Source: Marinobacter sp. SS21 (lineage in GTDB: Bacteria > Pseudomonadota > Gammaproteobacteria > Pseudomonadales > Oleiphilaceae). From it: 64,000 nt of DNA. The stretch is taken from NCBI RefSeq assembly GCF_028369065.1, contig NZ_JAQNDA010000008.1:124001-188000 (forward strand). Reading direction: 5' to 3'. Of the stretch, positions 1-64,000 are shown one piece after another. A program made the translations under genes and the position numbers. Within the stretch, counting starts at the first letter, position 1, and each line of letters opens with the position of its first letter. The notes below the pieces were generated by a model. The model ran no database searches. It was not told where the DNA came from and saw only the letters and a list, made by a program, of their open reading frames with translations.

Positions 1-39
1 GAGAGCAGAAAGTCCTTAGGTAATGATCGGACTTTTCCC

Positions 40-113
40 GGCGCGGTGGCAGAGTGGTTATGCAGCGGACTGCAACTCCGTGTACGCCGGTTCGATTCCG
101 ACCCGCGCCTCCA
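40..113 (+). tRNA. tRNA-Cys (GCA)
   Basis: A complete cloverleaf can be folded. The acceptor stem pairs GGCGCGG with CCGCGCC, the anticodon stem GCGGA (65-69) pairs with TCCGT (77-81), and the loop CTGCAAC places anticodon GCA at 72-74. The T arm reads GCCGG-TTCGATT-CCGAC. The CCA end is encoded at 111-113. It stands alone with no other tRNA in the window and borders an accessory region; I saw no second copy of its 3' end that would mark an integrated element. Confidence 0.96.
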
Positions 114-266
114 TTTTTACCCTTTATAATCAACAATCTGCCTCATCCGATTTTAGTTGAGCTCCTCACCCAAAAAATTTCCAAATTAAACCCAAAGTAT
201 TATCCGCTTCAATGAGTGGCGGAAGAGCGAATCACTGAATGCGCAGAGCATCTTGAACAAGCTTGA

Positions 267-1148
267 TTAGCGGTCCGTTGTGATCAGAAAAACAGCCTCT
301 TGCTCTAACGCTTTACCGCTCAGCTTAAGGGCCTCAATAAGCTCCAACACCTCATCCGGCTCCTGATCCAAATTTAAATTTTCCTCGGCATTGGCAACAT
401 AGTTAAGATTATTTCGCCATACCTCAGAATTGCCATAGCGCTCCAATTTGCGTTTCCAGTCAGGCATTAGCCATAGTTCGATGTGGTCGCCCAGCGCTTT
501 GCGCAGGCGGGCATAGTTTTCGAGTCCGACGCCATCATAGTCTGGAAAGATAACAATCCGTGGACTTCGTTTTTTCCCGCATAGCCAGTCTATCAGCCGT
601 TCACTGAGCTGGCCCTGATAATAGAGTACAGACCCGTGCAAGCCTTCAGGCACCCAGCTGGTGTCATCCAGCAACCCCTGATTTTCCACCAGCCACAATG
701 GGCTGTCGGTGGCCAGAGGCGTTTCATTCTGGCTGATATCGATGGCGAGGGCGCCGGCGATTGATGTCAGCTGCCATAGGTCGAGCAACTCTCTATCACT
801 ATTCCAGGTTACGCCCGGCATTGTTGCCTTCAGTAGGCGGTAAGAAGCGGCGTGTGAACTCTTTCGACCTTTGGTGGACCGGGTAAACGCGAGGTTTTGT
901 GCCCGGACTGGATGCGCCTTGTTGGCAGGCTCTGCATCGGGCCGTAACTCCCTAAGATGTTGCTCAAACACCGGTGAGTTGCTGATGCGATAAACGAAGC
1001 CATTGCCCTGACGCATCTTGGTGACACATGCGGTGCTGCGGAGGAACTCGTCAAGCACCCGCTTCTGTGAGGGCGTGAACCGTGATCCAGGACATTCTCC
1101 GCCGGAATCCTCAAGTTTGACCAATGCTTCTCTGAGTGACCTGTTCAT
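267..1148 (-). CDS. JetD/MksG-like Toprim protein (Wadjet subunit D type)
   Basis: In Wadjet and MksBEFG systems subunit D is the Toprim nuclease that cleaves DNA extruded by the SMC complex. Here a Toprim-like core is visible: a Glu in LVENQG (about residue 155 from this start), a YYQGQ strand, then VIFPDYDGVGL with the paired Asp residues, and later LWLMPDW. The N-terminal third resembles a winged-helix/arm region. At about 293 residues it is shorter than the 380-400 I expect for JetD. I chose ATG 1148, which lies 11 nt past the stop of the upstream gene; an in-frame TTG at 1178 would overlap that gene by 20 nt. Neither has a strong Shine-Dalgarno. It follows a JetA/JetC-like fusion in the normal A-B-C-D gene order. 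The family call rests on motif pattern and context. Confidence 0.62.
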   Translation of the reverse strand: MNRSLREALVKLEDSGGECPGSRFTPSQKRVLDEFLRSTACVTKMRQGNGFVYRISNSPVFEQHLRELRPDAEPANKAHPVRAQNLAFTRSTKGRKSSHAASYRLLKATMPGVTWNSDRELLDLWQLTSIAGALAIDISQNETPLATDSPLWLVENQGLLDDTSWVPEGLHGSVLYYQGQLSERLIDWLCGKKRSPRIVIFPDYDGVGLENYARLRKALGDHIELWLMPDWKRKLERYGNSEVWRNNLNYVANAEENLNLDQEPDEVLELIEALKLSGKALEQEAVFLITTDR

Positions 1149-1158
1149 GAGGGCGAGC

Positions 1159-2466
1159 TCATGCCTCGACAGCTTCAAGCGGCTGCAGAATCTGCCAATG
1201 CTTGCGGCTGATGTGGTTTTTTCCGTTGCTCAACTGTTGGATAGGAACGCAGTAATGGGCGGTAATCAACGGAGAAGGGGAGGCGAACATTAGCGCGAAT
1301 CCGAATTCGGAAGCGGTTTTGATCAAGCTTCTCTGGTTGGCCGAATCCAGGGCCAGGGCTTCGTCCAAGTAGCAAAGAGCTTGAACATTTCGGCTCTTGT
1401 CCTGCATCAGGTGGAGCATGGCCAGGCCGGTCACCAACTTTGCCATGAGCACGGTGCCGTTGGAAGCTGCACTATCAATGTCGTCAAAGCTTTCCACGTC
1501 CTGATTTTCTTTGCCTAACTCGAAAGTGAGGCGAAACAAATCCGCAACCTTCAGCCCGTGGCGAGCGCTACCTTCATCAATCAGTAACTGGCGCGCGTGG
1601 TCCAGTTGTCGGTCGTCCAGCACAGTAGCCTGGTTAAACAGTTCGAAGGATTCACCGGACTCCACTTTTTCTGCTGTTTGGATCAGCAAGTCTATCGCTT
1701 CTACAAGGTGATTCTCGTGAATCGGCTGAATGCGGATTACCTTGAGGTCTGACAACTTCCTGCGGCTGATCAGACGGTTGAATTCATGCATGGCATTCTC
1801 GAATGAATGCAGGTTGCCTCGAACCAGGCGATTGTAGCCGAGGTCGAGGGCGTCTTCCGCTGCGGCGAGGTGGTGGTAGAAAATGCCGGAAGGCCCGGAA
1901 TCCATCATCTCGTTCATCGGTTCAACATACTGGTCGTAGGCGTCGAGGACCGACTTGTAGCGTTTTGCGATGGGTGCCCGGGTGTCTGCTGATTTTGCTT
2001 GCTCGGCCAGCTCAGCAATCGCATGGCGGTCCTGCTCGAGCTGACGGGCAATATCTCTGAACAGGGTAGATAGCCGGCTAATGGCTTGAGTCTGCTGACC
2101 GGTATCTCCGGCTTCGATACCTGCGGTGAGGGTCTCTGTCGCGCCACGAATGGCTTCGATGCGCGCCTGAATGACTGACGACAGTCCTAGTTCGTGTTCA
2201 TGGGTCAGACCACGTACAAATTCAAGCACATGGGCATTGACCACGAAGCTCTCAGAGCGACTTTGAACCTCCAGTACGCCACCTGACAAAAGCCTGCGTA
2301 GAGCGTCTCTGACTTGAATGTCGTCCAGGGCCGGTTGAGCCTGGCGAATGGCAGCAAGAACCTGCTCGTCGGAGAACGCCGGCATCTCCCGGGTGGCCCG
2401 CACCAGTGCCTCGACAGTTTCCCATTGCTCAAACAGTGTTCGAGTGAGGTGTTTGGGGCTAGCCAT
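1159..2466 (-). pseudogene. in-frame fusion of JetA-like (kleisin) N-terminus to JetC-like (SMC ATPase) C-terminus
   Basis: The open frame is 435 codons with no stop. Residues 1-190 look like a JetA/MksF kleisin: a winged-helix segment (about 10-80), then long helices ending in RYKSVLDAYDQYVEPMNEM. Residues from about 222 look like the C-terminal end of an SMC ATPase: FNRLISRRKLSD, an ABC-signature-like SAASNGT (332-338), a Walker-B-like ALCYLDEALALD (363-374), and a following FGFALMFASP strand. No Walker A motif is present. JetB and most of JetC are absent, as if one deletion joined jetA to the 3' end of jetC. The upstream VapC stop is 5 nt away. It could instead be a real short family member; alignment of the two halves would decide. 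Function unknown; it cannot hydrolyse ATP as an SMC by itself. Confidence 0.58.
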
Positions 2467-2471
2467 GGTGC

Positions 2472-2906
2472 TCAGTCGCCCTTTGAAGCAAGGCGGGCGT
2501 CTATACCGAAGAAAACGGCCGCGTTCACGAGCGCTTCGTCCTCACTGATTAGTTGAGCCCCGCGATGTTCTGCGCATGCCAGGTGAAGTGCATCCAACGT
2601 CCTCAAGCTTGTCTTTCTTGTGCCAATCCAGTGGCTGGCCCGTTGATAGTGGGCCGTTTCAATGGGGCACAGGCTGAAGCGCCCATGGCTGACGTCATCA
2701 TGGAATGCACTTTCGATCCGATTCGCCTGGGGTTCGCTGAGTTCTCCCATCCGAACCCATCGGGCCAATGCGCTTGCCACCTCGACTTCCGTCAGATGAC
2801 TGATAAGAACCGGCTGGGTTTGCGACCCAAGCAATGCCTGAACACGATCGCTAGCATGCTCTTGTCTGTAGTAGGGGAGAACAGCGCTGGTATCGAAGTA
2901 CAACAT
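2472..2906 (-). CDS. PIN-domain toxin (VapC-like)
   Basis: PIN toxins are Mg-dependent RNases held inactive by a cognate antitoxin. The 144-residue length fits. Conserved acidic residues are visible in MLYFDTSAVLPYY (Asp5), LTEVEVASAL, RTLDALHLA and LISEDEALV. The start ATG shares its A with the stop of the antitoxin gene (TAATG at 2908-2904), so translation is probably coupled. The gene lies directly upstream of the Wadjet-like remnant on the same strand, consistent with a defence-type accessory cluster. Confidence 0.85.
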   Translation of the reverse strand: MLYFDTSAVLPYYRQEHASDRVQALLGSQTQPVLISHLTEVEVASALARWVRMGELSEPQANRIESAFHDDVSHGRFSLCPIETAHYQRASHWIGTRKTSLRTLDALHLACAEHRGAQLISEDEALVNAAVFFGIDARLASKGD

Positions 2907-3142
2907 TAATAGCGCTCTTCATCTCTGAGTTCCCGCACCGCATGGGCAGAGCTTTCCTGGACCGGTGGCAGTGATGCCCTGAGTTCCGAACGGTTTGGAA
3001 ACTGAATCTTTTCGGGCAAGGCCGCGGTCAGGCGTGCGGCAGGTTTGCCGTGGCGCAGAATCACAACCTCTTCTCCTGCGGCCACCGCGTCCAAAAGATT
3101 TGAGAGCTTTTCCCGAGTTTCCCGAACATTGATCGTTTGCAT
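2906..3142 (-). CDS. Phd/YefM-type antitoxin
   Basis: The protein (78 residues from this start) begins MQTINVRETREKLSNLLDAV and continues EEVVILRHGKPAARL, the standard Phd/YefM DNA-binding fold in which the N-terminus binds the operator and the C-terminal tail wraps the toxin. ATG 3142 is preferred over GTG 3166 because AGGGTGAG lies about 4-11 nt upstream of it. It pairs with the PIN toxin through a TAATG overlap. It is probably an autorepressor acting on the repeats just upstream. Confidence 0.85.
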   Translation of the reverse strand: MQTINVRETREKLSNLLDAVAAGEEVVILRHGKPAARLTAALPEKIQFPNRSELRASLPPVQESSAHAVRELRDEERY

Positions 3143-3158
3143 GAATCTCACCCTATTT

Positions 3159-3178
3159 GTGTACACAATGAGTGTACT
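3159..3178. promoter_or_regulatory. candidate toxin-antitoxin operator
   Basis: Two GTGTAC-containing blocks (GTGTACAC and AGTGTACT) sit 4 nt apart, starting about 17 nt upstream of the antitoxin ATG. GTGTACAC is itself palindromic. Phd-type antitoxins usually bind such repeats to repress their own operon. This is seen as repeats only; binding is inferred. Confidence 0.4.
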
Positions 3179-3235
3179 CTTGGTGGAGGTTCCATAGCAA
3201 TCAGGTCCGTTGGAGATTTTTCTGTTTTATCTAAC

Positions 3236-3418
3236 TCACTCAGAAACTTTCTGTTCCCGCTCAAATCTGATCGTTGTCCGCGCCCGCTTCGGTGGCTTGA
3301 TCAACCGATAATGATTCCGCATAGCCTCCGTTTCATGGCCGCCTTTGTCATTTTCTCCTTGGCTCAGGAATTCTTCAGTCAGTCCTTTCTTGCGGAGGTC
3401 TCTGAGGTCGTACATTCC
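3236..3418 (-). pseudogene. C-terminal fragment of a tyrosine recombinase (integrase)
   Basis: Read on the minus strand, about 60 codons give GMYDLRDLRKKGLTEEF, then GENDKGGHETEAMRNHYR, then LIKPPKRARTTI and a stop at 3236-3238. DLR, GGHETEAM and the HY pair match the Arg, His and catalytic Tyr boxes at the end of phage-type integrases. No start codon or N-terminal catalytic part is in frame upstream, so this is a broken tail. It marks past integration in this region. Confidence 0.68.
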
Positions 3419-3470
3419 GCCATAGCCGGCTTTCTTACACGGCTCTCTCCAAGCGGCTTGGTTTTACTTG

Positions 3471-3600
3471 CTGTGTCGTTTTCGCCTTGACTCAGATACT
3501 CGTCCATCAGACCTTTCTTGCGCAGCTCCCGCATTCCGATCACATGCTGGCTTATTACTGCTTCAGTTCCGGGTTTATCCAACGTCAGCTTTATTAACAC
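3471..3600 (-). pseudogene. second, diverged integrase fragment
   Basis: The minus strand here encodes IGMRELRKKGLMDEY followed by LSQGEND, parallel to the fragment at 3236-3418 (GMYDLRDLRKKGLTEEF, LSQGEND) about 125 nt away. The DNA differences between the two copies are concentrated at third codon positions, so both probably came from once-functional, separately evolving integrases rather than a recent local duplication. After GEND the similarity stops and the frame runs out at a TGA (3379-3381) that lies inside the other fragment. Confidence 0.55.
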
Positions 3601-3798
3601 CGCGCTACGGCTTCGCTGTCAGAGCAAATCTGTACGATTGTGCAATTATCTCGAGGGGTTCCCATCGATCCTTTACGCGCATTACGCACAGTCGAGCGAA
3701 TATGAAGTGTCAGTGGATTTAACGTAATTTGACGTTTTGCCGTTGGTGCCTGAGTAAAATAGTACATTTGTCCCGTTATAGTCGGGGTCTTAACAGTA
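3601..3798. other. non-coding stretch upstream of the PEP-CTERM gene
   Basis: No convincing gene. It contains an AACGT/ACGTT inverted repeat (3721-3736) and a CCCG/CGGG imperfect repeat (3770-3788, GTCCCG-N7-CGGGGT), the latter 10 nt upstream of a sigma-54 promoter match. These could be sites for an enhancer-binding activator, but that is only inference. Confidence 0.4.
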
Positions 3799-3815
3799 TT
3801 GGCCTGCATATTGCT
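3799..3815 (+). promoter_or_regulatory. sigma-54 (RpoN) promoter
   Basis: TTGGCCTGCATATTGCT matches the -24/-12 consensus YTGGCACG-N4-TTGCW at all but two positions, with the required GG (3801-3802) and GC (3813-3814) 10 nt apart. A start site near 3826 would give a leader of about 58 nt before the PEP-CTERM ATG. In several bacteria PEP-CTERM genes are controlled by RpoN with the PrsK/PrsR system, which fits. Confidence 0.72.
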
Positions 3816-3883
3816 CTGCCTATTGGGTCTGACGGATTTGTCACGTCCGTGCGGAAAATCATCTCGCTAGGGAGGGTATCTGG

Positions 3884-4141
3884 ATGGGTTCGATCAATCG
3901 ACGGATTTACCAATGGCTGCTTGCAGCCGTGTTCGTAAGCTTGGCGTCGTCCGCTAACGCGTTATGGTTCGGTGGTGGCGATGAGGATGGCGCTTATACA
4001 TTTCCTGAACTCATTGATTATGACAAGCACCATGATCACGATAATGGTGATGAAGTAGAGGTCCCGGAACCAGGCACCATCGCGTTGCTTGGGCTCGGGT
4101 TGCTGGGAATCGGCATTGCGAGAAGCCGGCGCAAGCGTTAG
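3884..4141 (+). CDS. short PEP-CTERM sorting-domain protein
   Basis: This is an 85-residue exported protein, probably processed by an exosortase. It has a signal peptide (residues 1-27, ending SSANA), a mature part of only about 32 residues rich in Asp, Glu and His (DYDKHHDHDNGDEVEV), and a C-terminal signal VPEPGTIALLGLGLLGIG with the basic tail RSRRKR. GGAGGGT lies about 6-12 nt before the ATG. The acidic/His stretch might bind metal. No exosortase is in the window. A sigma-54 promoter lies upstream and a strong terminator downstream, so it is a single-gene unit. Confidence 0.85.
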   Translation: MGSINRRIYQWLLAAVFVSLASSANALWFGGGDEDGAYTFPELIDYDKHHDHDNGDEVEVPEPGTIALLGLGLLGIGIARSRRKR

Positions 4142-4198
4142 CGGTTCCCCGGCTCTCATTCTGTTGATACATAGGTTGATGAAGTGTGCGTTGCATTG

Positions 4199-4241
4199 CC
4201 GAAGGGGCATGGCGGTTCCAGGGTGCCCCTTCGGTTTTTTT
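4199..4241 (+). terminator. intrinsic terminator after the PEP-CTERM gene
   Basis: CCGAAGGGGCA (4199-4209) pairs perfectly with TGCCCCTTCGG (4224-4234), an 11-bp stem with a 14-nt loop, followed by seven T. It ends the PEP-CTERM transcript and sits just before the end of the convergent kinase gene. Confidence 0.9.
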
Positions 4242-4243
4242 CG

Positions 4244-5806
4244 TCATTTCGGATAGCCGGTGATCTGGCGAATTTTTTGGTAGAGCGGGCGAAGCTGGCG
4301 ATACATGTCGAGGTAGACCTCCTTGTACAGCTGGTCATAGAGCTGACTGGTTTCCGGTTGCGGCTCGAAGGTCTGGCCAATCCGTGTCATCTGCGCCACC
4401 GCTGTGTCGAAGTCTGGGTGCAAACCCAGGCCCACCGCGGCGTCGATGGCGGCGCCCAGGCCCGACGTCTCGTAAGTGTCAGGACGCTCGGCAGGAATAC
4501 CGAAGACGTCGGCCGTCAGCTGGAGGGCGGCGTCGCTCTGTGACCCGCCGCCGGCAACCCTGAGACGGTCGATGCGAACGCCACTGCGTTTTTCGATTCG
4601 CTCTTTGCCTTCCCTGAGGGCGTAGGCCAGGCCTTCGAGGATGGCGCGGTAGAGGTGGGCGCGGGTATGGACGTCGCCAAAACCAATGACCGCGCCCTTG
4701 GCTTCCGGCCCAGGCTCCCGTACCCCTGGGGACCAATATGGCTGCAGCATCAGCCCCATGGAGCCGGCTGGCACCGATTGGACCAGCTCATCGAAGAGCG
4801 CTTCCGGCTCGATGTTTCGCTCACTGGCTAAGCGCTGTTCCCGCAGGCCGAACTCCTTCTTGAACCAGCTCACCATCCAGAAGCCGCGGTAGATCATGAC
4901 TTCTGTGGAGTAATAGCCTGGCCGCGCTGACGGATAAGGCGGCATCAGCCGTGAGGGTTCGACGTAGCGCTCGCTGGTGGCATTGATGGTGGCGGTGGTG
5001 CCGTAGCTCATGCAGCCAATATTGGGGGTCAGCCCGCCGCTGCCTAGGATTTCGCAGGCCTTGTCGGAGGCGGCGGCAATCACCGGCAGCCCTGCTTTGA
5101 CGCCCAGGTGGGCGGCGGCCGCCGCCGTTAGGTGGCCGATGGGCTCGCCGGGGGAGACCAGTTCCGGCAGGGTTTCCCGCCGCACGGGCATTGAGCGCCA
5201 TTTGAAGTCCCGCGGGCCGGCCCAGCGCTGGCGGCGGTAATCAAAGGGAAGGTAGCCTACCTGGCAACCGGTAGAATCCCTGAACTCTCCGGTCAGTCGG
5301 TAATTGAGGTAGCCCGAGAGCAGCAGGTAGTGCGCCGTGTTCTGCCAGACGTCGGGTTGCTGTTGCGCAATCCAGTTGGCCTGGGTCTTTTCCCGGAACC
5401 GGGTGATGGTGTCTTCCAGTCCGGCCAATTTGAAAAGCCAGCCCCAGGGGCCGGGCAAGGGGGCGTCTACCTTGGCATGACGCTGGTCCAGCCAGATAAT
5501 CGCCGGACGCAGGGGCTTACCGTTGGCATCGAGGTTAACTACGGTGCCTCGTTGAGTGGTCACGGTGATGCCTGCGACCTGATCGGGCTTGGCGTCGGTG
5601 TTGTCCCATAGGGTCTGGCAGGCCAGTCCCAGATTGTCCCAGAAGTAATCCGGGTGCTGTTCGGCCCAGCCCGGCTGCACGGAAAAATACGGCTCAATCT
5701 CCTGCTTGCCCTTGCCGACCAAGTGGCCGTCGGTATCGAACAGCAGGGCGCGCACGCTCTGGGTACCGTTGTCGATGGCGAGGATGAGTGGGCGCGGAGA
5801 GCTCAT
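4244..5806 (-). CDS. FGGY-family carbohydrate kinase (glycerol kinase-like)
   Basis: A sugar/polyol kinase of about 520 residues. The N-terminal ATPase motif is LILAIDNGTQSVRALLFD. A middle segment has GITVTTQRGTVV and AIIWLDQRH, and the C-terminal domain has RVAGGGSQSD and ETSGLGAAIDAAVG. The substrate is not certain; GlpK, xylulose kinase and uncharacterised FGGY branches all share these motifs. The start at 5806 is supported by an ATGA overlap with the GlpD-like gene; an open frame extends 19 codons further. It is the last gene of a three-gene operon with GlpD-like and alkyl-DHAP-synthase-like proteins, which favours a glycerol or glycerol-ether substrate. Confidence 0.85.
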   Translation of the reverse strand: MSSPRPLILAIDNGTQSVRALLFDTDGHLVGKGKQEIEPYFSVQPGWAEQHPDYFWDNLGLACQTLWDNTDAKPDQVAGITVTTQRGTVVNLDANGKPLRPAIIWLDQRHAKVDAPLPGPWGWLFKLAGLEDTITRFREKTQANWIAQQQPDVWQNTAHYLLLSGYLNYRLTGEFRDSTGCQVGYLPFDYRRQRWAGPRDFKWRSMPVRRETLPELVSPGEPIGHLTAAAAAHLGVKAGLPVIAAASDKACEILGSGGLTPNIGCMSYGTTATINATSERYVEPSRLMPPYPSARPGYYSTEVMIYRGFWMVSWFKKEFGLREQRLASERNIEPEALFDELVQSVPAGSMGLMLQPYWSPGVREPGPEAKGAVIGFGDVHTRAHLYRAILEGLAYALREGKERIEKRSGVRIDRLRVAGGGSQSDAALQLTADVFGIPAERPDTYETSGLGAAIDAAVGLGLHPDFDTAVAQMTRIGQTFEPQPETSQLYDQLYKEVYLDMYRQLRPLYQKIRQITGYPK

Positions 5807-7407
5807 GGTGCCGGGCTCTCCGCGTCGGCCAGGTTTCCAGGCGGGGCGTAACCGTTTTGCCAAAGGTCCCGATACCGGTTGATCTCGGCCTGCCAGGTGG
5901 AGTCGTTCCAGCCGAGCGCCGGGCCGCAGTGTTCGCGAATTTGGTCAAGCAGCCCTTGGCCGCCGTCTCGCAGGGTCAGCCCCAGGCGGGTGCGTCTGAG
6001 CAGCAAGTCGTCCAAATGAACCACATCGGCATGCTGAGCAGCCCAGATGAGTTCAGCCCAGAGGGTATCGCTATCCGCCACCGGCGTTAGCGGCCCGGAT
6101 GCCAGCACCTGTTCCAGTGCCGGACCGTAGAAGCCGGTTAGCCGGTGCCAGGTTGTCGCAGCAATGGTGGCCGGGCAGGGCGGTGCCGTGGTTGTGGTGA
6201 ACACCGGGAGCCGGGAATCCCGAAGCCTCAGGCTGGGCAGGTAGTCTCGGCTTCGTTGCAGGACTTGCCGGGCGATGAGGCGGAAAGTGGTGAGTTTTCC
6301 GCCGGCCACCGAGATCAGTCCCTGCTCATCCCAGATCACGTGCTCCCGGTTCTCCCGCGACGGTGCCTTACCGTCACCGGAGCTAACCACGGGGCGTACG
6401 CCGGCCCAGGAGGAAAGGACGTCACGCACCTTGATGGGATGCTCGGGAAACAGGGTGGTGGCGATTCTTAGCAGGTAATCCACCTCCGGTTGGGTGATGT
6501 GTGGTTCCTGATCCAGGTCCAGCCGGTGATCCAGATCGGTGGTGCCCAGTACGGTGGTGCCGTGCCAGGGAAACGCAAACACCGGCCGACCGTCATCGGG
6601 ATGCAGCAGCGACACCGCACAGGACACTGGCAGCACCTCATGGCGGACGACCAGATGGCTGCCCCGGAGTGGGCGAAGGCTGGCCTCCGATGCCAGGAGC
6701 CGACCGGCCCAGGCGCCGGTGGCGTTAATGACAACGTCGGCGTGGGCTTCGAACTCGGTGCCGTTGGTGTCGGCCTGATCCTGCAGGGAGACGCCTCTGG
6801 CCCGGCCGTCTTGCCGCAGCACCTGGCTGACTTTCACGTAGTTCAGGCAGCTGGCGCCGTCGCGGCGAGCCTCTTCCAGCGTCCGTTGTACTAGCCGGGC
6901 GTCGTCGGTGACCGCGTCAACAAACACGCTGCCAGCGGCCAGTCCTGAGCGGCTTAAGCCGGGCACCCACTGTAGGGTCTCGGTGGTGGTCAGTCGGCGG
7001 CGCGAGTGTTCGCCAGCCATGCGGTCGTATAGCCACAACAACAGCCCGAACAGCCGTGGGCCGGGGAACTGCTTGCGAAAGTGCGGCATGACAAAGGGTT
7101 GCGGATTGATGAGCCCCGGCGCCTCCTTGAGCAAGCGCTGACGTTCCCGTACCGCCGCCTTGGTCAACCCGAACTGGCCGCTGCCCAGGTAGCGCAGGCC
7201 GCCATGCACCATTTTCGAGGACCGGCTCGACGTGCCCCAGGAAAAATCCCGTTGCTCCACAAGCAGGGTTTTCAGGCCGCTACCGGCGGCCTCACGGGCG
7301 ATCCCGGCACCAGTGATGCCGCCGCCAATCACGATGATGTCGAACCGGTTGTTGCCGGACCTGAGCTGATCGAGCAGGGACGACCGGCACGGCTGTTGTT
7401 GGGCCAT
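5803..7407 (-). CDS. glycerol-3-phosphate dehydrogenase family flavoprotein (GlpD-like)
   Basis: GlpD oxidises sn-glycerol 3-phosphate to dihydroxyacetone phosphate at the inner membrane using FAD and passes electrons to quinone. The FAD-binding N-terminus FDIIVIGGGITGAGIARE, the SKMVHGGLRYL segment, VINATGAWAG and the C-terminal SVAGGKLTTFR motif are all present, and 534 residues is close to E. coli GlpD (501). It starts 10 nt after the upstream alkyl-DHAP-synthase-like gene and overlaps the kinase by 4 nt. Within this operon it may act on a related phosphorylated polyol. Confidence 0.88.
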   Translation of the reverse strand: MAQQQPCRSSLLDQLRSGNNRFDIIVIGGGITGAGIAREAAGSGLKTLLVEQRDFSWGTSSRSSKMVHGGLRYLGSGQFGLTKAAVRERQRLLKEAPGLINPQPFVMPHFRKQFPGPRLFGLLLWLYDRMAGEHSRRRLTTTETLQWVPGLSRSGLAAGSVFVDAVTDDARLVQRTLEEARRDGASCLNYVKVSQVLRQDGRARGVSLQDQADTNGTEFEAHADVVINATGAWAGRLLASEASLRPLRGSHLVVRHEVLPVSCAVSLLHPDDGRPVFAFPWHGTTVLGTTDLDHRLDLDQEPHITQPEVDYLLRIATTLFPEHPIKVRDVLSSWAGVRPVVSSGDGKAPSRENREHVIWDEQGLISVAGGKLTTFRLIARQVLQRSRDYLPSLRLRDSRLPVFTTTTAPPCPATIAATTWHRLTGFYGPALEQVLASGPLTPVADSDTLWAELIWAAQHADVVHLDDLLLRRTRLGLTLRDGGQGLLDQIREHCGPALGWNDSTWQAEINRYRDLWQNGYAPPGNLADAESPAP

Positions 7408-7417
7408 GTCGGTGTCC

Positions 7418-9022
7418 TCAGGCTTTGTCGTCGCGGATCAGGGTTCCAGGGTTGAGTAACCGGTCCGGGTCGAAACTTTGGCACAGTGCGTGAATCGCCC
7501 GCATACCGAGCTCGCCTTTCTCCACCGGCAGGTAGGGCGCATGGTCCTTGCCAACACCGTGCTGATGGCTGATGGTGCCCCGGTTCTCCACGATGACCCG
7601 GGAGGTCTCATGCTTGAGGTGTTTCCAGCGCTCCAGCGTGTTGGCGTAGCTGCTGCCGTTGCGGAACACGTAGGTGGTGTAAATGCTGCAGCCCTGACCG
7701 TAGAAGTGAGACAGGTGGGTGAAGACATGAACCTTCTCCCCAAAATCCGCGAGGCCATCCCGCAGGGTGCCTTCCATCCGATTGAGCAGGTGATCGACAT
7801 TGTCCCAATCGGTGGCGGTCTCGAGGGTATCCACGGCGTACCCCAGTTGCCAGAGCGCTTCCCGCAGATAGGGCATGGTAAATCGTTTCTCGGCCCACTT
7901 CGCGCCCAGATAGGTGCCGGTATACACACCTTCCTGTTTGGCGCAGATCCGGCGGGCTTCGCGCAGCGCCGCGGTGCACTGCTGACGACTGCCGGTGAGT
8001 CCGAACGTCATCATGCATTTTTGATTCCCGGCGCCTCGGAACGACAGGTAAGCCTCCAGCAGCCGAATCTGGTGGGGGTGTCCCGCCAGCGCCAGTTGGG
8101 TTTCGGTTTCGATGGCATTGCTCAGCCGCAGCATGGACAGCTGCACCTTGCTCTGAACCAGGGCCCGGGCTGCCGTGCGGGCCTGCTCCCAGGTCGGGAA
8201 AAAGGTGACGTGGAAGCTCTCCTGATCCGCCAGGGGGGTCGCCCGTACTTTAACTTCGGTGAGGATGCCGAGCCGCCCCTCGGAGCCGAGGATCATCTCT
8301 CGAATGTCCGGACCTGCGCTGGACGCCGGGAAAGTGGGAATATCCAGCGAGCCTTGCAGGGTTTCGATCCGGCCACCGGCGAACAGTTGCTCGATGCGAC
8401 CATAGCGCAGGGATTGCTGGCCGCTGGAGCGACTCGCTACCCAGCCGCCCAGGGTTGATAATTCAAACGACTGGGGAAAGTGCCCCAGGGTGTACCCTTT
8501 AGCCCGCAGCTGGGATTCCACCAGCGGCCCCGGCGTGCCCGCGCCAAAGGTGGCGATCTGGCTCTCCGGGTCGAAGTCCATCAGCTGGTTCATGCGCCCC
8601 ATATCCACGGTCAGCACGGGGCGGGTGTCGGCGAGGGGATTGATATGGCCAGCGACGCTGGTGCCACCGCCATAGGGGATCAGGGTGATTTCATGACGCT
8701 GGGCATACTGGAGCAGGTCCCGAACCTCGTCGCTGTTCTTTGGTTGCGCCACCCCGTCGGGGAACACGCCGATGTCGCCACTGCGCACGGCGAGCCAGTC
8801 GGGAAGACTCTGACCGCGGGCGTGACGGACCCGGGTTTCGGCCGAGGTATCGATGAGCGGGTGGTCGGCAAGACGGCTGGCGGGTACTCGCTCACAGACC
8901 GTGGCCAGCTCGGTATCTGACAGGGCCTGGCCCGGGCCGATTCGTTCCGACAGGAACTGATGGCCCTGTGGTGGCAGGTCCAGGTGAAATTGATCATCGC
9001 CCCAGCCGTTCCAGCGTCTCAT
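7418..9022 (-). CDS. FAD-binding oxidase, alkyl-dihydroxyacetonephosphate synthase-like
   Basis: The family member AGPS swaps the acyl chain of acyl-DHAP for a fatty alcohol to make ether lipids; bacterial relatives are largely uncharacterised. The N-terminus RRWNGWGDD, the FAD-binding PYGGGTSVAGH, the ELSTLGGWVASRSSGQQSLRYG loop region, a HVFTHLSHFYGQGCSIYTTY segment and the terminal ISHQHGVGKDHAPYL are typical of AGPS rather than of GlcD. AGGAGA precedes the ATG by 10-12 nt. It heads an operon with GlpD-like and FGGY kinase genes. No DHAP acyltransferase is nearby, so the substrate is open. Confidence 0.8.
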   Translation of the reverse strand: MRRWNGWGDDQFHLDLPPQGHQFLSERIGPGQALSDTELATVCERVPASRLADHPLIDTSAETRVRHARGQSLPDWLAVRSGDIGVFPDGVAQPKNSDEVRDLLQYAQRHEITLIPYGGGTSVAGHINPLADTRPVLTVDMGRMNQLMDFDPESQIATFGAGTPGPLVESQLRAKGYTLGHFPQSFELSTLGGWVASRSSGQQSLRYGRIEQLFAGGRIETLQGSLDIPTFPASSAGPDIREMILGSEGRLGILTEVKVRATPLADQESFHVTFFPTWEQARTAARALVQSKVQLSMLRLSNAIETETQLALAGHPHQIRLLEAYLSFRGAGNQKCMMTFGLTGSRQQCTAALREARRICAKQEGVYTGTYLGAKWAEKRFTMPYLREALWQLGYAVDTLETATDWDNVDHLLNRMEGTLRDGLADFGEKVHVFTHLSHFYGQGCSIYTTYVFRNGSSYANTLERWKHLKHETSRVIVENRGTISHQHGVGKDHAPYLPVEKGELGMRAIHALCQSFDPDRLLNPGTLIRDDKA

Positions 9023-9153
9023 GATGGCCGCATCTCCTGTTGCTATTGTTGTTATGATCTACCGCTTACACACCCGCTCGCCTCGCAGTCTTCCCGATAA
9101 TGGAGCCCGGGCTAGGGCAGAGTGGATGCATCATTGCGTTTGGATAGAAGGGA

Positions 9154-9181
9154 TTGTAGCGGTATTCTCCACCGCTATATT
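9154..9181 (+). promoter_or_regulatory. candidate recCBD promoter with an embedded inverted repeat
   Basis: TTGTAG (9154-9159) and TATATT (9176-9181) are spaced 16 nt and resemble -35 and -10 boxes. The spacer carries AGCGGT-N7-ACCGCT, a perfect 6-bp inverted repeat. A start site near 9188 is consistent with translation beginning at 9254 and not at the upstream in-frame ATG 9122. Confidence 0.42.
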
Positions 9182-9253
9182 AACGATTCACGACAAACTC
9201 ACTGCCGCCGTCTTGTTGGGCAGGATCTACGCATCGGAGCGGCAACGCATACC

Positions 9254-12200
9254 ATGGCTGAGCGCCTATCGGATCATATCGTCAACGAACCCGCCGAGTT
9301 GGATCGGCCCGTGGGATTTCAGGTCATCCACGCCAACCGGCTGGAGGATCTGCGAACCCTGCTGGTGGAGGTGATCCGCCGTTTTCCCTTGCCGCCGCTG
9401 GAAGAGGAAGTGTTCCTGGTGCATTCCAACGGCATTGCGCAATGGCTCAAGCTGGCGCTGGCCCGGGACGAGGATGACCCCGACCAGCCTGGGCTTGGCA
9501 TTGCCGCGGCCATGCGGTTCTCCTTACCGTCCAGATTCCTCTGGCAGGTGTATCGTGCGGTCCTCGGCACCGAGGCGGTGGCGACCCGTTCGCCCTACGA
9601 CAAGGACGAGATGACCTGGCGGCTCTACCGGATGTTGCCGGAACTGAATGGCGATCCGCTGTTTGCTCCGCTGAGCCGGTTTATGGCCGGTGCCGAAGCC
9701 GAGCGCCGACGCTACCAGCTGGCGGAGCGGATTGCGGACCTGTTTGATCAGTATCAGGTTTACCGGGCGGACTGGCTGGCGCAGTGGCAACGGGGCAGGA
9801 ATGTCATGCTCGTGCGCGGCGGTCAGGAGAAAGACCTGCCGCCAGATCAGCGTTGGCAGGCAGCCTTGTGGCGCCGGCTGGAACGGGATATTGAGGCCCA
9901 GGGGGGGCGGGATGCCGGCGCCAGCCGGGCCGAGATCCACGCCCGGTTTCTGGCGGCGGCTGGTCAGTTGCGAGCGACCAATCGCCCCCGGGGTGTGCCC
10001 AGGCGGCTGATCGTCTTTGGGGTATCGTCGTTACCCCAGCAGACCCTGGAGGTGTTGAGCCAGTTGGGTCAATGCTGTCAGGTGTTGTTGTGCATCCACA
10101 ATCCATCCCAGTACTACTGGGCGGATATTGTCGAGAATCGGGACCTGTTGCGGGCGGTCAATCGGCGGGGTGCCCAGCGCGAGGGGATGCCGGCCGTGCT
10201 CGATGACCACAACCTGCACCTGCACGCCCAGCCGCTGCTGGCTGCGTGGGGCAAGCAGGGCCGGGACTATATTCGCATGCTGGACGAATACGACCACCAG
10301 GCGGACTATCGCCACTGGTTTACGCAGATTGACCTGTTTAGCAGTCCACTGGACGGCGTCCCAGAAGCACAGCAAACCCTGCTGATGGTGCTGCAGGACG
10401 ATATCCTTAACCTGCGCCCCAATCGCGAGGCCATCCGTCCTCTGATCCAGCCCAACGCCAGCGACCGCTCACTGGTGTTCCATACCGGCCACAGCGCCCA
10501 GCGGGAGGTGGAGATCCTGCAAGACCAGCTATTGGAGGCGTTCAGCGCCGATCCGGATCTCAGGCCCCAGGACATCCTGGTGATGGTGCCGGACATCAAC
10601 CAGTATGCGCCCCATATCGAAGCCGTATTTGGTCAGCTCGACCCTGAAGACGACCGCTTCATACCGTTCACCATCTCGGATCAGGGTGAACGCCATCAGG
10701 TTCCGGCGCTGATCGCTCTGGAAAAGCTGTTATCGCTGCCGGAATCGCGCATCGCGGTGAGTGATGTGCTGGACCTGCTGGATGTGCCGGCGGTGCGAGC
10801 TCGCTTCGGCCTGGTGGAGGAGGACCTGCCTCTGCTGCACCAGTGGATTCACGGTGCCAATATTCGCTGGGGGCTGGATGGCCAGCAGCGGGCTTCCCTG
10901 GCCTTGCCCGAAGGAATGGATCAGCACACCTGGAGCTTTGGCCTTCGCCGCATGCTGCTGGGCTACGCGGTTGGCGATGGTCAAGCCTGGCAGGGCATCG
11001 AACCGTTTGGTGAGGTCGGTGGTCTGGAGAGTCGGCTGGCGGGCCAGTTGGAGCTGTTGTTGAGCCAGTTGGAGCGGCTGTGGCTGACCTTGTCCGAGCC
11101 GCACGCTCCGGGGGCCTGGGCGCAGGTGATTAACGAGCTTCGCGAGCAGTTTTTTGGTCCGCTCGATGAGCAGGACAGCCTGGTGTTCGCTCGGCTCGAC
11201 CAGACCGTGGAGCAGTGGTTGCAGGCCTGTGACGGTGCTGGACTCGACACCACCGAACTACCGCTGGCGATCGTACGGGAAGTGTGGCTGTCGAGTCTTG
11301 ATCAGAGCGGCTTGAGCCAACGCTTTCTCGCGGGCAAGGTCAATTTCGCCACGTTGATGCCGATGCGGGCGATCCCCTTCGAGCACATTTGCCTGTTGGG
11401 CATGAACGACGGCGACTATCCCCGCAGTCAGCCACCGGTGGACTTCGACCTGATGGCCGAGGATTACCGACCCGGTGACCGGTCCCGCCGGGAGGACGAC
11501 CGCTACCTCTTTCTCGAGGCGCTGCTTTCTGCTAGAAAACAGCTATATATCAGCTGGATAGGTAGAAGTATTAATGATAATTCCGAGCGTCCGCCATCGG
11601 TTCTGGTGGCCCAGCTGAGGGACCACCTGGACGCCATTCGGCCGCTGGCGGAGACGGCCCGCGATCATCGCTCGGTGTCGCAATGGCTGACCACCGAACA
11701 CCCGTTGCAGCCCTTCAGTCCGGCCTACTTTGGCGACTCCTGCACCCGCGGCGGGCTGTTTACCTATGCCCGGGAATGGCGACAGGCTCACGCGGAAGCG
11801 GCCGGTTCGGCTGATGGCGTCATTCCAACATTTTCAGAGCTGCCCGAGGACCTGCTGGCCGAGCCCATCAATCTGGCCACCCTTGGCCGCTTCCTGCGGT
11901 CGCCGGTGGATGGCTTCTTCCAGTCCAGGCTTGGGGTGTACTTCGACCAACCGGATGCCGGCACCGAGGATGACGAGCCCTTTGTCCTGGACGGCTTGTC
12001 CCACTGGAAGCTCAGCGACCAGCTGATTCAGGGCGTCATCGCCCGATCCGCATCGGCATCGGGTCCTGGACCCGAACAGGCCTTCGAAGCGGCCTTGAAC
12101 GAGGCGATAGACCTTGAGATCCGGCGTCAGGCCACACGAGGGGATTTCCCCAGTGGCGGTGTTGGCCTGGTGTTGCAGCAGCGGCTGAAGGCCGATTTAC

Positions 12201-12838
12201 CAGCGCTGTACCAGCGTTACCGCAGTTGGCTGGCACGGTTCCCGGGTGAATTGGACTTGCAGGCCTATGAGTGTCGTGCCCAGATCGATGGCCTGACGGT
12301 GGCGGTGGAAGATTGGCTCGGCCCGTTCAAGGTGGCGCCAGAGGGTGGCTGGGCATTGATCCGCCTATCCAGCAGCGGTCTGACGGACAACCGTAATCGG
12401 TACCGTTGGCATCACTTCCTGAACCCTTGGGTGACCCACCTGGCGGCCTCGCAACGGGCGGATATCCCGGTGGTGACCTGCCTGCTCAGCAAAGCCGGTG
12501 ATGTGACCCTGCCACCCCTCGCCCGGGAACGCGCCGACGAGCTAATGACTGACTTGCTGACCGCCTGGCTAACCAGCCTGCGCACACCCTTGCCGCTGGC
12601 GCCAAAGACCGCATTTGCCTGGATTGCAGGCAATGCCAAGTCGGAGGAGAAAGGGCTCGCTGATGCCCGGGCAGTTTATGAGGGCGGGTTCAAGCAGAGC
12701 GGTGAGATGGATCAGTCGCCGGCGTTGCGACGGGCCTTCCCCAGCTTCGACGCCCTGGTGGCCGGTGGCGGCTTCCAGCAGTGGAGCGAACGCCTCTATC
12801 GTCCGCTCTGGCAAGCGGTAAAGGAGGCAGCACGCTAA
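9254..12838 (+). CDS. recC: exodeoxyribonuclease V gamma subunit RecC
   Basis: RecC holds RecB and RecD together, splits the duplex and reads the Chi sequence. The start region VGFQVIHANRLEDLRTLLVE with LVHSNGIAQWLKLAL is the family hallmark, and later segments (HTGHSAQREVEILQDQLL, LLGMNDGDYPRSQPPVDFDLM, LYISWIGRSIND) match RecC. From ATG 9254 it is 1194 residues, versus 1122 in E. coli. The frame is open back to 9122, but that extension lies across the likely promoter and lacks family features. The next gene, recB, starts 1 nt after the stop. A short AT-rich patch (11540-11590) falls on the conserved LYISWIGRS block. Confidence 0.95.
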   Translation: MAERLSDHIVNEPAELDRPVGFQVIHANRLEDLRTLLVEVIRRFPLPPLEEEVFLVHSNGIAQWLKLALARDEDDPDQPGLGIAAAMRFSLPSRFLWQVYRAVLGTEAVATRSPYDKDEMTWRLYRMLPELNGDPLFAPLSRFMAGAEAERRRYQLAERIADLFDQYQVYRADWLAQWQRGRNVMLVRGGQEKDLPPDQRWQAALWRRLERDIEAQGGRDAGASRAEIHARFLAAAGQLRATNRPRGVPRRLIVFGVSSLPQQTLEVLSQLGQCCQVLLCIHNPSQYYWADIVENRDLLRAVNRRGAQREGMPAVLDDHNLHLHAQPLLAAWGKQGRDYIRMLDEYDHQADYRHWFTQIDLFSSPLDGVPEAQQTLLMVLQDDILNLRPNREAIRPLIQPNASDRSLVFHTGHSAQREVEILQDQLLEAFSADPDLRPQDILVMVPDINQYAPHIEAVFGQLDPEDDRFIPFTISDQGERHQVPALIALEKLLSLPESRIAVSDVLDLLDVPAVRARFGLVEEDLPLLHQWIHGANIRWGLDGQQRASLALPEGMDQHTWSFGLRRMLLGYAVGDGQAWQGIEPFGEVGGLESRLAGQLELLLSQLERLWLTLSEPHAPGAWAQVINELREQFFGPLDEQDSLVFARLDQTVEQWLQACDGAGLDTTELPLAIVREVWLSSLDQSGLSQRFLAGKVNFATLMPMRAIPFEHICLLGMNDGDYPRSQPPVDFDLMAEDYRPGDRSRREDDRYLFLEALLSARKQLYISWIGRSINDNSERPPSVLVAQLRDHLDAIRPLAETARDHRSVSQWLTTEHPLQPFSPAYFGDSCTRGGLFTYAREWRQAHAEAAGSADGVIPTFSELPEDLLAEPINLATLGRFLRSPVDGFFQSRLGVYFDQPDAGTEDDEPFVLDGLSHWKLSDQLIQGVIARSASASGPGPEQAFEAALNEAIDLEIRRQATRGDFPSGGVGLVLQQRLKADLPALYQRYRSWLARFPGELDLQAYECRAQIDGLTVAVEDWLGPFKVAPEGGWALIRLSSSGLTDNRNRYRWHHFLNPWVTHLAASQRADIPVVTCLLSKAGDVTLPPLARERADELMTDLLTAWLTSLRTPLPLAPKTAFAWIAGNAKSEEKGLADARAVYEGGFKQSGEMDQSPALRRAFPSFDALVAGGGFQQWSERLYRPLWQAVKEAAR

Positions 12839-12839
12839 C

Positions 12840-15800
12840 ATGATCAGCAAAAGCGCAACGGCCAAGGCGCCGAGCAACCCAAGACTCGATCCGCTGACGC
12901 TGCCGTTGCAGGGCAGTCGCCTGATTGAGGCCAGTGCCGGCACCGGCAAAACCTTCACCATCGCCCTGCTGTACGTTCGGGCAATCCTGGGGCATGGCGA
13001 CGTACCCAGCGGTGGTCGCCTGCTCACCCCACGGGATATTCTGGTGGTGACTTTCACCGAGGCGGCCACCAAGGAGCTGCGGGATCGCATCCGGCAGCGT
13101 CTGGCGGAAGCGGCGGCGGTATTTCGCGAGCCGCCGGGAGCGGAGACGGCCAGCGCCAGCGATCCCCTCAGACAACTGCGCGACCAGTACCATGATCCTG
13201 CCCAATGGCCGGCCAAGGCCCGGCTGCTGGAATTGGCGGCCGAATCCATGGATGAGGCCGCGGTGCACACCATTCATGGCTGGTGCAATCGTATGTTGCG
13301 AGAGCACGCATTCGACAGTGGCGGCCTGTTCAATCAAAGTCTGGAGACTGACCAGAGCGAGCTCCTGGCCCAGGTGGTCCGGGACTACTGGCGTACCTTT
13401 GTCACGCCGCTGGACCAGGACTCAGCCGGACTTTGGCTGAAAAGCCTGGCAACGCCGGAAGCGCTGCAGCAGGAAGTCGCCGGGCTGTTGGGGCTCGGCG
13501 ATCAGCTGCCGCTGGGAGACGAGGATCCCGGCCGCCTGCTGGGGGATATGGTGACACGGCGACGTCAGGTGTTTGACCGTGCCCGCCAGGACCTGGCCCA
13601 GCAGGCGGACGACTTCGCCGTGGTGCTGGCGGACGCCAAGGGCAAAAAAGCCTTCAACGGCAACATGCTGCGGATGAACCATGTTGCCAGTTGGCTGGAG
13701 CGGCTGCGGGAATGGGGCAGTGGCAAGGATCTCAATGCACCGGACTTATCGGACTCGGCGTGGCACCGGCTGACGCCAGAGGGCATTGAGGAGGCCTGGA
13801 AGTCGGGGGCTGCCCCCACAGAGCACCCGTTGGTGGTCAAGGTCAGCCAGCTTAAGGCTGCCTGCAGCACCGGTGTGCCCCGGACTGAACTGTTGTTTCA
13901 TGCCACCCGCTGGATGGCGGACCGCCTGGAACGTGAAAAACAGCGTCGCGCTGAGATGGGCTTTGACGACCTGCTGCACCGACTGGATCGCGCTCTTGGG
14001 GGCGACGGTGGTGAGCGGCTGGCGACGGCCATTCGCAGTCAGTTCCCGCTGGCGCTGATTGATGAGTTCCAGGATACCGACCCGGTCCAGTATCGAATCT
14101 TCGACACCGTGTTTCGGGTCCGTGATGACGATCCGAATACCGGCTTGCTGATGATCGGCGATCCCAAGCAGGCCATCTATGCCTTTCGTGGTGCCGATAT
14201 CTTCACCTACCTGAAAGCCCGCGAGGCCACGGCGGGCCGTCATGTCACCCTGCCGCGAAATTTCCGCTCCGCCGCGGCCATGGTGAGCGCCAGCAATCGG
14301 GTATTTGCTTTTGCAGAAACCGAGGCCAAGCGGGGCGCTTTCTTGTTCAGGCGCGCGCGGGGTAATCCGGTACCGTTTGATGAGGTGGAGGCCCATGGTC
14401 GTGCTGAGTACCTGGAAATCCAGCAGCAGGCACCGCCGGCGTTGACATTCTGGGTGCGGGAAGGCGAGGACGCCAAAGCCCAGGTCATCGTCGAAACGGC
14501 AGAGGCGTGCGCCTCGCACATTGTGCACTTGCTCAACCTGGGCCAGACCGGGGCCGCCGGCTTCCGGCACCCGGATGGTCGCCTGCAGGCCCTGCGATCG
14601 TCAGACTTCGCGATTCTGGTCAACAATGGCACGGAAGCCCGTCACGTGCGGGCGGCGCTGGATCGTCGCAGTGTTAAAAGTGTTTACCTGTCCGATCGCG
14701 CATCGGTGCTCGACACGGCCCAGGCCCGTGACATGTTGCACTGGCTGGAAGCCTGCGCCGAACCGGAACGGGATCGTCTGGTGCGCGCCGCTCTGGCGAC
14801 GGCGACACTGGACGTCGATTGGCAGACTCTGGACCAGCTGCGCAGCAATGAACTCGCCTGGGAGGCTGAGATCGAGAGTTTCCGTCAGCTGCATCGGAGC
14901 TGGCAGCGCCAGGGCGTGTTGGCGATGATTCGCCGACTGCTGCAACGCTTCGACGTGCCAGCCCGCCTGTTGGGGCGCGCGGACGGCGAGCGGATCCTCA
15001 CGGATGTGCTCCACCTGGCGGAGTTGCTGCAGCAGGAAAGCCGGCAAGTGGATGGTGAACAGTCGCTGATCCGGCGGTTCCGGGACATGGTCACCGCTGC
15101 CCACAAACAGTCGGAATCGCTGCAGGTCCGGTTGGAAAGCGACGCCGACCTGGTGCAGGTGGTGACGGTTCACAAGTCCAAGGGGCTCGAATACCCGCTG
15201 GTGTTCCTGCCCTTCGCTACCCATTGCCGTCCAGTCCGTAATCAGGATTTGCCCTTGCGTTGGCATGATGAAGCGGGTAACCAGCAAGTGGCCTTCGAGG
15301 CCAGCGACGATGTCCTCCAGCAGGCGGATGAGGAGCGGCTTGGCGAAGACATTCGAAAACTTTACGTGGCCTTGACCCGGGCTCGCCACGCCACGTGGGT
15401 GGGGGCACCGGCCCTGAAGGGTGAGGAGGACCGCAGCGCTTTGAGCTACCTGGTAGCTCGTAACACCGAGGGGTCTTTTCGCTCCAGGCTGGAGCAGCTA
15501 GCGGCGGGCTGCGATCACCTGGCGGTCGCGGCCTTGCCACCGGTTTGCGAGGAAAGCTACCAGCCGCCTGCGGAACGGGAGCTGACACCGGCCCGGGTGC
15601 CGACGCGCCGGGCCAGGGAGGACTGGTGGATTTCCAGCTACTCCGCCATTCGTTACCGCGCTGCCATACACGACCAGGCAGTGAATGTCGCGACTGCCGC
15701 AGACGCTCGCCAGCCGTCGTGGCCAGAAGCCGAAACGCCGGGTGCCGAGCGCTTCCAGGAAGAACGGGAGCGACCGGGGGCAGCGCTGCCGCCCCCGGTC

Positions 15801-16607
15801 GCCGTGCCGGCGCCGGAGGTGGCTGATATTCATGGCTTCTATCGCGGCGCCGGTCCAGGTACCTTTCTGCACGATCTTTTGGAATGGTGTGCCGAGCAGG
15901 GGTTTGCCTCGGTACTGGCGAACCCGCAAACACTGCGGGAACGGCTACACCAGCAATGCCTGAGTCGGGGTTGGCAGGCGTGGGCGGAGCCACTGTGGAA
16001 GTGGTTGCAGGCGTACCTGCAGGTTCCCCTGGCGTTGCCCGGTGCGGCTCCGATGCGGCTTGGCGATTTGTCCCAGGTCATGCCAGAACTGGAATTCTGG
16101 TTTGCCAGTAACGGGGTGCAAGCCGAAGACCTGGATCAGCTGGTCCGGCGCCATACCCTGCATGGCCAGCCGGCGGACATCCTGGCCGCGAGGCCGCCGG
16201 CCACCACGCTGGCGCTCAATGGCATGCTCAAGGGCTTCATCGATCTGGTGTTTGAGCACGACGGCCGCTACTACGTGGCCGATTATAAGTCCAACACCCT
16301 GGGTACCGACGATCAGGCCTATACGCCCAACGCCATGGCACGAGTAGTGGCGGAAAAACGGTATGACCTGCAGTACGCCATCTATCTGCTGGCCCTGCAC
16401 CGATTACTGGCGTCGCGGCTGCCTGGTTACGACTATGATCGGCACATCGGCGGCGCTGCCTACCTGTTTCTCCGGGGCAGCGGCGGCGCGGTCAACGGAC
16501 TGCATTTCGACCGGCCCGACCGGCAGCTGATCGAGGCCATGGATACACTGTTCCGCCAAGGACGGATCCCCCACGACGGGGTTATGGAACAGGAGCTGCT
16601 ACTGTGA
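12840..16607 (+). CDS. recB: exodeoxyribonuclease V beta subunit RecB
   Basis: RecB is the 3'-5' helicase and nuclease of RecBCD, working at double-strand breaks and loading RecA after Chi. Helicase motifs run in order: ASAGTGKT (31-38, Walker A), VTFTEAATKELRDRI, LIDEFQDTDPVQY (motif II), TLPRNFRS, VTVHKSKGLEYPLVFLPF, and KLYVALTRARHATWVG (motif VI). The C-terminal nuclease has GFIDLVFEHDGRYYVADYKSN with the metal-binding Asp and Lys. Its 1255 residues compare with 1180 in E. coli. The stop overlaps the recD start. Confidence 0.96.
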   Translation: MISKSATAKAPSNPRLDPLTLPLQGSRLIEASAGTGKTFTIALLYVRAILGHGDVPSGGRLLTPRDILVVTFTEAATKELRDRIRQRLAEAAAVFREPPGAETASASDPLRQLRDQYHDPAQWPAKARLLELAAESMDEAAVHTIHGWCNRMLREHAFDSGGLFNQSLETDQSELLAQVVRDYWRTFVTPLDQDSAGLWLKSLATPEALQQEVAGLLGLGDQLPLGDEDPGRLLGDMVTRRRQVFDRARQDLAQQADDFAVVLADAKGKKAFNGNMLRMNHVASWLERLREWGSGKDLNAPDLSDSAWHRLTPEGIEEAWKSGAAPTEHPLVVKVSQLKAACSTGVPRTELLFHATRWMADRLEREKQRRAEMGFDDLLHRLDRALGGDGGERLATAIRSQFPLALIDEFQDTDPVQYRIFDTVFRVRDDDPNTGLLMIGDPKQAIYAFRGADIFTYLKAREATAGRHVTLPRNFRSAAAMVSASNRVFAFAETEAKRGAFLFRRARGNPVPFDEVEAHGRAEYLEIQQQAPPALTFWVREGEDAKAQVIVETAEACASHIVHLLNLGQTGAAGFRHPDGRLQALRSSDFAILVNNGTEARHVRAALDRRSVKSVYLSDRASVLDTAQARDMLHWLEACAEPERDRLVRAALATATLDVDWQTLDQLRSNELAWEAEIESFRQLHRSWQRQGVLAMIRRLLQRFDVPARLLGRADGERILTDVLHLAELLQQESRQVDGEQSLIRRFRDMVTAAHKQSESLQVRLESDADLVQVVTVHKSKGLEYPLVFLPFATHCRPVRNQDLPLRWHDEAGNQQVAFEASDDVLQQADEERLGEDIRKLYVALTRARHATWVGAPALKGEEDRSALSYLVARNTEGSFRSRLEQLAAGCDHLAVAALPPVCEESYQPPAERELTPARVPTRRAREDWWISSYSAIRYRAAIHDQAVNVATAADARQPSWPEAETPGAERFQEERERPGAALPPPVAVPAPEVADIHGFYRGAGPGTFLHDLLEWCAEQGFASVLANPQTLRERLHQQCLSRGWQAWAEPLWKWLQAYLQVPLALPGAAPMRLGDLSQVMPELEFWFASNGVQAEDLDQLVRRHTLHGQPADILAARPPATTLALNGMLKGFIDLVFEHDGRYYVADYKSNTLGTDDQAYTPNAMARVVAEKRYDLQYAIYLLALHRLLASRLPGYDYDRHIGGAAYLFLRGSGGAVNGLHFDRPDRQLIEAMDTLFRQGRIPHDGVMEQELLL

Positions 16608-18838
16608 TGGAGAAATCGATGGCTCGCACTGACGCGCCCGTAGACAAACTCACCGATGCTGTCGAAGCCCTGTCCCCGTCATCGGTACTGGCGAGCCCGG
16701 ACAATCTGGCGCGCCTGTTGGCGCAATGGCTCGCCCTGGGCTGGCTCCGCGCCTTGGACGTGGCCTTGGTCACCTTCCTCCGCCAGCAAGCCGATCTCGC
16801 CAACCAGCCTGCGGACACCCTGTTGCTGCTGGCGGCGGCGCTGACCTCGCACCAGTTGGGGCGGGGCCATGTGTGCCTGGATCTCAAGGCCATGGCCGAG
16901 GATGGTTATAACAACGCATTGTCCCTGCCACCGGAGGATGTGGCGGCGCCGGAGCGACACTTGTTACCCTCCGAGTTGATGGCCCGGGTCAGCGATGAGG
17001 ATTGGCTGGCCTCGCTCCAGAATCCCTTACTGGTGGACCAGGAAGGCGATCCACAGGGCAATACACCGCTGGTTCGTCAGGGCATGCGGCTGTACCTGCG
17101 TCGTTACTGGCAGTACGAGCAGCAAATTCATCAGCGATTGGCAACCCGGCTCGCGCCATTACAGGCCATGGAGGATGCGAAAGGCGCCGGTGCCCAGGCC
17201 TTGGCCAGGGCGCTGGCGGCGTTGTTTCCGTCTGCGCTTGCGGAGGACGTCGATTGGCAGAAAGTGGCTTGTGGAAACGCGGCACGGCAGGCGTTCAGCA
17301 TCGTGACTGGCGGTCCCGGCACCGGTAAGACCACAACGGTGGTCAAGTTGCTGGCGGCATTGCAACACATTGCACTGACTTCTCCGGACACGGGGCGGGC
17401 GCTTCGCATCAGGTTGGCGGCACCGACTGGCAAGGCCGCGGCTCGTCTCAATGAATCCATCGCTGGCGCCGTTAACGGGCTTGAGCTTGGCGATTTACCG
17501 GACAGCGAAACCTTACGGGCGGCCATACCCACCAGTGTCACCACCTTGCACCGCCTGCTAGGAAGCAAGCCGGGGTCACGAAACTTTCGCCATCACCGGG
17601 ACAATCCCTTGGTGGTGGATGTCCTGGTCATCGACGAGGCCTCCATGGTGGACCTGGAAATGATGGCGAAGGTACTGGACGCCCTTCCGGATCAGGCCCG
17701 GCTGATCCTGCTCGGGGACAAGGATCAATTAGCGTCGGTGGATGCCGGCGCGGTGTTGGGCGATATGTGTCAGCGGGCGGACCGGGGGGGATACCGAGCA
17801 GCTAGCGCCAGCTGGCTGGAGACAGTTACCCGCTATCGCCTTCCCGAACATCTGATCAGTGAGGCTGGCGCCGGCCTGGATCAGGCGGTGGCCATGTTGC
17901 GCAGGAGTTACCGCTTCGGCGTTCACAGTGGCATTGGGCAACTGGCGTCTGCAGTCAACGGCGGCGGCTGTGAAGAGCGTTCCGTCGCCGAGGTCGCGCG
18001 CGAGGTTCTGGCGGCCGATTATCGCGATCTGGCGTTAGTGCGTTTGCGTGGCAGCGACATCGAGCAGACCATCGGGCGACATTGCATCGAGGGTGGCGCC
18101 GGCTGTTTTCCGGAGCGGGGCGTGGGGCGAATTCAGGGCGACCGGGTGCTGGAACCGCCGATGGGCTACCAGCACTATCTGCGGTTGATGAAGTCGACGC
18201 GCCCAAGTCACGATGCGCCGGCCGAGACCTGGGATGCCTGGGCCAGCGAAGTGCTCACGGCCTACGGTCAATTCCAGTTGCTGTGCGCGTTGCGTCGCGG
18301 TCCCTATGGGGTCGAAGCGCTCAATGAATTGATCACGGCCGGGCTCCGCCGGGCCGGTTTGATCGGTGGCACGGAGGGCTGGTATGCCGGCCGGCCGGTG
18401 CTGGTGACCAGGAACGATTACAGTCTGGGCTTGATGAACGGAGACATAGGCATCGCCCTGGACGTGCCTGCACGACAATGGCGCGCCGGCGAGCAGGCCC
18501 TCGAGCCAGGTCATTGCGTGATGCGAGTGGCCTTTCCCGCCGGCGATGGCAGTGGCCGGATTCGCTGGGTCTTACCCAGTCGTCTGCAGCAGGTGGAGAC
18601 GGTCTATGCCATGACCGTGCATAAATCCCAAGGCTCGGAGTTCGTACATACCTGCCTGATCCTGCCGGACCGGATCAGCCCGGTCTTGACGCGGGAACTG
18701 GTGTACACCGGTATCACCCGGGCCCGGCACTGGTTCAGCCTGCTGTTGCCGGATGAAAGGGTGTTTGAGCAGGCGTTGGCGCGCCAGGTCCGGCGATCCA
18801 GCGGTCTGGGGGAGTTGTTGTTGGGCTCCCTAGCGTAG
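16607..18838 (+). CDS. recD: exodeoxyribonuclease V alpha subunit RecD
   Basis: RecD is the 5'-3' helicase motor of RecBCD. Walker A is TGGPGTGKTTTVVKLL, motif II is VIDEASMVDLEMM, and the C-terminal motifs are TVHKSQGSEFVHTCLILP and LVYTGITRARHWFSLLLP. About 743 residues is longer than the E. coli protein (608). The ATG shares its first base with the recB stop (TGATG); a GTG one codon earlier is an alternative. The gene ends inside the last 9 nt of the convergent LapG-like gene, so the two transcripts overlap tail to tail. Confidence 0.95.
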   Translation: MEKSMARTDAPVDKLTDAVEALSPSSVLASPDNLARLLAQWLALGWLRALDVALVTFLRQQADLANQPADTLLLLAAALTSHQLGRGHVCLDLKAMAEDGYNNALSLPPEDVAAPERHLLPSELMARVSDEDWLASLQNPLLVDQEGDPQGNTPLVRQGMRLYLRRYWQYEQQIHQRLATRLAPLQAMEDAKGAGAQALARALAALFPSALAEDVDWQKVACGNAARQAFSIVTGGPGTGKTTTVVKLLAALQHIALTSPDTGRALRIRLAAPTGKAAARLNESIAGAVNGLELGDLPDSETLRAAIPTSVTTLHRLLGSKPGSRNFRHHRDNPLVVDVLVIDEASMVDLEMMAKVLDALPDQARLILLGDKDQLASVDAGAVLGDMCQRADRGGYRAASASWLETVTRYRLPEHLISEAGAGLDQAVAMLRRSYRFGVHSGIGQLASAVNGGGCEERSVAEVAREVLAADYRDLALVRLRGSDIEQTIGRHCIEGGAGCFPERGVGRIQGDRVLEPPMGYQHYLRLMKSTRPSHDAPAETWDAWASEVLTAYGQFQLLCALRRGPYGVEALNELITAGLRRAGLIGGTEGWYAGRPVLVTRNDYSLGLMNGDIGIALDVPARQWRAGEQALEPGHCVMRVAFPAGDGSGRIRWVLPSRLQQVETVYAMTVHKSQGSEFVHTCLILPDRISPVLTRELVYTGITRARHWFSLLLPDERVFEQALARQVRRSSGLGELLLGSLA

Positions 18839-19486
18839 GGTATCCAGCAATCGCGCGTTCAGGTCCTGCCAATGATCGAGCCGGGTGGCGTCGCCGATAC
18901 GCTGGTCGTCGGCGCCAAAGCGATTGAGCCAGAGGCCCTCGCCGTTGAAGCTGTAGACGGGTTCCAGATCGGTTCGTTGCGATGCCGGTTTGATTTCGTT
19001 GATCAGGTTATCCAGGATCAGCGGGTCCGCATCGGGGGTGGGGTACCAGGCCAACACCATGTGGGCCTGGTTCAGTTCCAGCGCCTTGACGTAGGTGATG
19101 CGCAACTGATCGTCCGGTACGCCCATGGATTTCAGGGTCAGGTACTTGGCGATGGAGAAGTCTTCGCAGTCGCCGCCGTTGGTGGCCAGCAGCTCCACTG
19201 GTGTGGCCCAGTAGTCCTCCTGGCCCCAGTGTTTGATGTCGTTGATAAAGCGGACCCGGTTGAAGAACGAGTTGACCAGTTTCATTTGCCGCTCGACCGG
19301 GGCTGAGGACGCCATTCTCTGGAGGCTTTGCCAGGTGGTCAGGCGGTCCCGGGCTTCAACGCCGAATTCCTCATGCACATACTCCAGCAGGCGTGAACTC
19401 AGTTCCAGTGCAGCGACCGTGGTTACCAGCAGGAGTACCGGGAGCAGGGCAATGCGACGAGCAATTGTCCAGATCCCTGTGTCCAT
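18830..19486 (-). CDS. LapG-like periplasmic transglutaminase-fold cysteine protease
   Basis: LapG cleaves the retention module of giant surface adhesins such as LapA when c-di-GMP falls and LapD releases it. An N-terminal membrane or signal segment (residues 10-27) is followed by the catalytic triad Cys107 (ATNGGDCEDFSIAKYL), His142 (LNQAHMVLAW) and Asp159 (PLILDNL). The length of 218 fits. Neither LapD nor a LapA adhesin is in the window, but two membrane diguanylate cyclases are. It lies 9 nt downstream of gspC on the same strand and overlaps the recD end by 9 nt. Confidence 0.85.
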   Translation of the reverse strand: MDTGIWTIARRIALLPVLLLVTTVAALELSSRLLEYVHEEFGVEARDRLTTWQSLQRMASSAPVERQMKLVNSFFNRVRFINDIKHWGQEDYWATPVELLATNGGDCEDFSIAKYLTLKSMGVPDDQLRITYVKALELNQAHMVLAWYPTPDADPLILDNLINEIKPASQRTDLEPVYSFNGEGLWLNRFGADDQRIGDATRLDHWQDLNARLLDTLR

Positions 19487-19495
19487 GGTATCGCC

Positions 19496-20161
19496 TCAAT
19501 TAGAGTTGCTACGTAACCGTTCGCGCAGTTGCTCAAGACGCTGTCGGATTTCTTCCCGGCGTTGTTCGGACGCTTCTGGTGTACTCACTACGGGTGAGCC
19601 GGAGGTGGATGCCCCGGATGGCTGGGCCGGCGTGTCCGTGTCTGCGGTGGTAGCGCCATCTTCTTCAGCGAAGTCCATACCGCTGCTGTCGTCCAGTTCC
19701 GGGAAATAAAGATTTTCCAGCTTACCGCTGCGCTCAATGATCACCCGATTGGTGTGTACCGAGCGTAGGGTGGCATTACCGGGCAGTTCGTCGCCCACCA
19801 GGTAGGAATCGGTGATGTTACTGTCGTCTTCGATCAGTGCGCTGCCTGGGAACTCGCCCTCTGCCGCCAGTACGCCCCGGAGATAAAGTCGCAGATTGGT
19901 CTCCGGCAGGTTCTCGGTATTGGTGACCTGGGCGGTAACCTCGGCACTGGCAGTGCCAAACAGCTCAACTTCTGCCAGACTGATTGACGGTGTCTGGGTT
20001 TGCCCGGAAGTGGCCGGGGTGATGGCGGACTGGGCTGCCTGTTGGCGGTCGGCTTGGGTCTGTAGCCAAAGGCTGTAGCCTTGCCAACCCAGGGCCGCTG
20101 CCATGGCGAGGACAGTAACCAGGGCCAACAACAAAGGAAGCCGGGCATTAAGGGCTGACAT
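19496..20161 (-). CDS. gspC: type II secretion system inner-membrane protein GspC (no PDZ domain)
   Basis: GspC links the inner-membrane platform to the outer-membrane secretin. The protein has one N-terminal transmembrane helix (8-28), then a homology region from about 60 to 150 with LAEVELFGTAS, TNLRLYLRGVLAAEG and NRVIIERSGKLENLYFP. After that comes an acidic, Thr/Ser/Pro-rich stretch and a short Arg/Glu/Gln coiled segment instead of a PDZ domain. It is divergent from gspE and separated from it by 205 nt, unlike the usual gspC-gspD-gspE order. Confidence 0.82.
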   Translation of the reverse strand: MSALNARLPLLLALVTVLAMAAALGWQGYSLWLQTQADRQQAAQSAITPATSGQTQTPSISLAEVELFGTASAEVTAQVTNTENLPETNLRLYLRGVLAAEGEFPGSALIEDDSNITDSYLVGDELPGNATLRSVHTNRVIIERSGKLENLYFPELDDSSGMDFAEEDGATTADTDTPAQPSGASTSGSPVVSTPEASEQRREEIRQRLEQLRERLRSNSN

Positions 20162-20366
20162 GGTGTTCCTTGTGCCTAATCAGTAAGGGTTTAACTATCA
20201 TAGCCTTTTTTGCGCTTTAAAGGCTTGCAAGGCGTTCATGGGCACTACGTTTCGCAGTATAGTGTATACAGTTGTTCAGCGGTTCCAAATCCTGTGGTAG
20301 CCTTTCTGAATTATTTGAATAACAAGGGAAACTTTCCCAATAAGGCCTCCGGGCCAACGTGACAGA
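20162..20366. other. divergent promoter region between gspC and gspE
   Basis: This 205-nt gap must carry the promoters for both arms of the secretion locus. It is more AT-rich than its surroundings, with candidate -10 boxes around TAGTGTATAC (20260-20270) for one arm. No clear operator was recognised. Confidence 0.4.
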
Positions 20367-21884
20367 ATGAGGATGACCTTGAACTCAGATTCCGAACTCC
20401 AGCAGCAGGATGCGCCGCTGGGCCGTCTGCCATTTACTTTTGCCAAACGTAACGGCGTGATTCTGACCCGTGACGACGAAGGCAGGGCGGTGATTCTGGT
20501 GCGCCCCGGCGCCGGACATGCTGCGCTGGCCGAAGCCAATCGCGTCAGCGGCGGCAGTGCCCGCTTCGCCGCCATCGAGCCTGAGCAATTCGACGCCGCC
20601 CTCAATATGGCCTACCAAAGCGACTCCACTGAGGCCATGCAGATGGTGGAAGGCATCGGTGACGATATGGATCTGGCTTCGCTGGCCGAGTCGGTCCCCG
20701 AAACCGAGGACCTGCTGGAACAGGAAGACGATGCGCCCATCATACGGCTGATCAACGCCATCCTTACCGAAGCGGTCAAGACCCACGCTTCGGATGTCCA
20801 TATCGAAACCTATGAAAAACGCCTGGTGGTGCGCTTCCGGGTGGATGGCGTTCTGCGCGAGGTGGTCCAGCCCAAGCGAGCGCTGGCTCCCTTGCTGGTT
20901 TCCAGGATCAAGGTCATGGCCAAACTGGATATCGCGGAGAAACGGGTGCCCCAGGACGGCCGCATCGCCCTGCGTGTCGCCGGGCGGGAAGTGGACCTGC
21001 GGGTGTCCACCATGCCCTCAGCCAATGGCGAGCGGGTGGTACTGCGTCTGCTGGACAAGCAGGCCGGCAATATCCGGTTGGAATCCTTGGGCATGGCCGA
21101 GTGGGACCTGAAGATCCTGCGCCAGCTCATCAGCCAGCCCTATGGCATCCTGCTGGTCACCGGTCCGACCGGTTCCGGTAAGTCCACCACCCTGTATGCG
21201 GCACTCCAGGAGATCAACGACCGCAGTCGGAACATTCTCACCGTCGAGGACCCCATCGAGTACAACTTGCCGGGCATCGGCCAGACCCAGGTCAATCCGA
21301 AAGTGGATATGACCTTCGCGCGGGGGTTGCGGGCGATTCTGCGCCAGGACCCCGACGTTGTGATGATCGGCGAAATCCGGGACCTGGAAACCGCCGAAAT
21401 TTCCGTGCAGGCCAGTCTGACCGGCCACATGGTGATGTCCACGCTGCACACCAACACCGCCGTTGGCGCCATCACTCGTTTGATGGATATGGGCATCGAA
21501 CCGTTCCTGATCTCATCCAGCCTGGTGGGCATCATCGCCCAGCGCTTGGTGCGGGTACTGTGCGAGGATTGCAAGGAGCCATGCACCGCCACGGAAGAGC
21601 AGTGCGAGTTCATGCAACAGGACCCGGAGAAACCTCCGACCATCTACCGGCCTAAGGGATGTGAACACTGCAATCAGTTGGGCTATCGGGGCCGCATCGG
21701 CATCTACGAGGTCGTCGAGGTCACTGAGCCGATCAGTGCCCTGATTCACAAGCGCGCAGGCGAACTGGACCTGGAGTACGAGGCGCGCAAACGCAGTCCC
21801 AGTATTCACGCCGACGGCGTGGACAAGATCCTGCGAGGGGTGACTTCCATCGAAGAAGTTCTTCGCGTGACCCACCGGAGCTGA
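20367..21884 (+). CDS. gspE: type II secretion ATPase GspE
   Basis: GspE is the cytoplasmic ATPase that powers pseudopilus assembly. It has the N-terminal GspE/XpsE domain, Walker A GPTGSGKS (266-273), an Asp box [10 protein letters not shown], Walker [16 protein letters not shown], a His box [11 protein letters not shown], and the zinc tetracysteine pairs C399/C402 and C432/C435 followed by [15 protein letters not shown]. The length of 505 is normal. It is the first gene of gspEFGHIJKLM. ATG 20367, ATG 20373 or TTG 20379 could each be the start; none has a clear Shine-Dalgarno lead. Confidence 0.96.
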
Positions 21885-21891
21885 GCCGCTC

Positions 21892-23103
21892 ATGCCAGCA
21901 TTTGATTTCAAGGCCCTCGACGAACGAGGCAAGCAAAAGCATGGCGTGCTGGAGGCGGACAGTGCCCGCGCCGTGCGTCAACAGTTGCGGGAACGTTCGC
22001 TGACGCCGCTGGAGGTCGTCCCTGCCGTTGAAAAGCAGGCGCGAACAAACCCGTTGAGCAGTCGCGGTAGCCTCAGCCCCGCAGACCTGGCGTTGGTGAC
22101 CCGGCAGTTGGCGACGCTGATCCAGTCTGGCATCCCCATTGAGCAGGCGCTGTCTGCGGCCGCCCAGCAGTCCCAGAAACCCCGGCTCAAGAGCATGATG
22201 ATCGCCATTCGGGCCAAGGTGATGGAAGGGTATTCGCTGGCGGACAGTCTCGGTGAGTTTCCGCGGGCGTTTCCCCGGTTGTACCGTTCCACCGTTGCGG
22301 CTGGAGAGCATGCCGGTCACCTGGATCTGGTACTTAATCGGCTGGCGGATCACACCGAGCGACGCCAGGAGGCGCGGCAGAAAATCCAGCTGGCCGCCAT
22401 CTATCCGATCATCCTCAGCTTTGTGGCGATCGCCATTGTGGTGTTTTTGTTGACCTACGTGGTCCCGGACATCATTGATGTGTTTCTCAAGCAGGGCCAG
22501 GAGTTGCCCGCGCTGACCCAGGTGATGCTGTCGGTGTCGGAGTTCCTATCCAGTTACGGCGTCTACCTCGGGGGGCTGATTGCGCTCGCCGTGGTGGTTT
22601 TTCGCCTGGCCTTGCGCAAGCCTGCAAACCGACTGCGATTTCACCGCTCGTTACTGAACCTGCCCTTGGTGGCTGGGATGGTGCGAGGAGTGAACACCGC
22701 CCAGTACGCCAGCACACTCAGCATCCTGACCACCAGTGGCGTGCCGCTGGTGGATGCCATGCGCATTGCCGGCGAGGTGTTGTCCAACGACTACCTGCGT
22801 CAGGAGCTTCGCGGTGCGGCGCAGAAGGTGAGTGAAGGGGGCTCGCTGCATCGGTCACTGGACCAGACCGGCTATTTCCCGCCCATGATGCTGCACATGA
22901 TCGCCAGTGGCGAGGCCAGTGGTGAACTGGACAGCATGCTGGAGCGTACCGCGCGGATGCAGGAAAATACCCTACAGGCAAAGATTGCCACGATTGTTGG
23001 CTTGTTCGAGCCGATGATGCTGCTGGTGATGGGGGTCGTGGTGCTGATCATCGTGTTGGCCATTATGTTACCCATTCTGAACATGAGTAACCTGGTTGGT
23101 TGA
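21892..23103 (+). CDS. gspF: type II secretion platform protein GspF
   Basis: GspF is the polytopic core of the inner-membrane assembly platform. The N-terminus MPAFDFKALDERGKQKHGVLE, the repeated GspF domains (LALVTRQLATLIQSGIPIEQAL and AQYASTLSILTTSGVPLVDAM), and three hydrophobic segments (about residues 165-195, 218-240 and 370-395) are as in other GspF proteins. It starts 7 nt after gspE. Confidence 0.95.
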   Translation: MPAFDFKALDERGKQKHGVLEADSARAVRQQLRERSLTPLEVVPAVEKQARTNPLSSRGSLSPADLALVTRQLATLIQSGIPIEQALSAAAQQSQKPRLKSMMIAIRAKVMEGYSLADSLGEFPRAFPRLYRSTVAAGEHAGHLDLVLNRLADHTERRQEARQKIQLAAIYPIILSFVAIAIVVFLLTYVVPDIIDVFLKQGQELPALTQVMLSVSEFLSSYGVYLGGLIALAVVVFRLALRKPANRLRFHRSLLNLPLVAGMVRGVNTAQYASTLSILTTSGVPLVDAMRIAGEVLSNDYLRQELRGAAQKVSEGGSLHRSLDQTGYFPPMMLHMIASGEASGELDSMLERTARMQENTLQAKIATIVGLFEPMMLLVMGVVVLIIVLAIMLPILNMSNLVG

Positions 23104-23148
23104 TCGCCAAAACATTCACAGCAACGATAACGGAAGGACTTGAACATC

Positions 23149-23592
23149 ATGACGAACGAACATGCCCGGATCCAACGAGGCTTCACCCTGATTGAAATCA
23201 TGGTGGTAATGGTGATTCTCGGCCTGTTGGTGGCCATTGTTGCGCCCAACATCATGGGTCGCAGCGAGCAGGCCAAGGTCACGGTTGCCAAAACCCAGAT
23301 GAGCAACATCGGCAACTCGTTGGACCTGTACCGGCTCGACAACAGCCATTACCCATCCACCCAACAGGGCCTGGAGGCCCTGGTGAGCAAGCCGACAGGA
23401 AGCCCTGAGCCGAAGAACTGGAACCCGGACGGCTACATGAAGAACGTGCCGGAAGATCCCTGGGGTAACCCCTACCAGTACATCAGCCCGGGTGTTGAGG
23501 GGCCTTACGACCTGCTGTCCTATGGCGCCGATGGCCAGGAAGGTGGTGACGGCAACGACACCGACATCAGTGTCTGGGAAGTGCAGGAATAA
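23149..23592 (+). CDS. gspG: major pseudopilin GspG
   Basis: The prepilin-peptidase site is QRG/FTLIEIMVVMVILGL, followed by the GspG-specific region with YRLDNSHYPSTQQGLEAL, DPWGNPYQYISPG and DLLSYGADGQEGGDGNDTDI (the calcium-binding loop). GGAAGGA lies 11-17 nt before ATG 23149; a TTG nine bases upstream (23140) is the alternative. At 147 residues it is normal. Confidence 0.96.
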   Translation: MTNEHARIQRGFTLIEIMVVMVILGLLVAIVAPNIMGRSEQAKVTVAKTQMSNIGNSLDLYRLDNSHYPSTQQGLEALVSKPTGSPEPKNWNPDGYMKNVPEDPWGNPYQYISPGVEGPYDLLSYGADGQEGGDGNDTDISVWEVQE

Positions 23593-23595
23593 CCG

Positions 23596-24126
23596 GTGAT
23601 TCACCGCGGCATCTCCAAAGGCTTCACCATGATCGAGATCCTGGTGGTACTGGTGGTGGTCGGTCTGCTGGCCGCCCTGGCGGTGACCAACATGGGAGGT
23701 GCCAGCCAGCAACGGGAGCTTGAAAACCAGGTTCGTGAATTGTTCCTGTTGATGCAGACCGCTTCCGAGCAAGCCATTCTCAATAATGACGAATTGGGCC
23801 TGCTGTTTACCGATGAGGGCTACCAGTTTCTCGTGTTCGATGACGAGAACGACGAATGGAGCGAGCAGGGAGAGCGTCTGTTCCGTCCGCGGAATTTTCC
23901 GGAATGGCTCACGGTCACGCCGCTGGTGGAGAACGAACTGCCCAGGCTGGGCGGGGATGAAGATGCCTTTCGTCCTGATCTGATGTTCTTCTCCAGTGGC
24001 GAGACAACGCCGTTTGAACTGGAGTTTACGGTGGGTAGCGATTCCGATTACGTACACCGTATCGTTTCCGATGGCCTGTCTGCGATCGAGTGGCTTCCTC
24101 CCGGTGCGCAAGAGGGGGAATCTTGA
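23596..24126 (+). CDS. gspH: minor pseudopilin GspH
   Basis: It starts with GTG 3 nt after gspG. The peptidase cleavage site is ISKG/FTMIEILVVLVVVGLLAALAV, followed by a 160-residue beta-rich body. Minor pseudopilins GspH-I-J-K cap and initiate the pseudopilus. The assignment as H relies on its place between G and I and on its length. Confidence 0.88.
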   Translation: MIHRGISKGFTMIEILVVLVVVGLLAALAVTNMGGASQQRELENQVRELFLLMQTASEQAILNNDELGLLFTDEGYQFLVFDDENDEWSEQGERLFRPRNFPEWLTVTPLVENELPRLGGDEDAFRPDLMFFSSGETTPFELEFTVGSDSDYVHRIVSDGLSAIEWLPPGAQEGES

Positions 24127-24500
24127 TTCGAGTAAAGGGCTTTACCCTGATCGAAGTGCTGGTGGCCCTGCTGGTGTTTGGCCTGATCGGTACCGCCGCG
24201 GCGCAGGTGGGGAGCCAGTACATCACCAGCTACGAGAGGGTTCGGGATAAAACCCTGGCGCTGTGGATTGCCGACAACCGGATGAATGAAATTCGTCTCG
24301 CTGACGCCTTTCCCGACATTTCCGAGAACACCGACGAGCTCGATTTTGGCCAGTACCGTTGGCAGGTGCTGACCTCGGTGAAAGGAACCGCCGAGCCTAC
24401 CATTCGTCGCGTGGATATTAGCGTTTCCCGGTATCCGGACGAATACGCCGACCCCATTCCCGTTCATTCGTTGTCCGGCTTCATCGGAGATCCACAATGA
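24123..24500 (+). CDS. gspI: minor pseudopilin GspI
   Basis: From TTG 24123 (overlapping the gspH stop by 4 nt) the protein is 125 residues, MIRVKG/FTLIEVLVALLVFGL, with the typical GspI features: a small size, ALWIADNRMNEIRL near residue 45, and a body ending in FIGDP. An in-frame ATG at 24090 lies inside gspH and would add an implausible leader. Confidence 0.88.
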   Translation: MIRVKGFTLIEVLVALLVFGLIGTAAAQVGSQYITSYERVRDKTLALWIADNRMNEIRLADAFPDISENTDELDFGQYRWQVLTSVKGTAEPTIRRVDISVSRYPDEYADPIPVHSLSGFIGDPQ

Positions 24501-25282
24501 AGCCGGGCACGCCCATCACACCCTTCGTTGGCAAGCCGCGGCGGCGGCAGTCCGGCTTCACCCTGATGGAGGTGCTGATCGCCGTGACCATCACTGCGAT
24601 CATCGGGCTTGGGGTGTGGCAGGTACTGTCTGGCGTGATCGCCTCCCGCGACCGGGTAGACGACGTGGCCGGCAAGTTTGACGGGCTGCAGAAGGCCTTT
24701 CTGCTACTGGAGCGGGATATCACCCAGGCGGTCAATCGGCCAGTTCGTAACGTTTATGGGGATTTTGATCCGGCTTTGACCAGTCGCGGCGATCAGTTCG
24801 ACTTGATGCTGACCCGTCAGGGTTGGCGCAATCCCCTCGGCAGTCGTCGCTCCGAATTACAACGTGTCGCCTACGAATTTACCGGCGAGGAGCTGCGGCG
24901 GCGCTACTGGCAGATGGTGGATCAGGGGCAGGAGGATACCAGTCGAGACCAACTGCTGCTTCAGGATCTGAAGAGATTCGAGGTTCAGTATCTGGACGAT
25001 GAGAACAACTGGGTGGATGAGTGGCCGACCCAGGAGGCCCTGAACAATGCCACCGACCGAGGCATGCAATCCCTTGGTCTGCCCAAGGGGCTGAGAATTC
25101 GGCTGGAGCATGGTCGATTTGGTGAAATAGAGCGGCTTTACGTGCTGCCATCGTTTGATCGCCAGGCGCTGCAGCGTCAGGTGGACGATCAGAATGTCCC
25201 GGCCAATGGGCAGTCGGGGGAGACCGACGAGCAGGGCGAACAGGGTGAACAGGGCGAGCCGGCGGCAGGAGGCTCGCAATGA
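24497..25282 (+). CDS. gspJ: minor pseudopilin GspJ with a Gly-Glu-Gln tail
   Basis: The peptidase site is QSG/FTLMEVLIAVTITAIIG near residue 20. The body contains LLERDITQAVNRPVRN and GMQSLGLPKGLRIRLEHG, as in other GspJ proteins. The last 25 residues are unusual: a low-complexity stretch with GEQ-GEQ-GEP triplets, resembling a short collagen-like run. It overlaps both gspI and gspK by 4 nt. Confidence 0.9.
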   Translation: MKPGTPITPFVGKPRRRQSGFTLMEVLIAVTITAIIGLGVWQVLSGVIASRDRVDDVAGKFDGLQKAFLLLERDITQAVNRPVRNVYGDFDPALTSRGDQFDLMLTRQGWRNPLGSRRSELQRVAYEFTGEELRRRYWQMVDQGQEDTSRDQLLLQDLKRFEVQYLDDENNWVDEWPTQEALNNATDRGMQSLGLPKGLRIRLEHGRFGEIERLYVLPSFDRQALQRQVDDQNVPANGQSGETDEQGEQGEQGEPAAGGSQ

Positions 25283-26280
25283 CCGCGTTCAGCCCGGTCC
25301 GGCAGCAGCGCGGCGTGGCCTTGATTATGGTGCTGCTGGCGATGGCGTTGGTGATCATGTTGACCGCCGGCATGACCCAGCAGCAGAGCGTGCGGATATT
25401 CCGCGCTGGCCATTATCTGGCCCAGCAACAAGGGTACAGCGTGGCTCTGGGTGCCGAGGAGTTTGCTCAACAGATCCTGTTTAAGGACTACGAGCAGGAC
25501 AAGGACGACGGCGCCCTGGTCGATAGTCCGGACGAACCCTGGTCGCAGTACTCCGCGATTTTGCCCCTGGACGACCAGGGGGTGGCGGAGGTGCAGATCG
25601 ACGACCTCAGCGGACGCATCAACCTCAATGACCTGGTCACCGCCAGCGGCGATGTTGATGCCATCACCCGTGCTCGCCTGGAGCGATTGCTGCAGGTGCT
25701 GGATATCAACACGGTGAAGGTAGACGCGCTTATCGACTGGCTCGATGCCAATGACGAGACTGTCAGCGCTTCGGGTGCCGAAGACGGGCTTTATCTGGTG
25801 CAACAGCCTTCTTATCGGGCGGCCAATCAGAAGTTCACCAGCGTCAGCGAATTGCTGCTGATCATGGGCATGACCGATGAGGACTACCGGAAACTTCGCC
25901 CTCACGTTGCAGCGCTGCCGGTGTCCGGCCTGGGGATCAATGTTAACATGGCGACCGCAGCCGTTTTGCAGTCACTCCATGAAAGGCTGACGCCGTCCCA
26001 GGCAGAAGCTATCCTAGCCAAAGTGAAGGAAGAGCGGTTTGAAGAGATGGCCGACTTCCTGGCATTGCCAGAGTTTGCCGGCCTGGGGATGAAGGCGGAC
26101 AGGCTGAGTCTGAACAGCCGATTTTTTGACGTGGTTTCCCGAATCACCTTCGACAACCGCACCGTGAACCTGGTGAGCACCCTGTATCGCAGTAGTGACG
26201 GGAAGTTTCAGATTGTCGCCCGGGACAGCGGTCAGAAACACCGAATCGATAAGCCGCCTTTCGCCGTGTCGGAAGGCTGA
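25279..26280 (+). CDS. gspK: minor pseudopilin GspK
   Basis: The cleavage region QQRG/VALIMVLLAMALVIML lacks the usual Glu5, as is normal for GspK, which sits at the tip of the pseudopilus. The large periplasmic domain has DDLSGRINLNDLV, a SAM-like helical part (LLQVLDINTVKVDALIDWLD) and FTSVSELLLI. The length of 333 is typical. Confidence 0.93.
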   Translation: MTAFSPVRQQRGVALIMVLLAMALVIMLTAGMTQQQSVRIFRAGHYLAQQQGYSVALGAEEFAQQILFKDYEQDKDDGALVDSPDEPWSQYSAILPLDDQGVAEVQIDDLSGRINLNDLVTASGDVDAITRARLERLLQVLDINTVKVDALIDWLDANDETVSASGAEDGLYLVQQPSYRAANQKFTSVSELLLIMGMTDEDYRKLRPHVAALPVSGLGINVNMATAAVLQSLHERLTPSQAEAILAKVKEERFEEMADFLALPEFAGLGMKADRLSLNSRFFDVVSRITFDNRTVNLVSTLYRSSDGKFQIVARDSGQKHRIDKPPFAVSEG

Positions 26281-26318
26281 TCGTAATTCACAGGCATAGC
26301 ACAAGGACGCCTAACACC

Positions 26319-27623
26319 ATGACTTATCGCTTATACGTTCAACCCGAGCAGAGCCGGGAGGACACCGGCCCCGATCCGGCCGGCCTGGCCTTCAATTGGG
26401 TGTTGCTCGATGCTGGCGGCGATGTTCAGGCCCATGGTGAGGCGGATTCCAGGGAAACCATCGAACAGACCCTCGCCCAGAACGCCTTGGAGCACGTAGC
26501 CCTGTACGCGTTGGTACCGGGGGACGAAGTGATTTTCTGCCTGGCTGACATTCCCGCCAAGCAGGCTCGGTTCATCCGCCAGGCGCTGCCGTTCGCGGTG
26601 GAGGAACAGTTGGCCCAGGAAGTGGAAAGCATGCATCTGGCCCTTGGCAGCAAGGGAGAAACAGGCTATCGGGTGGCTGCGGTCGACCGTCGCACCATGG
26701 CCGGTTGGACGGCGGTGTTCTCGAATTGGGAACATGTCAGGCTTGTGGCGATGTACGCGGATGCGTCGTTGCTGCCGGTACAAGGGCGTGAGTGGGTCAT
26801 CTGCCTGGGGGCGGAGACAGCGCTGGTGAGCAGTGGTCGCGGCGAATGGCTACGCATGGCGGCCGCCAATCTGGAAATGTTCATGCACACCCTCGCCATG
26901 CCGCAAGAGGACGAGGTCAAGGCGGAAGTTCGGGTTGCCCTGTACGGAACGGAGGACGTACTGAATCAACATGTTGCGCTGGAGGGGGTGTTGGCCTCTG
27001 ACTCGACGCTGAACTACAGCCAGGAAACGCTGGAGGTCTCGCCGGTAGAGCTGCTTGCCCACGCCCACTATCAGCATCTGTGCGATCCGATCAACCTGTG
27101 TGAGGGGGAGTTCGCGGTGAACGGTGGTCGTCGCAGTGCGCTGCGGCCTTGGCGACCACTCATCGCAGTGGCCTGCACCTGGTTTGTGCTGCAAGTGGCC
27201 CTGGAAATCGGTACAGGCATCTATCAGCAGCAGCAGGCGGAGCGACTCGAAGATCAGGCCATGGCCGTTTATCAGGAATTTTTCCCATCCGATCGACGCA
27301 CTCATGCCGGCAATGTGAGACGGGTAGTGGGCGGTCAGCTGCGGCAACTGGATGCGACCGGTCAGAGTGCCGATTTCCTGTCGTTGATCAAATACGCCGG
27401 ACAACAGTACGCCAGTTTGCCTGGCAAGGAGCGCGTCAGCTTCAACTCCATTAACTATACCCAGTCCCGCGGGGAACTGGTGATGGACCTGCGCGCCGAC
27501 AATTTCGACAAACTGAGTGCGTTGCGCAACGGTTTGGTGCAGAAAGGCCTGGAGGCGGATATCGGGTCCGTGGTGAATGAACCCAGCGGTGCGAGAGGCC
27601 GCCTGACAGTTTCTGGAGGTTAA
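26319..27623 (+). CDS. gspL: type II secretion protein GspL
   Basis: GspL recruits the GspE ATPase to the membrane. The actin-like cytoplasmic domain covers residues 1-260 (ALYALVPGDEVIFCLADIP, AKQARFIRQALPFAVEEQL), one transmembrane helix lies at about 283-302 (PLIAVACTWFVLQVALEIGTG), and a ferredoxin-like periplasmic domain completes the 434 residues. It lies 38 nt downstream of gspK. Confidence 0.93.
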   Translation: MTYRLYVQPEQSREDTGPDPAGLAFNWVLLDAGGDVQAHGEADSRETIEQTLAQNALEHVALYALVPGDEVIFCLADIPAKQARFIRQALPFAVEEQLAQEVESMHLALGSKGETGYRVAAVDRRTMAGWTAVFSNWEHVRLVAMYADASLLPVQGREWVICLGAETALVSSGRGEWLRMAAANLEMFMHTLAMPQEDEVKAEVRVALYGTEDVLNQHVALEGVLASDSTLNYSQETLEVSPVELLAHAHYQHLCDPINLCEGEFAVNGGRRSALRPWRPLIAVACTWFVLQVALEIGTGIYQQQQAERLEDQAMAVYQEFFPSDRRTHAGNVRRVVGGQLRQLDATGQSADFLSLIKYAGQQYASLPGKERVSFNSINYTQSRGELVMDLRADNFDKLSALRNGLVQKGLEADIGSVVNEPSGARGRLTVSGG

Positions 27624-27627
27624 GCCG

Positions 27628-28152
27628 GTGCTTGCGAAAATTAAGGAACACCCTGCGATCGGCAAGCTCATTGCGCAATACGACCAGCTGCCCAAACGTG
27701 ATCAACAGGCGCTGTTAGTGCTGGTGGTGGCGGTGCTGCTGGCCTTTGTCTATTTCGGTCTCTGGCGGCCTGCCGCCGGTTATCATGAGCGAGCCGCCGA
27801 TGCGAAGGACAACGCCGAAGCCTTACTGGCGTGGATGCAGGAAAACCGGCCGGCCCTTCGGCAGCTGGCGCAGTCCGGGGGTGATCCGGGCGGAGCATCC
27901 CAGCTGACCGACAGCCGGGCACTGATGTCGACGGTGACACGGACTGCCGGACAGTCTGGCCTGTCGCTGAACCGCTTTGAACCCAGCGGCGATTCCGCCA
28001 TACGCGTATGGCTCGAGGACGTACCGTTCAAGAACGTGGCGTCGTGGCTGGAAGGGCTGAGCCAGCAGTACGGTGTGGTGGTCGATCAGGCATCCTTCGA
28101 TCGGGGAGATGCCCCAGGACTGGTGTCGGTGAGGCTTACCCTGGAGATTTGA
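27628..28152 (+). CDS. gspM: type II secretion protein GspM
   Basis: GspM stabilises GspL. A short cytoplasmic N-terminus is followed by a transmembrane helix (about 28-48, QALLVLVVAVLLAFVYFGLW) and a periplasmic domain of 120 residues with SLNRFEPSGDSAIRVWLEDVPF. The start is GTG 27628, 4 nt after gspL. No gspN follows, so this appears to be the end of the operon. Confidence 0.92.
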   Translation: MLAKIKEHPAIGKLIAQYDQLPKRDQQALLVLVVAVLLAFVYFGLWRPAAGYHERAADAKDNAEALLAWMQENRPALRQLAQSGGDPGGASQLTDSRALMSTVTRTAGQSGLSLNRFEPSGDSAIRVWLEDVPFKNVASWLEGLSQQYGVVVDQASFDRGDAPGLVSVRLTLEI

Positions 28153-28167
28153 TGCCAGGGTTCCGGA

Positions 28168-28196
28168 GGCGGGCGATGTCGCCTGCCGTTTCTTTT
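28168..28196 (+). terminator. weak hairpin after gspM
   Basis: GGCGGGCGA can pair with TCGCCTGCC (one G-T wobble) and is followed by GTTTCTTTT. It may end the gsp transcript. Its T-rich tail overlaps the ribosome site of the acetyltransferase gene, so partial read-through is likely. Confidence 0.4.
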
Positions 28197-28209
28197 GGGG
28201 AGTGCAAAG

Positions 28210-28878
28210 ATGGCAGGCAGTAACCCAGGCAGTCAGTTCCATCCAGAGGCGGCGATCGTCCGGCTCGATGAAACCGCTCGCAACGAGGCCAAATCCATCC
28301 TGTTTCAGGCCTACCGGCACGAACCGACGTTCCAGTATCTGTTCGATCACCGACGTCCAGGCTATGAACAGCGAGTGCGCGCCACCATACGGGAACTGAT
28401 CGGCCTCTACTTCGAACTGAATCAGGAAGCCATTGGGGTGATGGTTAATGAAACCCTGGTGGCGGTGGCCTTCATTGGTGATCCTGAGTTGAGGCTCAAC
28501 CTCGCGGACCAGTTCAGCTGGCGACTCAGAATGGTCCTGACCGCCGGCTTCGCCAGCACTCGCCGCTACCTGGAATACCATGACCGGATCAGGGCCATGC
28601 TGCCCCAGCCCCAGGCGCATCAACTACCGCTGATGGGCGTTCACCCCAAATACCAGAATCGCGGTTACGGCCGTCTGCTACTGGAAACGGTTCAGCGCCT
28701 CTGCGAGGACAATCCCCGCGGCAGCGGCTTGGTACTGGATACCGGTAACAGTCGCTACCTGCAATTTTACGAGTCGGAAGGCTTCCGCAGCCTGGGTAAA
28801 GTCAAACTCGGCGATTTTGAAGACCATGTTTTGTTTCGGGAAGTGCACAGGGCGGAGAACGCCGGTAGCCACGGGTAA
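28210..28878 (+). CDS. GNAT-family N-acetyltransferase
   Basis: A 222-residue GNAT protein. The acetyl-CoA binding motif A is LPLMGVHPKYQNRGYGRLLLETV, followed by GLVLDTGNSRYLQFYESEGFRSLG, the usual motif B. The substrate is unknown. ATG 28210 has GGGGAG about 9-14 nt before it; a TTG 15 nt upstream would be the alternative. It lies between gspM and gor without an obvious functional link. Confidence 0.82.
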   Translation: MAGSNPGSQFHPEAAIVRLDETARNEAKSILFQAYRHEPTFQYLFDHRRPGYEQRVRATIRELIGLYFELNQEAIGVMVNETLVAVAFIGDPELRLNLADQFSWRLRMVLTAGFASTRRYLEYHDRIRAMLPQPQAHQLPLMGVHPKYQNRGYGRLLLETVQRLCEDNPRGSGLVLDTGNSRYLQFYESEGFRSLGKVKLGDFEDHVLFREVHRAENAGSHG

Positions 28879-28971
28879 ACAGGCCTTAGGGTAACGTTTG
28901 GGGCTCCCTGGGGCTTCGATATCTGGGGCATTGCTCTTGGGAACTTTGACATTAGGGATGTAGGAGACAGC

Positions 28972-30339
28972 GTGTCTGAGCAACAGATGTTCGATTTGAT
29001 TGTCATAGGCGCCGGCTCCGGTGGCGTCCGACTGGCCAGGATGTCTGCCCAGCGGGGGGCCCGGGTGGCGGTCGTGGAGTCCCGCTATCTCGGCGGCACC
29101 TGCGTCAATGTTGGCTGTGTTCCCAAGAAGCTGTTCGTTTACGGTGCCCACGTTCGTGACGAGCTGGAAGATGCCGCGGGTTATGGCTGGAAGGTGCCAG
29201 GCGAGCAGGTGGCCTTTGACTGGCCGACGTTGGTGGCTAACAAGAATGCGGAAATCGAGCGGCTGAATGGCATCTACCGGCGCATGCTGGAGTCGGCCGG
29301 CGTTACCATCATTGAAGGGAGTGCACGGCTGACGGACGCCCAAACCGTCATGGTCGGTGATCGCCGTTACCAGGCCAGGCACATCACCGTAGCCACCGGG
29401 AGTTGGCCGGTGGTGCCGGATATTCCCGGCAAAGAGTGCATTTTGACCTCCAACGAGATGTTCTACTTACCGCAGTTGCCCCGGCAGGCGGTGGTTTGGG
29501 GCGGCGGCTACATCGCGGTGGAATTCGCCGGCATCCTGGCCGGGCTGGGGGTTGAGACCACCTTGATCTACCGCGGTGAGCTTTTCCTCAGGGGGTTTGA
29601 TGATGACGTGCGTCGCTTCACCGCCGAGGAGTTGGCGAAAAAAGGTATCCATCTCCGCTTCGGGGTGACGCTGGACTCGGTTCAGGCGGAGGGCGGTCAC
29701 TACAACCTGGCGCTCTCTGATGGCTCCCGCCTCACGACTGGCTTGGTAATGGCCGCCACCGGGCGGCGAGCCCTGACCGAGGGACTGGGACTGGAGGCGC
29801 TTGGCGTTGAGCTGGAAGCATCCGGCCATATTCGTGTCGATGAACACTTTCAGACCAAAGTGCCCAATATCACCGCGCTGGGCGATGTGATCGGCACCCC
29901 CCAGCTGACTCCGGTGGCCCTTGCCCAGGCGATGGTGCTGTCGCAGCGGTTGTTTGGCGATGGTGGCGGCGAGATGGACTATCAGCATATTCCCACGGCG
30001 GTATTCTGTCAGCCCAACATCGGCACCGTGGGGCTGACCGAGGCAGAGGCGAAAGCCGCCGGCCATCAGGTGGTCATCTACCGGTCAGAGTTTAAGCCGA
30101 TGAAATACACGCTGAGTGGGCGTCAGGAACGTTGCTTGATGAAGCTGGTGGTGGACAAAACAACCGATCAGGTGCTCGGCGCCCATATGGTTGGCCCCGA
30201 TGCCGGTGAGATCCTGCAGGGGCTGGCTGTGGCGATCAAGGCCGGAGCCACCAAGGCGGAATTCGACAGCACCATTGGTATCCACCCCACGTCGGCGGAA
30301 GAGTTTGTCACCATGCGGGAGCCAGTGGCCGACCACTGA
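28972..30339 (+). CDS. gor: glutathione-disulfide reductase
   Basis: This FAD/NADPH enzyme reduces oxidised glutathione. The FAD site [18 protein letters not shown], the redox-active disulfide [13 protein letters not shown], the NADPH-binding [16 protein letters not shown], and the C-terminal dimer-interface [12 protein letters not shown] with the catalytic His-Glu are all present. The length of 455 is close to E. coli Gor (450). The start is GTG 28972 with GGAGA upstream. Its stop is 8 nt from the end of the convergent hybrid kinase. Confidence 0.94.
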
Positions 30340-30347
30340 GGGCGGAT

Positions 30348-32306
30348 TCAGAACCGTATCCAGCGGCTGAGCACTGCCCGGAGGTTTTCCTTCCTTACGG
30401 GCTTGGCCAGGTAATCGTTCATTCCCGCTTCCCGGCATGTATTCTCGGTGCCGGGCAGAACGTCGGCCGTCAGCGCGATGATGGGTACGCTTGTGTGGCC
30501 ATTCTGTTGCTCCCACTCCCGGATCGAACGGGTGGTTTCATAGCCATCCATGACAGGCATCTGGCAGTCCATAAGGATCACCGAATAGTTGAACTGAAGG
30601 GACTGCACGCGCTCAAGGGCATCCTGCCCGTTGCTGACCGCATCGGTTTCGAAACCCAGCCGAGTCAGTAGCGCTGTGGCGACTCGCTGGTTAACCGGAT
30701 TGTCTTCGACCACCAGGGCCCGCGACGTTGCGCCGTCGGTCATGATTACCCGTGACTGTGACTGTGACTGTGACTGTGACTGTGACTCGTCGGTTGTGCT
30801 ATCGGTATCCAGCTCGAAAGGGAGCTCAAAACAGAAGGCCGAGCCCATGCCCAGATCGGTGTCCACTTTGATATGACCGCCCATTAACTCAACTAGTTTC
30901 TGCACCAGGGCAAGACCAATACCGGTGCCGCCGTGGCGACGGGCGTCTGAGTTGTCTAGCTGCTCGAACGTCCGGAAAATTTCCTTCATGCGTTCGCTGG
31001 GAATGCCACTGCCTGAATCGCGCACCGTGCACTGTAGAACCATGCACTGGTGCTCCAGATGGTGCCATTCGGCCTGCACCGATATGGTGCCTTCCTCGGT
31101 AAATTTAATGCCGTTGTCCAGCAGGCCGGCCAGAACCTGGCGAAGCCTGGGGGCGTCGCCCCTGACCAGGGTGTGTCCTGGCCAGTTTCCGCTGAACTGA
31201 AGTGATAGGCTCAAACCTTGCTGCTCCGCTGCATGACGGAAGGTGGCAACGCAGTTTTCGATGACTTCCCGGATATCGAAGTCGTGGTAGTCGAGCGCCA
31301 GCTGGCCACGGTCCATGCGTGAGAAATCCAGAATGTCGCTGATTACGGTGAGTAGATCCTCGGTAGAGCGTTTAGCAGTGTGCAGGTAGTCTCGTTGTTG
31401 TTCCGTCAGTTCGTCTTCCGTAATCAACTCAATCATACCCAGCACGCCGTTTAACGGTGTCCTGAGCTCGTGGCTCATCACCGCCAGGAACTCCGATTTT
31501 GCCTTGCTGGCCGATTCTGCTCGCTCCCGTGCCGTTTCGGACGCCGCCAGAGTTTGGTCGCGGGAAGACTGGAGGTTCTGCATGTGCCGGGCAAGGGAAT
31601 TGAGGTTTTTCTCAAGCTCGATGATCTCGGTGGTATTGTGCAATCGCTTGATGGGGACGTTTGCGTAGTCTCCACCAATCAATGCGGTCACCCGATCCGC
31701 CAGGTCCTGCATTGGTCCAACCAGGCTGGTCAGGCTGCGACGCACAACCAACACGGTGAAAAATAGCAAAGCCAGTCCGACAATGAACGACGACCATAGA
31801 ATGTCCCGCTGTTTGGCGGCAATGACCGCTTCCGACACGCCTACTTCCACAGCCCCAATGCGGATGGCACCGCTGGAGAAGCCATAGTTCGGCTCGAACC
31901 AGCCGGTGCTGCGTTCCGTTCCCATATCGAGGGGGAGTTGCAGGATATCGGCGATAAACACCTGCCCCTGGCTGTCGTCGATTTCACCGTCATCCTGCTG
32001 GACCGTGCCCACGGTGCGGCCCGTTACGTCCTTGACCCGGATCCAGTTGACCTGACTGCGCCGGATTGATTGTTCCAGGGTTTGCTGGAGTACCTGGGTA
32101 TTGCCTGAAACGACCGCGTACTCCACCGCCGGGGCCAAATTGTCGGCCAGCAACTGGCCGCTGTTGAAGAGGTCCTTGCGGGCGTCGTCGAGTCGGGCCG
32201 AGGTAAAGAAAAACATCAGCACCAGAAACATCAACAGGGCGGGGAGAATCCCCAGCCAAAGCAGATGCCGACTGAGTGATCTGGAGGCTCGCTTCCTTAG
32301 CGTCAT
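30348..32306 (-). CDS. hybrid sensor histidine kinase with C-terminal receiver
   Basis: A BarA-like layout in 652 residues: transmembrane helix (15-36), periplasmic sensor (37-168), second helix (170-189), HAMP-like linker, His-phosphoacceptor SEFLAVMSHELRTPLNG (His279), catalytic ATPase with LLDNGIKFTEEG, DSGSGIP and GGTGIGLALV, then a receiver with VILMDCQMPVMDG (Asp580). The two modules are joined by a (Ser-Gln)5 run encoded by a hexanucleotide repeat. It overlaps the upstream periplasmic-binding-protein gene by 4 nt. No Hpt domain or cognate regulator is next to it, so the downstream partner is unknown. Confidence 0.92.
   Translation of the reverse strand: MTLRKRASRSLSRHLLWLGILPALLMFLVLMFFFTSARLDDARKDLFNSGQLLADNLAPAVEYAVVSGNTQVLQQTLEQSIRRSQVNWIRVKDVTGRTVGTVQQDDGEIDDSQGQVFIADILQLPLDMGTERSTGWFEPNYGFSSGAIRIGAVEVGVSEAVIAAKQRDILWSSFIVGLALLFFTVLVVRRSLTSLVGPMQDLADRVTALIGGDYANVPIKRLHNTTEIIELEKNLNSLARHMQNLQSSRDQTLAASETARERAESASKAKSEFLAVMSHELRTPLNGVLGMIELITEDELTEQQRDYLHTAKRSTEDLLTVISDILDFSRMDRGQLALDYHDFDIREVIENCVATFRHAAEQQGLSLSLQFSGNWPGHTLVRGDAPRLRQVLAGLLDNGIKFTEEGTISVQAEWHHLEHQCMVLQCTVRDSGSGIPSERMKEIFRTFEQLDNSDARRHGGTGIGLALVQKLVELMGGHIKVDTDLGMGSAFCFELPFELDTDSTTDESQSQSQSQSQSRVIMTDGATSRALVVEDNPVNQRVATALLTRLGFETDAVSNGQDALERVQSLQFNYSVILMDCQMPVMDGYETTRSIREWEQQNGHTSVPIIALTADVLPGTENTCREAGMNDYLAKPVRKENLRAVLSRWIRF
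30752..30786. repeat. 6-bp tandem repeat (GTGACT) inside the hybrid kinase gene
   Basis: GTGAC occurs six times at a strict 6-nt period. On the coding strand it reads TCACAG units and encodes alternating Ser-Gln (residues about 508-518) between the kinase and receiver domains. A change of one unit keeps the frame and alters linker length by two residues. Confidence 0.95.
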
Positions 32307-33292
32307 GGCGCTTCCTCCTCAGTACCGGCGCCGAGCAGTGATTTGAGCTGGGCTTCCAGTTGGGAAGCCTCGGGAAGTGGAATGTTGAGTGAGCGGGCTA
32401 CCTGCTGATTGATTTCAACGCCAAAATCCTCTGGATGCACGGCCGGCGGTAGCCGTCCGGACTGCAAAAAGGCCTTGATGTGCCGGCTGGCCGCTCTTGC
32501 GATATCGTCCACTGGCGTGTACGTGGTGGCCAGCACGCCCGCGCGCACGAAGGCCCGCCCGGGACCGATGACGATGCGATTGCGACGGTAAGCCGTCAGT
32601 AGAATGTGTTTGATGGTACGTGGGTTGTAAATGGCGTTGTCGGATACCGCCAACAGATAGTCGCCGTAGGTGAGGGCTCGCGCCAGTGAGGCGATGAGAT
32701 TGTCCTCACTGTCGACGGTAAACAGTTTCGCTTTGAGGCCGTAGCTGGCCAGCTCGTCAATAAGTTGATCGTAATTGGTTTCCTGCCCGGGTCGTACCAG
32801 CATTGACACCTGGTTGCCATGTGGCAGGATCAGGTGACCGAGCAGTGCCTGTCTGAGCAGCGGCGGATCGTAGTAGATGGCCGACAGCGGAGGACCATTA
32901 CGATTGGCGTAGTTGGCGAACTGGTCTTCGTCGATCATCAGCGCAAGCGTTGGCGGACGGGTGGACTGTTGCTGTACCCGGCTCAGCGCTCGGTTGCCCA
33001 GGGAGACCACCAGTGCCTGTGGTTGAGCCTGGCTGATGGCTTCAGTATATGGCCTGACCTCAATCCGGTCGCCAAGCGTTTGCTTGAGCAGTTCGATGAA
33101 GCGAATGTTGAAGGCCGCATTGTCCGATCCGGCAACCAGCACCAGGTGGGAGAAGCTCTGATCCGTGGGAACCAGTGACTGCGCTCCGGCCGAACTGCCC
33201 ACAAGCAGTGCCAGCACAGACATCAGTGCAATTAGCAGACGTCGGGCACGGCCTGCCAATGAGGTAGTCAATGTCTGTGGGCGATTGGTCAT
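32303..33292 (-). CDS. periplasmic substrate-binding protein (ABC-type, uncharacterised family)
   Basis: About 329 residues with an N-terminal signal peptide (RRLLIALMSVLALLVGSSAGAQS). The body resembles the two-lobe binding proteins of the TrpXYZ/COG2984 kind: LVLVAGSDNAAFN, ALVVSLGNRALS, LGHLILPHGNQVSMLV, GPGRAFVRAGVLATTYTPVDDIARAA and HPEDFGVEINQQVARSLNI. No permease or ATPase is near. It overlaps the histidine kinase gene by 4 nt, so I infer that it serves as the kinase's periplasmic input. ATG 33292 has AAGG 9-12 nt upstream; GTG 33313 is the longer option. Confidence 0.78.
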   Translation of the reverse strand: MTNRPQTLTTSLAGRARRLLIALMSVLALLVGSSAGAQSLVPTDQSFSHLVLVAGSDNAAFNIRFIELLKQTLGDRIEVRPYTEAISQAQPQALVVSLGNRALSRVQQQSTRPPTLALMIDEDQFANYANRNGPPLSAIYYDPPLLRQALLGHLILPHGNQVSMLVRPGQETNYDQLIDELASYGLKAKLFTVDSEDNLIASLARALTYGDYLLAVSDNAIYNPRTIKHILLTAYRRNRIVIGPGRAFVRAGVLATTYTPVDDIARAASRHIKAFLQSGRLPPAVHPEDFGVEINQQVARSLNIPLPEASQLEAQLKSLLGAGTEEEAP

Positions 33293-33349
33293 TACCAGCC
33301 TTGGTAATTGCACGTCTGTACGATACGGCTTTGGCTCACAGAAGCCTGA

Positions 33350-35416
33350 TTAAAACCTTAAGCCGGCTTCCAGAAAGACCTGATTCCTGTCCTTGATGAT
33401 GTTGTTTCTGCTGATGGGCGGTATGTCATGCAGGTAATACTGGAAGATCACCGCAACATCGTAGTTAAGTCTAGGGGTATATACGTTTTTTACCAATCGA
33501 AGGTCGGCTCGCTCAAATTGTCCGCGGCGGAACTCGTCGACAAAATAGTAGGCGAGGGCAGAGGAGATATCGAACCCGTATTGTTGAACCCAGACCGCGC
33601 TACCGGAGTGTCGTGCGGTGAGACGGCTTTCCAGATCGATGAATTCCTGCTCGTCCGCTACCGGCTCCCCGGTGTACTCACCATCCTGATCCATATAGGC
33701 GTAGGTGAGCCGGAGCTGGGTATCGGGGTATTCCAGGGAGGTTTCCACCTCAAAACCTTTCTGGTCCAGGGCGACGTTGTTATCCAGATCCCATTCCCCC
33801 AGGCTCAGGTGGCCACTGATGATGTCGCGCAGGTGATCGTAGAAATACTTGATCTCGGTGGACAATAAGCCATCGCCGACCCGGAATTGGCCAAAGTAGC
33901 TGATCTCCCGGGAGATGATACGCTCCTCATCGAGCGTCCCGGGTGCCTGGAATACCGGGCCGACTCTCATGCCCTCCAGGAAAGCGAGCGCGTCCGGCTC
34001 GACATTGGTGGCACGATAACCCCAGTCTGCGCCTTGTTCGAAGGCATCCGGGGTGCGCACCGCCTTGGAGAAGACAAACCGCAGGGTCTGGTTTTCGGCC
34101 AGCTGGAAGTTGGCTGCGAACCTGGGCGAGATCACCTCGTTATCCAGCGTGTTGGAATCCTCCCAGTTTGCCCCGACGTTAAAGGTGAGCCACTGGATGG
34201 GGGTGTACTCGACGTTGCTGAACAGGCGCGATTGATAGTTGGAACCGTTGCCATTGAAGAAGGTATCGGAGTTGAAACGGTCCTCCCGATAGCCTAAGCC
34301 GGACACCAGTCGCAGGTCTGGATTGAGGATAAGGGTATCCTGAATCTCGAGTTCCAACCGGGATTCCTCAATGTTCTGATTGGTGTCGGCGCAAAAACCG
34401 AACCCTGGCGGACAGGTCCGCCACTTCTGGTGACGGTCGTAGTTCTGGTAGCTGGCCTGTACATGCAGGTAGTGGTTCTCCAGCGGCGCGTAGTTCCAGC
34501 GAGCCTGCAGGTAGTAATCCCGCACGTCCACGTCCGGGTCGGTGATGGCGCCAAATTCGTCTCCGATACGGCCTTTGTCTTCTTCATCGATGCCGTCGGT
34601 GACACCGGCGCGGAGGTCGAGGGAATGAACACTGCTCAAGGTCTTGCGGGCGTCGTAATTGAAAAAGTTCAGGCTGTAGCCATCGTGAACCGTTTCCCGC
34701 TCTAAGGTGTCATCGTTAACTTGAAAGTCGAACCCGTCCTCGTCCCGACGCTCGTAGGAGAGGCGCCAGCCAAAATCATCCGAGACGTTGCCTGCCGAGC
34801 CAAACACATTCTTGTGTCCGCGACTGCCGTAGGAAGTGTGCAGATTGACACCCTGGGTATCCTCCGGAGACCGCGTGATGATGTTGATGGTGCCCAGAAA
34901 GGCGTTGATGCCGTAAGCGGCGGCATTGGGCCCCCGGCTGATCTCGATGCGCTCAATGTTCTCCAGCGCAACCGGCATGGTATTCCAGTCCACACCAGAC
35001 AGGCTCGGTAGATAGGCGGTACGGCCATCAATCAGCACCTGCAGTCGTCGCTGGTCGTAGGCCACCGTGCCATGGTAACTGGTGACAGGGCGATTGCTGC
35101 CGACGTAACCCACCGTCATGCCGGGAACCAGCCGGAATACCTCAACCAGATTGAGAATGCCAAGGTCTCGAATAAGCTGACCCTGGATAACCGTGGTGGT
35201 GCCAGGTACCCGGGATTTGGGCTGGCGCAGTTTGGTGGTGGTGAGGACTTCCGGTACCGGGGCTTCCAGCAGGAAGCCGTAATCCTCAGCAAAGGCGTCC
35301 GAGACATCGAGTGCGGCCACCAGGTTGTCGGCGAGCACCTGGGCGGGTACGGAGCTCAACGGGGCCAACAAAGCCGCGGCGAGATACTTTTTTATGTTCG
35401 GCGTAAGCAGGGACAT
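33350..35416 (-). CDS. TonB-dependent outer-membrane receptor
   Basis: A 688-residue protein with a signal peptide (AALLAPLSSVPAQVLA), a plug domain (about 55-180) with TTTVIQGQLIRDLGILNLVEV, VLIDGRTAYLP and IERIEISRGPNAAAYGINAFLGTINIITR, then a 22-strand-type barrel ending in VFLEAGLRF with the terminal Phe. The ligand is not recognisable. It is the first gene of an operon with a periplasmic binding protein and a hybrid kinase, which suggests that ligand uptake and sensing are coupled. Confidence 0.9.
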   Translation of the reverse strand: MSLLTPNIKKYLAAALLAPLSSVPAQVLADNLVAALDVSDAFAEDYGFLLEAPVPEVLTTTKLRQPKSRVPGTTTVIQGQLIRDLGILNLVEVFRLVPGMTVGYVGSNRPVTSYHGTVAYDQRRLQVLIDGRTAYLPSLSGVDWNTMPVALENIERIEISRGPNAAAYGINAFLGTINIITRSPEDTQGVNLHTSYGSRGHKNVFGSAGNVSDDFGWRLSYERRDEDGFDFQVNDDTLERETVHDGYSLNFFNYDARKTLSSVHSLDLRAGVTDGIDEEDKGRIGDEFGAITDPDVDVRDYYLQARWNYAPLENHYLHVQASYQNYDRHQKWRTCPPGFGFCADTNQNIEESRLELEIQDTLILNPDLRLVSGLGYREDRFNSDTFFNGNGSNYQSRLFSNVEYTPIQWLTFNVGANWEDSNTLDNEVISPRFAANFQLAENQTLRFVFSKAVRTPDAFEQGADWGYRATNVEPDALAFLEGMRVGPVFQAPGTLDEERIISREISYFGQFRVGDGLLSTEIKYFYDHLRDIISGHLSLGEWDLDNNVALDQKGFEVETSLEYPDTQLRLTYAYMDQDGEYTGEPVADEQEFIDLESRLTARHSGSAVWVQQYGFDISSALAYYFVDEFRRGQFERADLRLVKNVYTPRLNYDVAVIFQYYLHDIPPISRNNIIKDRNQVFLEAGLRF

Positions 35417-35461
35417 GGGGTAGTCTTATACAGGTATCGATAACAGCTTGGGCGAAGGGGG

Positions 35462-35505
35462 CCGACCATTGTTGTCGGAGCGGGAGGCCGCCCGACATAA
35501 TCGGG
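35462..35505. promoter_or_regulatory. two CCGA/TCGG hairpins upstream of the TonB receptor
   Basis: CCGAC-N7-GTCGG (35462-35478) and CCCGA-N5-TCGGG (35491-35505) stand 12 nt apart, between 45 and 90 nt upstream of the receptor ATG. They may be tandem operators or RNA hairpins in the leader. No known riboswitch consensus such as the cobalamin box was seen. Confidence 0.4.
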
Positions 35506-35611
35506 TCAGCCTGGGAATGATAAGTCAGTCACAAACCTGTGTCTTCCCGAAAGCTTGTTAATTGCTGCAAAAAGTTAATTGCCCACAAGACGATGTAAGG
35601 AGTCAGTGTAG

Positions 35612-36274
35612 ATGAGCTGTTGGGATGTGCTGGGAATTGAGCCTACCCGTGACCCGGGGGAAATCGAGCGTGCCTATCGGCAGCAGGTCAAGTTCGTCGA
35701 GGCCGCCAACGCCAGGCAGTTGGATGACGCCTACCGGGACGCCATGGCCCAGGCCGGGCAAGCAGCGTACCGGCCAGCACAGGCTCAGGAAACCAGGGAC
35801 GACATTTCGGGCAGCCAACCGTCAGCGGCGGAATTGGGCGCGGCCGAGCACCAATTGGTACGGGAGGTCGTCATCCAGGTTAACGCGCTGTTAAACGACA
35901 CCGCCCGCAGCGGTGATGTCGGTATCTGGAAGGCTGTATTGACCGATCCCCCAGCCGACCAGGCGCCGTTAAAGCAGGCTATTGCAGGCAAGCTGGAGGG
36001 GCAGTTGAGGCCCATGGCCCGCCAGGGCGACCTGGCGGCGGACGTCGCGAGTTTTCTGGCGAGCTGGTTTGGTTGGGACGACGTTGCCGATTCGGAAGCG
36101 GTGGGGGCATCCGTCCCGTCGGAACAGCCGGCATCAGCCGGGCGCTCAGAAGGCCTTGAGCGAGTTGAAGGAGAGCAGCAACAGCCCGCGGGCAATTTCT
36201 GGCCCGCGGCGATTGGCTGGATTGTGGCGCTGATCGTGCTCACCAGTCTATTCAGCAACTTAACGGGCCAGTAA
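35612..36274 (+). CDS. J-domain-like membrane protein lacking HPD
   Basis: The N-terminus MSCWDVLGIEPTRD followed by IERAYRQQVKF and LDDAYRDAM has the helix pattern of a DnaJ J-domain, but the His-Pro-Asp triad between helices II and III is missing, so stimulation of DnaK is unlikely. The middle (85-165) is soluble and the C-terminus has one transmembrane helix (about 195-214, FWPAAIGWIVALIVLTSLF). The 220-residue protein has AAGGAG 10-15 nt before its ATG. Function unknown. Confidence 0.68.
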   Translation: MSCWDVLGIEPTRDPGEIERAYRQQVKFVEAANARQLDDAYRDAMAQAGQAAYRPAQAQETRDDISGSQPSAAELGAAEHQLVREVVIQVNALLNDTARSGDVGIWKAVLTDPPADQAPLKQAIAGKLEGQLRPMARQGDLAADVASFLASWFGWDDVADSEAVGASVPSEQPASAGRSEGLERVEGEQQQPAGNFWPAAIGWIVALIVLTSLFSNLTGQ

Positions 36275-36336
36275 CTGAGTCGCTCGTCGCAGCCGTACCC
36301 GCCCCGCTTCGGCAAGGCGCGGGTGCGCCGGGCGGG

Positions 36337-37320
36337 TTACTCGGGAGCGCTGTGGGAGGCTTCGATACGGGTGCGGTAGCGCTGGGCGAGGACCGCGCCA
36401 ATAATCACCTGGATCTGGTTGTAGCACATGATGGGTAGCACGATCATGCCAAATCCGGGATGGCCCGAGAACAGAACCTTGGCCATGGGCAGGCCCGAGG
36501 CCAGGCTTTTCTTGGAACCACAAAAAACCACAGCCGCTTCGTCTTCCAGGCTCAGCCCAAGCCAGCGGACGATGGTCCGTGCCACCAGAATCAGCAAACC
36601 CAGCAGCAGGACGCACAGCCCTATCGCAAGCAGGATGGCGCCAAGCGGCAGTTTGTCCCACAACCCGCTGACCACCGAGTGAGAAAAGGCCGAATAGACG
36701 ATCAGCCAGATCACACACTGATCGTACCGGGAAGCCAGCGATTCATGCCGGGCCAGAAAGCCTCCCAACCATGGCCGAAGCCCATGACCGATGGCGAATG
36801 GCAACAGCAGTTGCAGCGCAATGTCTTGCAACGCCTCCAGCACCGAGAAGTCTCCGCTGCTGGTGGTACTGACCAGGACGATGAGCAGGAACGGGGTCAG
36901 CATCATACCGAAAACGTTGGACGCCGCCGCGCTGCATATTGCGGCAGGCACGTTGCCCCGGGCCATGGCGGTGTAGGCAATCGACGATGACACCGCCGAC
37001 GGCAACACCCCCAGATACAAAAAGCCCAGCCCCAGATCCTCGGGAATCCAGCGTGGTGCCAATTGGTTGATTGGGAGCACTGCGAGGGGGAAGAATACGA
37101 ACGTGAGGCTTGTGATGACCAGGTGAAGGCGCCAATGACTGGCCCCGGCAATCACCTGGTCCCGGGATAGGGCCGCGCCGTGCAGGAAGAAGAGCAGGGC
37201 GACCGCCAACGTACCGGCATCGGCTAACCAGTAGGCGGCAGCGCCTCTTACCGGTAAGAACGACGCCAACACGATGGCGCCGAGCAGAAGCAGGGTAAAG
37301 CGATCAATGTTCAGTTTCAT
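36337..37320 (-). CDS. bile acid:sodium symporter-like transporter (BASS/SBF-like)
   Basis: A polytopic protein of 327 residues with about ten hydrophobic segments. FLYLGVLPSAVSSSIAYTAMARGN and VFCGSKKSLASGLPMAKVLF match the SBF-like (YfeH/PF13593) family of sodium-coupled carriers. The substrate is unknown. Its ATG overlaps the end of the GntR regulator gene by 4 nt, so regulator and transporter form one operon. Confidence 0.85.
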   Translation of the reverse strand: MKLNIDRFTLLLLGAIVLASFLPVRGAAAYWLADAGTLAVALLFFLHGAALSRDQVIAGASHWRLHLVITSLTFVFFPLAVLPINQLAPRWIPEDLGLGFLYLGVLPSAVSSSIAYTAMARGNVPAAICSAAASNVFGMMLTPFLLIVLVSTTSSGDFSVLEALQDIALQLLLPFAIGHGLRPWLGGFLARHESLASRYDQCVIWLIVYSAFSHSVVSGLWDKLPLGAILLAIGLCVLLLGLLILVARTIVRWLGLSLEDEAAVVFCGSKKSLASGLPMAKVLFSGHPGFGMIVLPIMCYNQIQVIIGAVLAQRYRTRIEASHSAPE

Positions 37321-38012
37321 TGACGACCCTGGCGCTGGTTTTGAGCCCGCAGGACATCGAGGCAGGGTTGCAGCAGTGCCTTGGCCAGCTGGGATGCCCG
37401 GTTGGCGTCCTGGCGACGAATGGCGGCCAGTAACAGTTCGTGCGCTTCCTGGGACGGTTCCGGCAGGCTGGTATCCAGTTCGGTGCGTTCAATGGTGCGG
37501 GTGATGGTATGGGCAAAATAGCCATACAGTTCCGTTAGCGCCGAGTTGTGGGAGGCCTGCACAACTGCGTGGTGAAAGGCGTTATCGTGCCGAATGCGAG
37601 CTGGAAGGTCGTCACCGGCCTGAGCGCGTCGGTCGAGGGCATCGGACATGGCCTGCAACTCCTCGCTGGAGCGGCGACAGGCGGCCAGGCCCGCCGCTTC
37701 CGCCTCTAACATCTGGCGCACTTCCAGTTGATCCTGTAATTGGGCACGTTCAATACGTCTGAGCGCCGCTCCGGCGTCACGCGTTGCGCGCACATAGGTG
37801 CCGTCGCCCTGACGGGTTTCCAGCATGCCGACGTGTACCAGTACCCGAACGGCCTCCCGCACGGTGTTGCGGCTGACGCCGAGGGCGTCCGACAGTTCGG
37901 CTTCCACCGGCAGGCGGTCACCGACTTGCCACTGACCGCTTTCGATGGCATTGCGCAGCGACTCGAGGGCGTTGTCGACCAAGGAGCCCTTGGCGATGCG
38001 TGTCAATTTCAT
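37317..38012 (-). CDS. GntR-family regulator (FadR/FCD subgroup)
   Basis: 231 residues: an N-terminal winged helix with GDRLPVEAELSDALGVSRNTVREAVRVLVHVGMLETRQGDGTYV and an all-helical FCD effector domain (RQMLEAEAAGLAACR, DNAFHHAVVQASHN, HELLLAAIRRQD). FCD regulators usually bind a carboxylic acid. It precedes and overlaps the transporter gene. A 13-bp palindrome 24-36 nt upstream of its ATG is a likely autoregulatory site. Confidence 0.9.
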   Translation of the reverse strand: MKLTRIAKGSLVDNALESLRNAIESGQWQVGDRLPVEAELSDALGVSRNTVREAVRVLVHVGMLETRQGDGTYVRATRDAGAALRRIERAQLQDQLEVRQMLEAEAAGLAACRRSSEELQAMSDALDRRAQAGDDLPARIRHDNAFHHAVVQASHNSALTELYGYFAHTITRTIERTELDTSLPEPSQEAHELLLAAIRRQDANRASQLAKALLQPCLDVLRAQNQRQGRQ

Positions 38013-38035
38013 GACTGAAAAGATCCTAAGAAACT

Positions 38036-38048
38036 ATGATCCAATCAT
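38036..38048. promoter_or_regulatory. candidate GntR operator
   Basis: ATGAT-CCA-ATCAT is a perfect 5-bp inverted repeat with a 3-nt centre, located just upstream of the GntR gene. FCD-type GntR proteins bind short palindromes of this kind close to their own promoters. Binding is inferred from position only. Confidence 0.42.
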
Positions 38049-38157
38049 CCTATGAATATCGAGAGGCTTCAACCCCTGAATTGCGGGGTACTCTGCCAGA
38101 AGCGTGAACAAGGGGATGGGCGATCGAGGATCGCCCAATGCAAAGCGCTGTGTGGGC

Positions 38158-39636
38158 TTAGTTCTCAGTGGGCAGGAAGTCGAAATCCTTCAGGTTTACA
38201 GCCCGAGTGGCGTGTCGGTAAACAAACGTGAAACCTGGCCAGTTGATGGTGTTTTTGCCGTTTTCATCCCGGTACCAGGAGGTACAGCCCGCATCCCAAA
38301 CGGTGCCTTCGAGGCGAGCCTGAATGGCATCCACGTAGCTGCGCTGGCGCTCGGTGCGCACGTTCATGGCGCCGGCATCCTTACGCTGGAGGGCCTGCAG
38401 GCAATCCATGATGTAGGTGACCTGAGATTCCAGCATGTAAACGATGGAATTATGGCCGAGGTTGGTGTTGGGGCCATACAGCATGAACATATTGGGGAAC
38501 CCGGATACGCAGATGCCTTTGTAAGCCTCGGCGCCATCCTGCCAGGCATCGTTCAGAGCCTGGCCCTGGCACCCGGTGATGGTCATGGGGGACAGGAACT
38601 GCGTGGCTTTAAAGCCGGTGCCATAAATGATGGCGTCCACTTCATGGCGCCGACCGTCCGTGGTAACCACGGCATTTTCCTCAATCCGCTCAATGTTATC
38701 GGTGATGAGGTCCAGATTGTCCTGGTCGATGGCCGGGTACCAATCGTTGGAAATCAGTATGCGTTTACAGCCAATTTTGTAATCCGGAATTATGTTCTTA
38801 CGCTTCTCCGGGTCGCTTACCTTGCGCTTGGCTTCCCAGCGGGCCTGCAGGGCGAGCAGTTCCAGTACCGAGCCGAAGCGGGTGAACGCCAGCGCCCGGC
38901 TTTCGTTCTTCAAATAGATTAATGAGCGATACAGGCGGTCATGGGCCGGCAATTTCTTGAACAGCCACTGCTCCCAGGAATTGAACGGGCGATCGGCTTT
39001 GGGGACGACCCAGGCGCCGGAGCGCTGGAACAGCTTCAGGTTCTTTACCTTCGGTACGATCTCCGGGACAAACTGGATAGCGCTGGCGCCGGTGCCGATC
39101 ACCGCGACGGCTTTGCCTGTGAGGTCATAACTGTGGTCCCAGCGGGCCGAATGAAACACTTTACCCTTGAAGGTTTCCGTGCCTTTGATTGAGGGGTAGG
39201 CGGGCTGGTTCAGCTGGCCGGTGGCGGTCACCAGTACGTTGGCTTGCTGAATCTCGCCGTCGGCAGTTTCGATGGACCAGAGATGGCTGGTTTCATCGTA
39301 GCTCGCTTTCACCACCTCTTTATTGAAGCGGAGGTGGGATTGCAGGCCAAATTTCTCGACACAGTCCTCCATGTAGCCCTTGATTTCCTGCTGCCGGCTG
39401 AACTTGCGGGACCAGTCGTGCTTGGGCTCGAAGGAATAGGAGTAGAGGTGTGACTGGACATCGCAGGCCGCGCCCGGGTAGGTGTTGTCCCGCCAGGTGC
39501 CGCCTACGCCGCTGGCCTTCTCCAGCAGGACAAAGTTGTTCATCCCTGCTTTTTTGAGCTGAATCGCCATGCACAGGCCGCCAAAGCCGGTGCCAATGAT
39601 CACCACGCTCGGGGCGCTGGTTCTGCTGTCGGTCAT
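38158..39636 (-). CDS. flavin-containing Baeyer-Villiger-type monooxygenase
   Basis: These enzymes use FAD and NADPH to insert oxygen into ketones. Two Rossmann motifs are present (VVIIGTGFGGLCMA near 11 and VAVIGTGASAIQ near 177), and between them the Baeyer-Villiger fingerprint FKGKVFHSARWD (156-167). The length of 492 fits. Substrates of such marine enzymes include aliphatic, cyclic and steroid ketones; nothing here fixes which. It stands as a single gene, with the 17-G tract in its upstream region. Confidence 0.9.
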   Translation of the reverse strand: MTDSRTSAPSVVIIGTGFGGLCMAIQLKKAGMNNFVLLEKASGVGGTWRDNTYPGAACDVQSHLYSYSFEPKHDWSRKFSRQQEIKGYMEDCVEKFGLQSHLRFNKEVVKASYDETSHLWSIETADGEIQQANVLVTATGQLNQPAYPSIKGTETFKGKVFHSARWDHSYDLTGKAVAVIGTGASAIQFVPEIVPKVKNLKLFQRSGAWVVPKADRPFNSWEQWLFKKLPAHDRLYRSLIYLKNESRALAFTRFGSVLELLALQARWEAKRKVSDPEKRKNIIPDYKIGCKRILISNDWYPAIDQDNLDLITDNIERIEENAVVTTDGRRHEVDAIIYGTGFKATQFLSPMTITGCQGQALNDAWQDGAEAYKGICVSGFPNMFMLYGPNTNLGHNSIVYMLESQVTYIMDCLQALQRKDAGAMNVRTERQRSYVDAIQARLEGTVWDAGCTSWYRDENGKNTINWPGFTFVYRHATRAVNLKDFDFLPTEN

Positions 39637-40018
39637 TACCTAAGACTCCGTAATACTCAATAACGTTACTGTGGAGTATACGGCTACGGCTTCTTCAGGC
39701 GCATGACTTGTGGGGACAAAAATACCAACCGCAAAGGCCAATTGATTTGGCCTGGCAGGAATTTATGGGGCCTACTGAGTGTATAGCGGGGGGGGGGGGG
39801 GGGGCTGCATGCCGGCCTGGCGTGTGCCAGTATGGCGTGCTGTCGACAACCGGAGTATTGGTGGGCGATCCGCAAGCTCCGGTTTGGCCGATATAAGGGA
39901 GGCATCTCTGGCCCTTGGTTGATAAGATTCCGCCGACACCATAATGGGAGTTGTACCGTCGTGCCATTATATTGCAAGCGTAGGCCAGCAATGGGAATCA
40001 GAGCCTGGGGGATGCACA
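39637..40018. other. divergent intergenic region with G17 tract
   Basis: 382 nt between the monooxygenase (minus) and the diguanylate cyclase (plus). No gene is supported. It includes a TAACGTTA palindrome near 39662 and the homopolymer of 17 G. Short open frames crossing the tract have no family features. Confidence 0.6.
39788..39804. repeat. homopolymeric G17 tract
   Basis: Seventeen consecutive G lie about 150 nt upstream of the monooxygenase ATG and 215 nt upstream of the cyclase start. Tracts this long are prone to slipped-strand change and can shift promoter spacing. The exact length may also be a sequencing artefact. Confidence 0.9.
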
Positions 40019-41689
40019 TTGAAACTTAAGCATCTATTGATCATCGCATTCCTGTTGATATCAGCATTGCCGCTGTTTCTCGGCCTGAAGTACCTGAATC
40101 AGCAGTCGGGCAACCACACCCGGGATCTCTATGCGCAGCACCTCTCTGCCCTGTCGAACATCGCCAAGCAGCGAATTCTGACCGCGGTTGATCGCATAAA
40201 GGACAACACGGCGTTGGTGTCCAGCCGAACGCAGATGCGGATCAGCCTCGCCCGCTGGAATGCCACGTCGGGCGTGGCGGATCAGGAAAAAATCACCAAA
40301 ATCATCCACGATGCGAAGAACGGGCTAGCGCACATCAAAGACATCAGCGTCTTTGACCGAAATGGCCGGCTGGTGGCGACGACGGCTTATCAGGCCGACA
40401 TTGAGCAACTCGATCTCCGCCTCGAATCAAGAGCATCCATCTCGCTCACGTCCGGCGAGCCCGGGTTGCTTGCTATCAGCACCGCGCCTTTGCTGTTGAA
40501 CCATGACACGGTGGGCCACATTCGGCTGACGTTCTTCCCGGAATTCATTCTCGAGCTGGTGAGAGACCGAACGGGATTGGGAGAAACCGGCGAGTGGTCG
40601 TTTGCGGTTCGCCACGAAAGCGGCGATGCGTTGTTTGCGGTACCGCTTAAGTACGATCACCAGGCCGCGTTTACTCGACGGGTGTCGAGCGATCGGCTGG
40701 ATGTTCCGATCACTCAGGCTCTGCTGGGCAATGAGGCTCTGATGAGCTGGGCGCCAGATTACACGGAGCAGCCGGTCATGGCCTCGACCCGTTACATCAA
40801 AGAGCTAGACTGGGGGCTGGTGGCAAAGATTAACGAAGCAGAGGTGAATCAGGTTATCAACCGGAACCTTACGCTGATTTATGCGGCTGAGATGGTGATC
40901 ATCCTGATCGCGCTGGTTGTGGGCATCGTGCTGTCGTACTTTATCGCCAAGCCGATCGAAAAGCTCAGGGCCCACACCTCAAAAGTGGCCCGAGGTTCCC
41001 TGGAAGAGCCTCAGATGATGGGTGGTTGGCGGGAGGCCCGAGAACTGACTGCGCACTTTTCGTTCATGATCAAATCGCTGCGGGAACTTAACGAAAGCCT
41101 TCAGCTTAAGGTCGATGAGCGAACCAAAGAACTGAACGAAGCTAACCTGAGATTGGAGCAGCTGGCCATCCGTGATCCGCTGACGGGACTCCATAACAGG
41201 CGTTACCTGGACGCGCGTATCAGCGAGGAGTTCGAGCGGGCCAAGCGGTACCAACACCCGTTGTCGGTGGTCATTCTGGATATTGATCACTTCAAGTCCG
41301 TCAACGACACCCACGGTCATGGGATGGGCGATGAGGTACTGAAAAAGATCTCGAACCATCTCAAAGGCGCCATACGGGATTCCGATATCCTCGCACGGAT
41401 TGGCGGCGAAGAGTTTTGCCTGGTATTGCCCGAATGTTCGCCCAAGGCATCGTTGGCGTTTTTGGAGCGGGTCCGGGTGAATATTTCAGAGATCGAATTC
41501 AGGTCTGACGACAAGGTCTTCAACGTGACCTGCAGCTTTGGCGTTGCTTATCTGAAGTCCTGTAGCGATGCTCCTGCGGAACTGATAAGTCATGCGGACG
41601 CAGCCTTGTACCAGGCCAAAAGGACTGGCAGAGATCGGGTGGTTCAACATGCCGCCCAAGCCGAGCCCCCGGTAACTGCGGACCCATAA
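40019..41689 (+). CDS. membrane diguanylate cyclase (Cache-like sensor, HAMP, GGDEF)
   Basis: 556 residues making c-di-GMP. The layout is transmembrane helix (5-23), a periplasmic Cache-like sensor (25-285), second helix (287-309), HAMP (310-360), short coiled coil, and a GGDEF domain with IGGEEF (462-466) and an intact inhibitory I-site RDSD (453-456) five residues before it. TTG 40019 gives the N-terminus MKLKHLLIIAFLL, which matches the paralogue at 60608 (MKLKNLLIVVFVV); GGGGGAT lies about 6-12 nt upstream. The frame is open back to 39944. Confidence 0.92.
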   Translation: MKLKHLLIIAFLLISALPLFLGLKYLNQQSGNHTRDLYAQHLSALSNIAKQRILTAVDRIKDNTALVSSRTQMRISLARWNATSGVADQEKITKIIHDAKNGLAHIKDISVFDRNGRLVATTAYQADIEQLDLRLESRASISLTSGEPGLLAISTAPLLLNHDTVGHIRLTFFPEFILELVRDRTGLGETGEWSFAVRHESGDALFAVPLKYDHQAAFTRRVSSDRLDVPITQALLGNEALMSWAPDYTEQPVMASTRYIKELDWGLVAKINEAEVNQVINRNLTLIYAAEMVIILIALVVGIVLSYFIAKPIEKLRAHTSKVARGSLEEPQMMGGWREARELTAHFSFMIKSLRELNESLQLKVDERTKELNEANLRLEQLAIRDPLTGLHNRRYLDARISEEFERAKRYQHPLSVVILDIDHFKSVNDTHGHGMGDEVLKKISNHLKGAIRDSDILARIGGEEFCLVLPECSPKASLAFLERVRVNISEIEFRSDDKVFNVTCSFGVAYLKSCSDAPAELISHADAALYQAKRTGRDRVVQHAAQAEPPVTADP

Positions 41690-41794
41690 GGCGGGTCATT
41701 CCGGGGCGACCTACAGGCCTGTCACCGGGGAGTTCTCCACCGGAGCCGGCCTGACCTTCGAAGCATTCGAGCGTTGCCAGCGCTCGCCTGGGCC

Positions 41795-42991
41795 TTAGGG
41801 CGAGGGCGGCGTTGCCAGCCGTTTGCCGGAGACGCCGCCATTCAGCACGAACTGAGCAGCGCCTCCGGCAATCATCCCCCAGAAGGCAGACCCGATATCC
41901 AGCAGCGTCACCCCGGAAGCGGTGACCAGGAAGGTGATCAACGCGGCTTCCCGCTGCGCTGGCTCGCCAAGGGCGCTGGCCAGTCCATCGCCAAGGGTGC
42001 CGAGCAAGGCCAGGCCAGCAATGGCAAAGATGAACTCCTCCGGGAAGGCCGCGAACAGCGAGCCCACCGTAGCGCCGAACAAACCCACCAGAAGATAGAA
42101 AGCGCCGGCGGCGACACCGGCCACGTAGCGTTTGGCCGGATCTGTGTGGGCTTCCCTGCCTACGCATATCGCCGCCGTGATGGTGGCCAGATTCAGGGCG
42201 TAGCAGCCAAAGGGGGCCAGTGCCGTGGTGGTGGCCCCGGTCCAGCCAATCAACGGTGCGGCGGGTGCGTTGTAGCCGGCGTTACGCAAGACCGTGAGCC
42301 CCGGCACATTCTGAGATGCCATGGTCACGGCAAACAGGGGCAGGGCCACACCCACCAAGGCCGACCAGCTGAACACCGGCGCTACGTACACCGGGGTGGC
42401 CAGGGCCAGCTCGACCTGGCTGAAGTCGAGAGTGCCGTGGGCACCTGAAAGCGCCGCCCCAAGGCACAAAGGCGCCAGGATCGCGTAGCGGGGAACCAGC
42501 CTTTTGGCCACCAGGAAGCTGCAGAACATGCCAGCGACAAGGCCGAACTCGCCATTCATCGAGGCGAAGGTATTGAGGCCGAATTGCAACAGGATGCCGG
42601 CCAGCATACCGGCGGCGATGGGCCGGGGAATCCGGATGATGATCCGGTCGAACAGCCCGGTAAATCCGCACACGGTGATGAGCACACCGCTCACGATGAA
42701 TGCGCCGATGGCTTCGTTCATCGACACCCCGGCCGCGGCGGAAATCAGCATGGCGGCGCCGGAGGTTGACCAGGCGGTGGCGATCGGCATGCGGTACCTC
42801 AGGGACAGGCCAATGCCGGTCAGCCCCATGCCCAGGCCGAGCGCCAGCATCCAGGAGCCAATCTGTTGCGGAGTCGCGCCCAGGGACTGCGCGCCCTGGA
42901 ACACGATCACCGCGGAACTGGTGAACCCCACCAGCACCGTGATAAACCCGGCGTTGATCGCTGACAGGGACAGGTCTTTCAGAACATTCAT
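41795..42991 (-). CDS. benE: BenE-family benzoate/H+ symporter
   Basis: A polytopic 398-residue carrier of the BenE family: SLSAINAGFITVLVGFTSSAVIVFQGAQ at the start, WSTSGAAMLIS, TMASQNVPGLTVLRNAGYN, and WTGATTTALAPFGCYALNLATITAAIC in the middle. It imports benzoate in Acinetobacter; here no benzoate catabolic genes are near, so the substrate may differ. ATG 42991 is preferred over an in-frame GTG 12 nt upstream. It lies 18 nt after the tautomerase on the same strand. Confidence 0.88.
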   Translation of the reverse strand: MNVLKDLSLSAINAGFITVLVGFTSSAVIVFQGAQSLGATPQQIGSWMLALGLGMGLTGIGLSLRYRMPIATAWSTSGAAMLISAAAGVSMNEAIGAFIVSGVLITVCGFTGLFDRIIIRIPRPIAAGMLAGILLQFGLNTFASMNGEFGLVAGMFCSFLVAKRLVPRYAILAPLCLGAALSGAHGTLDFSQVELALATPVYVAPVFSWSALVGVALPLFAVTMASQNVPGLTVLRNAGYNAPAAPLIGWTGATTTALAPFGCYALNLATITAAICVGREAHTDPAKRYVAGVAAGAFYLLVGLFGATVGSLFAAFPEEFIFAIAGLALLGTLGDGLASALGEPAQREAALITFLVTASGVTLLDIGSAFWGMIAGGAAQFVLNGGVSGKRLATPPSP

Positions 42992-43009
42992 AATCAACAC
43001 CAACCTTGT

Positions 43010-43207
43010 CTATCGCTTGGAGCGTTGGGACACCTGCTCGCCGGCAACGCCCCAGTTGTCCAGGCCGATTTCATTGATCACCACAAAGGTGCTTGCCGGA
43101 TCTTTTCCGAGCACTTCCCAGAGCAATCGGGTGGTGCCTTCGATCAGTCGGGCCTTGTCTTCTCGGGTCACGCCGGTATCGGTGATTTGAATGTTGACGT
43201 AGGGCAT
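43010..43207 (-). CDS. 4-oxalocrotonate tautomerase family protein
   Basis: A 65-residue protein beginning MPYVNIQITDTGVTREDKARL, which exposes the catalytic Pro1 after Met removal. GKDPASTFVVINEI and the DNWGVAGE tail are typical of the small 4-OT/DmpI-like family. It probably acts on a dienol or dicarbonyl intermediate. It sits between benE and a GST gene. Confidence 0.85.
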   Translation of the reverse strand: MPYVNIQITDTGVTREDKARLIEGTTRLLWEVLGKDPASTFVVINEIGLDNWGVAGEQVSQRSKR

Positions 43208-43297
43208 CTTCGTTCTCCTGGTTTGGCCAAGGCCCCCGCTTGAAGCGGGGGTGTACTCCGTAGGTGAAGTCTGCTTTCCATCCGGGGGATGTCGAGC

Positions 43298-43906
43298 TCA
43301 GGCAGCTTGCTGGGCTTCCTCATCCGCAACGGCTTTCTGGAATGCCGGATGCTGCCTTACCTGCGCCAGCATCCTTTCCACATGGCTGCCCAAGCGGATG
43401 TCGACCGGAAACAACCCGCCCCATTCCGCATAGACGGCCAGCATCATGTCGACCACGCTGAGGTCCGGACCGCAGGTGAAGGTTGACGAGGCAAGCCTGG
43501 CGTCAACGATGGTCCAAAGCTGCTCGATCATCGCCGCCGCCCTGGTGAAGGCTTGCTGCTGTGCCTGAGGCTCGACGATGGCCTGGGCGATGAAGAACAG
43601 CCGACCGTAGGCTGGGTGCAGGGTCGCGTTGGCGAACATCAGTTGCTGCAGGAACGCGGCCCTGCCTGTGGCGTCGTCAACGCCCGGTAGGGCGCCGTGC
43701 TTGTCCAGTAGATACAGAATGATGGCAGCGCCTTCGCGTAGCACCAGATCCTTGTCCTTCAGAACCGGTACCTGGCCGGTGGCGTTGAGGTCGGTAAAGC
43801 CGGTGCTCTGAGTTCTGTCGCAGATTTCAACGGGGCAGCCGAGGTCATGCAGCAGCGCGTGGATGGCGCGAGAGCAGGCGCCGGGCAAGTAGTAAAGGGT
43901 GTACAT
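43298..43906 (-). CDS. glutathione S-transferase
   Basis: 202 residues with the thioredoxin-like N-domain MYTLYYLPGACSRAIHALLHDLG, the cis-Pro segment GQVPVLKDKDLVLREGAAIILYLL and an all-helical C-domain (TCGPDLSVVDMMLAVYAEW). AAGGAGA lies 9-15 nt before ATG 43906, favouring it over upstream starts. It is divergent from the HxlR regulator and is probably under its control; detoxification of electrophiles such as quinones is a reasonable guess. Confidence 0.9.
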   Translation of the reverse strand: MYTLYYLPGACSRAIHALLHDLGCPVEICDRTQSTGFTDLNATGQVPVLKDKDLVLREGAAIILYLLDKHGALPGVDDATGRAAFLQQLMFANATLHPAYGRLFFIAQAIVEPQAQQQAFTRAAAMIEQLWTIVDARLASSTFTCGPDLSVVDMMLAVYAEWGGLFPVDIRLGSHVERMLAQVRQHPAFQKAVADEEAQQAA

Positions 43907-44060
43907 GCGGGTTCTCCTTCTAGACGGATCGGATTCCTGAGTTATTCCGAGGTTCCTTAGAAAGCGAGAGGTTTGAATGCTCACCTCAAGTTTTCTGCAG
44001 CGAGTCTAGAATCGAGAGTTACCTTTGTATACCTAGTGTGAGATAGTTACATGATTTAGC

Positions 44061-44078
44061 GGTTACCAGTTGGTAACC
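44061..44078. promoter_or_regulatory. candidate HxlR operator (18-bp palindrome)
   Basis: GGTTACCAGTTGGTAACC is an 8+8 inverted repeat with two central bases, in the gap between the divergent GST and hxlR-type genes. HxlR proteins bind such palindromes as dimers. It could control both directions. Confidence 0.62.
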
Positions 44079-44163
44079 AGAATGCGTATTGTCGTGCCTG
44101 TTCGGTCAAGGGTAAGTGCTTGTTAGCAGTGACCATTCGGGCAAGAGAATAAGGAGGCTTAGT

Positions 44164-44514
44164 GTGTTGCCGCGTCGAAAAAACCTCGTTGAAGAACCAC
44201 CTGAACGTTGTCCCCTCAATGAGTGCCTGAGCATTATCGGTGGTGCCTGGACCCCGAATATCATCTGGTACTTGAGTGAAAAACCAAGAAGATTCAGTGA
44301 ATTAAAGGACGATATTCCAGGAATTTCCGCGAAAATGCTGACTGCACGACTAAAGCGCTTGGAAGCCGATGGCGTGGTTGAGCGGCGGGTAGAGCCCACG
44401 TCGCCGCCCAGTGTCGAGTATCGCCTCACCGCGTTGGGGGGTGAACTCAAGCCTGCCATCGACGCCATCGTGAGTGTGGGTCATCGACTCAAGGCGTTGA
44501 ATGGCGAAGGTTAA
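44164..44514 (+). CDS. HxlR-family winged-helix regulator
   Basis: 116 residues with the HxlR signature CPLNECLSIIGGAWTPNIIW, LSEKPRRFSELKDDIPGISAKMLTARLKRLE and the wing VERRVEP. The Cys before PLN is often the redox- or electrophile-sensing residue. GTG 44164 has a perfect AAGGAGG 6 nt upstream; the longer frame from 44116 has none. It is divergent from GST-tautomerase-benE, which makes those the likely targets. Confidence 0.88.
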   Translation: MLPRRKNLVEEPPERCPLNECLSIIGGAWTPNIIWYLSEKPRRFSELKDDIPGISAKMLTARLKRLEADGVVERRVEPTSPPSVEYRLTALGGELKPAIDAIVSVGHRLKALNGEG

Positions 44515-44525
44515 TCAGAGGCTCC

Positions 44526-46544
44526 CTAGATGCCAAAGGGGTAGGTGTCAGGCAGGCCCGCCAGTGACTCTGTGGCTAATGGCGTGACTGCCGTGGTCTG
44601 GTCGATCCAGATGTATTCGTCAAATTGCTGGGGCAGGCGGGCCTCGAAGTAATGGCTCTGGCGCTCCGTTTCCGGTCGGTAGATCACGCCAATGGCTCGC
44701 TCCAAGTGGCGGGTGCTCAGACCATTGACCAGCACACCGTCGCCTCCACGTAGTGGAAGCAGGAAGCGCGGCGACCCTGTTTGGTGACACAGTGCTTCAT
44801 AACTTCCTTTAAGTGCGGGTCTTACCTCTTTGATTTCCATTGGTTGATCCCAGTCTGAGGCGGCTGCTACCGTGCCTGTGTCGGTACCGAACCCGATGCT
44901 GTAAGCAAGACTGCCGAAACGGGCCCGGCACAGCCGGCCGATGTTGAACTCATCCCGCAGGGCCATCTCGGTGGCGGCCGAGTCACCGACGTGGGAGTTG
45001 TGGGCCCAAACGATTGCCCGGCTGTCTTCACCGTAGTGTTTGAGCAGGCTTTCCAGGGTTTCGAACATGTGGGTATCGCGAATGTTCCAGGCACTGCGGG
45101 AGCCGTAGAACATGGTCCGGTAGTATTCCTCCGCATTGGCCACCAGGCGGGCGTTCTGCACGGTGTTCAAGAATCGGTCGCCGTCGTGCTCCGCGTATTT
45201 TCTGTGCTGGACTTGCAGCTCCCGCAGCATATCCAGTACGGGCTTTTCGCAAGTTGCGTAATCGGGATTAAGCGCCGCTTTACCATAGGCGCCGGGGTTC
45301 GACTGGAACGGGGTCAAGCAGCTGTAGCGTTCACGGGCGAGGGCGGCGGTGGCCGGGTCGACGTCATCCAGGAACTCCAGAATGGCGCGAATGGAGTTGT
45401 ACAGGCTATACAGATCAAGGCCGTGGAACGCGATCCGGGCTTTCTCCGGTAGGTGTGAATTGTGCTGTCGCAGCCAATCGACAAAGCCCCGAACCTCTTC
45501 ATTGCGCCACATCCAGGCCGGGAACCGGGCAAAGGCGGTCCATTCCGATGGCGGGTACTCGGCGTGACGAACGTAGTGGTCAACCCGGGCGGCGTCGGGC
45601 CAATCGCCTTCGATGGCCACGACATTGAATTGCTTCTGTTCGATCAGGGCGCGAGTGATGCGTTCACGGACCCGATAGAATTCCGAGGTGCCGTGACTGG
45701 CTTCGCCGATCAGTACCACGCGGGCATCGCCAATCCGCGCCAACAATCCCTCGATCGGCAGGCGGTCCATATCCTCAAAGCCGATCGCTTGCTGGCGGAT
45801 GCGATCGGTGAGGTTGTTCTCGCGGTCCTTGAGTACATAGCGGCCAAACGGAGTGCGGCTGCTCAGAGCGTCGTCGTGTCCATCAAACTCGCCGTGGAGG
45901 GAATGGAAGGCGATGTCGGCGATGTCGTCGGATCGAAAGTCGTTCTGGGAGACCCGGGTGACTCTCACCAGTTCCTGAACCAGCGCATCCTTGCCTAATG
46001 GAATGACCATGCTGCCACCAATCTTTAGCTGGTGTAGCAGTGCCTCGGGAGGCTTGGCGCTGCCGGCCGTAACCACGATGGCGTCGAACGGCGCCTGATC
46101 CGGGCAGCCGAGGCTGCTGTCGCCCACCCGCACCTCGACATTGTCCAGCCCCTCGTTGGCGAGAGCATTCCTGGCCTCGCTAGCCAGTTCCGGAATGCGT
46201 TCGATGCTAAACACCTGCTTGGCGAGGCAACCCAGGATAGCGGCCTGATAGCCGGAGCCGGTACCGACGTCGAGCACCCGCTCGCTCCCCGACAAATCGA
46301 GGGCATCCACCATCAGGGCGATGACGTACGGCTGGGCGAGGGTGTGGCCGGCCTTAATGACCAAAGGGGCGTCATCGTAGGCGAATTGCCGGACTTCTGC
46401 GGGTACGAAAGCTTCACGGCGAATCCGACGCATGGCCTGCAATACCGCAGGTGTGAGAATGCCGCGACCAAGGATCTGTTCCCGTACCATGCGATCCCGT
46501 AGGCTGGCGGCACTTTCGGAGTCAATCTGGTTTCGTCCTCCCAT
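44526..46544 (-). CDS. fusion of protein-L-isoaspartate methyltransferase and erythromycin esterase domains
   Basis: A 672-residue two-domain protein. Residues 10-215 are a PCMT: MVREQILGRGI, RREAFVPAE, GHTLAQPYVIALM and the SAM site DVGTGSGYQ (92-100). Residues 250-670 are an erythromycin-esterase/succinoglycan-synthesis domain: VLIGEASHGTSEFYRVRERI (catalytic-type His284), VAIEGDWPDA, VDWLRQHN and VWAHNSHVGD. One repairs isoaspartate in proteins, the other hydrolyses esters; a joint role is unknown. ATG 46544 follows AGGAG by 11 nt; a TTG lies 42 nt upstream. Confidence 0.9.
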   Translation of the reverse strand: MGGRNQIDSESAASLRDRMVREQILGRGILTPAVLQAMRRIRREAFVPAEVRQFAYDDAPLVIKAGHTLAQPYVIALMVDALDLSGSERVLDVGTGSGYQAAILGCLAKQVFSIERIPELASEARNALANEGLDNVEVRVGDSSLGCPDQAPFDAIVVTAGSAKPPEALLHQLKIGGSMVIPLGKDALVQELVRVTRVSQNDFRSDDIADIAFHSLHGEFDGHDDALSSRTPFGRYVLKDRENNLTDRIRQQAIGFEDMDRLPIEGLLARIGDARVVLIGEASHGTSEFYRVRERITRALIEQKQFNVVAIEGDWPDAARVDHYVRHAEYPPSEWTAFARFPAWMWRNEEVRGFVDWLRQHNSHLPEKARIAFHGLDLYSLYNSIRAILEFLDDVDPATAALARERYSCLTPFQSNPGAYGKAALNPDYATCEKPVLDMLRELQVQHRKYAEHDGDRFLNTVQNARLVANAEEYYRTMFYGSRSAWNIRDTHMFETLESLLKHYGEDSRAIVWAHNSHVGDSAATEMALRDEFNIGRLCRARFGSLAYSIGFGTDTGTVAAASDWDQPMEIKEVRPALKGSYEALCHQTGSPRFLLPLRGGDGVLVNGLSTRHLERAIGVIYRPETERQSHYFEARLPQQFDEYIWIDQTTAVTPLATESLAGLPDTYPFGI

Positions 46545-46676
46545 GGCTCTGACGCTCCTGTTCCCGGCGTGAATGGGGGAATGCAACCGCTTTGACTTAC
46601 ATCATAGTCCTGGCTTCGCCTGATTAGAAAGTGAACAGTGGTTAAGTCGGTATGTTTCCGGTGACGCCTCGGGAAA

Positions 46677-47645
46677 TCAGTATCTTATTAATGCCGAACC
46701 CCAGGTGAAGCCACCTCCGAAGGCTTCCAGCAGCACCACATCGTTGCGCTTGATGCGACCGTCCCGCACCGCCACGTCGAGGGCCAGCGGAATCGAGGCG
46801 GCAGAGGTGTTGCCATGCTCATTCACCGTGACCACGACCTGATCCATGGCCATGTCGAGTTTCTTTGCGGTGGCGGCGATGATCCGGAGGTTGGCCTGGT
46901 GGGGCACCAGCCAGTCGATGTCCGATTTTTGCATCTGGTTGGCGGTCAGGGTTTCGTCCACAATCTTGCCGAGGGTGTTCACCGCCACTTTGAACACCTC
47001 GTTACCCTTCATCTCGATGGTACCCAGGCCCGCCTTCAGTTGATCCGGCTTGTCGGCGATGCCGCAGGGAACGTGCAACAGCTCTTCGTACTGTCCGTCC
47101 GCATGGAGGTGCGTCGAAAGAATACCGGCGTCTTCGTTGGCCTCCAGTACCACTGCTCCGGCGCCGTCGCCAAACAGCACACAGGTGCCGCGGTCTTTCC
47201 AGTTCACAATGCGCGAAAAGACTTCGGCGCCGACCACCAGTGCCTTTTTACTGCTGCCGGCTTTAATGAAATTGTCAGCGGTGGCCAACGCGTACACAAA
47301 GCCGCTGCACACCGCCTGCAGATCGAAGGCGGGGCAGCCGTGGATGCCCAGTCTGGCCTGGAGGATACAAGCGCAGCTGGGGAAAACCTTATCGGGCGTG
47401 GATGTGGCAAAGACGATCAGGTCAATGTCCTGGGGCGACAGGCCAGCCGCTTCAATGGCCCGCAGCGATGCCTGTTCCGCCAGGTCGACGGTGGTTTGGC
47501 CTTCCAGCGCGATGTGGCGCTGCTCAATCCCGGTACGCTCGCGGATCCACTGGTCGGTCGTGTCCACCGTCGCTTCGAGGTCTTTGTTGGTGACGATGTT
47601 CTCGGGCAGGTAAGAACCTGTACCAGTGATGCGGGCGTAAGTCAT
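46677..47645 (-). CDS. beta-ketoacyl-ACP synthase III (FabH-like)
   Basis: A thiolase-fold condensing enzyme of 322 residues. The catalytic Cys113 lies in [13 protein letters not shown], the His in [11 protein letters not shown] (near 248) and the Asn in [13 protein letters not shown] (near 278), all as in FabH. FabH starts fatty-acid chains from acetyl-CoA. The gene is outside any fab cluster, so it may be a second FabH or a paralogue for other acyl starters. Confidence 0.92.
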
Positions 47646-47856
47646 GAAGGTGTCCTGAAGGGTGTTGGCTCGTGTCGATTGTTGGTTGACTCCATCGTAT
47701 ACCCAAGCTCCGTGCTGGGGTTATTAGCGATTTGTCGATCATGGTGGGGGAAAGTTCCCGCATCGCCAGCCCTCAAGCCTTGAAGCGAATCCATTTTCTG
47801 GCCACTATGCAGCGTCTTCGTCTATGACCAACTTTTGCCGCAGAGAGGGAACCTTC

Positions 47857-48918
47857 GTGATCCACGACCAAGTCAAAGACTATTACGGACGGGTATTGCA
47901 GAAATCCGAGGATCTTCAGACCAATGCCTGTTGCACCGATGCCAACATGCCGGGCTATCTGAAGCGGGTGATCGGCAAGATTCACGATGAGGTGCTGACC
48001 CGCTATTACGGTTGTGGACTGGTGGCTCCGGAGCAACTTGGTGGTATGCGGATACTGGACCTGGGCTCAGGCTCAGGCCGCGACGTCTACGCCCTGTCGG
48101 CCCTGGTCGGGGAGGCCGGCGAAGTGGTGGGTGTCGATATGACCGATGAGCAACTGGACGTCGCCCGCCGACACGTTGATTATCACGCCAACGCCTTCGG
48201 CTATGCCAAGCCCAACGTGCGATTCCTCAAGGGCTACATCGAAAAACTCGACGAGCTGGATCTGGAGCCGGGCAGCTTCGACATCATCGTCTCCAACTGC
48301 GTCATCAACCTGAGCCCGGACAAACTCGCCGTGCTGCGTCACGCCTACAACCTGCTCAAACCTGGCGGGGAAATGTATTTTTCCGATGTCTACGCCGACC
48401 GACGGATTCCACAGGCGCTGGCGGAAGACCCGGTGCTGTATGGCGAGTGTCTCAGCGGTGCGCTGTACTGGAACGATTTTGAGAGCATGGCCAAAACCGC
48501 CGGCTTCGCCGATCCGCGCTTGGTTGAGGATTCCCCCATCACCATCAACAACGCCGAGCAGGCGGCCAAGACCGGCCCGATCCAGTTCTTTTCAGCGACC
48601 TATCGGTTGTTCAAACTCGATGGCCTGGAGCCGGCCTGCGAAGATTACGGCCAGGCGGTGATCTATCGCGGCACCGTGCCCAATCAGGAACACCAGTTTG
48701 TGCTCGACAAACACCACGTGATTGCCAGGGGCAAAGTGTTCCCGGTGTGCGGCAACACCTATCGGATGTTGAGCGATACCCGGTTTCAAAGGCATTTCGA
48801 ATTCATAGGAGACTGGAGCACCCACTACGGGATTTTCGAAGGCTGTGGCAGCTCACTGCCATATGACCGATCGGCGGCATCTTCGGCTGAGGCCGGTAGC
48901 TCCGGTGGGTGCTGCTAA
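47857..48918 (+). CDS. arsM: arsenite S-adenosylmethionine methyltransferase (ArsM-like)
   Basis: ArsM methylates As(III). Features seen: VKDYYGRVLQKSEDLQTNACC, YYGCGL, SAM site ILDLGSGSGRDVYALS, VDMTDEQLDVARRH, SNCVINLSPDK and GECLSGALYW. The Cys residues in these four blocks match the arsenic-binding and catalytic cysteines of ArsM, and the pattern is closest to the algal/eukaryote-like type. The protein ends in a Gly-Gly-Cys-Cys tail. GTG 47857 follows GAGAGGGAA and is preferred over ATG 47824, which has no ribosome site. No arsR or arsenite pump is nearby. Confidence 0.8.
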   Translation: MIHDQVKDYYGRVLQKSEDLQTNACCTDANMPGYLKRVIGKIHDEVLTRYYGCGLVAPEQLGGMRILDLGSGSGRDVYALSALVGEAGEVVGVDMTDEQLDVARRHVDYHANAFGYAKPNVRFLKGYIEKLDELDLEPGSFDIIVSNCVINLSPDKLAVLRHAYNLLKPGGEMYFSDVYADRRIPQALAEDPVLYGECLSGALYWNDFESMAKTAGFADPRLVEDSPITINNAEQAAKTGPIQFFSATYRLFKLDGLEPACEDYGQAVIYRGTVPNQEHQFVLDKHHVIARGKVFPVCGNTYRMLSDTRFQRHFEFIGDWSTHYGIFEGCGSSLPYDRSAASSAEAGSSGGCC

Positions 48919-48964
48919 CGTCTGTCTTCAAGCCGTAGTTAACCGTCGATGTTTGGCGGGGTAT

Positions 48965-48994
48965 TCAGCCGAATTGGCTTGCTGATTCGGCTGA
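48965..48994. terminator. hairpin between convergent arsM and kef genes
   Basis: TCAGCCGAAT (48965-48974) pairs perfectly with ATTCGGCTGA (48985-48994) across a 10-nt loop. It lies between two converging genes, where a bidirectional terminator is expected, but neither side has a run of T. Confidence 0.5.
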
Positions 48995-49009
48995 GGCTTG
49001 GGTAACACC

Positions 49010-50773
49010 TTAGCGATCGCTGTCCGACAGTAGCGAGGCCAGTTCGGCCCGGCCACGGCGGTTGCTTTCCAGCAACTTGTCCCAGTCTTCGCGATGAGCC
49101 ACCTGTTCGTCCAGCAGGGATTCGTCCACTGAGCGGAAATTGCGCACCAATTCGATGGCAGTGGATTCCGGCAGTCCAAGTTGCATGAGTGTCAGCTTCG
49201 CGCTTTTCAGGGCGGATTCAAAAGTTTCCCGAACCACCATCTCTACGCCCCTGGCGTGTAATTCAAAGGCGTGGTAGCGATCCCTGGCACGGGCAACTAT
49301 CGCAACATCGGGGAAGTGCTGGCGCACCAGATCCACCACTTTGAGCGCATCCTCGGCGTCGTCGACAGCCAGCACCAGCACCTTGGCGTGGGCGAGGCCG
49401 GCATTGTGCAGCAGGTCCAGTCGGGTGACATCGCCAAAGAACACCTCATTTCCATAGCGCCGGAGCAAATTGATCTCGTCCGGGTTGGAATCCAGGGCAG
49501 TAAAAGCAATCTTCCTCGCCACCAATATCCTCGCCGTGATCTGGCCAAAACGGCCCAGACCGGCAATGACCACCTCCGGGTGCTCGCTGGGAGCCGTTTC
49601 GTCCTCGGGTAACGCCTCCGAGGAGCCTTTGTCGGGCGAGGGCAGCAGAGTTGAGGCCAGCTTCAGCAGCAGGGGCGTGCTGGCCATGGAGAGCGCCACC
49701 ACCAGGTTTAGCCGACCAACGGTATCGCCATCCATCAGCCCCAGCCCTTTGGCCTGGGTCAACAGCACGAACGCGAATTCGCCACCCTGGCTCAACAGAA
49801 TGCCGAACCTGACGGTACTGGACCAGGCTACTCTGCGTACCCGGGCGATGAGCATCAGCACCACCGACTTAGCCAGCAATAGGACAATGAGATAGAGGAT
49901 GATGGTGAGGGGTGAGTCTAGCAGCAGTCGCAGATCCATCGTCATGCCGATGGCGAGGAAAAACAGGCCGAGCAGCAAGCCCTTGAACGGTTGAATATCG
50001 GTTTCAAGCTGTTCCCGATAGGGCGAGTTGGCCAACAGGACGCCCGCGACGAATGCTCCCAATCCCATGGATAGCCCGAGATAACCCATCAACCCCGCCG
50101 ACCCCAGCACCAAGAGCAGGGCGCTGGCGGTCATCACATCCCGATTGCGTAGCTTGGCGAGCCAGCCGAGCCAGGGATTCAACAGATAGCGACCGGCGAA
50201 TCCCATGGCAATGAGTGCCCCCAGGCCCGCCAGCAGTTGCGGGCTACCCTCATCACGTTGGGTGCCGGCGAGAACGGGTAGTATCAGGATGATGGGAATG
50301 ACCGCTAAATCCTGGAACAGCAGAATGGAGAAACCAGACCGTCCCTGGGGCGTGCCCAATTGATTGGTTTCCACCAGCATCTGTACGACAAAGGCGGTGG
50401 ACGACAGGGCCAGGGTGGCACCGATGGCGATGCTCTGGTTGACGCTGAAGCCGAGAAACCAGAAGGCACCGGCCAAGGCAAGGGTGCTGAGGAAGACCTG
50501 GCTCGCCCCCAGCCCAATCAGCCGATTTCGTTGCGCCCAAAGTTGGGCTGGTTCGAGTTCCAGTCCCACCAGAAACAGCATGAGGACAACGCCTAGCTCC
50601 GCAAAATGCAGCACAGCTTCCGCACCGCTGATCCAGCCAAAGCCCAAAGGCCCAACGATGATACCCGCGACCAGATATCCCAGAATGCTACCTAGACCGG
50701 CACGCTGAAATATCGGCAGTAGCACGAGTGCCGCCGCGAGCAAGACCAACGCTTGCGCGAAAAAATGTTCCAC
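49010..50773 (-). CDS. KefB/KefC-type cation:proton antiporter with TrkA-N domain
   Basis: A 587-residue CPA2 family protein. About twelve transmembrane segments cover residues 5-385 and include IGATLALSSTAFVVQML, LFQDLAVIPIILIL and LSQGGEFAFVLL. A cytosolic Rossmann KTN domain begins VVIAGLGRFGQITARIL near 403 and continues to about 520. Kef systems release K+ in electrophile stress and are gated by glutathione adducts. gor and a GST lie in the window, but no KefF/KefG partner does. GTG start with AAGGAGA upstream. Confidence 0.9.
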   Translation of the reverse strand: MEHFFAQALVLLAAALVLLPIFQRAGLGSILGYLVAGIIVGPLGFGWISGAEAVLHFAELGVVLMLFLVGLELEPAQLWAQRNRLIGLGASQVFLSTLALAGAFWFLGFSVNQSIAIGATLALSSTAFVVQMLVETNQLGTPQGRSGFSILLFQDLAVIPIILILPVLAGTQRDEGSPQLLAGLGALIAMGFAGRYLLNPWLGWLAKLRNRDVMTASALLLVLGSAGLMGYLGLSMGLGAFVAGVLLANSPYREQLETDIQPFKGLLLGLFFLAIGMTMDLRLLLDSPLTIILYLIVLLLAKSVVLMLIARVRRVAWSSTVRFGILLSQGGEFAFVLLTQAKGLGLMDGDTVGRLNLVVALSMASTPLLLKLASTLLPSPDKGSSEALPEDETAPSEHPEVVIAGLGRFGQITARILVARKIAFTALDSNPDEINLLRRYGNEVFFGDVTRLDLLHNAGLAHAKVLVLAVDDAEDALKVVDLVRQHFPDVAIVARARDRYHAFELHARGVEMVVRETFESALKSAKLTLMQLGLPESTAIELVRNFRSVDESLLDEQVAHREDWDKLLESNRRGRAELASLLSDSDR

Positions 50774-50807
50774 GGTATCTCCTTGCCCCCCCAGAGGGCA
50801 TCAAAGC

Positions 50808-51722
50808 CTATTCCGGGAGGGGAATGAACTCCTGTTCATCGCCCGGGACTTTGTCGAATCGTCCATCCCTCCAGTCCTGCTTGGCCTGTTCAATACGCTC
50901 CTTGCGACTGGACACGAAGTTCCACTCGATAAACCGTTTGCTGAAGGGCTCACCTCCGATGATGGCCAGCCGGGTCTCCGCCAGTGCCTCAACCACCACG
51001 CCGCTTTGTTCAGACACAATGGCCATGGCGTGTTCTGGAATTACGGTATCTTTTGCCTTCAGCTCGCCTTTGGCGACATACACCGCGCGTTCCTGGGCGT
51101 CGGGAACAGTAATCCGCTGACCTGGCTGCAGCCAGGCTTCCACGTACAGGGTATCCGCAAAGATCTTGACCGGCGATGTAACGCCAAACGCGGAACCCAT
51201 CATTACCCGTATCGGTACGCCATCGACATTAATGGCGGGAATATCCGTGTCCGGGTAGTGGTAAAAGGCGGGTTCGATCTCCTCCTGCGCTTCGGGCAGC
51301 GCCAGCCAGAGCTGCAGACCGTTCAAGGTGTGGTCCGTGGCGGTGATTGCCGGCCGCTCCCTTTCTGAATGCACAATGCCCCGGCCAGCTACCATCAGGT
51401 TAATGTCACCCGATCGAATCGCCTGCAGGCTGCCCAGCGAATCCCGATGCAGGATCTCGCCCTCGAACAGATAGGTTACCGTGGCGATGCCAATGTGAGG
51501 GTGAGGGCGCACGTTAATGCCGGTACCCGCCTCAAACCGTGCGGGCCCCATGTGGTCGAAAAAGATCCAGGGGCCTACCATTTTCCGGCGAGCAGTTGGC
51601 AGCAGGCGCCGCACCGAAAAGCCACCGAGGTCGCGGTCCTTGGGTTCAAGCAGCATCTCGATGGCACCGCATTCTTCTTTACATAGACATTCCAATTCAA
51701 CTTCGCTGGCAAGATTGCTCAT
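50808..51722 (-). CDS. pirin family protein (copy A)
   Basis: A 304-residue bicupin. The metal-binding cupin has VRPHPHIGIATVTYLFEGEI and LMVAGRGIVHSE, giving the three His and one Glu of pirins. Pirins act as quercetinase-like dioxygenases or as regulators of metabolism. The N-terminus carries a Cys-rich extension (LECLCKEECG) not usual in the family. It follows the second pirin gene after 146 nt. Confidence 0.88.
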   Translation of the reverse strand: MSNLASEVELECLCKEECGAIEMLLEPKDRDLGGFSVRRLLPTARRKMVGPWIFFDHMGPARFEAGTGINVRPHPHIGIATVTYLFEGEILHRDSLGSLQAIRSGDINLMVAGRGIVHSERERPAITATDHTLNGLQLWLALPEAQEEIEPAFYHYPDTDIPAINVDGVPIRVMMGSAFGVTSPVKIFADTLYVEAWLQPGQRITVPDAQERAVYVAKGELKAKDTVIPEHAMAIVSEQSGVVVEALAETRLAIIGGEPFSKRFIEWNFVSSRKERIEQAKQDWRDGRFDKVPGDEQEFIPLPE

Positions 51723-51868
51723 GGGTGTCTCCTAGACGGCACAGGCTTTCGGCACAGATCTCTCATCGACTATTGTTGAAGAAATCCGAACTTTCCATCT
51801 TGAAATTAAGGATAGCTCGCTCAAATTCGTCCTGTCCGGCCGTGGATGGTGGACTTCTGTCCGTAGCG

Positions 51869-52735
51869 TTAGAGCGCCCCGAACTTGCCGGCTTGGAAAT
51901 CGTGCATTGCCTGCTGGATCTCTTCGTGGGTGTTCATCACAAACGGCCCGTGGCCGACCACCGGCTCGTCGATGGGTTCGCCGCTCAATACCAATAACCG
52001 TGCGTTGTTGTTGGACTCGATCAGTACTTCCTGCCCCTCGCGATCCAGGTTGGCCAGCTCCGCATCACGCAAGACGTCGGAGCCGTTGATCTGGGCTGTG
52101 CCATTCAACACCGCGATCAGGGTTGTGTGGCCGGCCGGAACCGCCAGATTCAACCGCGCGCCGGGCTCCAGCTGGAGATCCCAGACATTGATGGGGGTGA
52201 AGGTTTTGGCCGCTCCTTTGTGCCCCAAGTACTCGCCGGCGATGACCCTTAGCGTGCCGCCGTGGTCTTCCAGTGCTACCTGAGGGATCTCCTCGTCGAG
52301 CAGTGTCTGGTAGGCCGCCGGTGCGTCCTTGGACTCAGCGGGCAGATTGACCCAGAGCTGCACCATCTCCAGCAGGCCGCCATGCTCCGTGAACCGGCGG
52401 GAGTGGAACTCCTCGTGCACAATGCCCGCACCGGCGGTCATCCACTGGACATCCCCTTCGCCGATGAGTCCGCCGGCCCCCGAGGTGTCCCGGTGTTCCA
52501 GCTCCCCCTTGTACACCAACGTGACGGTCTCAAAGCCCCGGTGTGGGTGCTGGCCGACGCCCCGGGGGCGCTGTGCCGGCGGGAATTCCGCTGGCCCCGC
52601 ATAGTCCAGGAGGAGAAACGGCGAAATGTTCTTCGCCCCCATGCGGTCGTAGGAGAACAAGGAGCGAACGGGAAACCCGTCGCCTACCCAATGGCCATGG
52701 GGTGGACTGTAGGTCGTTAAGATCTTCTTCAACAT
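51869..52735 (-). CDS. pirin family protein (copy B)
   Basis: 288 residues with the pirin cupin motif GQHPHRGFETVTLVYKGELEHRD and WMTAGAGIVHEEF, and the C-terminal FVMNTHEEIQQAMHDFQAGKFG that marks the YhhW-like branch. It is clearly diverged from copy A. A palindromic motif shared with the lysR upstream region lies about 100 nt upstream of its ATG. Confidence 0.9.
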   Translation of the reverse strand: MLKKILTTYSPPHGHWVGDGFPVRSLFSYDRMGAKNISPFLLLDYAGPAEFPPAQRPRGVGQHPHRGFETVTLVYKGELEHRDTSGAGGLIGEGDVQWMTAGAGIVHEEFHSRRFTEHGGLLEMVQLWVNLPAESKDAPAAYQTLLDEEIPQVALEDHGGTLRVIAGEYLGHKGAAKTFTPINVWDLQLEPGARLNLAVPAGHTTLIAVLNGTAQINGSDVLRDAELANLDREGQEVLIESNNNARLLVLSGEPIDEPVVGHGPFVMNTHEEIQQAMHDFQAGKFGAL

Positions 52736-52837
52736 CGTGGCCTCCGTTTGGGCCGGATCGGCCCAGTGTTCAACAGCATCGGTATGACCATAAACCCGTG
52801 CAGGGGAACTGACTAGACGCCGAAAATCACACTCAGT

Positions 52838-52853
52838 GTTCTATTTCAGGAAC
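52838..52853. promoter_or_regulatory. palindromic motif upstream of pirin B
   Basis: GTTCTATTTCAGGAAC has GTTC/GAAC arms and a T-N11-A core, the pattern bound by LysR regulators. The 14 nt ACTCAGTGTTCTAT at and before it are repeated exactly upstream of the lysR gene at 53867-53880. It lies 103 nt before the pirin B start. Confidence 0.55.
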
Positions 52854-52995
52854 GCAACTCCTTGATCAACGAAAGCCATAGGGCCATTGGCCCCACCACA
52901 ATCCACCAAAGGCCACTGCGCTACTGTCTCAGCGGGTAAAAGTCTGTGGGTACGCCGGGGCACCCAAGGGGAATGACGGATGCCCCGTCATTGCC

Positions 52996-53622
52996 TTATT
53001 GCTTCTCGGGCAGGGTGTTGTAACTGGTGATCAGGTTTCGGTAGTCCGGGATGTGGTTCGAGAACAGGGTGCCGAGACCTTCAATGTCGTTGCGCCAGTC
53101 ACGGTGCAACTCACACGCCAGGCCGAACCAGGTCATGAGCTGGGCTCCGGCTTGCGACATGCGGTCCCAGGCGGAATGCCGGGTCAGCTCGTTGAACGTG
53201 CCAGAGGCGTCGGTCACTACGAAGACGTCGTAACCTTCGGCCAGTGCGGACAACGCCGGAAACGCGACGCACACTTCCGTGACCACGCCAGCGATGATCA
53301 GCTGCTTCTTGCCCGTCGCCTTGACCGCCTTCACGAAGTCCTCGTTGTCCCAAGCGTTGATCTGGCCGGGACGAGCAATATAAGGGGCTTCAGGAAACTG
53401 CTCTTTCAGCTCGGGGACCAGTGGGCCGTTGGGTCCAGTTTCGAAGCTGGTGGTTAGAATTGTTGGTAATCCGAAGTACTTGGCAAGATCGCCAACCGCC
53501 AGGACGTTATTCTTGAACTTATCCGGGTCGATGTCGCGGACAAGAGACAGTAGCCCGGTCTGGTGATCAACCAACAATACTGCGGCGTTATTCTTATCGA
53601 GTCGAACATACGGCTTGCTCAT
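52996..53622 (-). CDS. YcaC-like isochorismatase-family hydrolase
   Basis: 208 residues very similar in pattern to YcaC: AAVLLVDHQTGLLSLV (Asp19), RPGQINAWDNEDFVKAV, AGVVTEVCVAFPALSAL (Cys118) and DASGTFNELTRHSAWDRM. The substrate of YcaC is not established. It is divergent from the LysR gene, with 275 nt between, and upstream of pirin B on the same strand. Confidence 0.9.
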   Translation of the reverse strand: MSKPYVRLDKNNAAVLLVDHQTGLLSLVRDIDPDKFKNNVLAVGDLAKYFGLPTILTTSFETGPNGPLVPELKEQFPEAPYIARPGQINAWDNEDFVKAVKATGKKQLIIAGVVTEVCVAFPALSALAEGYDVFVVTDASGTFNELTRHSAWDRMSQAGAQLMTWFGLACELHRDWRNDIEGLGTLFSNHIPDYRNLITSYNTLPEKQ

Positions 53623-53873
53623 GGCTTAGTCCTTTCAATTACGGTTTGTGAGATCAACCTTCATTGTTCAAGTACTCCATCGGTGCGGCTTGCAGGCCTG
53701 CTTGCGGCACTGAAAGCAGGCAGGGTCCTGGAGGCAAGTCGCTTCACGTCGGAGCCGATCTGAACACGCAAAGCAGGGGCAGTCTGGCGCTGTTGGTTCA
53801 CCGTTTTGCGGTTCTGGCTCTTACGTTAGACCATGCGATGTGTCGCGAGTAGGCTCAAAAACTTATACTCAGT

Positions 53874-53889
53874 GTTCTATATATAGGAC
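53874..53889. promoter_or_regulatory. palindromic motif at the lysR start
   Basis: GTTCTATATATAGGAC is a near-perfect palindrome with a T-N11-A core, ending 8 nt before the lysR ATG and overlapping its AGGA ribosome site. It matches the motif at 52838-52853. Autoregulation plus control of the pirin B gene by the same protein is inferred. Confidence 0.55.
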
Positions 53890-53897
53890 GAAATTCT

Positions 53898-54812
53898 ATG
53901 CAGGATCTAAACGACCTTTACTACTTCGTGCAGGCCGTTGACCACGGTGGATTTTCGCAAGCCGGTCGCGCCTTGGGCGTACCCAAGTCAAAGTTGAGCC
54001 GCCGTGTTGCCGAACTGGAGCACCGACTGGACACCCGGTTAATCAACCGGTCTACGCGTGGGTTTACGGTTACTGAATTGGGCAAAGAATACTATCGCCA
54101 CTGTGTGGCCATGCTCGTAGAAGCGGAGGCGGCGCAGGAACTGATCGATCGGTCACGGTCTGAACCCCGAGGAATCGTCCGACTGAGCTGCCCACCTGGT
54201 CTGATTTACTTCCATGTCGGGAAACTCCTGGTCCGGTTCATGGCCGAGTACCCCCAGGTCAAAGTTGAGATCGTCGCCACCAGCCGACGGGTGGATGTGA
54301 TCAGGGAGGGGTTGGACCTTGCGTTGAGAGTCCGGTTTCCGCCGCTTGAGGACAGCGAATTAGCGATGAAGGTGCTGTGTCAAAGTCCCCAGTGCTTGAT
54401 GGCATCGCCGGATTTCATGAGGCAGCATCCGCACCCGAATAGTCCATCGGATTTGGCCGGGCTACCAAGCCTGGACTTTGAGCAAGCCGACGGAAAGCAC
54501 ATCTGGTGCCTTGATGGTCCCGATGGGGATACGGTTCAGATACACCACCAACCTCGATTGGTAACTGATGATGTCTTTACTCTCAGGGAAGCCGCATTGG
54601 CTGGGTTGGGAGTGGTACGAATGCCCTTGATTGCTGGTGGTGGGGATTTGATAGAAGGTCGATTGATGAGTGTGATGCCAAGCTGGCGGCCAAGGGGCGG
54701 GGTCCTACACGCGGTATTTCCCTCCCGACGGGGCCTGGTGCCGGCAGTCAGGGCCTTGCTGGACTATCTGGCCGATGCTATGGACGATGTGGACTTTGTC
54801 CTGGAGGGTTAA
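53898..54812 (+). CDS. LysR-family transcriptional regulator
   Basis: 304 residues. The N-terminal HTH is LYYFVQAVDHGGFSQAGRALGVPKSKLSRRVAELE, followed by RLINRSTRGFTVTELG, and the substrate-binding domain carries LSCPPGLIYF and LDLALRVRFPPLEDSELAMKVL, as in the AaeR/DsdC-like branch of CrgA type. Gene order (lysR divergent from ycaC and pirin) and the duplicated palindromes point to local control of those genes. Confidence 0.92.
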   Translation: MQDLNDLYYFVQAVDHGGFSQAGRALGVPKSKLSRRVAELEHRLDTRLINRSTRGFTVTELGKEYYRHCVAMLVEAEAAQELIDRSRSEPRGIVRLSCPPGLIYFHVGKLLVRFMAEYPQVKVEIVATSRRVDVIREGLDLALRVRFPPLEDSELAMKVLCQSPQCLMASPDFMRQHPHPNSPSDLAGLPSLDFEQADGKHIWCLDGPDGDTVQIHHQPRLVTDDVFTLREAALAGLGVVRMPLIAGGGDLIEGRLMSVMPSWRPRGGVLHAVFPSRRGLVPAVRALLDYLADAMDDVDFVLEG

Positions 54813-54991
54813 CCCGCCACCCTGGGTTCGGAGCCCATGCGTGAACATTTCAGGTTCTGCAATGTCCTAAAAAGTTTACTTCGCGTCCGCATAAGTGATG
54901 GGCAATGCCGGGCTCCAATCGTTAATGTGCCTTTTACACTCAAAGAGCAATGCCCGAGTGGTATCACACAGTACTGAATATGCGGTAAGCC

Positions 54992-56089
54992 ATGACAACA
55001 AAAAATCACCATGGATCGCGCTCCCTGCGAGCAGCCAATACCTCAGGCGTGGTTCTCGCGGGACTGGTCCAGCAGCTGTTGATCGTTGCCGAGAAACAGG
55101 GTTTGTCCCGAGAGTATCTTCTCGCGGTTATGGAGATGAAGCCTGAAGAGCTGGCGGACCCAAACCAACTGATTCGTACCAATTACCTGGAACGACTGCT
55201 GAATGCGGGGCTCGCCTTCAGTCAGGATGAATTGCTGGGTCTTCATCTCGCTCAATACTCACGTCCCGAAGGCTTTGGCGTGGCCGGGTACATTCTCCAG
55301 GCCTGTAGCACCATTCGGGAGGCCATTGAGATGTGCATCCGTTATGAGCACCTGGCTAGCAGCATCGGGACTACTTCGTTGCATTACGAGCCGGGAGTTG
55401 CTCTTTGGGCCTGGGACATTGCCACACACGATGACGTCTTTCGCCGTCACGCGGTCGACTTTTTGCTGGGGTCACTGAGCTTCATTACCCGTACCCACCC
55501 AACTACCTCGACCCACAACTTTTTCAGCTACGTCCTATTACAACATTCCCCGCCGGCTTCCCCCCGCCAGCTGGAGGAGTATGAACGGGTATTCGGGTGT
55601 CCTGTGCGATTTAACCAACCCCTCAACGCCCTGGCATTTCCCTTGGAAGCCCTCAATGCAAAGCTGGTGCATTCGAACTCGGGAATGCTGGACGCCCTCG
55701 AAGCACACGCACGTTTTCTCCAGCGCAAGAATGAGGGTGTGAGCTTTTACGTGAGAGCACGTACCAAGCTGAGAGTACTTTTGGGGGATGGTTTTGCCTC
55801 GAGGGAAGGGTTGGCAGAGTGCCTGGGCATGAGTAGCCGCCACCTGCTTCGGCGGCTGAGAGATGAAGGAACCACCTATCGGGAGCTGGTCGACGAATTG
55901 CGCCTCGAATTGGCCTTGAGACTACTTGCGGAAAGCAGCGATAGCGTTGAGTCCATCGCTCACCGTCTGCAGTACACCGAAAGCCAGTCTTTTATCCGAT
56001 GGTTCAAGTCCAGAAAAAAGATGACACCGACACAATTCAGGCAGGCAGCGACTAGACCTACCGGCACCTTAAAAAATGTTGAATGGTAA
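54992..56089 (+). CDS. AraC-family transcriptional regulator (OruR/ArgR-type)
   Basis: 365 residues. The N-terminal two thirds resemble the arabinose-binding-like domain PF12625 (LVQQLLIVAEKQGLSREYLL, LGLHLAQYSRPEGFGVAGYILQ), and the C-terminus is a double HTH: GLAECLGMSSRHLLRRLRDEGTTYRELVDELRLELALRLL and SIAHRLQYTESQSFIRWFKSRKKMTPTQFR. It precedes the lipoprotein esterase and GMC oxidoreductase on the same strand and may activate them. Confidence 0.9.
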   Translation: MTTKNHHGSRSLRAANTSGVVLAGLVQQLLIVAEKQGLSREYLLAVMEMKPEELADPNQLIRTNYLERLLNAGLAFSQDELLGLHLAQYSRPEGFGVAGYILQACSTIREAIEMCIRYEHLASSIGTTSLHYEPGVALWAWDIATHDDVFRRHAVDFLLGSLSFITRTHPTTSTHNFFSYVLLQHSPPASPRQLEEYERVFGCPVRFNQPLNALAFPLEALNAKLVHSNSGMLDALEAHARFLQRKNEGVSFYVRARTKLRVLLGDGFASREGLAECLGMSSRHLLRRLRDEGTTYRELVDELRLELALRLLAESSDSVESIAHRLQYTESQSFIRWFKSRKKMTPTQFRQAATRPTGTLKNVEW

Positions 56090-56232
56090 TGGACAGAGTC
56101 AGAAGTCGGTAGCGTTGAACCGTGGTGAAAGCGGTGACGGTTTCCCTGGTCCGGTTGGCCGATAGAGCTGGTGTATTTTTCCATTGAGCGGTAAGCATCC
56201 GCTCCGCTCGTTGAACACAAGGAATACCTCAA

Positions 56233-58407
56233 ATGCAAAACAACAATAAGTTTTCCCTTACTTTGATGACAGTGCTTCTGACCGGATGTGGTGGTAGTGG
56301 GGATGACCCCGTGGTGGCGTCCGACGTGCATGTGAACGATACCCAGCAAGAGTCCATGAGGCCAGGAACGCTGGCCGATTCGCCCTGTACCCGCGAAAGC
56401 TGGGCGGCGGGTACCACCGAACTGTGCCGGGGTGCGTTGATTTATTACGACTATATTTACGACGACTACGGTGCGGATGGTGGCCTGGTATCCATGAATC
56501 CTTCGCTGCTGAGTCTGTTGAATCGGGGTGGGCAGTATGACCAGCCGTTTGCCAACACGCCGGGATTGTTGTCGCCGGCAGCCGGTGACCAAAGGTACCC
56601 GGAGGGGTTGGAGAATACTGCCGATCTGGTAAGGCTCAGTGTGGCTATTAATGGAAATCGTCTGGTGATCAATGCCGAACTGAACACTATGTTCAATACG
56701 GAAGATGCGATTCTGGGAGTCGCGATCGACACCGATTTCCCGGCAGATACGGGTGGCGGCCATTGGGGGAAAGTTGATGTCCGCAGTGACGGATGGGATC
56801 AGATCTATTTCACCAACCATGGAGATCCAGATTCCAACATAATGAGCCTCACCGCACCGATGCCGGAGGGCAATCGCTGGCGTATTCAGGCGGCGGTTGC
56901 AAAGGCCGATGGCACGGTCATGAATGTGGCATTCCGAGGCCCTCATGAAGAAGCTTCTGCGGACGGGGCAGTCAATCAGGTGCTGCCAGCCTCGGGGAAT
57001 TTCTGGGAAGACCGGCAGGCCGCTGCGCTGGCTGGTGGTGACATCAGTGAGTTCGGCGAAGTCGTGAACGTCTCGGACCTCCGTCAACGGGTAACCCGGG
57101 CCGCAGCGAAGCCGACCGGGTTTCACCAGCGAGTCTATACGTCAGATTATCCCCTGGGTGAGGGCATTGCGATGCCCGGTCTTAATGGCCGGGATGGAGG
57201 CGGATTATTCTGCGGTCAATCGTTTAGCTATCTGGGAAAATATCAGCCATATGGCGTCTATGTGCCTGAGGGGGCTGAAACCTCCACAATGCAACCAGGA
57301 ATGATGTTAGTGATGCATGGTTGCGAAGCGAACCACGCCAGTCAGATCAATCAATCCGCCATGCAGCGCCAGTTCGGGGACGATCTGAACCGTATTTTGG
57401 TGGCACCTCTTGGACGAGGTCCCTACGGATTCTACACCGGCCCCTCCGAACGGGATGTTCTGGATGTCATGGCGGACATGACGCAGGCTTACAATATCGA
57501 TTCCGATCGGGTATTTGCTAGTGGCTATTCAATGGGCGGATTTGGAGCCTTGCATATGGCGACTCATTATCCCGATCGATTTGCCGGTATGGTCAGTTGG
57601 GTCGGTCACACCGGGGACCTGATCAACAAACCTGCTGTCCAGCCGCTGGTCGATGAGTTGATTGATACCGCCCTGGAGTCCCTGTTACGGCCGGCGTTGG
57701 CGGCGATATTGGGTAGCGTTGCCGACCCGCAGACCGGAACCGAAAACGTCATCGACTATCTTGGCAACTTGCGCCATGTGCCAAGTGCGCACCTGTACGG
57801 CGCTGCGGATGAGTTGGTGCCCATCCACGAGGCACTGGCCATCGCCCAGCGGCTCGCCCAGGCTGAGGCCGTGGACTACCACTTCTACCTGCACCCGGTG
57901 GCGGAACACCTGACGTTGATGGCGCTGGACGACTGGTCCAAGGAAGCCAGTCGGAGTGCCGAGTGGACCCGGGTGAGCAAGCCCTCCCGCGTCAGCTATC
58001 TGTTCGATCCTCGTTTCAATTATCCCGACTTTGGCATCATCCACGACAAGGCCTACTGGGTAAGCGATCTGAGAGCTCGAAATGCCAGCCAGGCGTTGCT
58101 GGACCTTTCCGCGCCAGGCTGCGGAGCCAGCTTGCTGAGTTTCGCGACGGGGAACGACCTGGGGGCTTACCCATTACCCTGGGCGGGCAGCTATCGGCAC
58201 CTGTCGGCGACGAGCCCGCTTCCAGCTGCATTGACCTTATCCGGTGAACTGAGCAACGTGAACAGTGCCTCTGTGGACCTGGCGTCGGTTTGCCTTGAGG
58301 GGATGGCCTTTCATTATGATATCGACAGCGATGGTCCGGCAACACTGTCCTTGAGTGATGGCCGGGTGCTGGATCTGGTGGCAGGCAGGAATCAGGGAAT
58401 CTTCTAG
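56233..58407 (+). CDS. secreted lipoprotein alpha/beta hydrolase (PHB-depolymerase/esterase-like)
   Basis: 724 residues. A lipobox LLTGC places the lipidated Cys at 19. The first 300 residues form an unassigned domain. The hydrolase core from about 335 has GVYVPEGAETS, VMHGCEANH, the nucleophile GYSMGG (Ser433), Asp526 in YGAADELVP and His559 in HPVAEHL, as in PHB depolymerases and related esterases. It probably sits on the outer membrane and splits an ester polymer or lipid. AAGGAAT precedes the ATG. A ChoD-like oxidase follows after 103 nt. Confidence 0.78.
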   Translation: MQNNNKFSLTLMTVLLTGCGGSGDDPVVASDVHVNDTQQESMRPGTLADSPCTRESWAAGTTELCRGALIYYDYIYDDYGADGGLVSMNPSLLSLLNRGGQYDQPFANTPGLLSPAAGDQRYPEGLENTADLVRLSVAINGNRLVINAELNTMFNTEDAILGVAIDTDFPADTGGGHWGKVDVRSDGWDQIYFTNHGDPDSNIMSLTAPMPEGNRWRIQAAVAKADGTVMNVAFRGPHEEASADGAVNQVLPASGNFWEDRQAAALAGGDISEFGEVVNVSDLRQRVTRAAAKPTGFHQRVYTSDYPLGEGIAMPGLNGRDGGGLFCGQSFSYLGKYQPYGVYVPEGAETSTMQPGMMLVMHGCEANHASQINQSAMQRQFGDDLNRILVAPLGRGPYGFYTGPSERDVLDVMADMTQAYNIDSDRVFASGYSMGGFGALHMATHYPDRFAGMVSWVGHTGDLINKPAVQPLVDELIDTALESLLRPALAAILGSVADPQTGTENVIDYLGNLRHVPSAHLYGAADELVPIHEALAIAQRLAQAEAVDYHFYLHPVAEHLTLMALDDWSKEASRSAEWTRVSKPSRVSYLFDPRFNYPDFGIIHDKAYWVSDLRARNASQALLDLSAPGCGASLLSFATGNDLGAYPLPWAGSYRHLSATSPLPAALTLSGELSNVNSASVDLASVCLEGMAFHYDIDSDGPATLSLSDGRVLDLVAGRNQGIF

Positions 58408-58510
58408 ACCATGCTCCTGGCCTGTGCAGCGCTAGCGCAGGCTACCAACATCGCCCATGATATGTTGAGCACATTGATCAAGTGACCAATAACAACGGGA
58501 AGGGAGTGCC

Positions 58511-60142
58511 ATGGCAGCGGGTGAATTCGATTATGACTATGTGATTGTCGGCTCTGGTTTTGGCGGCAGCGTATCGGCCTACCGGTTGAGCCAGAAAGGC
58601 TATCGCGTGTTGGTAGTGGAGCAGGGGCGTCGATGGAGCGCCGATAATCTGCCCACAACCAATTGGAAAGCCTGGGACTACCTCTGGCGCCCGTTTCTTG
58701 GCCTGAAGGGGTTTCTCAGCCTGCGGCTTTTCCGTCATGTCATGATTCTTCATGGTAACGCCGTTGGTGGCGGTTCGATCACCTACGCCCAGACCCTGCT
58801 GGTTCCCCCCGATTCGGTCTGGCGGGATGGCAACTGGGCGGGTCTCGATGACTGGGAGTCGGTAATGCCCCAGCATTACGACACCGCGCAACGCATGCTC
58901 GGGGTGACCGAGAACCGGCGGCCAGGCCCAGCGGATGCCAAGCTGCAGGAAATGGCCAGGGTCTCGGGTGTGGAAGACAGCTTCTATTACACCCAAGTGG
59001 GAGTGTTCTTCGGTGAGGACGACGACAAACCGGGTACCGAGTACCCGGATCCCTATTTCGATGGCGAGGGGCCGGCACGCAACTCCTGCATCGGCTGTGG
59101 CGGCTGCATGGTGGGTTGCCGTTACAACGCTAAAAACACCCTGGACAAGAATTACCTGTATCTGGCGGAAAAGCTCGGCGCGGAAGTTCGGGCCGAGACC
59201 CAGGTGGTGGATGTTCGCCCAATCAACGGACAGGACGACGGCGCTGACGGTTACGAGGTGGTGACGGTGCCGACTTTTGCCCGCTGGTCTCCCCAGCATA
59301 CCCGCATCACTGCTCGCAGCGTGGTCTTTTCGGCGTCTTCGCTGGGTACCCAGGAACTGTTGTTCCGCCTGAAGCAGGGCGGCTCGTTGCCCAATATCTC
59401 CGACGACCTGGGCAACCGCGTTCGCACCAATTCTGAGTCGATTCTCGGGGTGCGCTATCCCGGCAGTTCAGAAGATCTCTCTACCGGTGTGGCCATCGGC
59501 TCCGGCATCTACATCGACGATCATACTCACATCGAGGCGGTACGTTACCCCAAAGGCTCCAACCTGCTCAGCAGCTTGCTGACGGTGCTCACCAACGGGC
59601 GTCCGGGGCCAACCCGGGTTCTGGTGTGGTTGTGGGCGTTGCTTAAGCTGTTGATTAGCCGCCCCCTGGCCGGGCTGCGCAGCGTGCTGCCGTACCACTT
59701 TTCTTCGGAAACCGTCATCTTCCTGGTGATGCAAACGCTGGACGGGCACATCAACATGCGTTGGAAGCGGCCCTGGTACTGGCCGTTTGGTAAGACGCTA
59801 ACCACCCACGGCGAGCGGATTCCAACCTACATTCCCGAAGCCAATGCGTTCACCGAAAAGGCTGCCGCAGCCACCGGCGGTGTTGGCATGAGTTCGCTGA
59901 GCGAGATTCTTTTTAATGTGCCCATGACCGCGCATTGCATGGGCGGCTGCGCGATGGCAGAAACGCCCGAGCACGGGGTGATCGATGCCCAGAACCGGGT
60001 GTTCAACTACCACAACCTTTACGTGGTGGACGGTTCCATGCTGTCGGCCAACCTGGGGGTGAATCCGAGCCTCACCATTACCGCGCTGGCGGAGCGGGCC
60101 ATGTCGTTCATCCCGCCGAAGCAAGAGGTCGAGGAAGCGTAG
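58511..60142 (+). CDS. GMC oxidoreductase, ChoD/cholesterol-oxidase-like
   Basis: 543 residues. The FAD motif is YVIVGSGFGGSVSAYRL (10-26), the middle has HGNAVGGGSITYAQTL, and the C-terminal GMC box has MTAHCMGGCAMAE and LYVVDGSMLSANLGVNPSLTITALAERA. A Cys-X2-Cys-X2-Cys-X3-Cys cluster (193, 196, 199, 203) followed by RYNAKNTLDKNYLYLAEKLGAEV is shared with ChoD-like proteins and looks ferredoxin-like. The substrate is likely a sterol or other bulky alcohol. It follows the esterase gene. Confidence 0.85.
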   Translation: MAAGEFDYDYVIVGSGFGGSVSAYRLSQKGYRVLVVEQGRRWSADNLPTTNWKAWDYLWRPFLGLKGFLSLRLFRHVMILHGNAVGGGSITYAQTLLVPPDSVWRDGNWAGLDDWESVMPQHYDTAQRMLGVTENRRPGPADAKLQEMARVSGVEDSFYYTQVGVFFGEDDDKPGTEYPDPYFDGEGPARNSCIGCGGCMVGCRYNAKNTLDKNYLYLAEKLGAEVRAETQVVDVRPINGQDDGADGYEVVTVPTFARWSPQHTRITARSVVFSASSLGTQELLFRLKQGGSLPNISDDLGNRVRTNSESILGVRYPGSSEDLSTGVAIGSGIYIDDHTHIEAVRYPKGSNLLSSLLTVLTNGRPGPTRVLVWLWALLKLLISRPLAGLRSVLPYHFSSETVIFLVMQTLDGHINMRWKRPWYWPFGKTLTTHGERIPTYIPEANAFTEKAAAATGGVGMSSLSEILFNVPMTAHCMGGCAMAETPEHGVIDAQNRVFNYHNLYVVDGSMLSANLGVNPSLTITALAERAMSFIPPKQEVEEA

Positions 60143-60155
60143 CCCCCCCCCTGGG

Positions 60156-60270
60156 CTAGCCAGGCCCCGCTGGAGCCCTTTCAGGCTGCTCGACGCTGAG
60201 CACGATCTTGCCGGTGTGCCGCGGGTGTTCCATTGCCCGCTGGCCATCGGCAGCATACGAGAGGGGAAAA
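60156..60270 (-). pseudogene. C-terminal remnant of a zinc-free quinone oxidoreductase (MDR family)
   Basis: On the minus strand, GFPLSYAADGQRAMEH followed by PRHTGKIVLSVEQ and a stop at 60156-60158 matches the conserved end of NADPH:quinone reductases (FPLxxAAxAHRxMExxxHxGKIVL). Upstream a TGA (in AAGGAAATCGTGCTCTGA) interrupts the frame and no Rossmann domain follows. Only about 37 codons remain. Confidence 0.68.
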
Positions 60271-60607
60271 CCCGGCGCTCAGAGCACGATTTCCTTCCTG
60301 GCGTTTGGAGTCGCCGACGGGCAACCCACATTACAGTGTGGCTCTGGATAGGACAGCCAATGTGCGCTCCAGGCTGCAAATCCTGGCATTGGCATCTAGT
60401 ATGAGTAGTAAGGGCTGGCGGGAGTGGACTGCCAATATTCTCTCCCAATTTACCCTAGCCAAGGAGGCAGTGAGATCGTTCAAAATCGGTCATAGAAGGC
60501 CTCTGAGGCACGCCGCTTCAGCCACTCACGGATGCCGCATCTCTCAACTTAAGGAAAACCAGCGGGGTGAGCCTGGTTATTCGACCTTGGGTTGGAGAGC
60601 CGTGGTT
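60271..60607. other. non-coding leader upstream of the second diguanylate cyclase
   Basis: About 340 nt. The cyclase frame is open through it, but the residues have no family features and differ from the paralogue, so I treat it as leader and promoter. No further gene was found; any remains of the quinone oxidoreductase gene end near 60290. Confidence 0.5.
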
Positions 60608-62347
60608 ATGAAGCTAAAGAATTTGCTGATAGTAGTGTTTGTCGTTATCGCGGGTGTGCCATTATTTGTTGGGCTACAATCCTTGAATCACTACACCGGA
60701 GAACACTACCGCAGGCAGGTGGAGGAGCACCTGGGCTCGTTGTCACTGATTGCCAAAAAAAGGGTGCTGGATATTGTCGAGCGGGTCGAAGACAACACCG
60801 CCCTGGTGGCCAGTCGAACTCAAATGCGCCTAAGCCTAGCCCGGTGGCTGGAGTCCGGGGACTCGAAGGAAATAGAGGTAATCCAGCGTATTCTGAATGA
60901 TGCCAGAAACGGCTTGCGTCATCTCAAGGGGGTCGGCGTGTTTGACTCCCAGGGCCGGCTGGTTGCCTCAAGCACGGAACTCTCACCGCCCCTAACCCAG
61001 CTTTCAGCCGACATCTCAAGGCAATTCTCAGCGGGTTTCTTAGTCGGAAGGGGCGCTTCTCCGCAGCGGTTAAAAACGGCCCTTTTGCGGTTAGAACCAG
61101 AACAGGATCAGGTACTGCTGATCAGTATTGCGCCCCTGATATTGGAAAATCGGCGCATTGGCTACGTTCGGCTTGCCTTTTATACCGAATTTCTAGCCGA
61201 TCTGGTTCGTGATCGCACCGGGTTGGGAGCAACAGGGGAGTGGCTGTTTACCATCCGGCATGAGAGCGGAGACGCCCAATTCGCCATTCCCCTCAAGTAC
61301 GACCCGCAAGCCGCCTTTAAGCGTCGGGTCGCCAAGGACCGGCTGGATGTGCCCGTCACCCAGGCCTTATTGGGCAACGAAGTCATCATGAGAAACGCCC
61401 CCGATTACCGGGAGACTCCGGTACTTGCCTCCACCCGCTACATTGCGGATCTGGATTGGGGCCTGGTGGCCAAGATGAATGAGGAGGAAGTGAACCGACT
61501 GGTGAATCAAAACAGGGTATATATCTACCTGTCCGAGTTTGTCATTGTGTTCGTGGCTATATTGGCCGGCATCCTGCTTTCGATCTACATTGCCGGTCCG
61601 ATTGAAAAACTCAGGGCCCATACCTCCAAGGTTGCCAGTGGCCGATTCGAGCAACCGCCACGGGCCGGTGGCTGGCAAGAAGTCAAGGAATTGAGCAAGA
61701 ACTTCAGCTACATGATTCTGGCCCTAAAAGATCTCAACGAAAACCTGCAACAGAAGGTAGAAGAGCGTACACAGGAATTAAACCTTGTGAACCGGCAACT
61801 GGAATTGCTGGCAACCCTGGACCCGCTGACCGGCCTGCACAATCGCCGTTATTTCAGTGACCGACTTGATCAGGAACTGAGCCGGGCGCATCGCTACGAT
61901 GGCTCCCTGGCGCTGGTGATGATGGACATCGACCTGTTCAAGGCAGTCAACGACGCTCATGGGCATCTCACCGGGGACGAAGTGCTCAAGGGCATCGCGC
62001 ATTTCCTGGCCGCGGAGATTCGGGAAACGGATGTGGTGGCCCGTATCGGCGGCGAGGAATTTTGCCTGGTGCTGCCAGAATGCAACAAAGCTTCCGCACT
62101 CACCTTTCTGGAGCGGCTCAGGGCCGACATATCTGCCATGAAATTCCGCAGCGATGGCGCCGAATTTACAATCTCCTGCAGTTTTGGCATCGCCTTTATG
62201 GATGACTCAGAACCGGATGCCAACACCCTGATGACACGCGCCGATCAGGCTCTTTACCAGGCCAAGGAGCAGGGCCGGAACCGGGTCATGATCTATTTGA
62301 GTGATGGTCGCGTGGTACCTGTTAACGAATTTCAGGAAGGAACCTAA
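60608..62347 (+). CDS. membrane diguanylate cyclase (second paralogue)
   Basis: 579 residues with the same layout as the cyclase at 40019: helix (5-22), Cache-like periplasmic sensor, helix (about 310-329), HAMP starting GPIEKLRAHTSKVASG, and GGDEF with IGGEEF (481-485) and I-site RETD (472-475). The sensors share DNTALVASRTQMRLSLARW, VRDRTGLGATGEW and LDVPVTQALLGNE, but a 24-residue insertion near 125-160 here differs. ATG 60608 gives an N-terminus matching the paralogue and has GGAG about 11 nt upstream. Confidence 0.92.
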   Translation: MKLKNLLIVVFVVIAGVPLFVGLQSLNHYTGEHYRRQVEEHLGSLSLIAKKRVLDIVERVEDNTALVASRTQMRLSLARWLESGDSKEIEVIQRILNDARNGLRHLKGVGVFDSQGRLVASSTELSPPLTQLSADISRQFSAGFLVGRGASPQRLKTALLRLEPEQDQVLLISIAPLILENRRIGYVRLAFYTEFLADLVRDRTGLGATGEWLFTIRHESGDAQFAIPLKYDPQAAFKRRVAKDRLDVPVTQALLGNEVIMRNAPDYRETPVLASTRYIADLDWGLVAKMNEEEVNRLVNQNRVYIYLSEFVIVFVAILAGILLSIYIAGPIEKLRAHTSKVASGRFEQPPRAGGWQEVKELSKNFSYMILALKDLNENLQQKVEERTQELNLVNRQLELLATLDPLTGLHNRRYFSDRLDQELSRAHRYDGSLALVMMDIDLFKAVNDAHGHLTGDEVLKGIAHFLAAEIRETDVVARIGGEEFCLVLPECNKASALTFLERLRADISAMKFRSDGAEFTISCSFGIAFMDDSEPDANTLMTRADQALYQAKEQGRNRVMIYLSDGRVVPVNEFQEGT

Positions 62348-62366
62348 GTCTCGGCTTCGCACCGCG

Positions 62367-62398
62367 GGCGATACCAGTGGGCTCGCTGGCGCCTTTTT
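62367..62398 (+). terminator. candidate terminator after the second cyclase
   Basis: GGCG and CCAG pair with CTGG and CGCC (bulged stem with a 3-nt ATA bulge), followed by five T. It lies 20 nt after the cyclase stop. Confidence 0.5.
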
Positions 62399-62497
62399 AC
62401 GGTTTCTAGTGCCAATGCAGCGCTAAATCATGGCACGTACGCTAAGGCTAGCATTCTCAGTATCCGTCCATAAAAATTCCAGGCGAGGATCCAAACC

Positions 62498-64000
62498 ATG
62501 AATTCTGTTGCTTCCGTTACTCCTGGCGGGGAAACGCCCGCGATGAACCCAGCTACCGGCGCTCAGTTAGGTGCGGTCACGAATACCCCGCTGGAGCTGA
62601 TTCCAGCGATCTTCGAGCAGGCTCGAGAAGCGCAGCGTGTATGGGCGGACAAATCGTTCTCCGAGCGCCGGCGGCACATTCTGAAAATGCGCGACTATAT
62701 TCGTGATAACGCCGATGAGTTGGCCAAGATTGTCAGTGAAGGCAACGGTAAGACCCGCCTGGATGCGCTTGCCACCGAGGTTCTGCCATGCCTGATGGCG
62801 TGCAGCTGGTATGGAAAGAATGCCGAAAAGGTTCTGCGACCCGAGCGTCGGGAGCCCTCGAGCCTGCTGTGGGTCGGTAAGCGCTCTGAAATCCGATACG
62901 AGCCGCTTGGGGTAGTCGGTATCATCAGCCCCTGGAACTACCCGCTGTCGATTCCGTTTGGTGAGATTGTGATGGGCCTGATGGCGGGCAACGCCGTCCT
63001 CCTCAAAGTCGCCGCGGCAACCCCTTTGGTGGGCCAGGCCATTGAGCAGATTGTCGCTGCCGGCGAGCTGCCAGAAGGTCTGTTCAGCCACATCGTTGGC
63101 TCCGGCGGCAAGGTGTCCAGCGCCATGTTCGAAAATGGCATCGACAAGCTGTTCTTCACCGGCTCCGTGCCAGCGGGCAAGCAGTTGATGGCGCAAGCGG
63201 CCGAATCGCTGACCCCGGTATCACTGGAGTTGGGGGGCAAAGACCCGATGATCGTGCTCGAAGACGCCGACCTGGAACGGGCCGCCAACGGGGCTGCCTG
63301 GGCCGGCTACCAGAATGCTGGCCAGTCCTGTGGCGGTGTTGAGCGCATCTACGTGCACGAATCCGTCTACCGGAAGTTTGTCGACCTGCTGGCGGAAAAA
63401 ACCCGCCAACTGCGTCACGGTGTGCCCTGCGACCAAATGGCCGTGGACATTGGTTCCATGACCACGGCCAAGCAACGCCAGACGGTGGCCCAGCACCTGG
63501 CGGATGCGCTGGCCAACGGCGCTAAGGTAGTGGCGGAATCCCAGGGGGTAGGTGACCAGGACGGTGAATTCCATCCCGCGACGCTGGTTACCGATGTGCA
63601 TCACGACATGCTGTTGATGCGGGAGGAAACCTTCGGCCCCATCATTCCTGTGATGCCGTTCAAAACCGAAGATGAGGCCGTTGCCCTGGCCAATGATTGC
63701 ACCATGGCGCTCACCGCATCCATCTGGACTCGCAACACCAAGCGGGGCAAGCGTCTGGCGAATCGGGTCAAGGGTGGCGTGGTTGCCATCAACGACCATC
63801 TCTATACCCACGGCATGTCCGATCTGCCTTGGGGCGGACCGGGCGAATCCGGCATCGGCCGCACCCACGGGCCGGAAGGCCTGCTGGAAATGACCAAGGC
63901 CAAAGCCGTGAACTGGGACTGGTTGCGAGCCAAGCGCAACCTTTGGTGGTACCCACAGGACCAGGAAAGCTACCAGGCGATTCGTAACGCCATGCGCATG
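62498..64000 (+). CDS. aldehyde dehydrogenase (3' end beyond the window)
   Basis: NAD(P)-dependent aldehyde dehydrogenase, 501 codons seen and cut by the window edge. Catalytic residues are Cys278 (NAGQSCGGVERIYV), Glu244 (VSLELGGKDP), Asn147 (ISPWNYPLSIP) and Lys170 (AGNAVLLKVA). ETFGPIIPVMPF and the DLPWGGPGESGIGRTHGPEGLLEMT loop are normal. The Lys is followed by Val-Ala rather than the usual Pro-Ser. The substrate is unknown; together with the monooxygenase and GMC oxidase it could oxidise alkane- or sterol-derived aldehydes. Confidence 0.93.
   Translation, partial: MNSVASVTPGGETPAMNPATGAQLGAVTNTPLELIPAIFEQAREAQRVWADKSFSERRRHILKMRDYIRDNADELAKIVSEGNGKTRLDALATEVLPCLMACSWYGKNAEKVLRPERREPSSLLWVGKRSEIRYEPLGVVGIISPWNYPLSIPFGEIVMGLMAGNAVLLKVAAATPLVGQAIEQIVAAGELPEGLFSHIVGSGGKVSSAMFENGIDKLFFTGSVPAGKQLMAQAAESLTPVSLELGGKDPMIVLEDADLERAANGAAWAGYQNAGQSCGGVERIYVHESVYRKFVDLLAEKTRQLRHGVPCDQMAVDIGSMTTAKQRQTVAQHLADALANGAKVVAESQGVGDQDGEFHPATLVTDVHHDMLLMREETFGPIIPVMPFKTEDEAVALANDCTMALTASIWTRNTKRGKRLANRVKGGVVAINDHLYTHGMSDLPWGGPGESGIGRTHGPEGLLEMTKAKAVNWDWLRAKRNLWWYPQDQESYQAIRNAMRM

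Follow-up and report, generated by a model that had tools for sequence, protein, structure and literature searches.

Does a reading frame that starts as one subunit of a condensin-like machine and ends as another encode a new protein, or is it what a deletion has left of an operon? This question is raised by the minus strand of the window, by which we mean the whole stretch of 64,000 nucleotides of Marinobacter sp. SS21 DNA that was analysed. An earlier note, made from the letters alone, had described a 435-codon frame at 1159-2466 with a kleisin-like start, an end resembling the C-terminal part of an SMC ATPase and no Walker A motif. The reading of open frames confirmed that this frame exists and is open. 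In searches against family models each half was found to match its own Mks subunit: residues 1-203 align with positions 1-201 of 412 of NCBIfam model NF040857, a kleisin-size Mks subunit (E 3.1e-19), and residues 213-425 with positions 705-922 of 926 of NF040859, an SMC-size Mks subunit (E 1.7e-28). Both halves score below the curated cut-offs of these models (750 and 1900 bits), as do the complete homologues of the related locus L030 (112 and 347 bits). A single fused family of about 435 residues was also considered and rejected; no Pfam, PADLOC or NCBIfam model spans both halves. The SMC-like half contains SAASNGT, which we take to be the SMC signature motif, and CYLDEA, presumably the Walker B motif. 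In the complete SMC of a relative the matches to ATPase and P-loop families are N-terminal (AAA_15 from residue 17, slightly over the cut-off; AAA_29 at residues 9-56, below the cut-off). This region is absent from the fusion, and the hinge has probably been lost as well. The frame corresponds to the beginning of the kleisin and the end of the SMC protein of an MksBEFG-type (Wadjet-like) operon. NCBIfam names NF040857 MksB and NF040859 MksF, opposite to the usage in an excerpt of PMC10123090, and therefore the terms kleisin and SMC are used here.

Features of the locus, in window coordinates
Feature	Position	Strand	Evidence
tRNA-Cys flanking the operon	40..113	+	tRNA scan
MksG, JetD-like, DUF7281/Toprim nuclease, 303 aa, full length	267..1178	-	PF23947 above cut-off
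SMC ATPase, C-terminal part, residues 704-923	1159..1821	-	NF040859; 923-aa SMC frames in relatives
Deletion joint, codon 215, one T fitting both parents	1822..1824	-	alignment to relatives
Kleisin (MukF-like) part, residues 1-215; 216-424 missing	1822..2466	-	NF040857
PIN-domain toxin, 144 aa, frame intact	2472..2906	-	PF01850 E 4.9e-15
Phd/YefM-type antitoxin, at most 86 aa (inner start possible)	2906..3166	-	PF02604 E 9.7e-11; TIGR01552 above cut-off
Integrase-like gene remnant, residues 350-423 of 423, and degenerate second copy of 368-387	3239..3534	-	tblastn 92%, 75% (L069)

Genome contigs of 84,980 species, with one genome per species, were searched, which yielded 40 loci, and the nine closest (L025-L033; eight titled as Marinobacter and one as Kineobactrum) were aligned with the window. 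In all nine alignments the window falls into two blocks that meet at 1823-1825, where the kleisin block ends and the SMC block starts. The gap between the blocks, in alignment coordinates, amounts to 3321 nt in seven of the nine loci, 3319 nt in L025 and 3311 nt in L033, and the relatives have in this interval the remainder of the kleisin gene, the whole of mksE and the greater part of the SMC gene. Frames are broken in L025 (kleisin and SMC) and in L033 (MksE); in the other seven loci they are open. The relatives carry the full operon, which reads antitoxin, PIN, kleisin (424 aa), MksE (197 aa), SMC (923 aa) and MksG (303 aa), with the four Mks genes in the order that the earlier note had assumed. 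At the joint the letters follow the kleisin gene up to codon 215 and the SMC gene from codon 704, with one T common to both. Nucleotide identity to the undeleted loci is about 84-93% on both sides of the sharp joint, and the coding segments compared with the relatives contain no gaps. For the kleisin part the identity is 90-94% to eight relatives, 89% to Kineobactrum and 81% to genome G064; genome G036 was left out of this comparison because of gaps. The fusion is the product of one deletion from an undeleted homologous operon. The earlier note was right about the single event and misplaced its far end: the SMC part starts at residue 704 of 923, so that about a quarter of the protein is left, and not near the end of the gene. 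The length of 3321 nt is a multiple of 3 (four loci checked). A repeat-mediated deletion was considered and rejected, since the longest words shared within 60 nt of the ends (four loci) are 7-8 nt, the same as in 200 shuffles of one locus. Chance keeps the frame in one of three deletions, and therefore an open frame by itself says little for selection.

A functional system of this kind comprises an SMC ATPase with both head parts, coiled coil and hinge, a complete kleisin, the kite subunit MksE/JetB and the Toprim nuclease MksG/JetD. The window holds the nuclease frame, the SMC residues 704-923 of 923 and the kleisin residues 1-215 of 424; mksE lies entirely inside the deleted stretch, and no MksE match was found within a 16-kb stretch around the locus (L069). 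The assembly of the window genome (completeness 99.69%) yielded no second Mks SMC, and we infer that the MksBEF motor cannot be built in this genome. It encodes a housekeeping SMC of 1179 aa above the family cut-off, and therefore chromosome organisation would not need to suffer.

The last 20 nt of the fusion are also the first 20 nt of mksG, an overlap seen in L030 as well. The earlier description of an intact JetD-like Toprim neighbour agrees with the alignment of this protein to 303-aa homologues across 302 of its 303 residues. With an E-value of 0.001 against the PADLOC model JetD1, its sequence offers modest evidence for a relation to JetD/MksG. An AlphaFold2 model built from 34 rows (mean pLDDT 83.4, pTM 0.63) had its best solved-structure matches, using Foldseek, in MksG (8b7f, E 2.0e-5), JetD (7til, 5.2e-5) and topoisomerase VI A (1d3y, 1.3e-4), with poor superposition in each case (TM-scores of 0.36, 0.30 and 0.41, and 0.30-0.43 overall, normalised by query). 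A sequence search of solved structures with the single proteins gave no useful match. None of the 34 rows, two of which come from one genome, varies at E165, D213, D215, E292 or E294. By order along the chain, these acidic residues would correspond to E236, D279, E349 and E351 of C. glutamicum MksG. According to an excerpt of PMC10123090, the C. glutamicum protein cuts DNA in vitro without MksBEF and binds the kleisin, and therefore, by analogy, the orphan MksG of the window could still be active.

Overall confidence in the AlphaFold2 model of the fusion is low (mean pLDDT 61.6, pTM 0.38), and the model was obtained from a shallow alignment consisting of twelve copies of the window row and ten fragments per parent. 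Residues 1-150 mostly reach a pLDDT of 70-91, dropping to 52-61 between residues 81 and 100. In the ATPase half-lobe (residues 329-435) most residues stay below 50. Poor modelling is expected of an SMC half-head whose other half is missing, and the alignment is shallow here. Among solved structures this low-confidence model matched best with MukF(1-287) (1t98, E 8.2e-4, the sole match at or below 0.001), followed by the MukF N-terminal domain 3rpu (E 1.9e-3); the TM-score was 0.33, normalised by query.

To compare the constraint on the window copy with that on its relatives we used codon maximum likelihood with 12 taxa (custom script, stopped at 60 iterations); the row of G036 contained kleisin residues 2-137, with the remainder entered as gaps. 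For the fusion, omega was 0.080 on the window branch versus 0.057 in the background, which is not a significant difference (lnL -4916.45 versus -4916.90, 2 delta lnL 0.9), and an omega of 1 on the window branch was rejected (lnL -4954.32, 2 delta lnL 75.7). The same pattern was obtained with MksG (0.32 versus 0.24, not significant; omega 1 rejected with lnL -4511.17 against -4506.49) and with the PIN toxin (0.089 versus 0.076, not significant; omega 1 rejected with -1950.29 against -1934.57). The trees of the segments disagree, and therefore recombination among the loci blurs the branch lengths. Singleton codons of the fusion were 20 synonymous and 9 nonsynonymous versus 190 and 52 (p 0.25), those of MksG 6 and 9 versus 156 and 115 (p 0.19). 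Of the 39 columns of the kleisin part that are invariant in the other rows (43 rows including that of the window) none is changed in the window, of the 71 of the SMC part (40 rows) one, and of the 44 of MksG (38 rows) none. Rows with an internal stop or less than 85% coverage had been dropped, which left 42, 39 and 37 of the 43 loci, respectively, with two genomes counted twice (L032 = L104, L027 = L112). The loci L025-L032 are the same genomes as eight of those in the genus survey described below, and the counts are not independent. Judged from these sequences, constraint along the window lineage is not detectably lower than in the relatives, which would fit a young event or a kept function. 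The low omega and the nearly unchanged invariant columns leave two readings: a deletion that is recent compared with the length of the branch, or constraint on the fused product. If the fusion has evolved neutrally since the deletion, omega arithmetic gives about 2% of the branch, as a point estimate, for the time after it.

The earlier note had offered two possibilities, a recent event or a shortened pair retained for a new purpose. Such a purpose could be that a MukF-like dimer with an SMC half-head holds, silences or positions MksG without ATP. The open frame, constrained across the whole branch, a full-length MksG with its acidic residues, the abilities of C. glutamicum MksG reported in the excerpt of PMC10123090 and an in-frame join that preserves the overlap with mksG would all suit this proposal. 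A young deletion, however, gives an equally low branch omega, the half-lobe is predicted to be poorly folded (from the shallow alignment), and a second carrier was found neither in the 123 other genomes of the genus nor among the 40 loci nor in the six plasmid records with a match. One of these records, a Salinibacter plasmid matching query residues 98-423, was examined as a candidate fusion and contains a single SMC-size gene of 2640 nt; the other five matches span about half of the query. Viral contigs contained no relatives of the fusion. We regard a new use of the fusion as unlikely. With no second carrier found and a poorly modelled half-lobe, youth was taken as the likelier of the two readings of the constraint; the window genome is the sole representative of its species in the comparison. 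Of the earlier alternative, the recent event is favoured and the new purpose found no support.

The same observations bear on the remaining explanations. An assembly artefact, with 3.3 kb missing from the contig and an undeleted operon in the organism itself, would account for a remaining locus that appears intact; but neither end lies in a repeat of misleading length, as indicated by the short shared words, and no other Mks SMC match occurs in a nearly complete assembly, so that we consider it very improbable. That the two domains were fused long ago, or that the compact form is the ancestral one, might be suggested by the common frame of both halves. The close nucleotide identity to undeleted loci on either side of a sharp joint, in coding segments free of gaps, leaves this explanation with next to no credibility. 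A further proposal is that selection favours Mks operons collapsing into in-frame fusions of the kleisin: the fusion, as a MukF-like dimer, would keep MksG harmless or aimed without the motor, the Phd-PIN pair would make complete loss costly, and the operon would shrink from within. We hold this to be decidedly unlikely.

The operon is transcribed from the minus strand in the order antitoxin, PIN toxin, fusion and MksG. Judged by its sequence, the Phd/YefM antitoxin gene followed by the PIN gene in one operon qualifies as a type II toxin-antitoxin pair, with toxicity and its neutralisation predicted. A PIN gene is present in all ten genomes of the genus with separate kleisin and SMC genes and in the window genome (G000); in those ten genomes and in the Kineobactrum locus (L033) the Phd-PIN pair lies ahead of the kleisin gene, and it is kept also where the Mks genes are truncated. 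In the 31 more distant Mks loci (L034-L064) neither the antitoxin nor the PIN query found a match, though the upstream DNA of L043, L053 and L054 is too short for this comparison. The complete relative of the integrase-like remnant (423 aa) matches PHROG integrases (4.4e-5 and 2.1e-4) and the Pfam phage integrase only with E 0.062. Between the remnant and glpK an 85-aa frame on the plus strand (3884-4141) scores above the cut-off of TIGR02595, the model of the PEP-CTERM sorting motif.

Besides tRNA-Cys, a tRNA-Gly is located just outside the window edge. The tRNA scan covered nine of the ten separate-gene genomes, G010 being left out, and in seven of these nine (G035, G036, G064, G085, G087, G151 and G158) tRNA-Cys, tRNA-Gly and mla genes adjoin the operon; in G014 and G174 no tRNA occurs within the fetched stretch. 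Both tRNAs are found in G000 and G042, with mla genes in G042 and none within the G000 stretch (L069). In G006 both are absent from the fetched stretch, and this locus may sit elsewhere or be rearranged. In G056, G066 and G170 the toxin-antitoxin pair adjoins both tRNAs and mla without Mks genes, and the PIN frame of G066 and G170 matches to residue 140 only. These three sites represent either loss or an operon that was never there and were excluded from the deletion count. G004 and G163 contain the pair without a tRNA or mla flank in the fetched stretch, G015 and G081 just a damaged PIN gene. The toxin-antitoxin and Mks block of Kineobactrum sediminis (L033, 1387-7676) shows about 84-88% DNA identity to the window, and no tRNA was detected in its 12.7-kb stretch; this suggests horizontal transfer or a misnamed record.

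To look for other lesions, 124 genomes of the genus were searched with three proteins each. The PIN query matched in 20 of them, the fusion query in 13 and the MksG query in 12. Separate kleisin and SMC matches were obtained in ten genomes (G010, G014, G035, G036, G064, G085, G087, G151, G158 and G174); the remaining matches of the fusion query are G000 and kleisin pieces in G006 and G062, the latter just 49% identical and without a PIN gene. MksG was detected in the ten separate-gene genomes, in G000 and as a piece of 51 residues in G042; in G064 its final few residues differ, beyond a stop. In G042 (L079, about 7955-8167) kleisin codons 1-18 are joined in frame to MksG codons 253-303, giving 68 codons. 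G006 has kept kleisin residues 1-94, with a stop soon after, and in G036 the kleisin, SMC and integrase genes are frameshifted, possibly in part by sequencing error. With the truncations in G042 and G006 and the frameshifts in G036, in addition to the window, the Mks operon undergoes repeated decay in the genus. Both gene-to-gene joins (G000 and G042) are in frame, for which the expectation by chance is one in nine.

Very probably, then, the locus is a decayed MksBEFG operon that lost its defence function through one deletion of 3321 nt, and the fusion is recent and most likely an inert remnant. Gone with the deletion are the latter half of the kleisin gene, the whole of mksE and three quarters of the SMC gene, counted from its start. 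Without the N-terminal ATPase region and hinge of the SMC protein, MksE and the C-terminus of the kleisin there would be no ATP-driven loop extrusion; MksG would no longer be delivered to plasmids, and plasmid defence would be lost. What remains of the fusion may still be a MukF-like dimer. A newly acquired plasmid of benefit to the cell may have favoured this loss, and the Phd-PIN pair was perhaps retained because loss of the antitoxin is costly. Against decay counts that no marks of it were found besides the deletion: the frame is open and the invariant columns are nearly unchanged. The in-frame state of both gene-to-gene joins also counts against it. The role of this Mks subfamily in plasmid defence is taken from relatives and would hold by analogy.

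A close counterpart is the plasmid-defence condensin MksBEFG of the C. glutamicum type (described in the excerpt of PMC10123090). The undeleted loci share with it the order kleisin, MksE (PF21980 above cut-off), SMC and MksG, and 8b7f is the best match by E-value of the MksG model. The window copy differs in that it lacks MksE and retains half of the kleisin and a quarter of the SMC protein, and its MksG has 303 aa versus 368 residues in the 8b7f chain (rmsd 18.6). With Wadjet JetABCD (7til, 8dk2) the operon has in common four genes including a JetD-like nuclease. The complete relative L030 gave weak PADLOC matches (JetC1 1.6e-5, JetB1 0.015, JetD1 4.1e-4, JetD3 5.2e-4), which are too weak for type I, II or III; its SMC scored better with AriA (1.8e-7) than with JetC1, its kleisin matched no PADLOC model, and the window copy is incomplete. 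The MukF N-terminal domain, although the best match of the fusion model, shares 12-13% identity with it, and the kleisin part of the fusion is joined to an SMC fragment. Losses of SMC-based anti-plasmid systems have been described. In an excerpt of PMC12287153, a spontaneous mutant of C. cellulovorans carries three deletions, of which one spans about 23 kb and takes in jetABCD, and conjugation is reduced by about 5 logs when jetABCD is present. An M. smegmatis Ept null strain shows high plasmid uptake, as stated in a passage of PMC10586767, a secondary source. The window is alike in the loss of such a system by deletion or null mutation, and differs from these cases, as far as the excerpts describe them, in that its deletion is internal and in frame and the nuclease gene is retained. 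Among the titles listed in literature searches on MksBEFG, Wadjet, EptABCD, Marinobacter and incomplete condensins, none referred to this locus or to such a fusion.

The mechanism is most likely the ordinary gene decay of a known kind of system. As a naturally occurring knock-out, in which an anti-plasmid machine of the SMC type has kept its nuclease gene, the locus would allow one to study the role of MksG without the motor. Taken with the varied lesions of one operon within one genus, in which the toxin-antitoxin pair is kept, it would constitute a small natural experiment on the loss of a costly defence operon.
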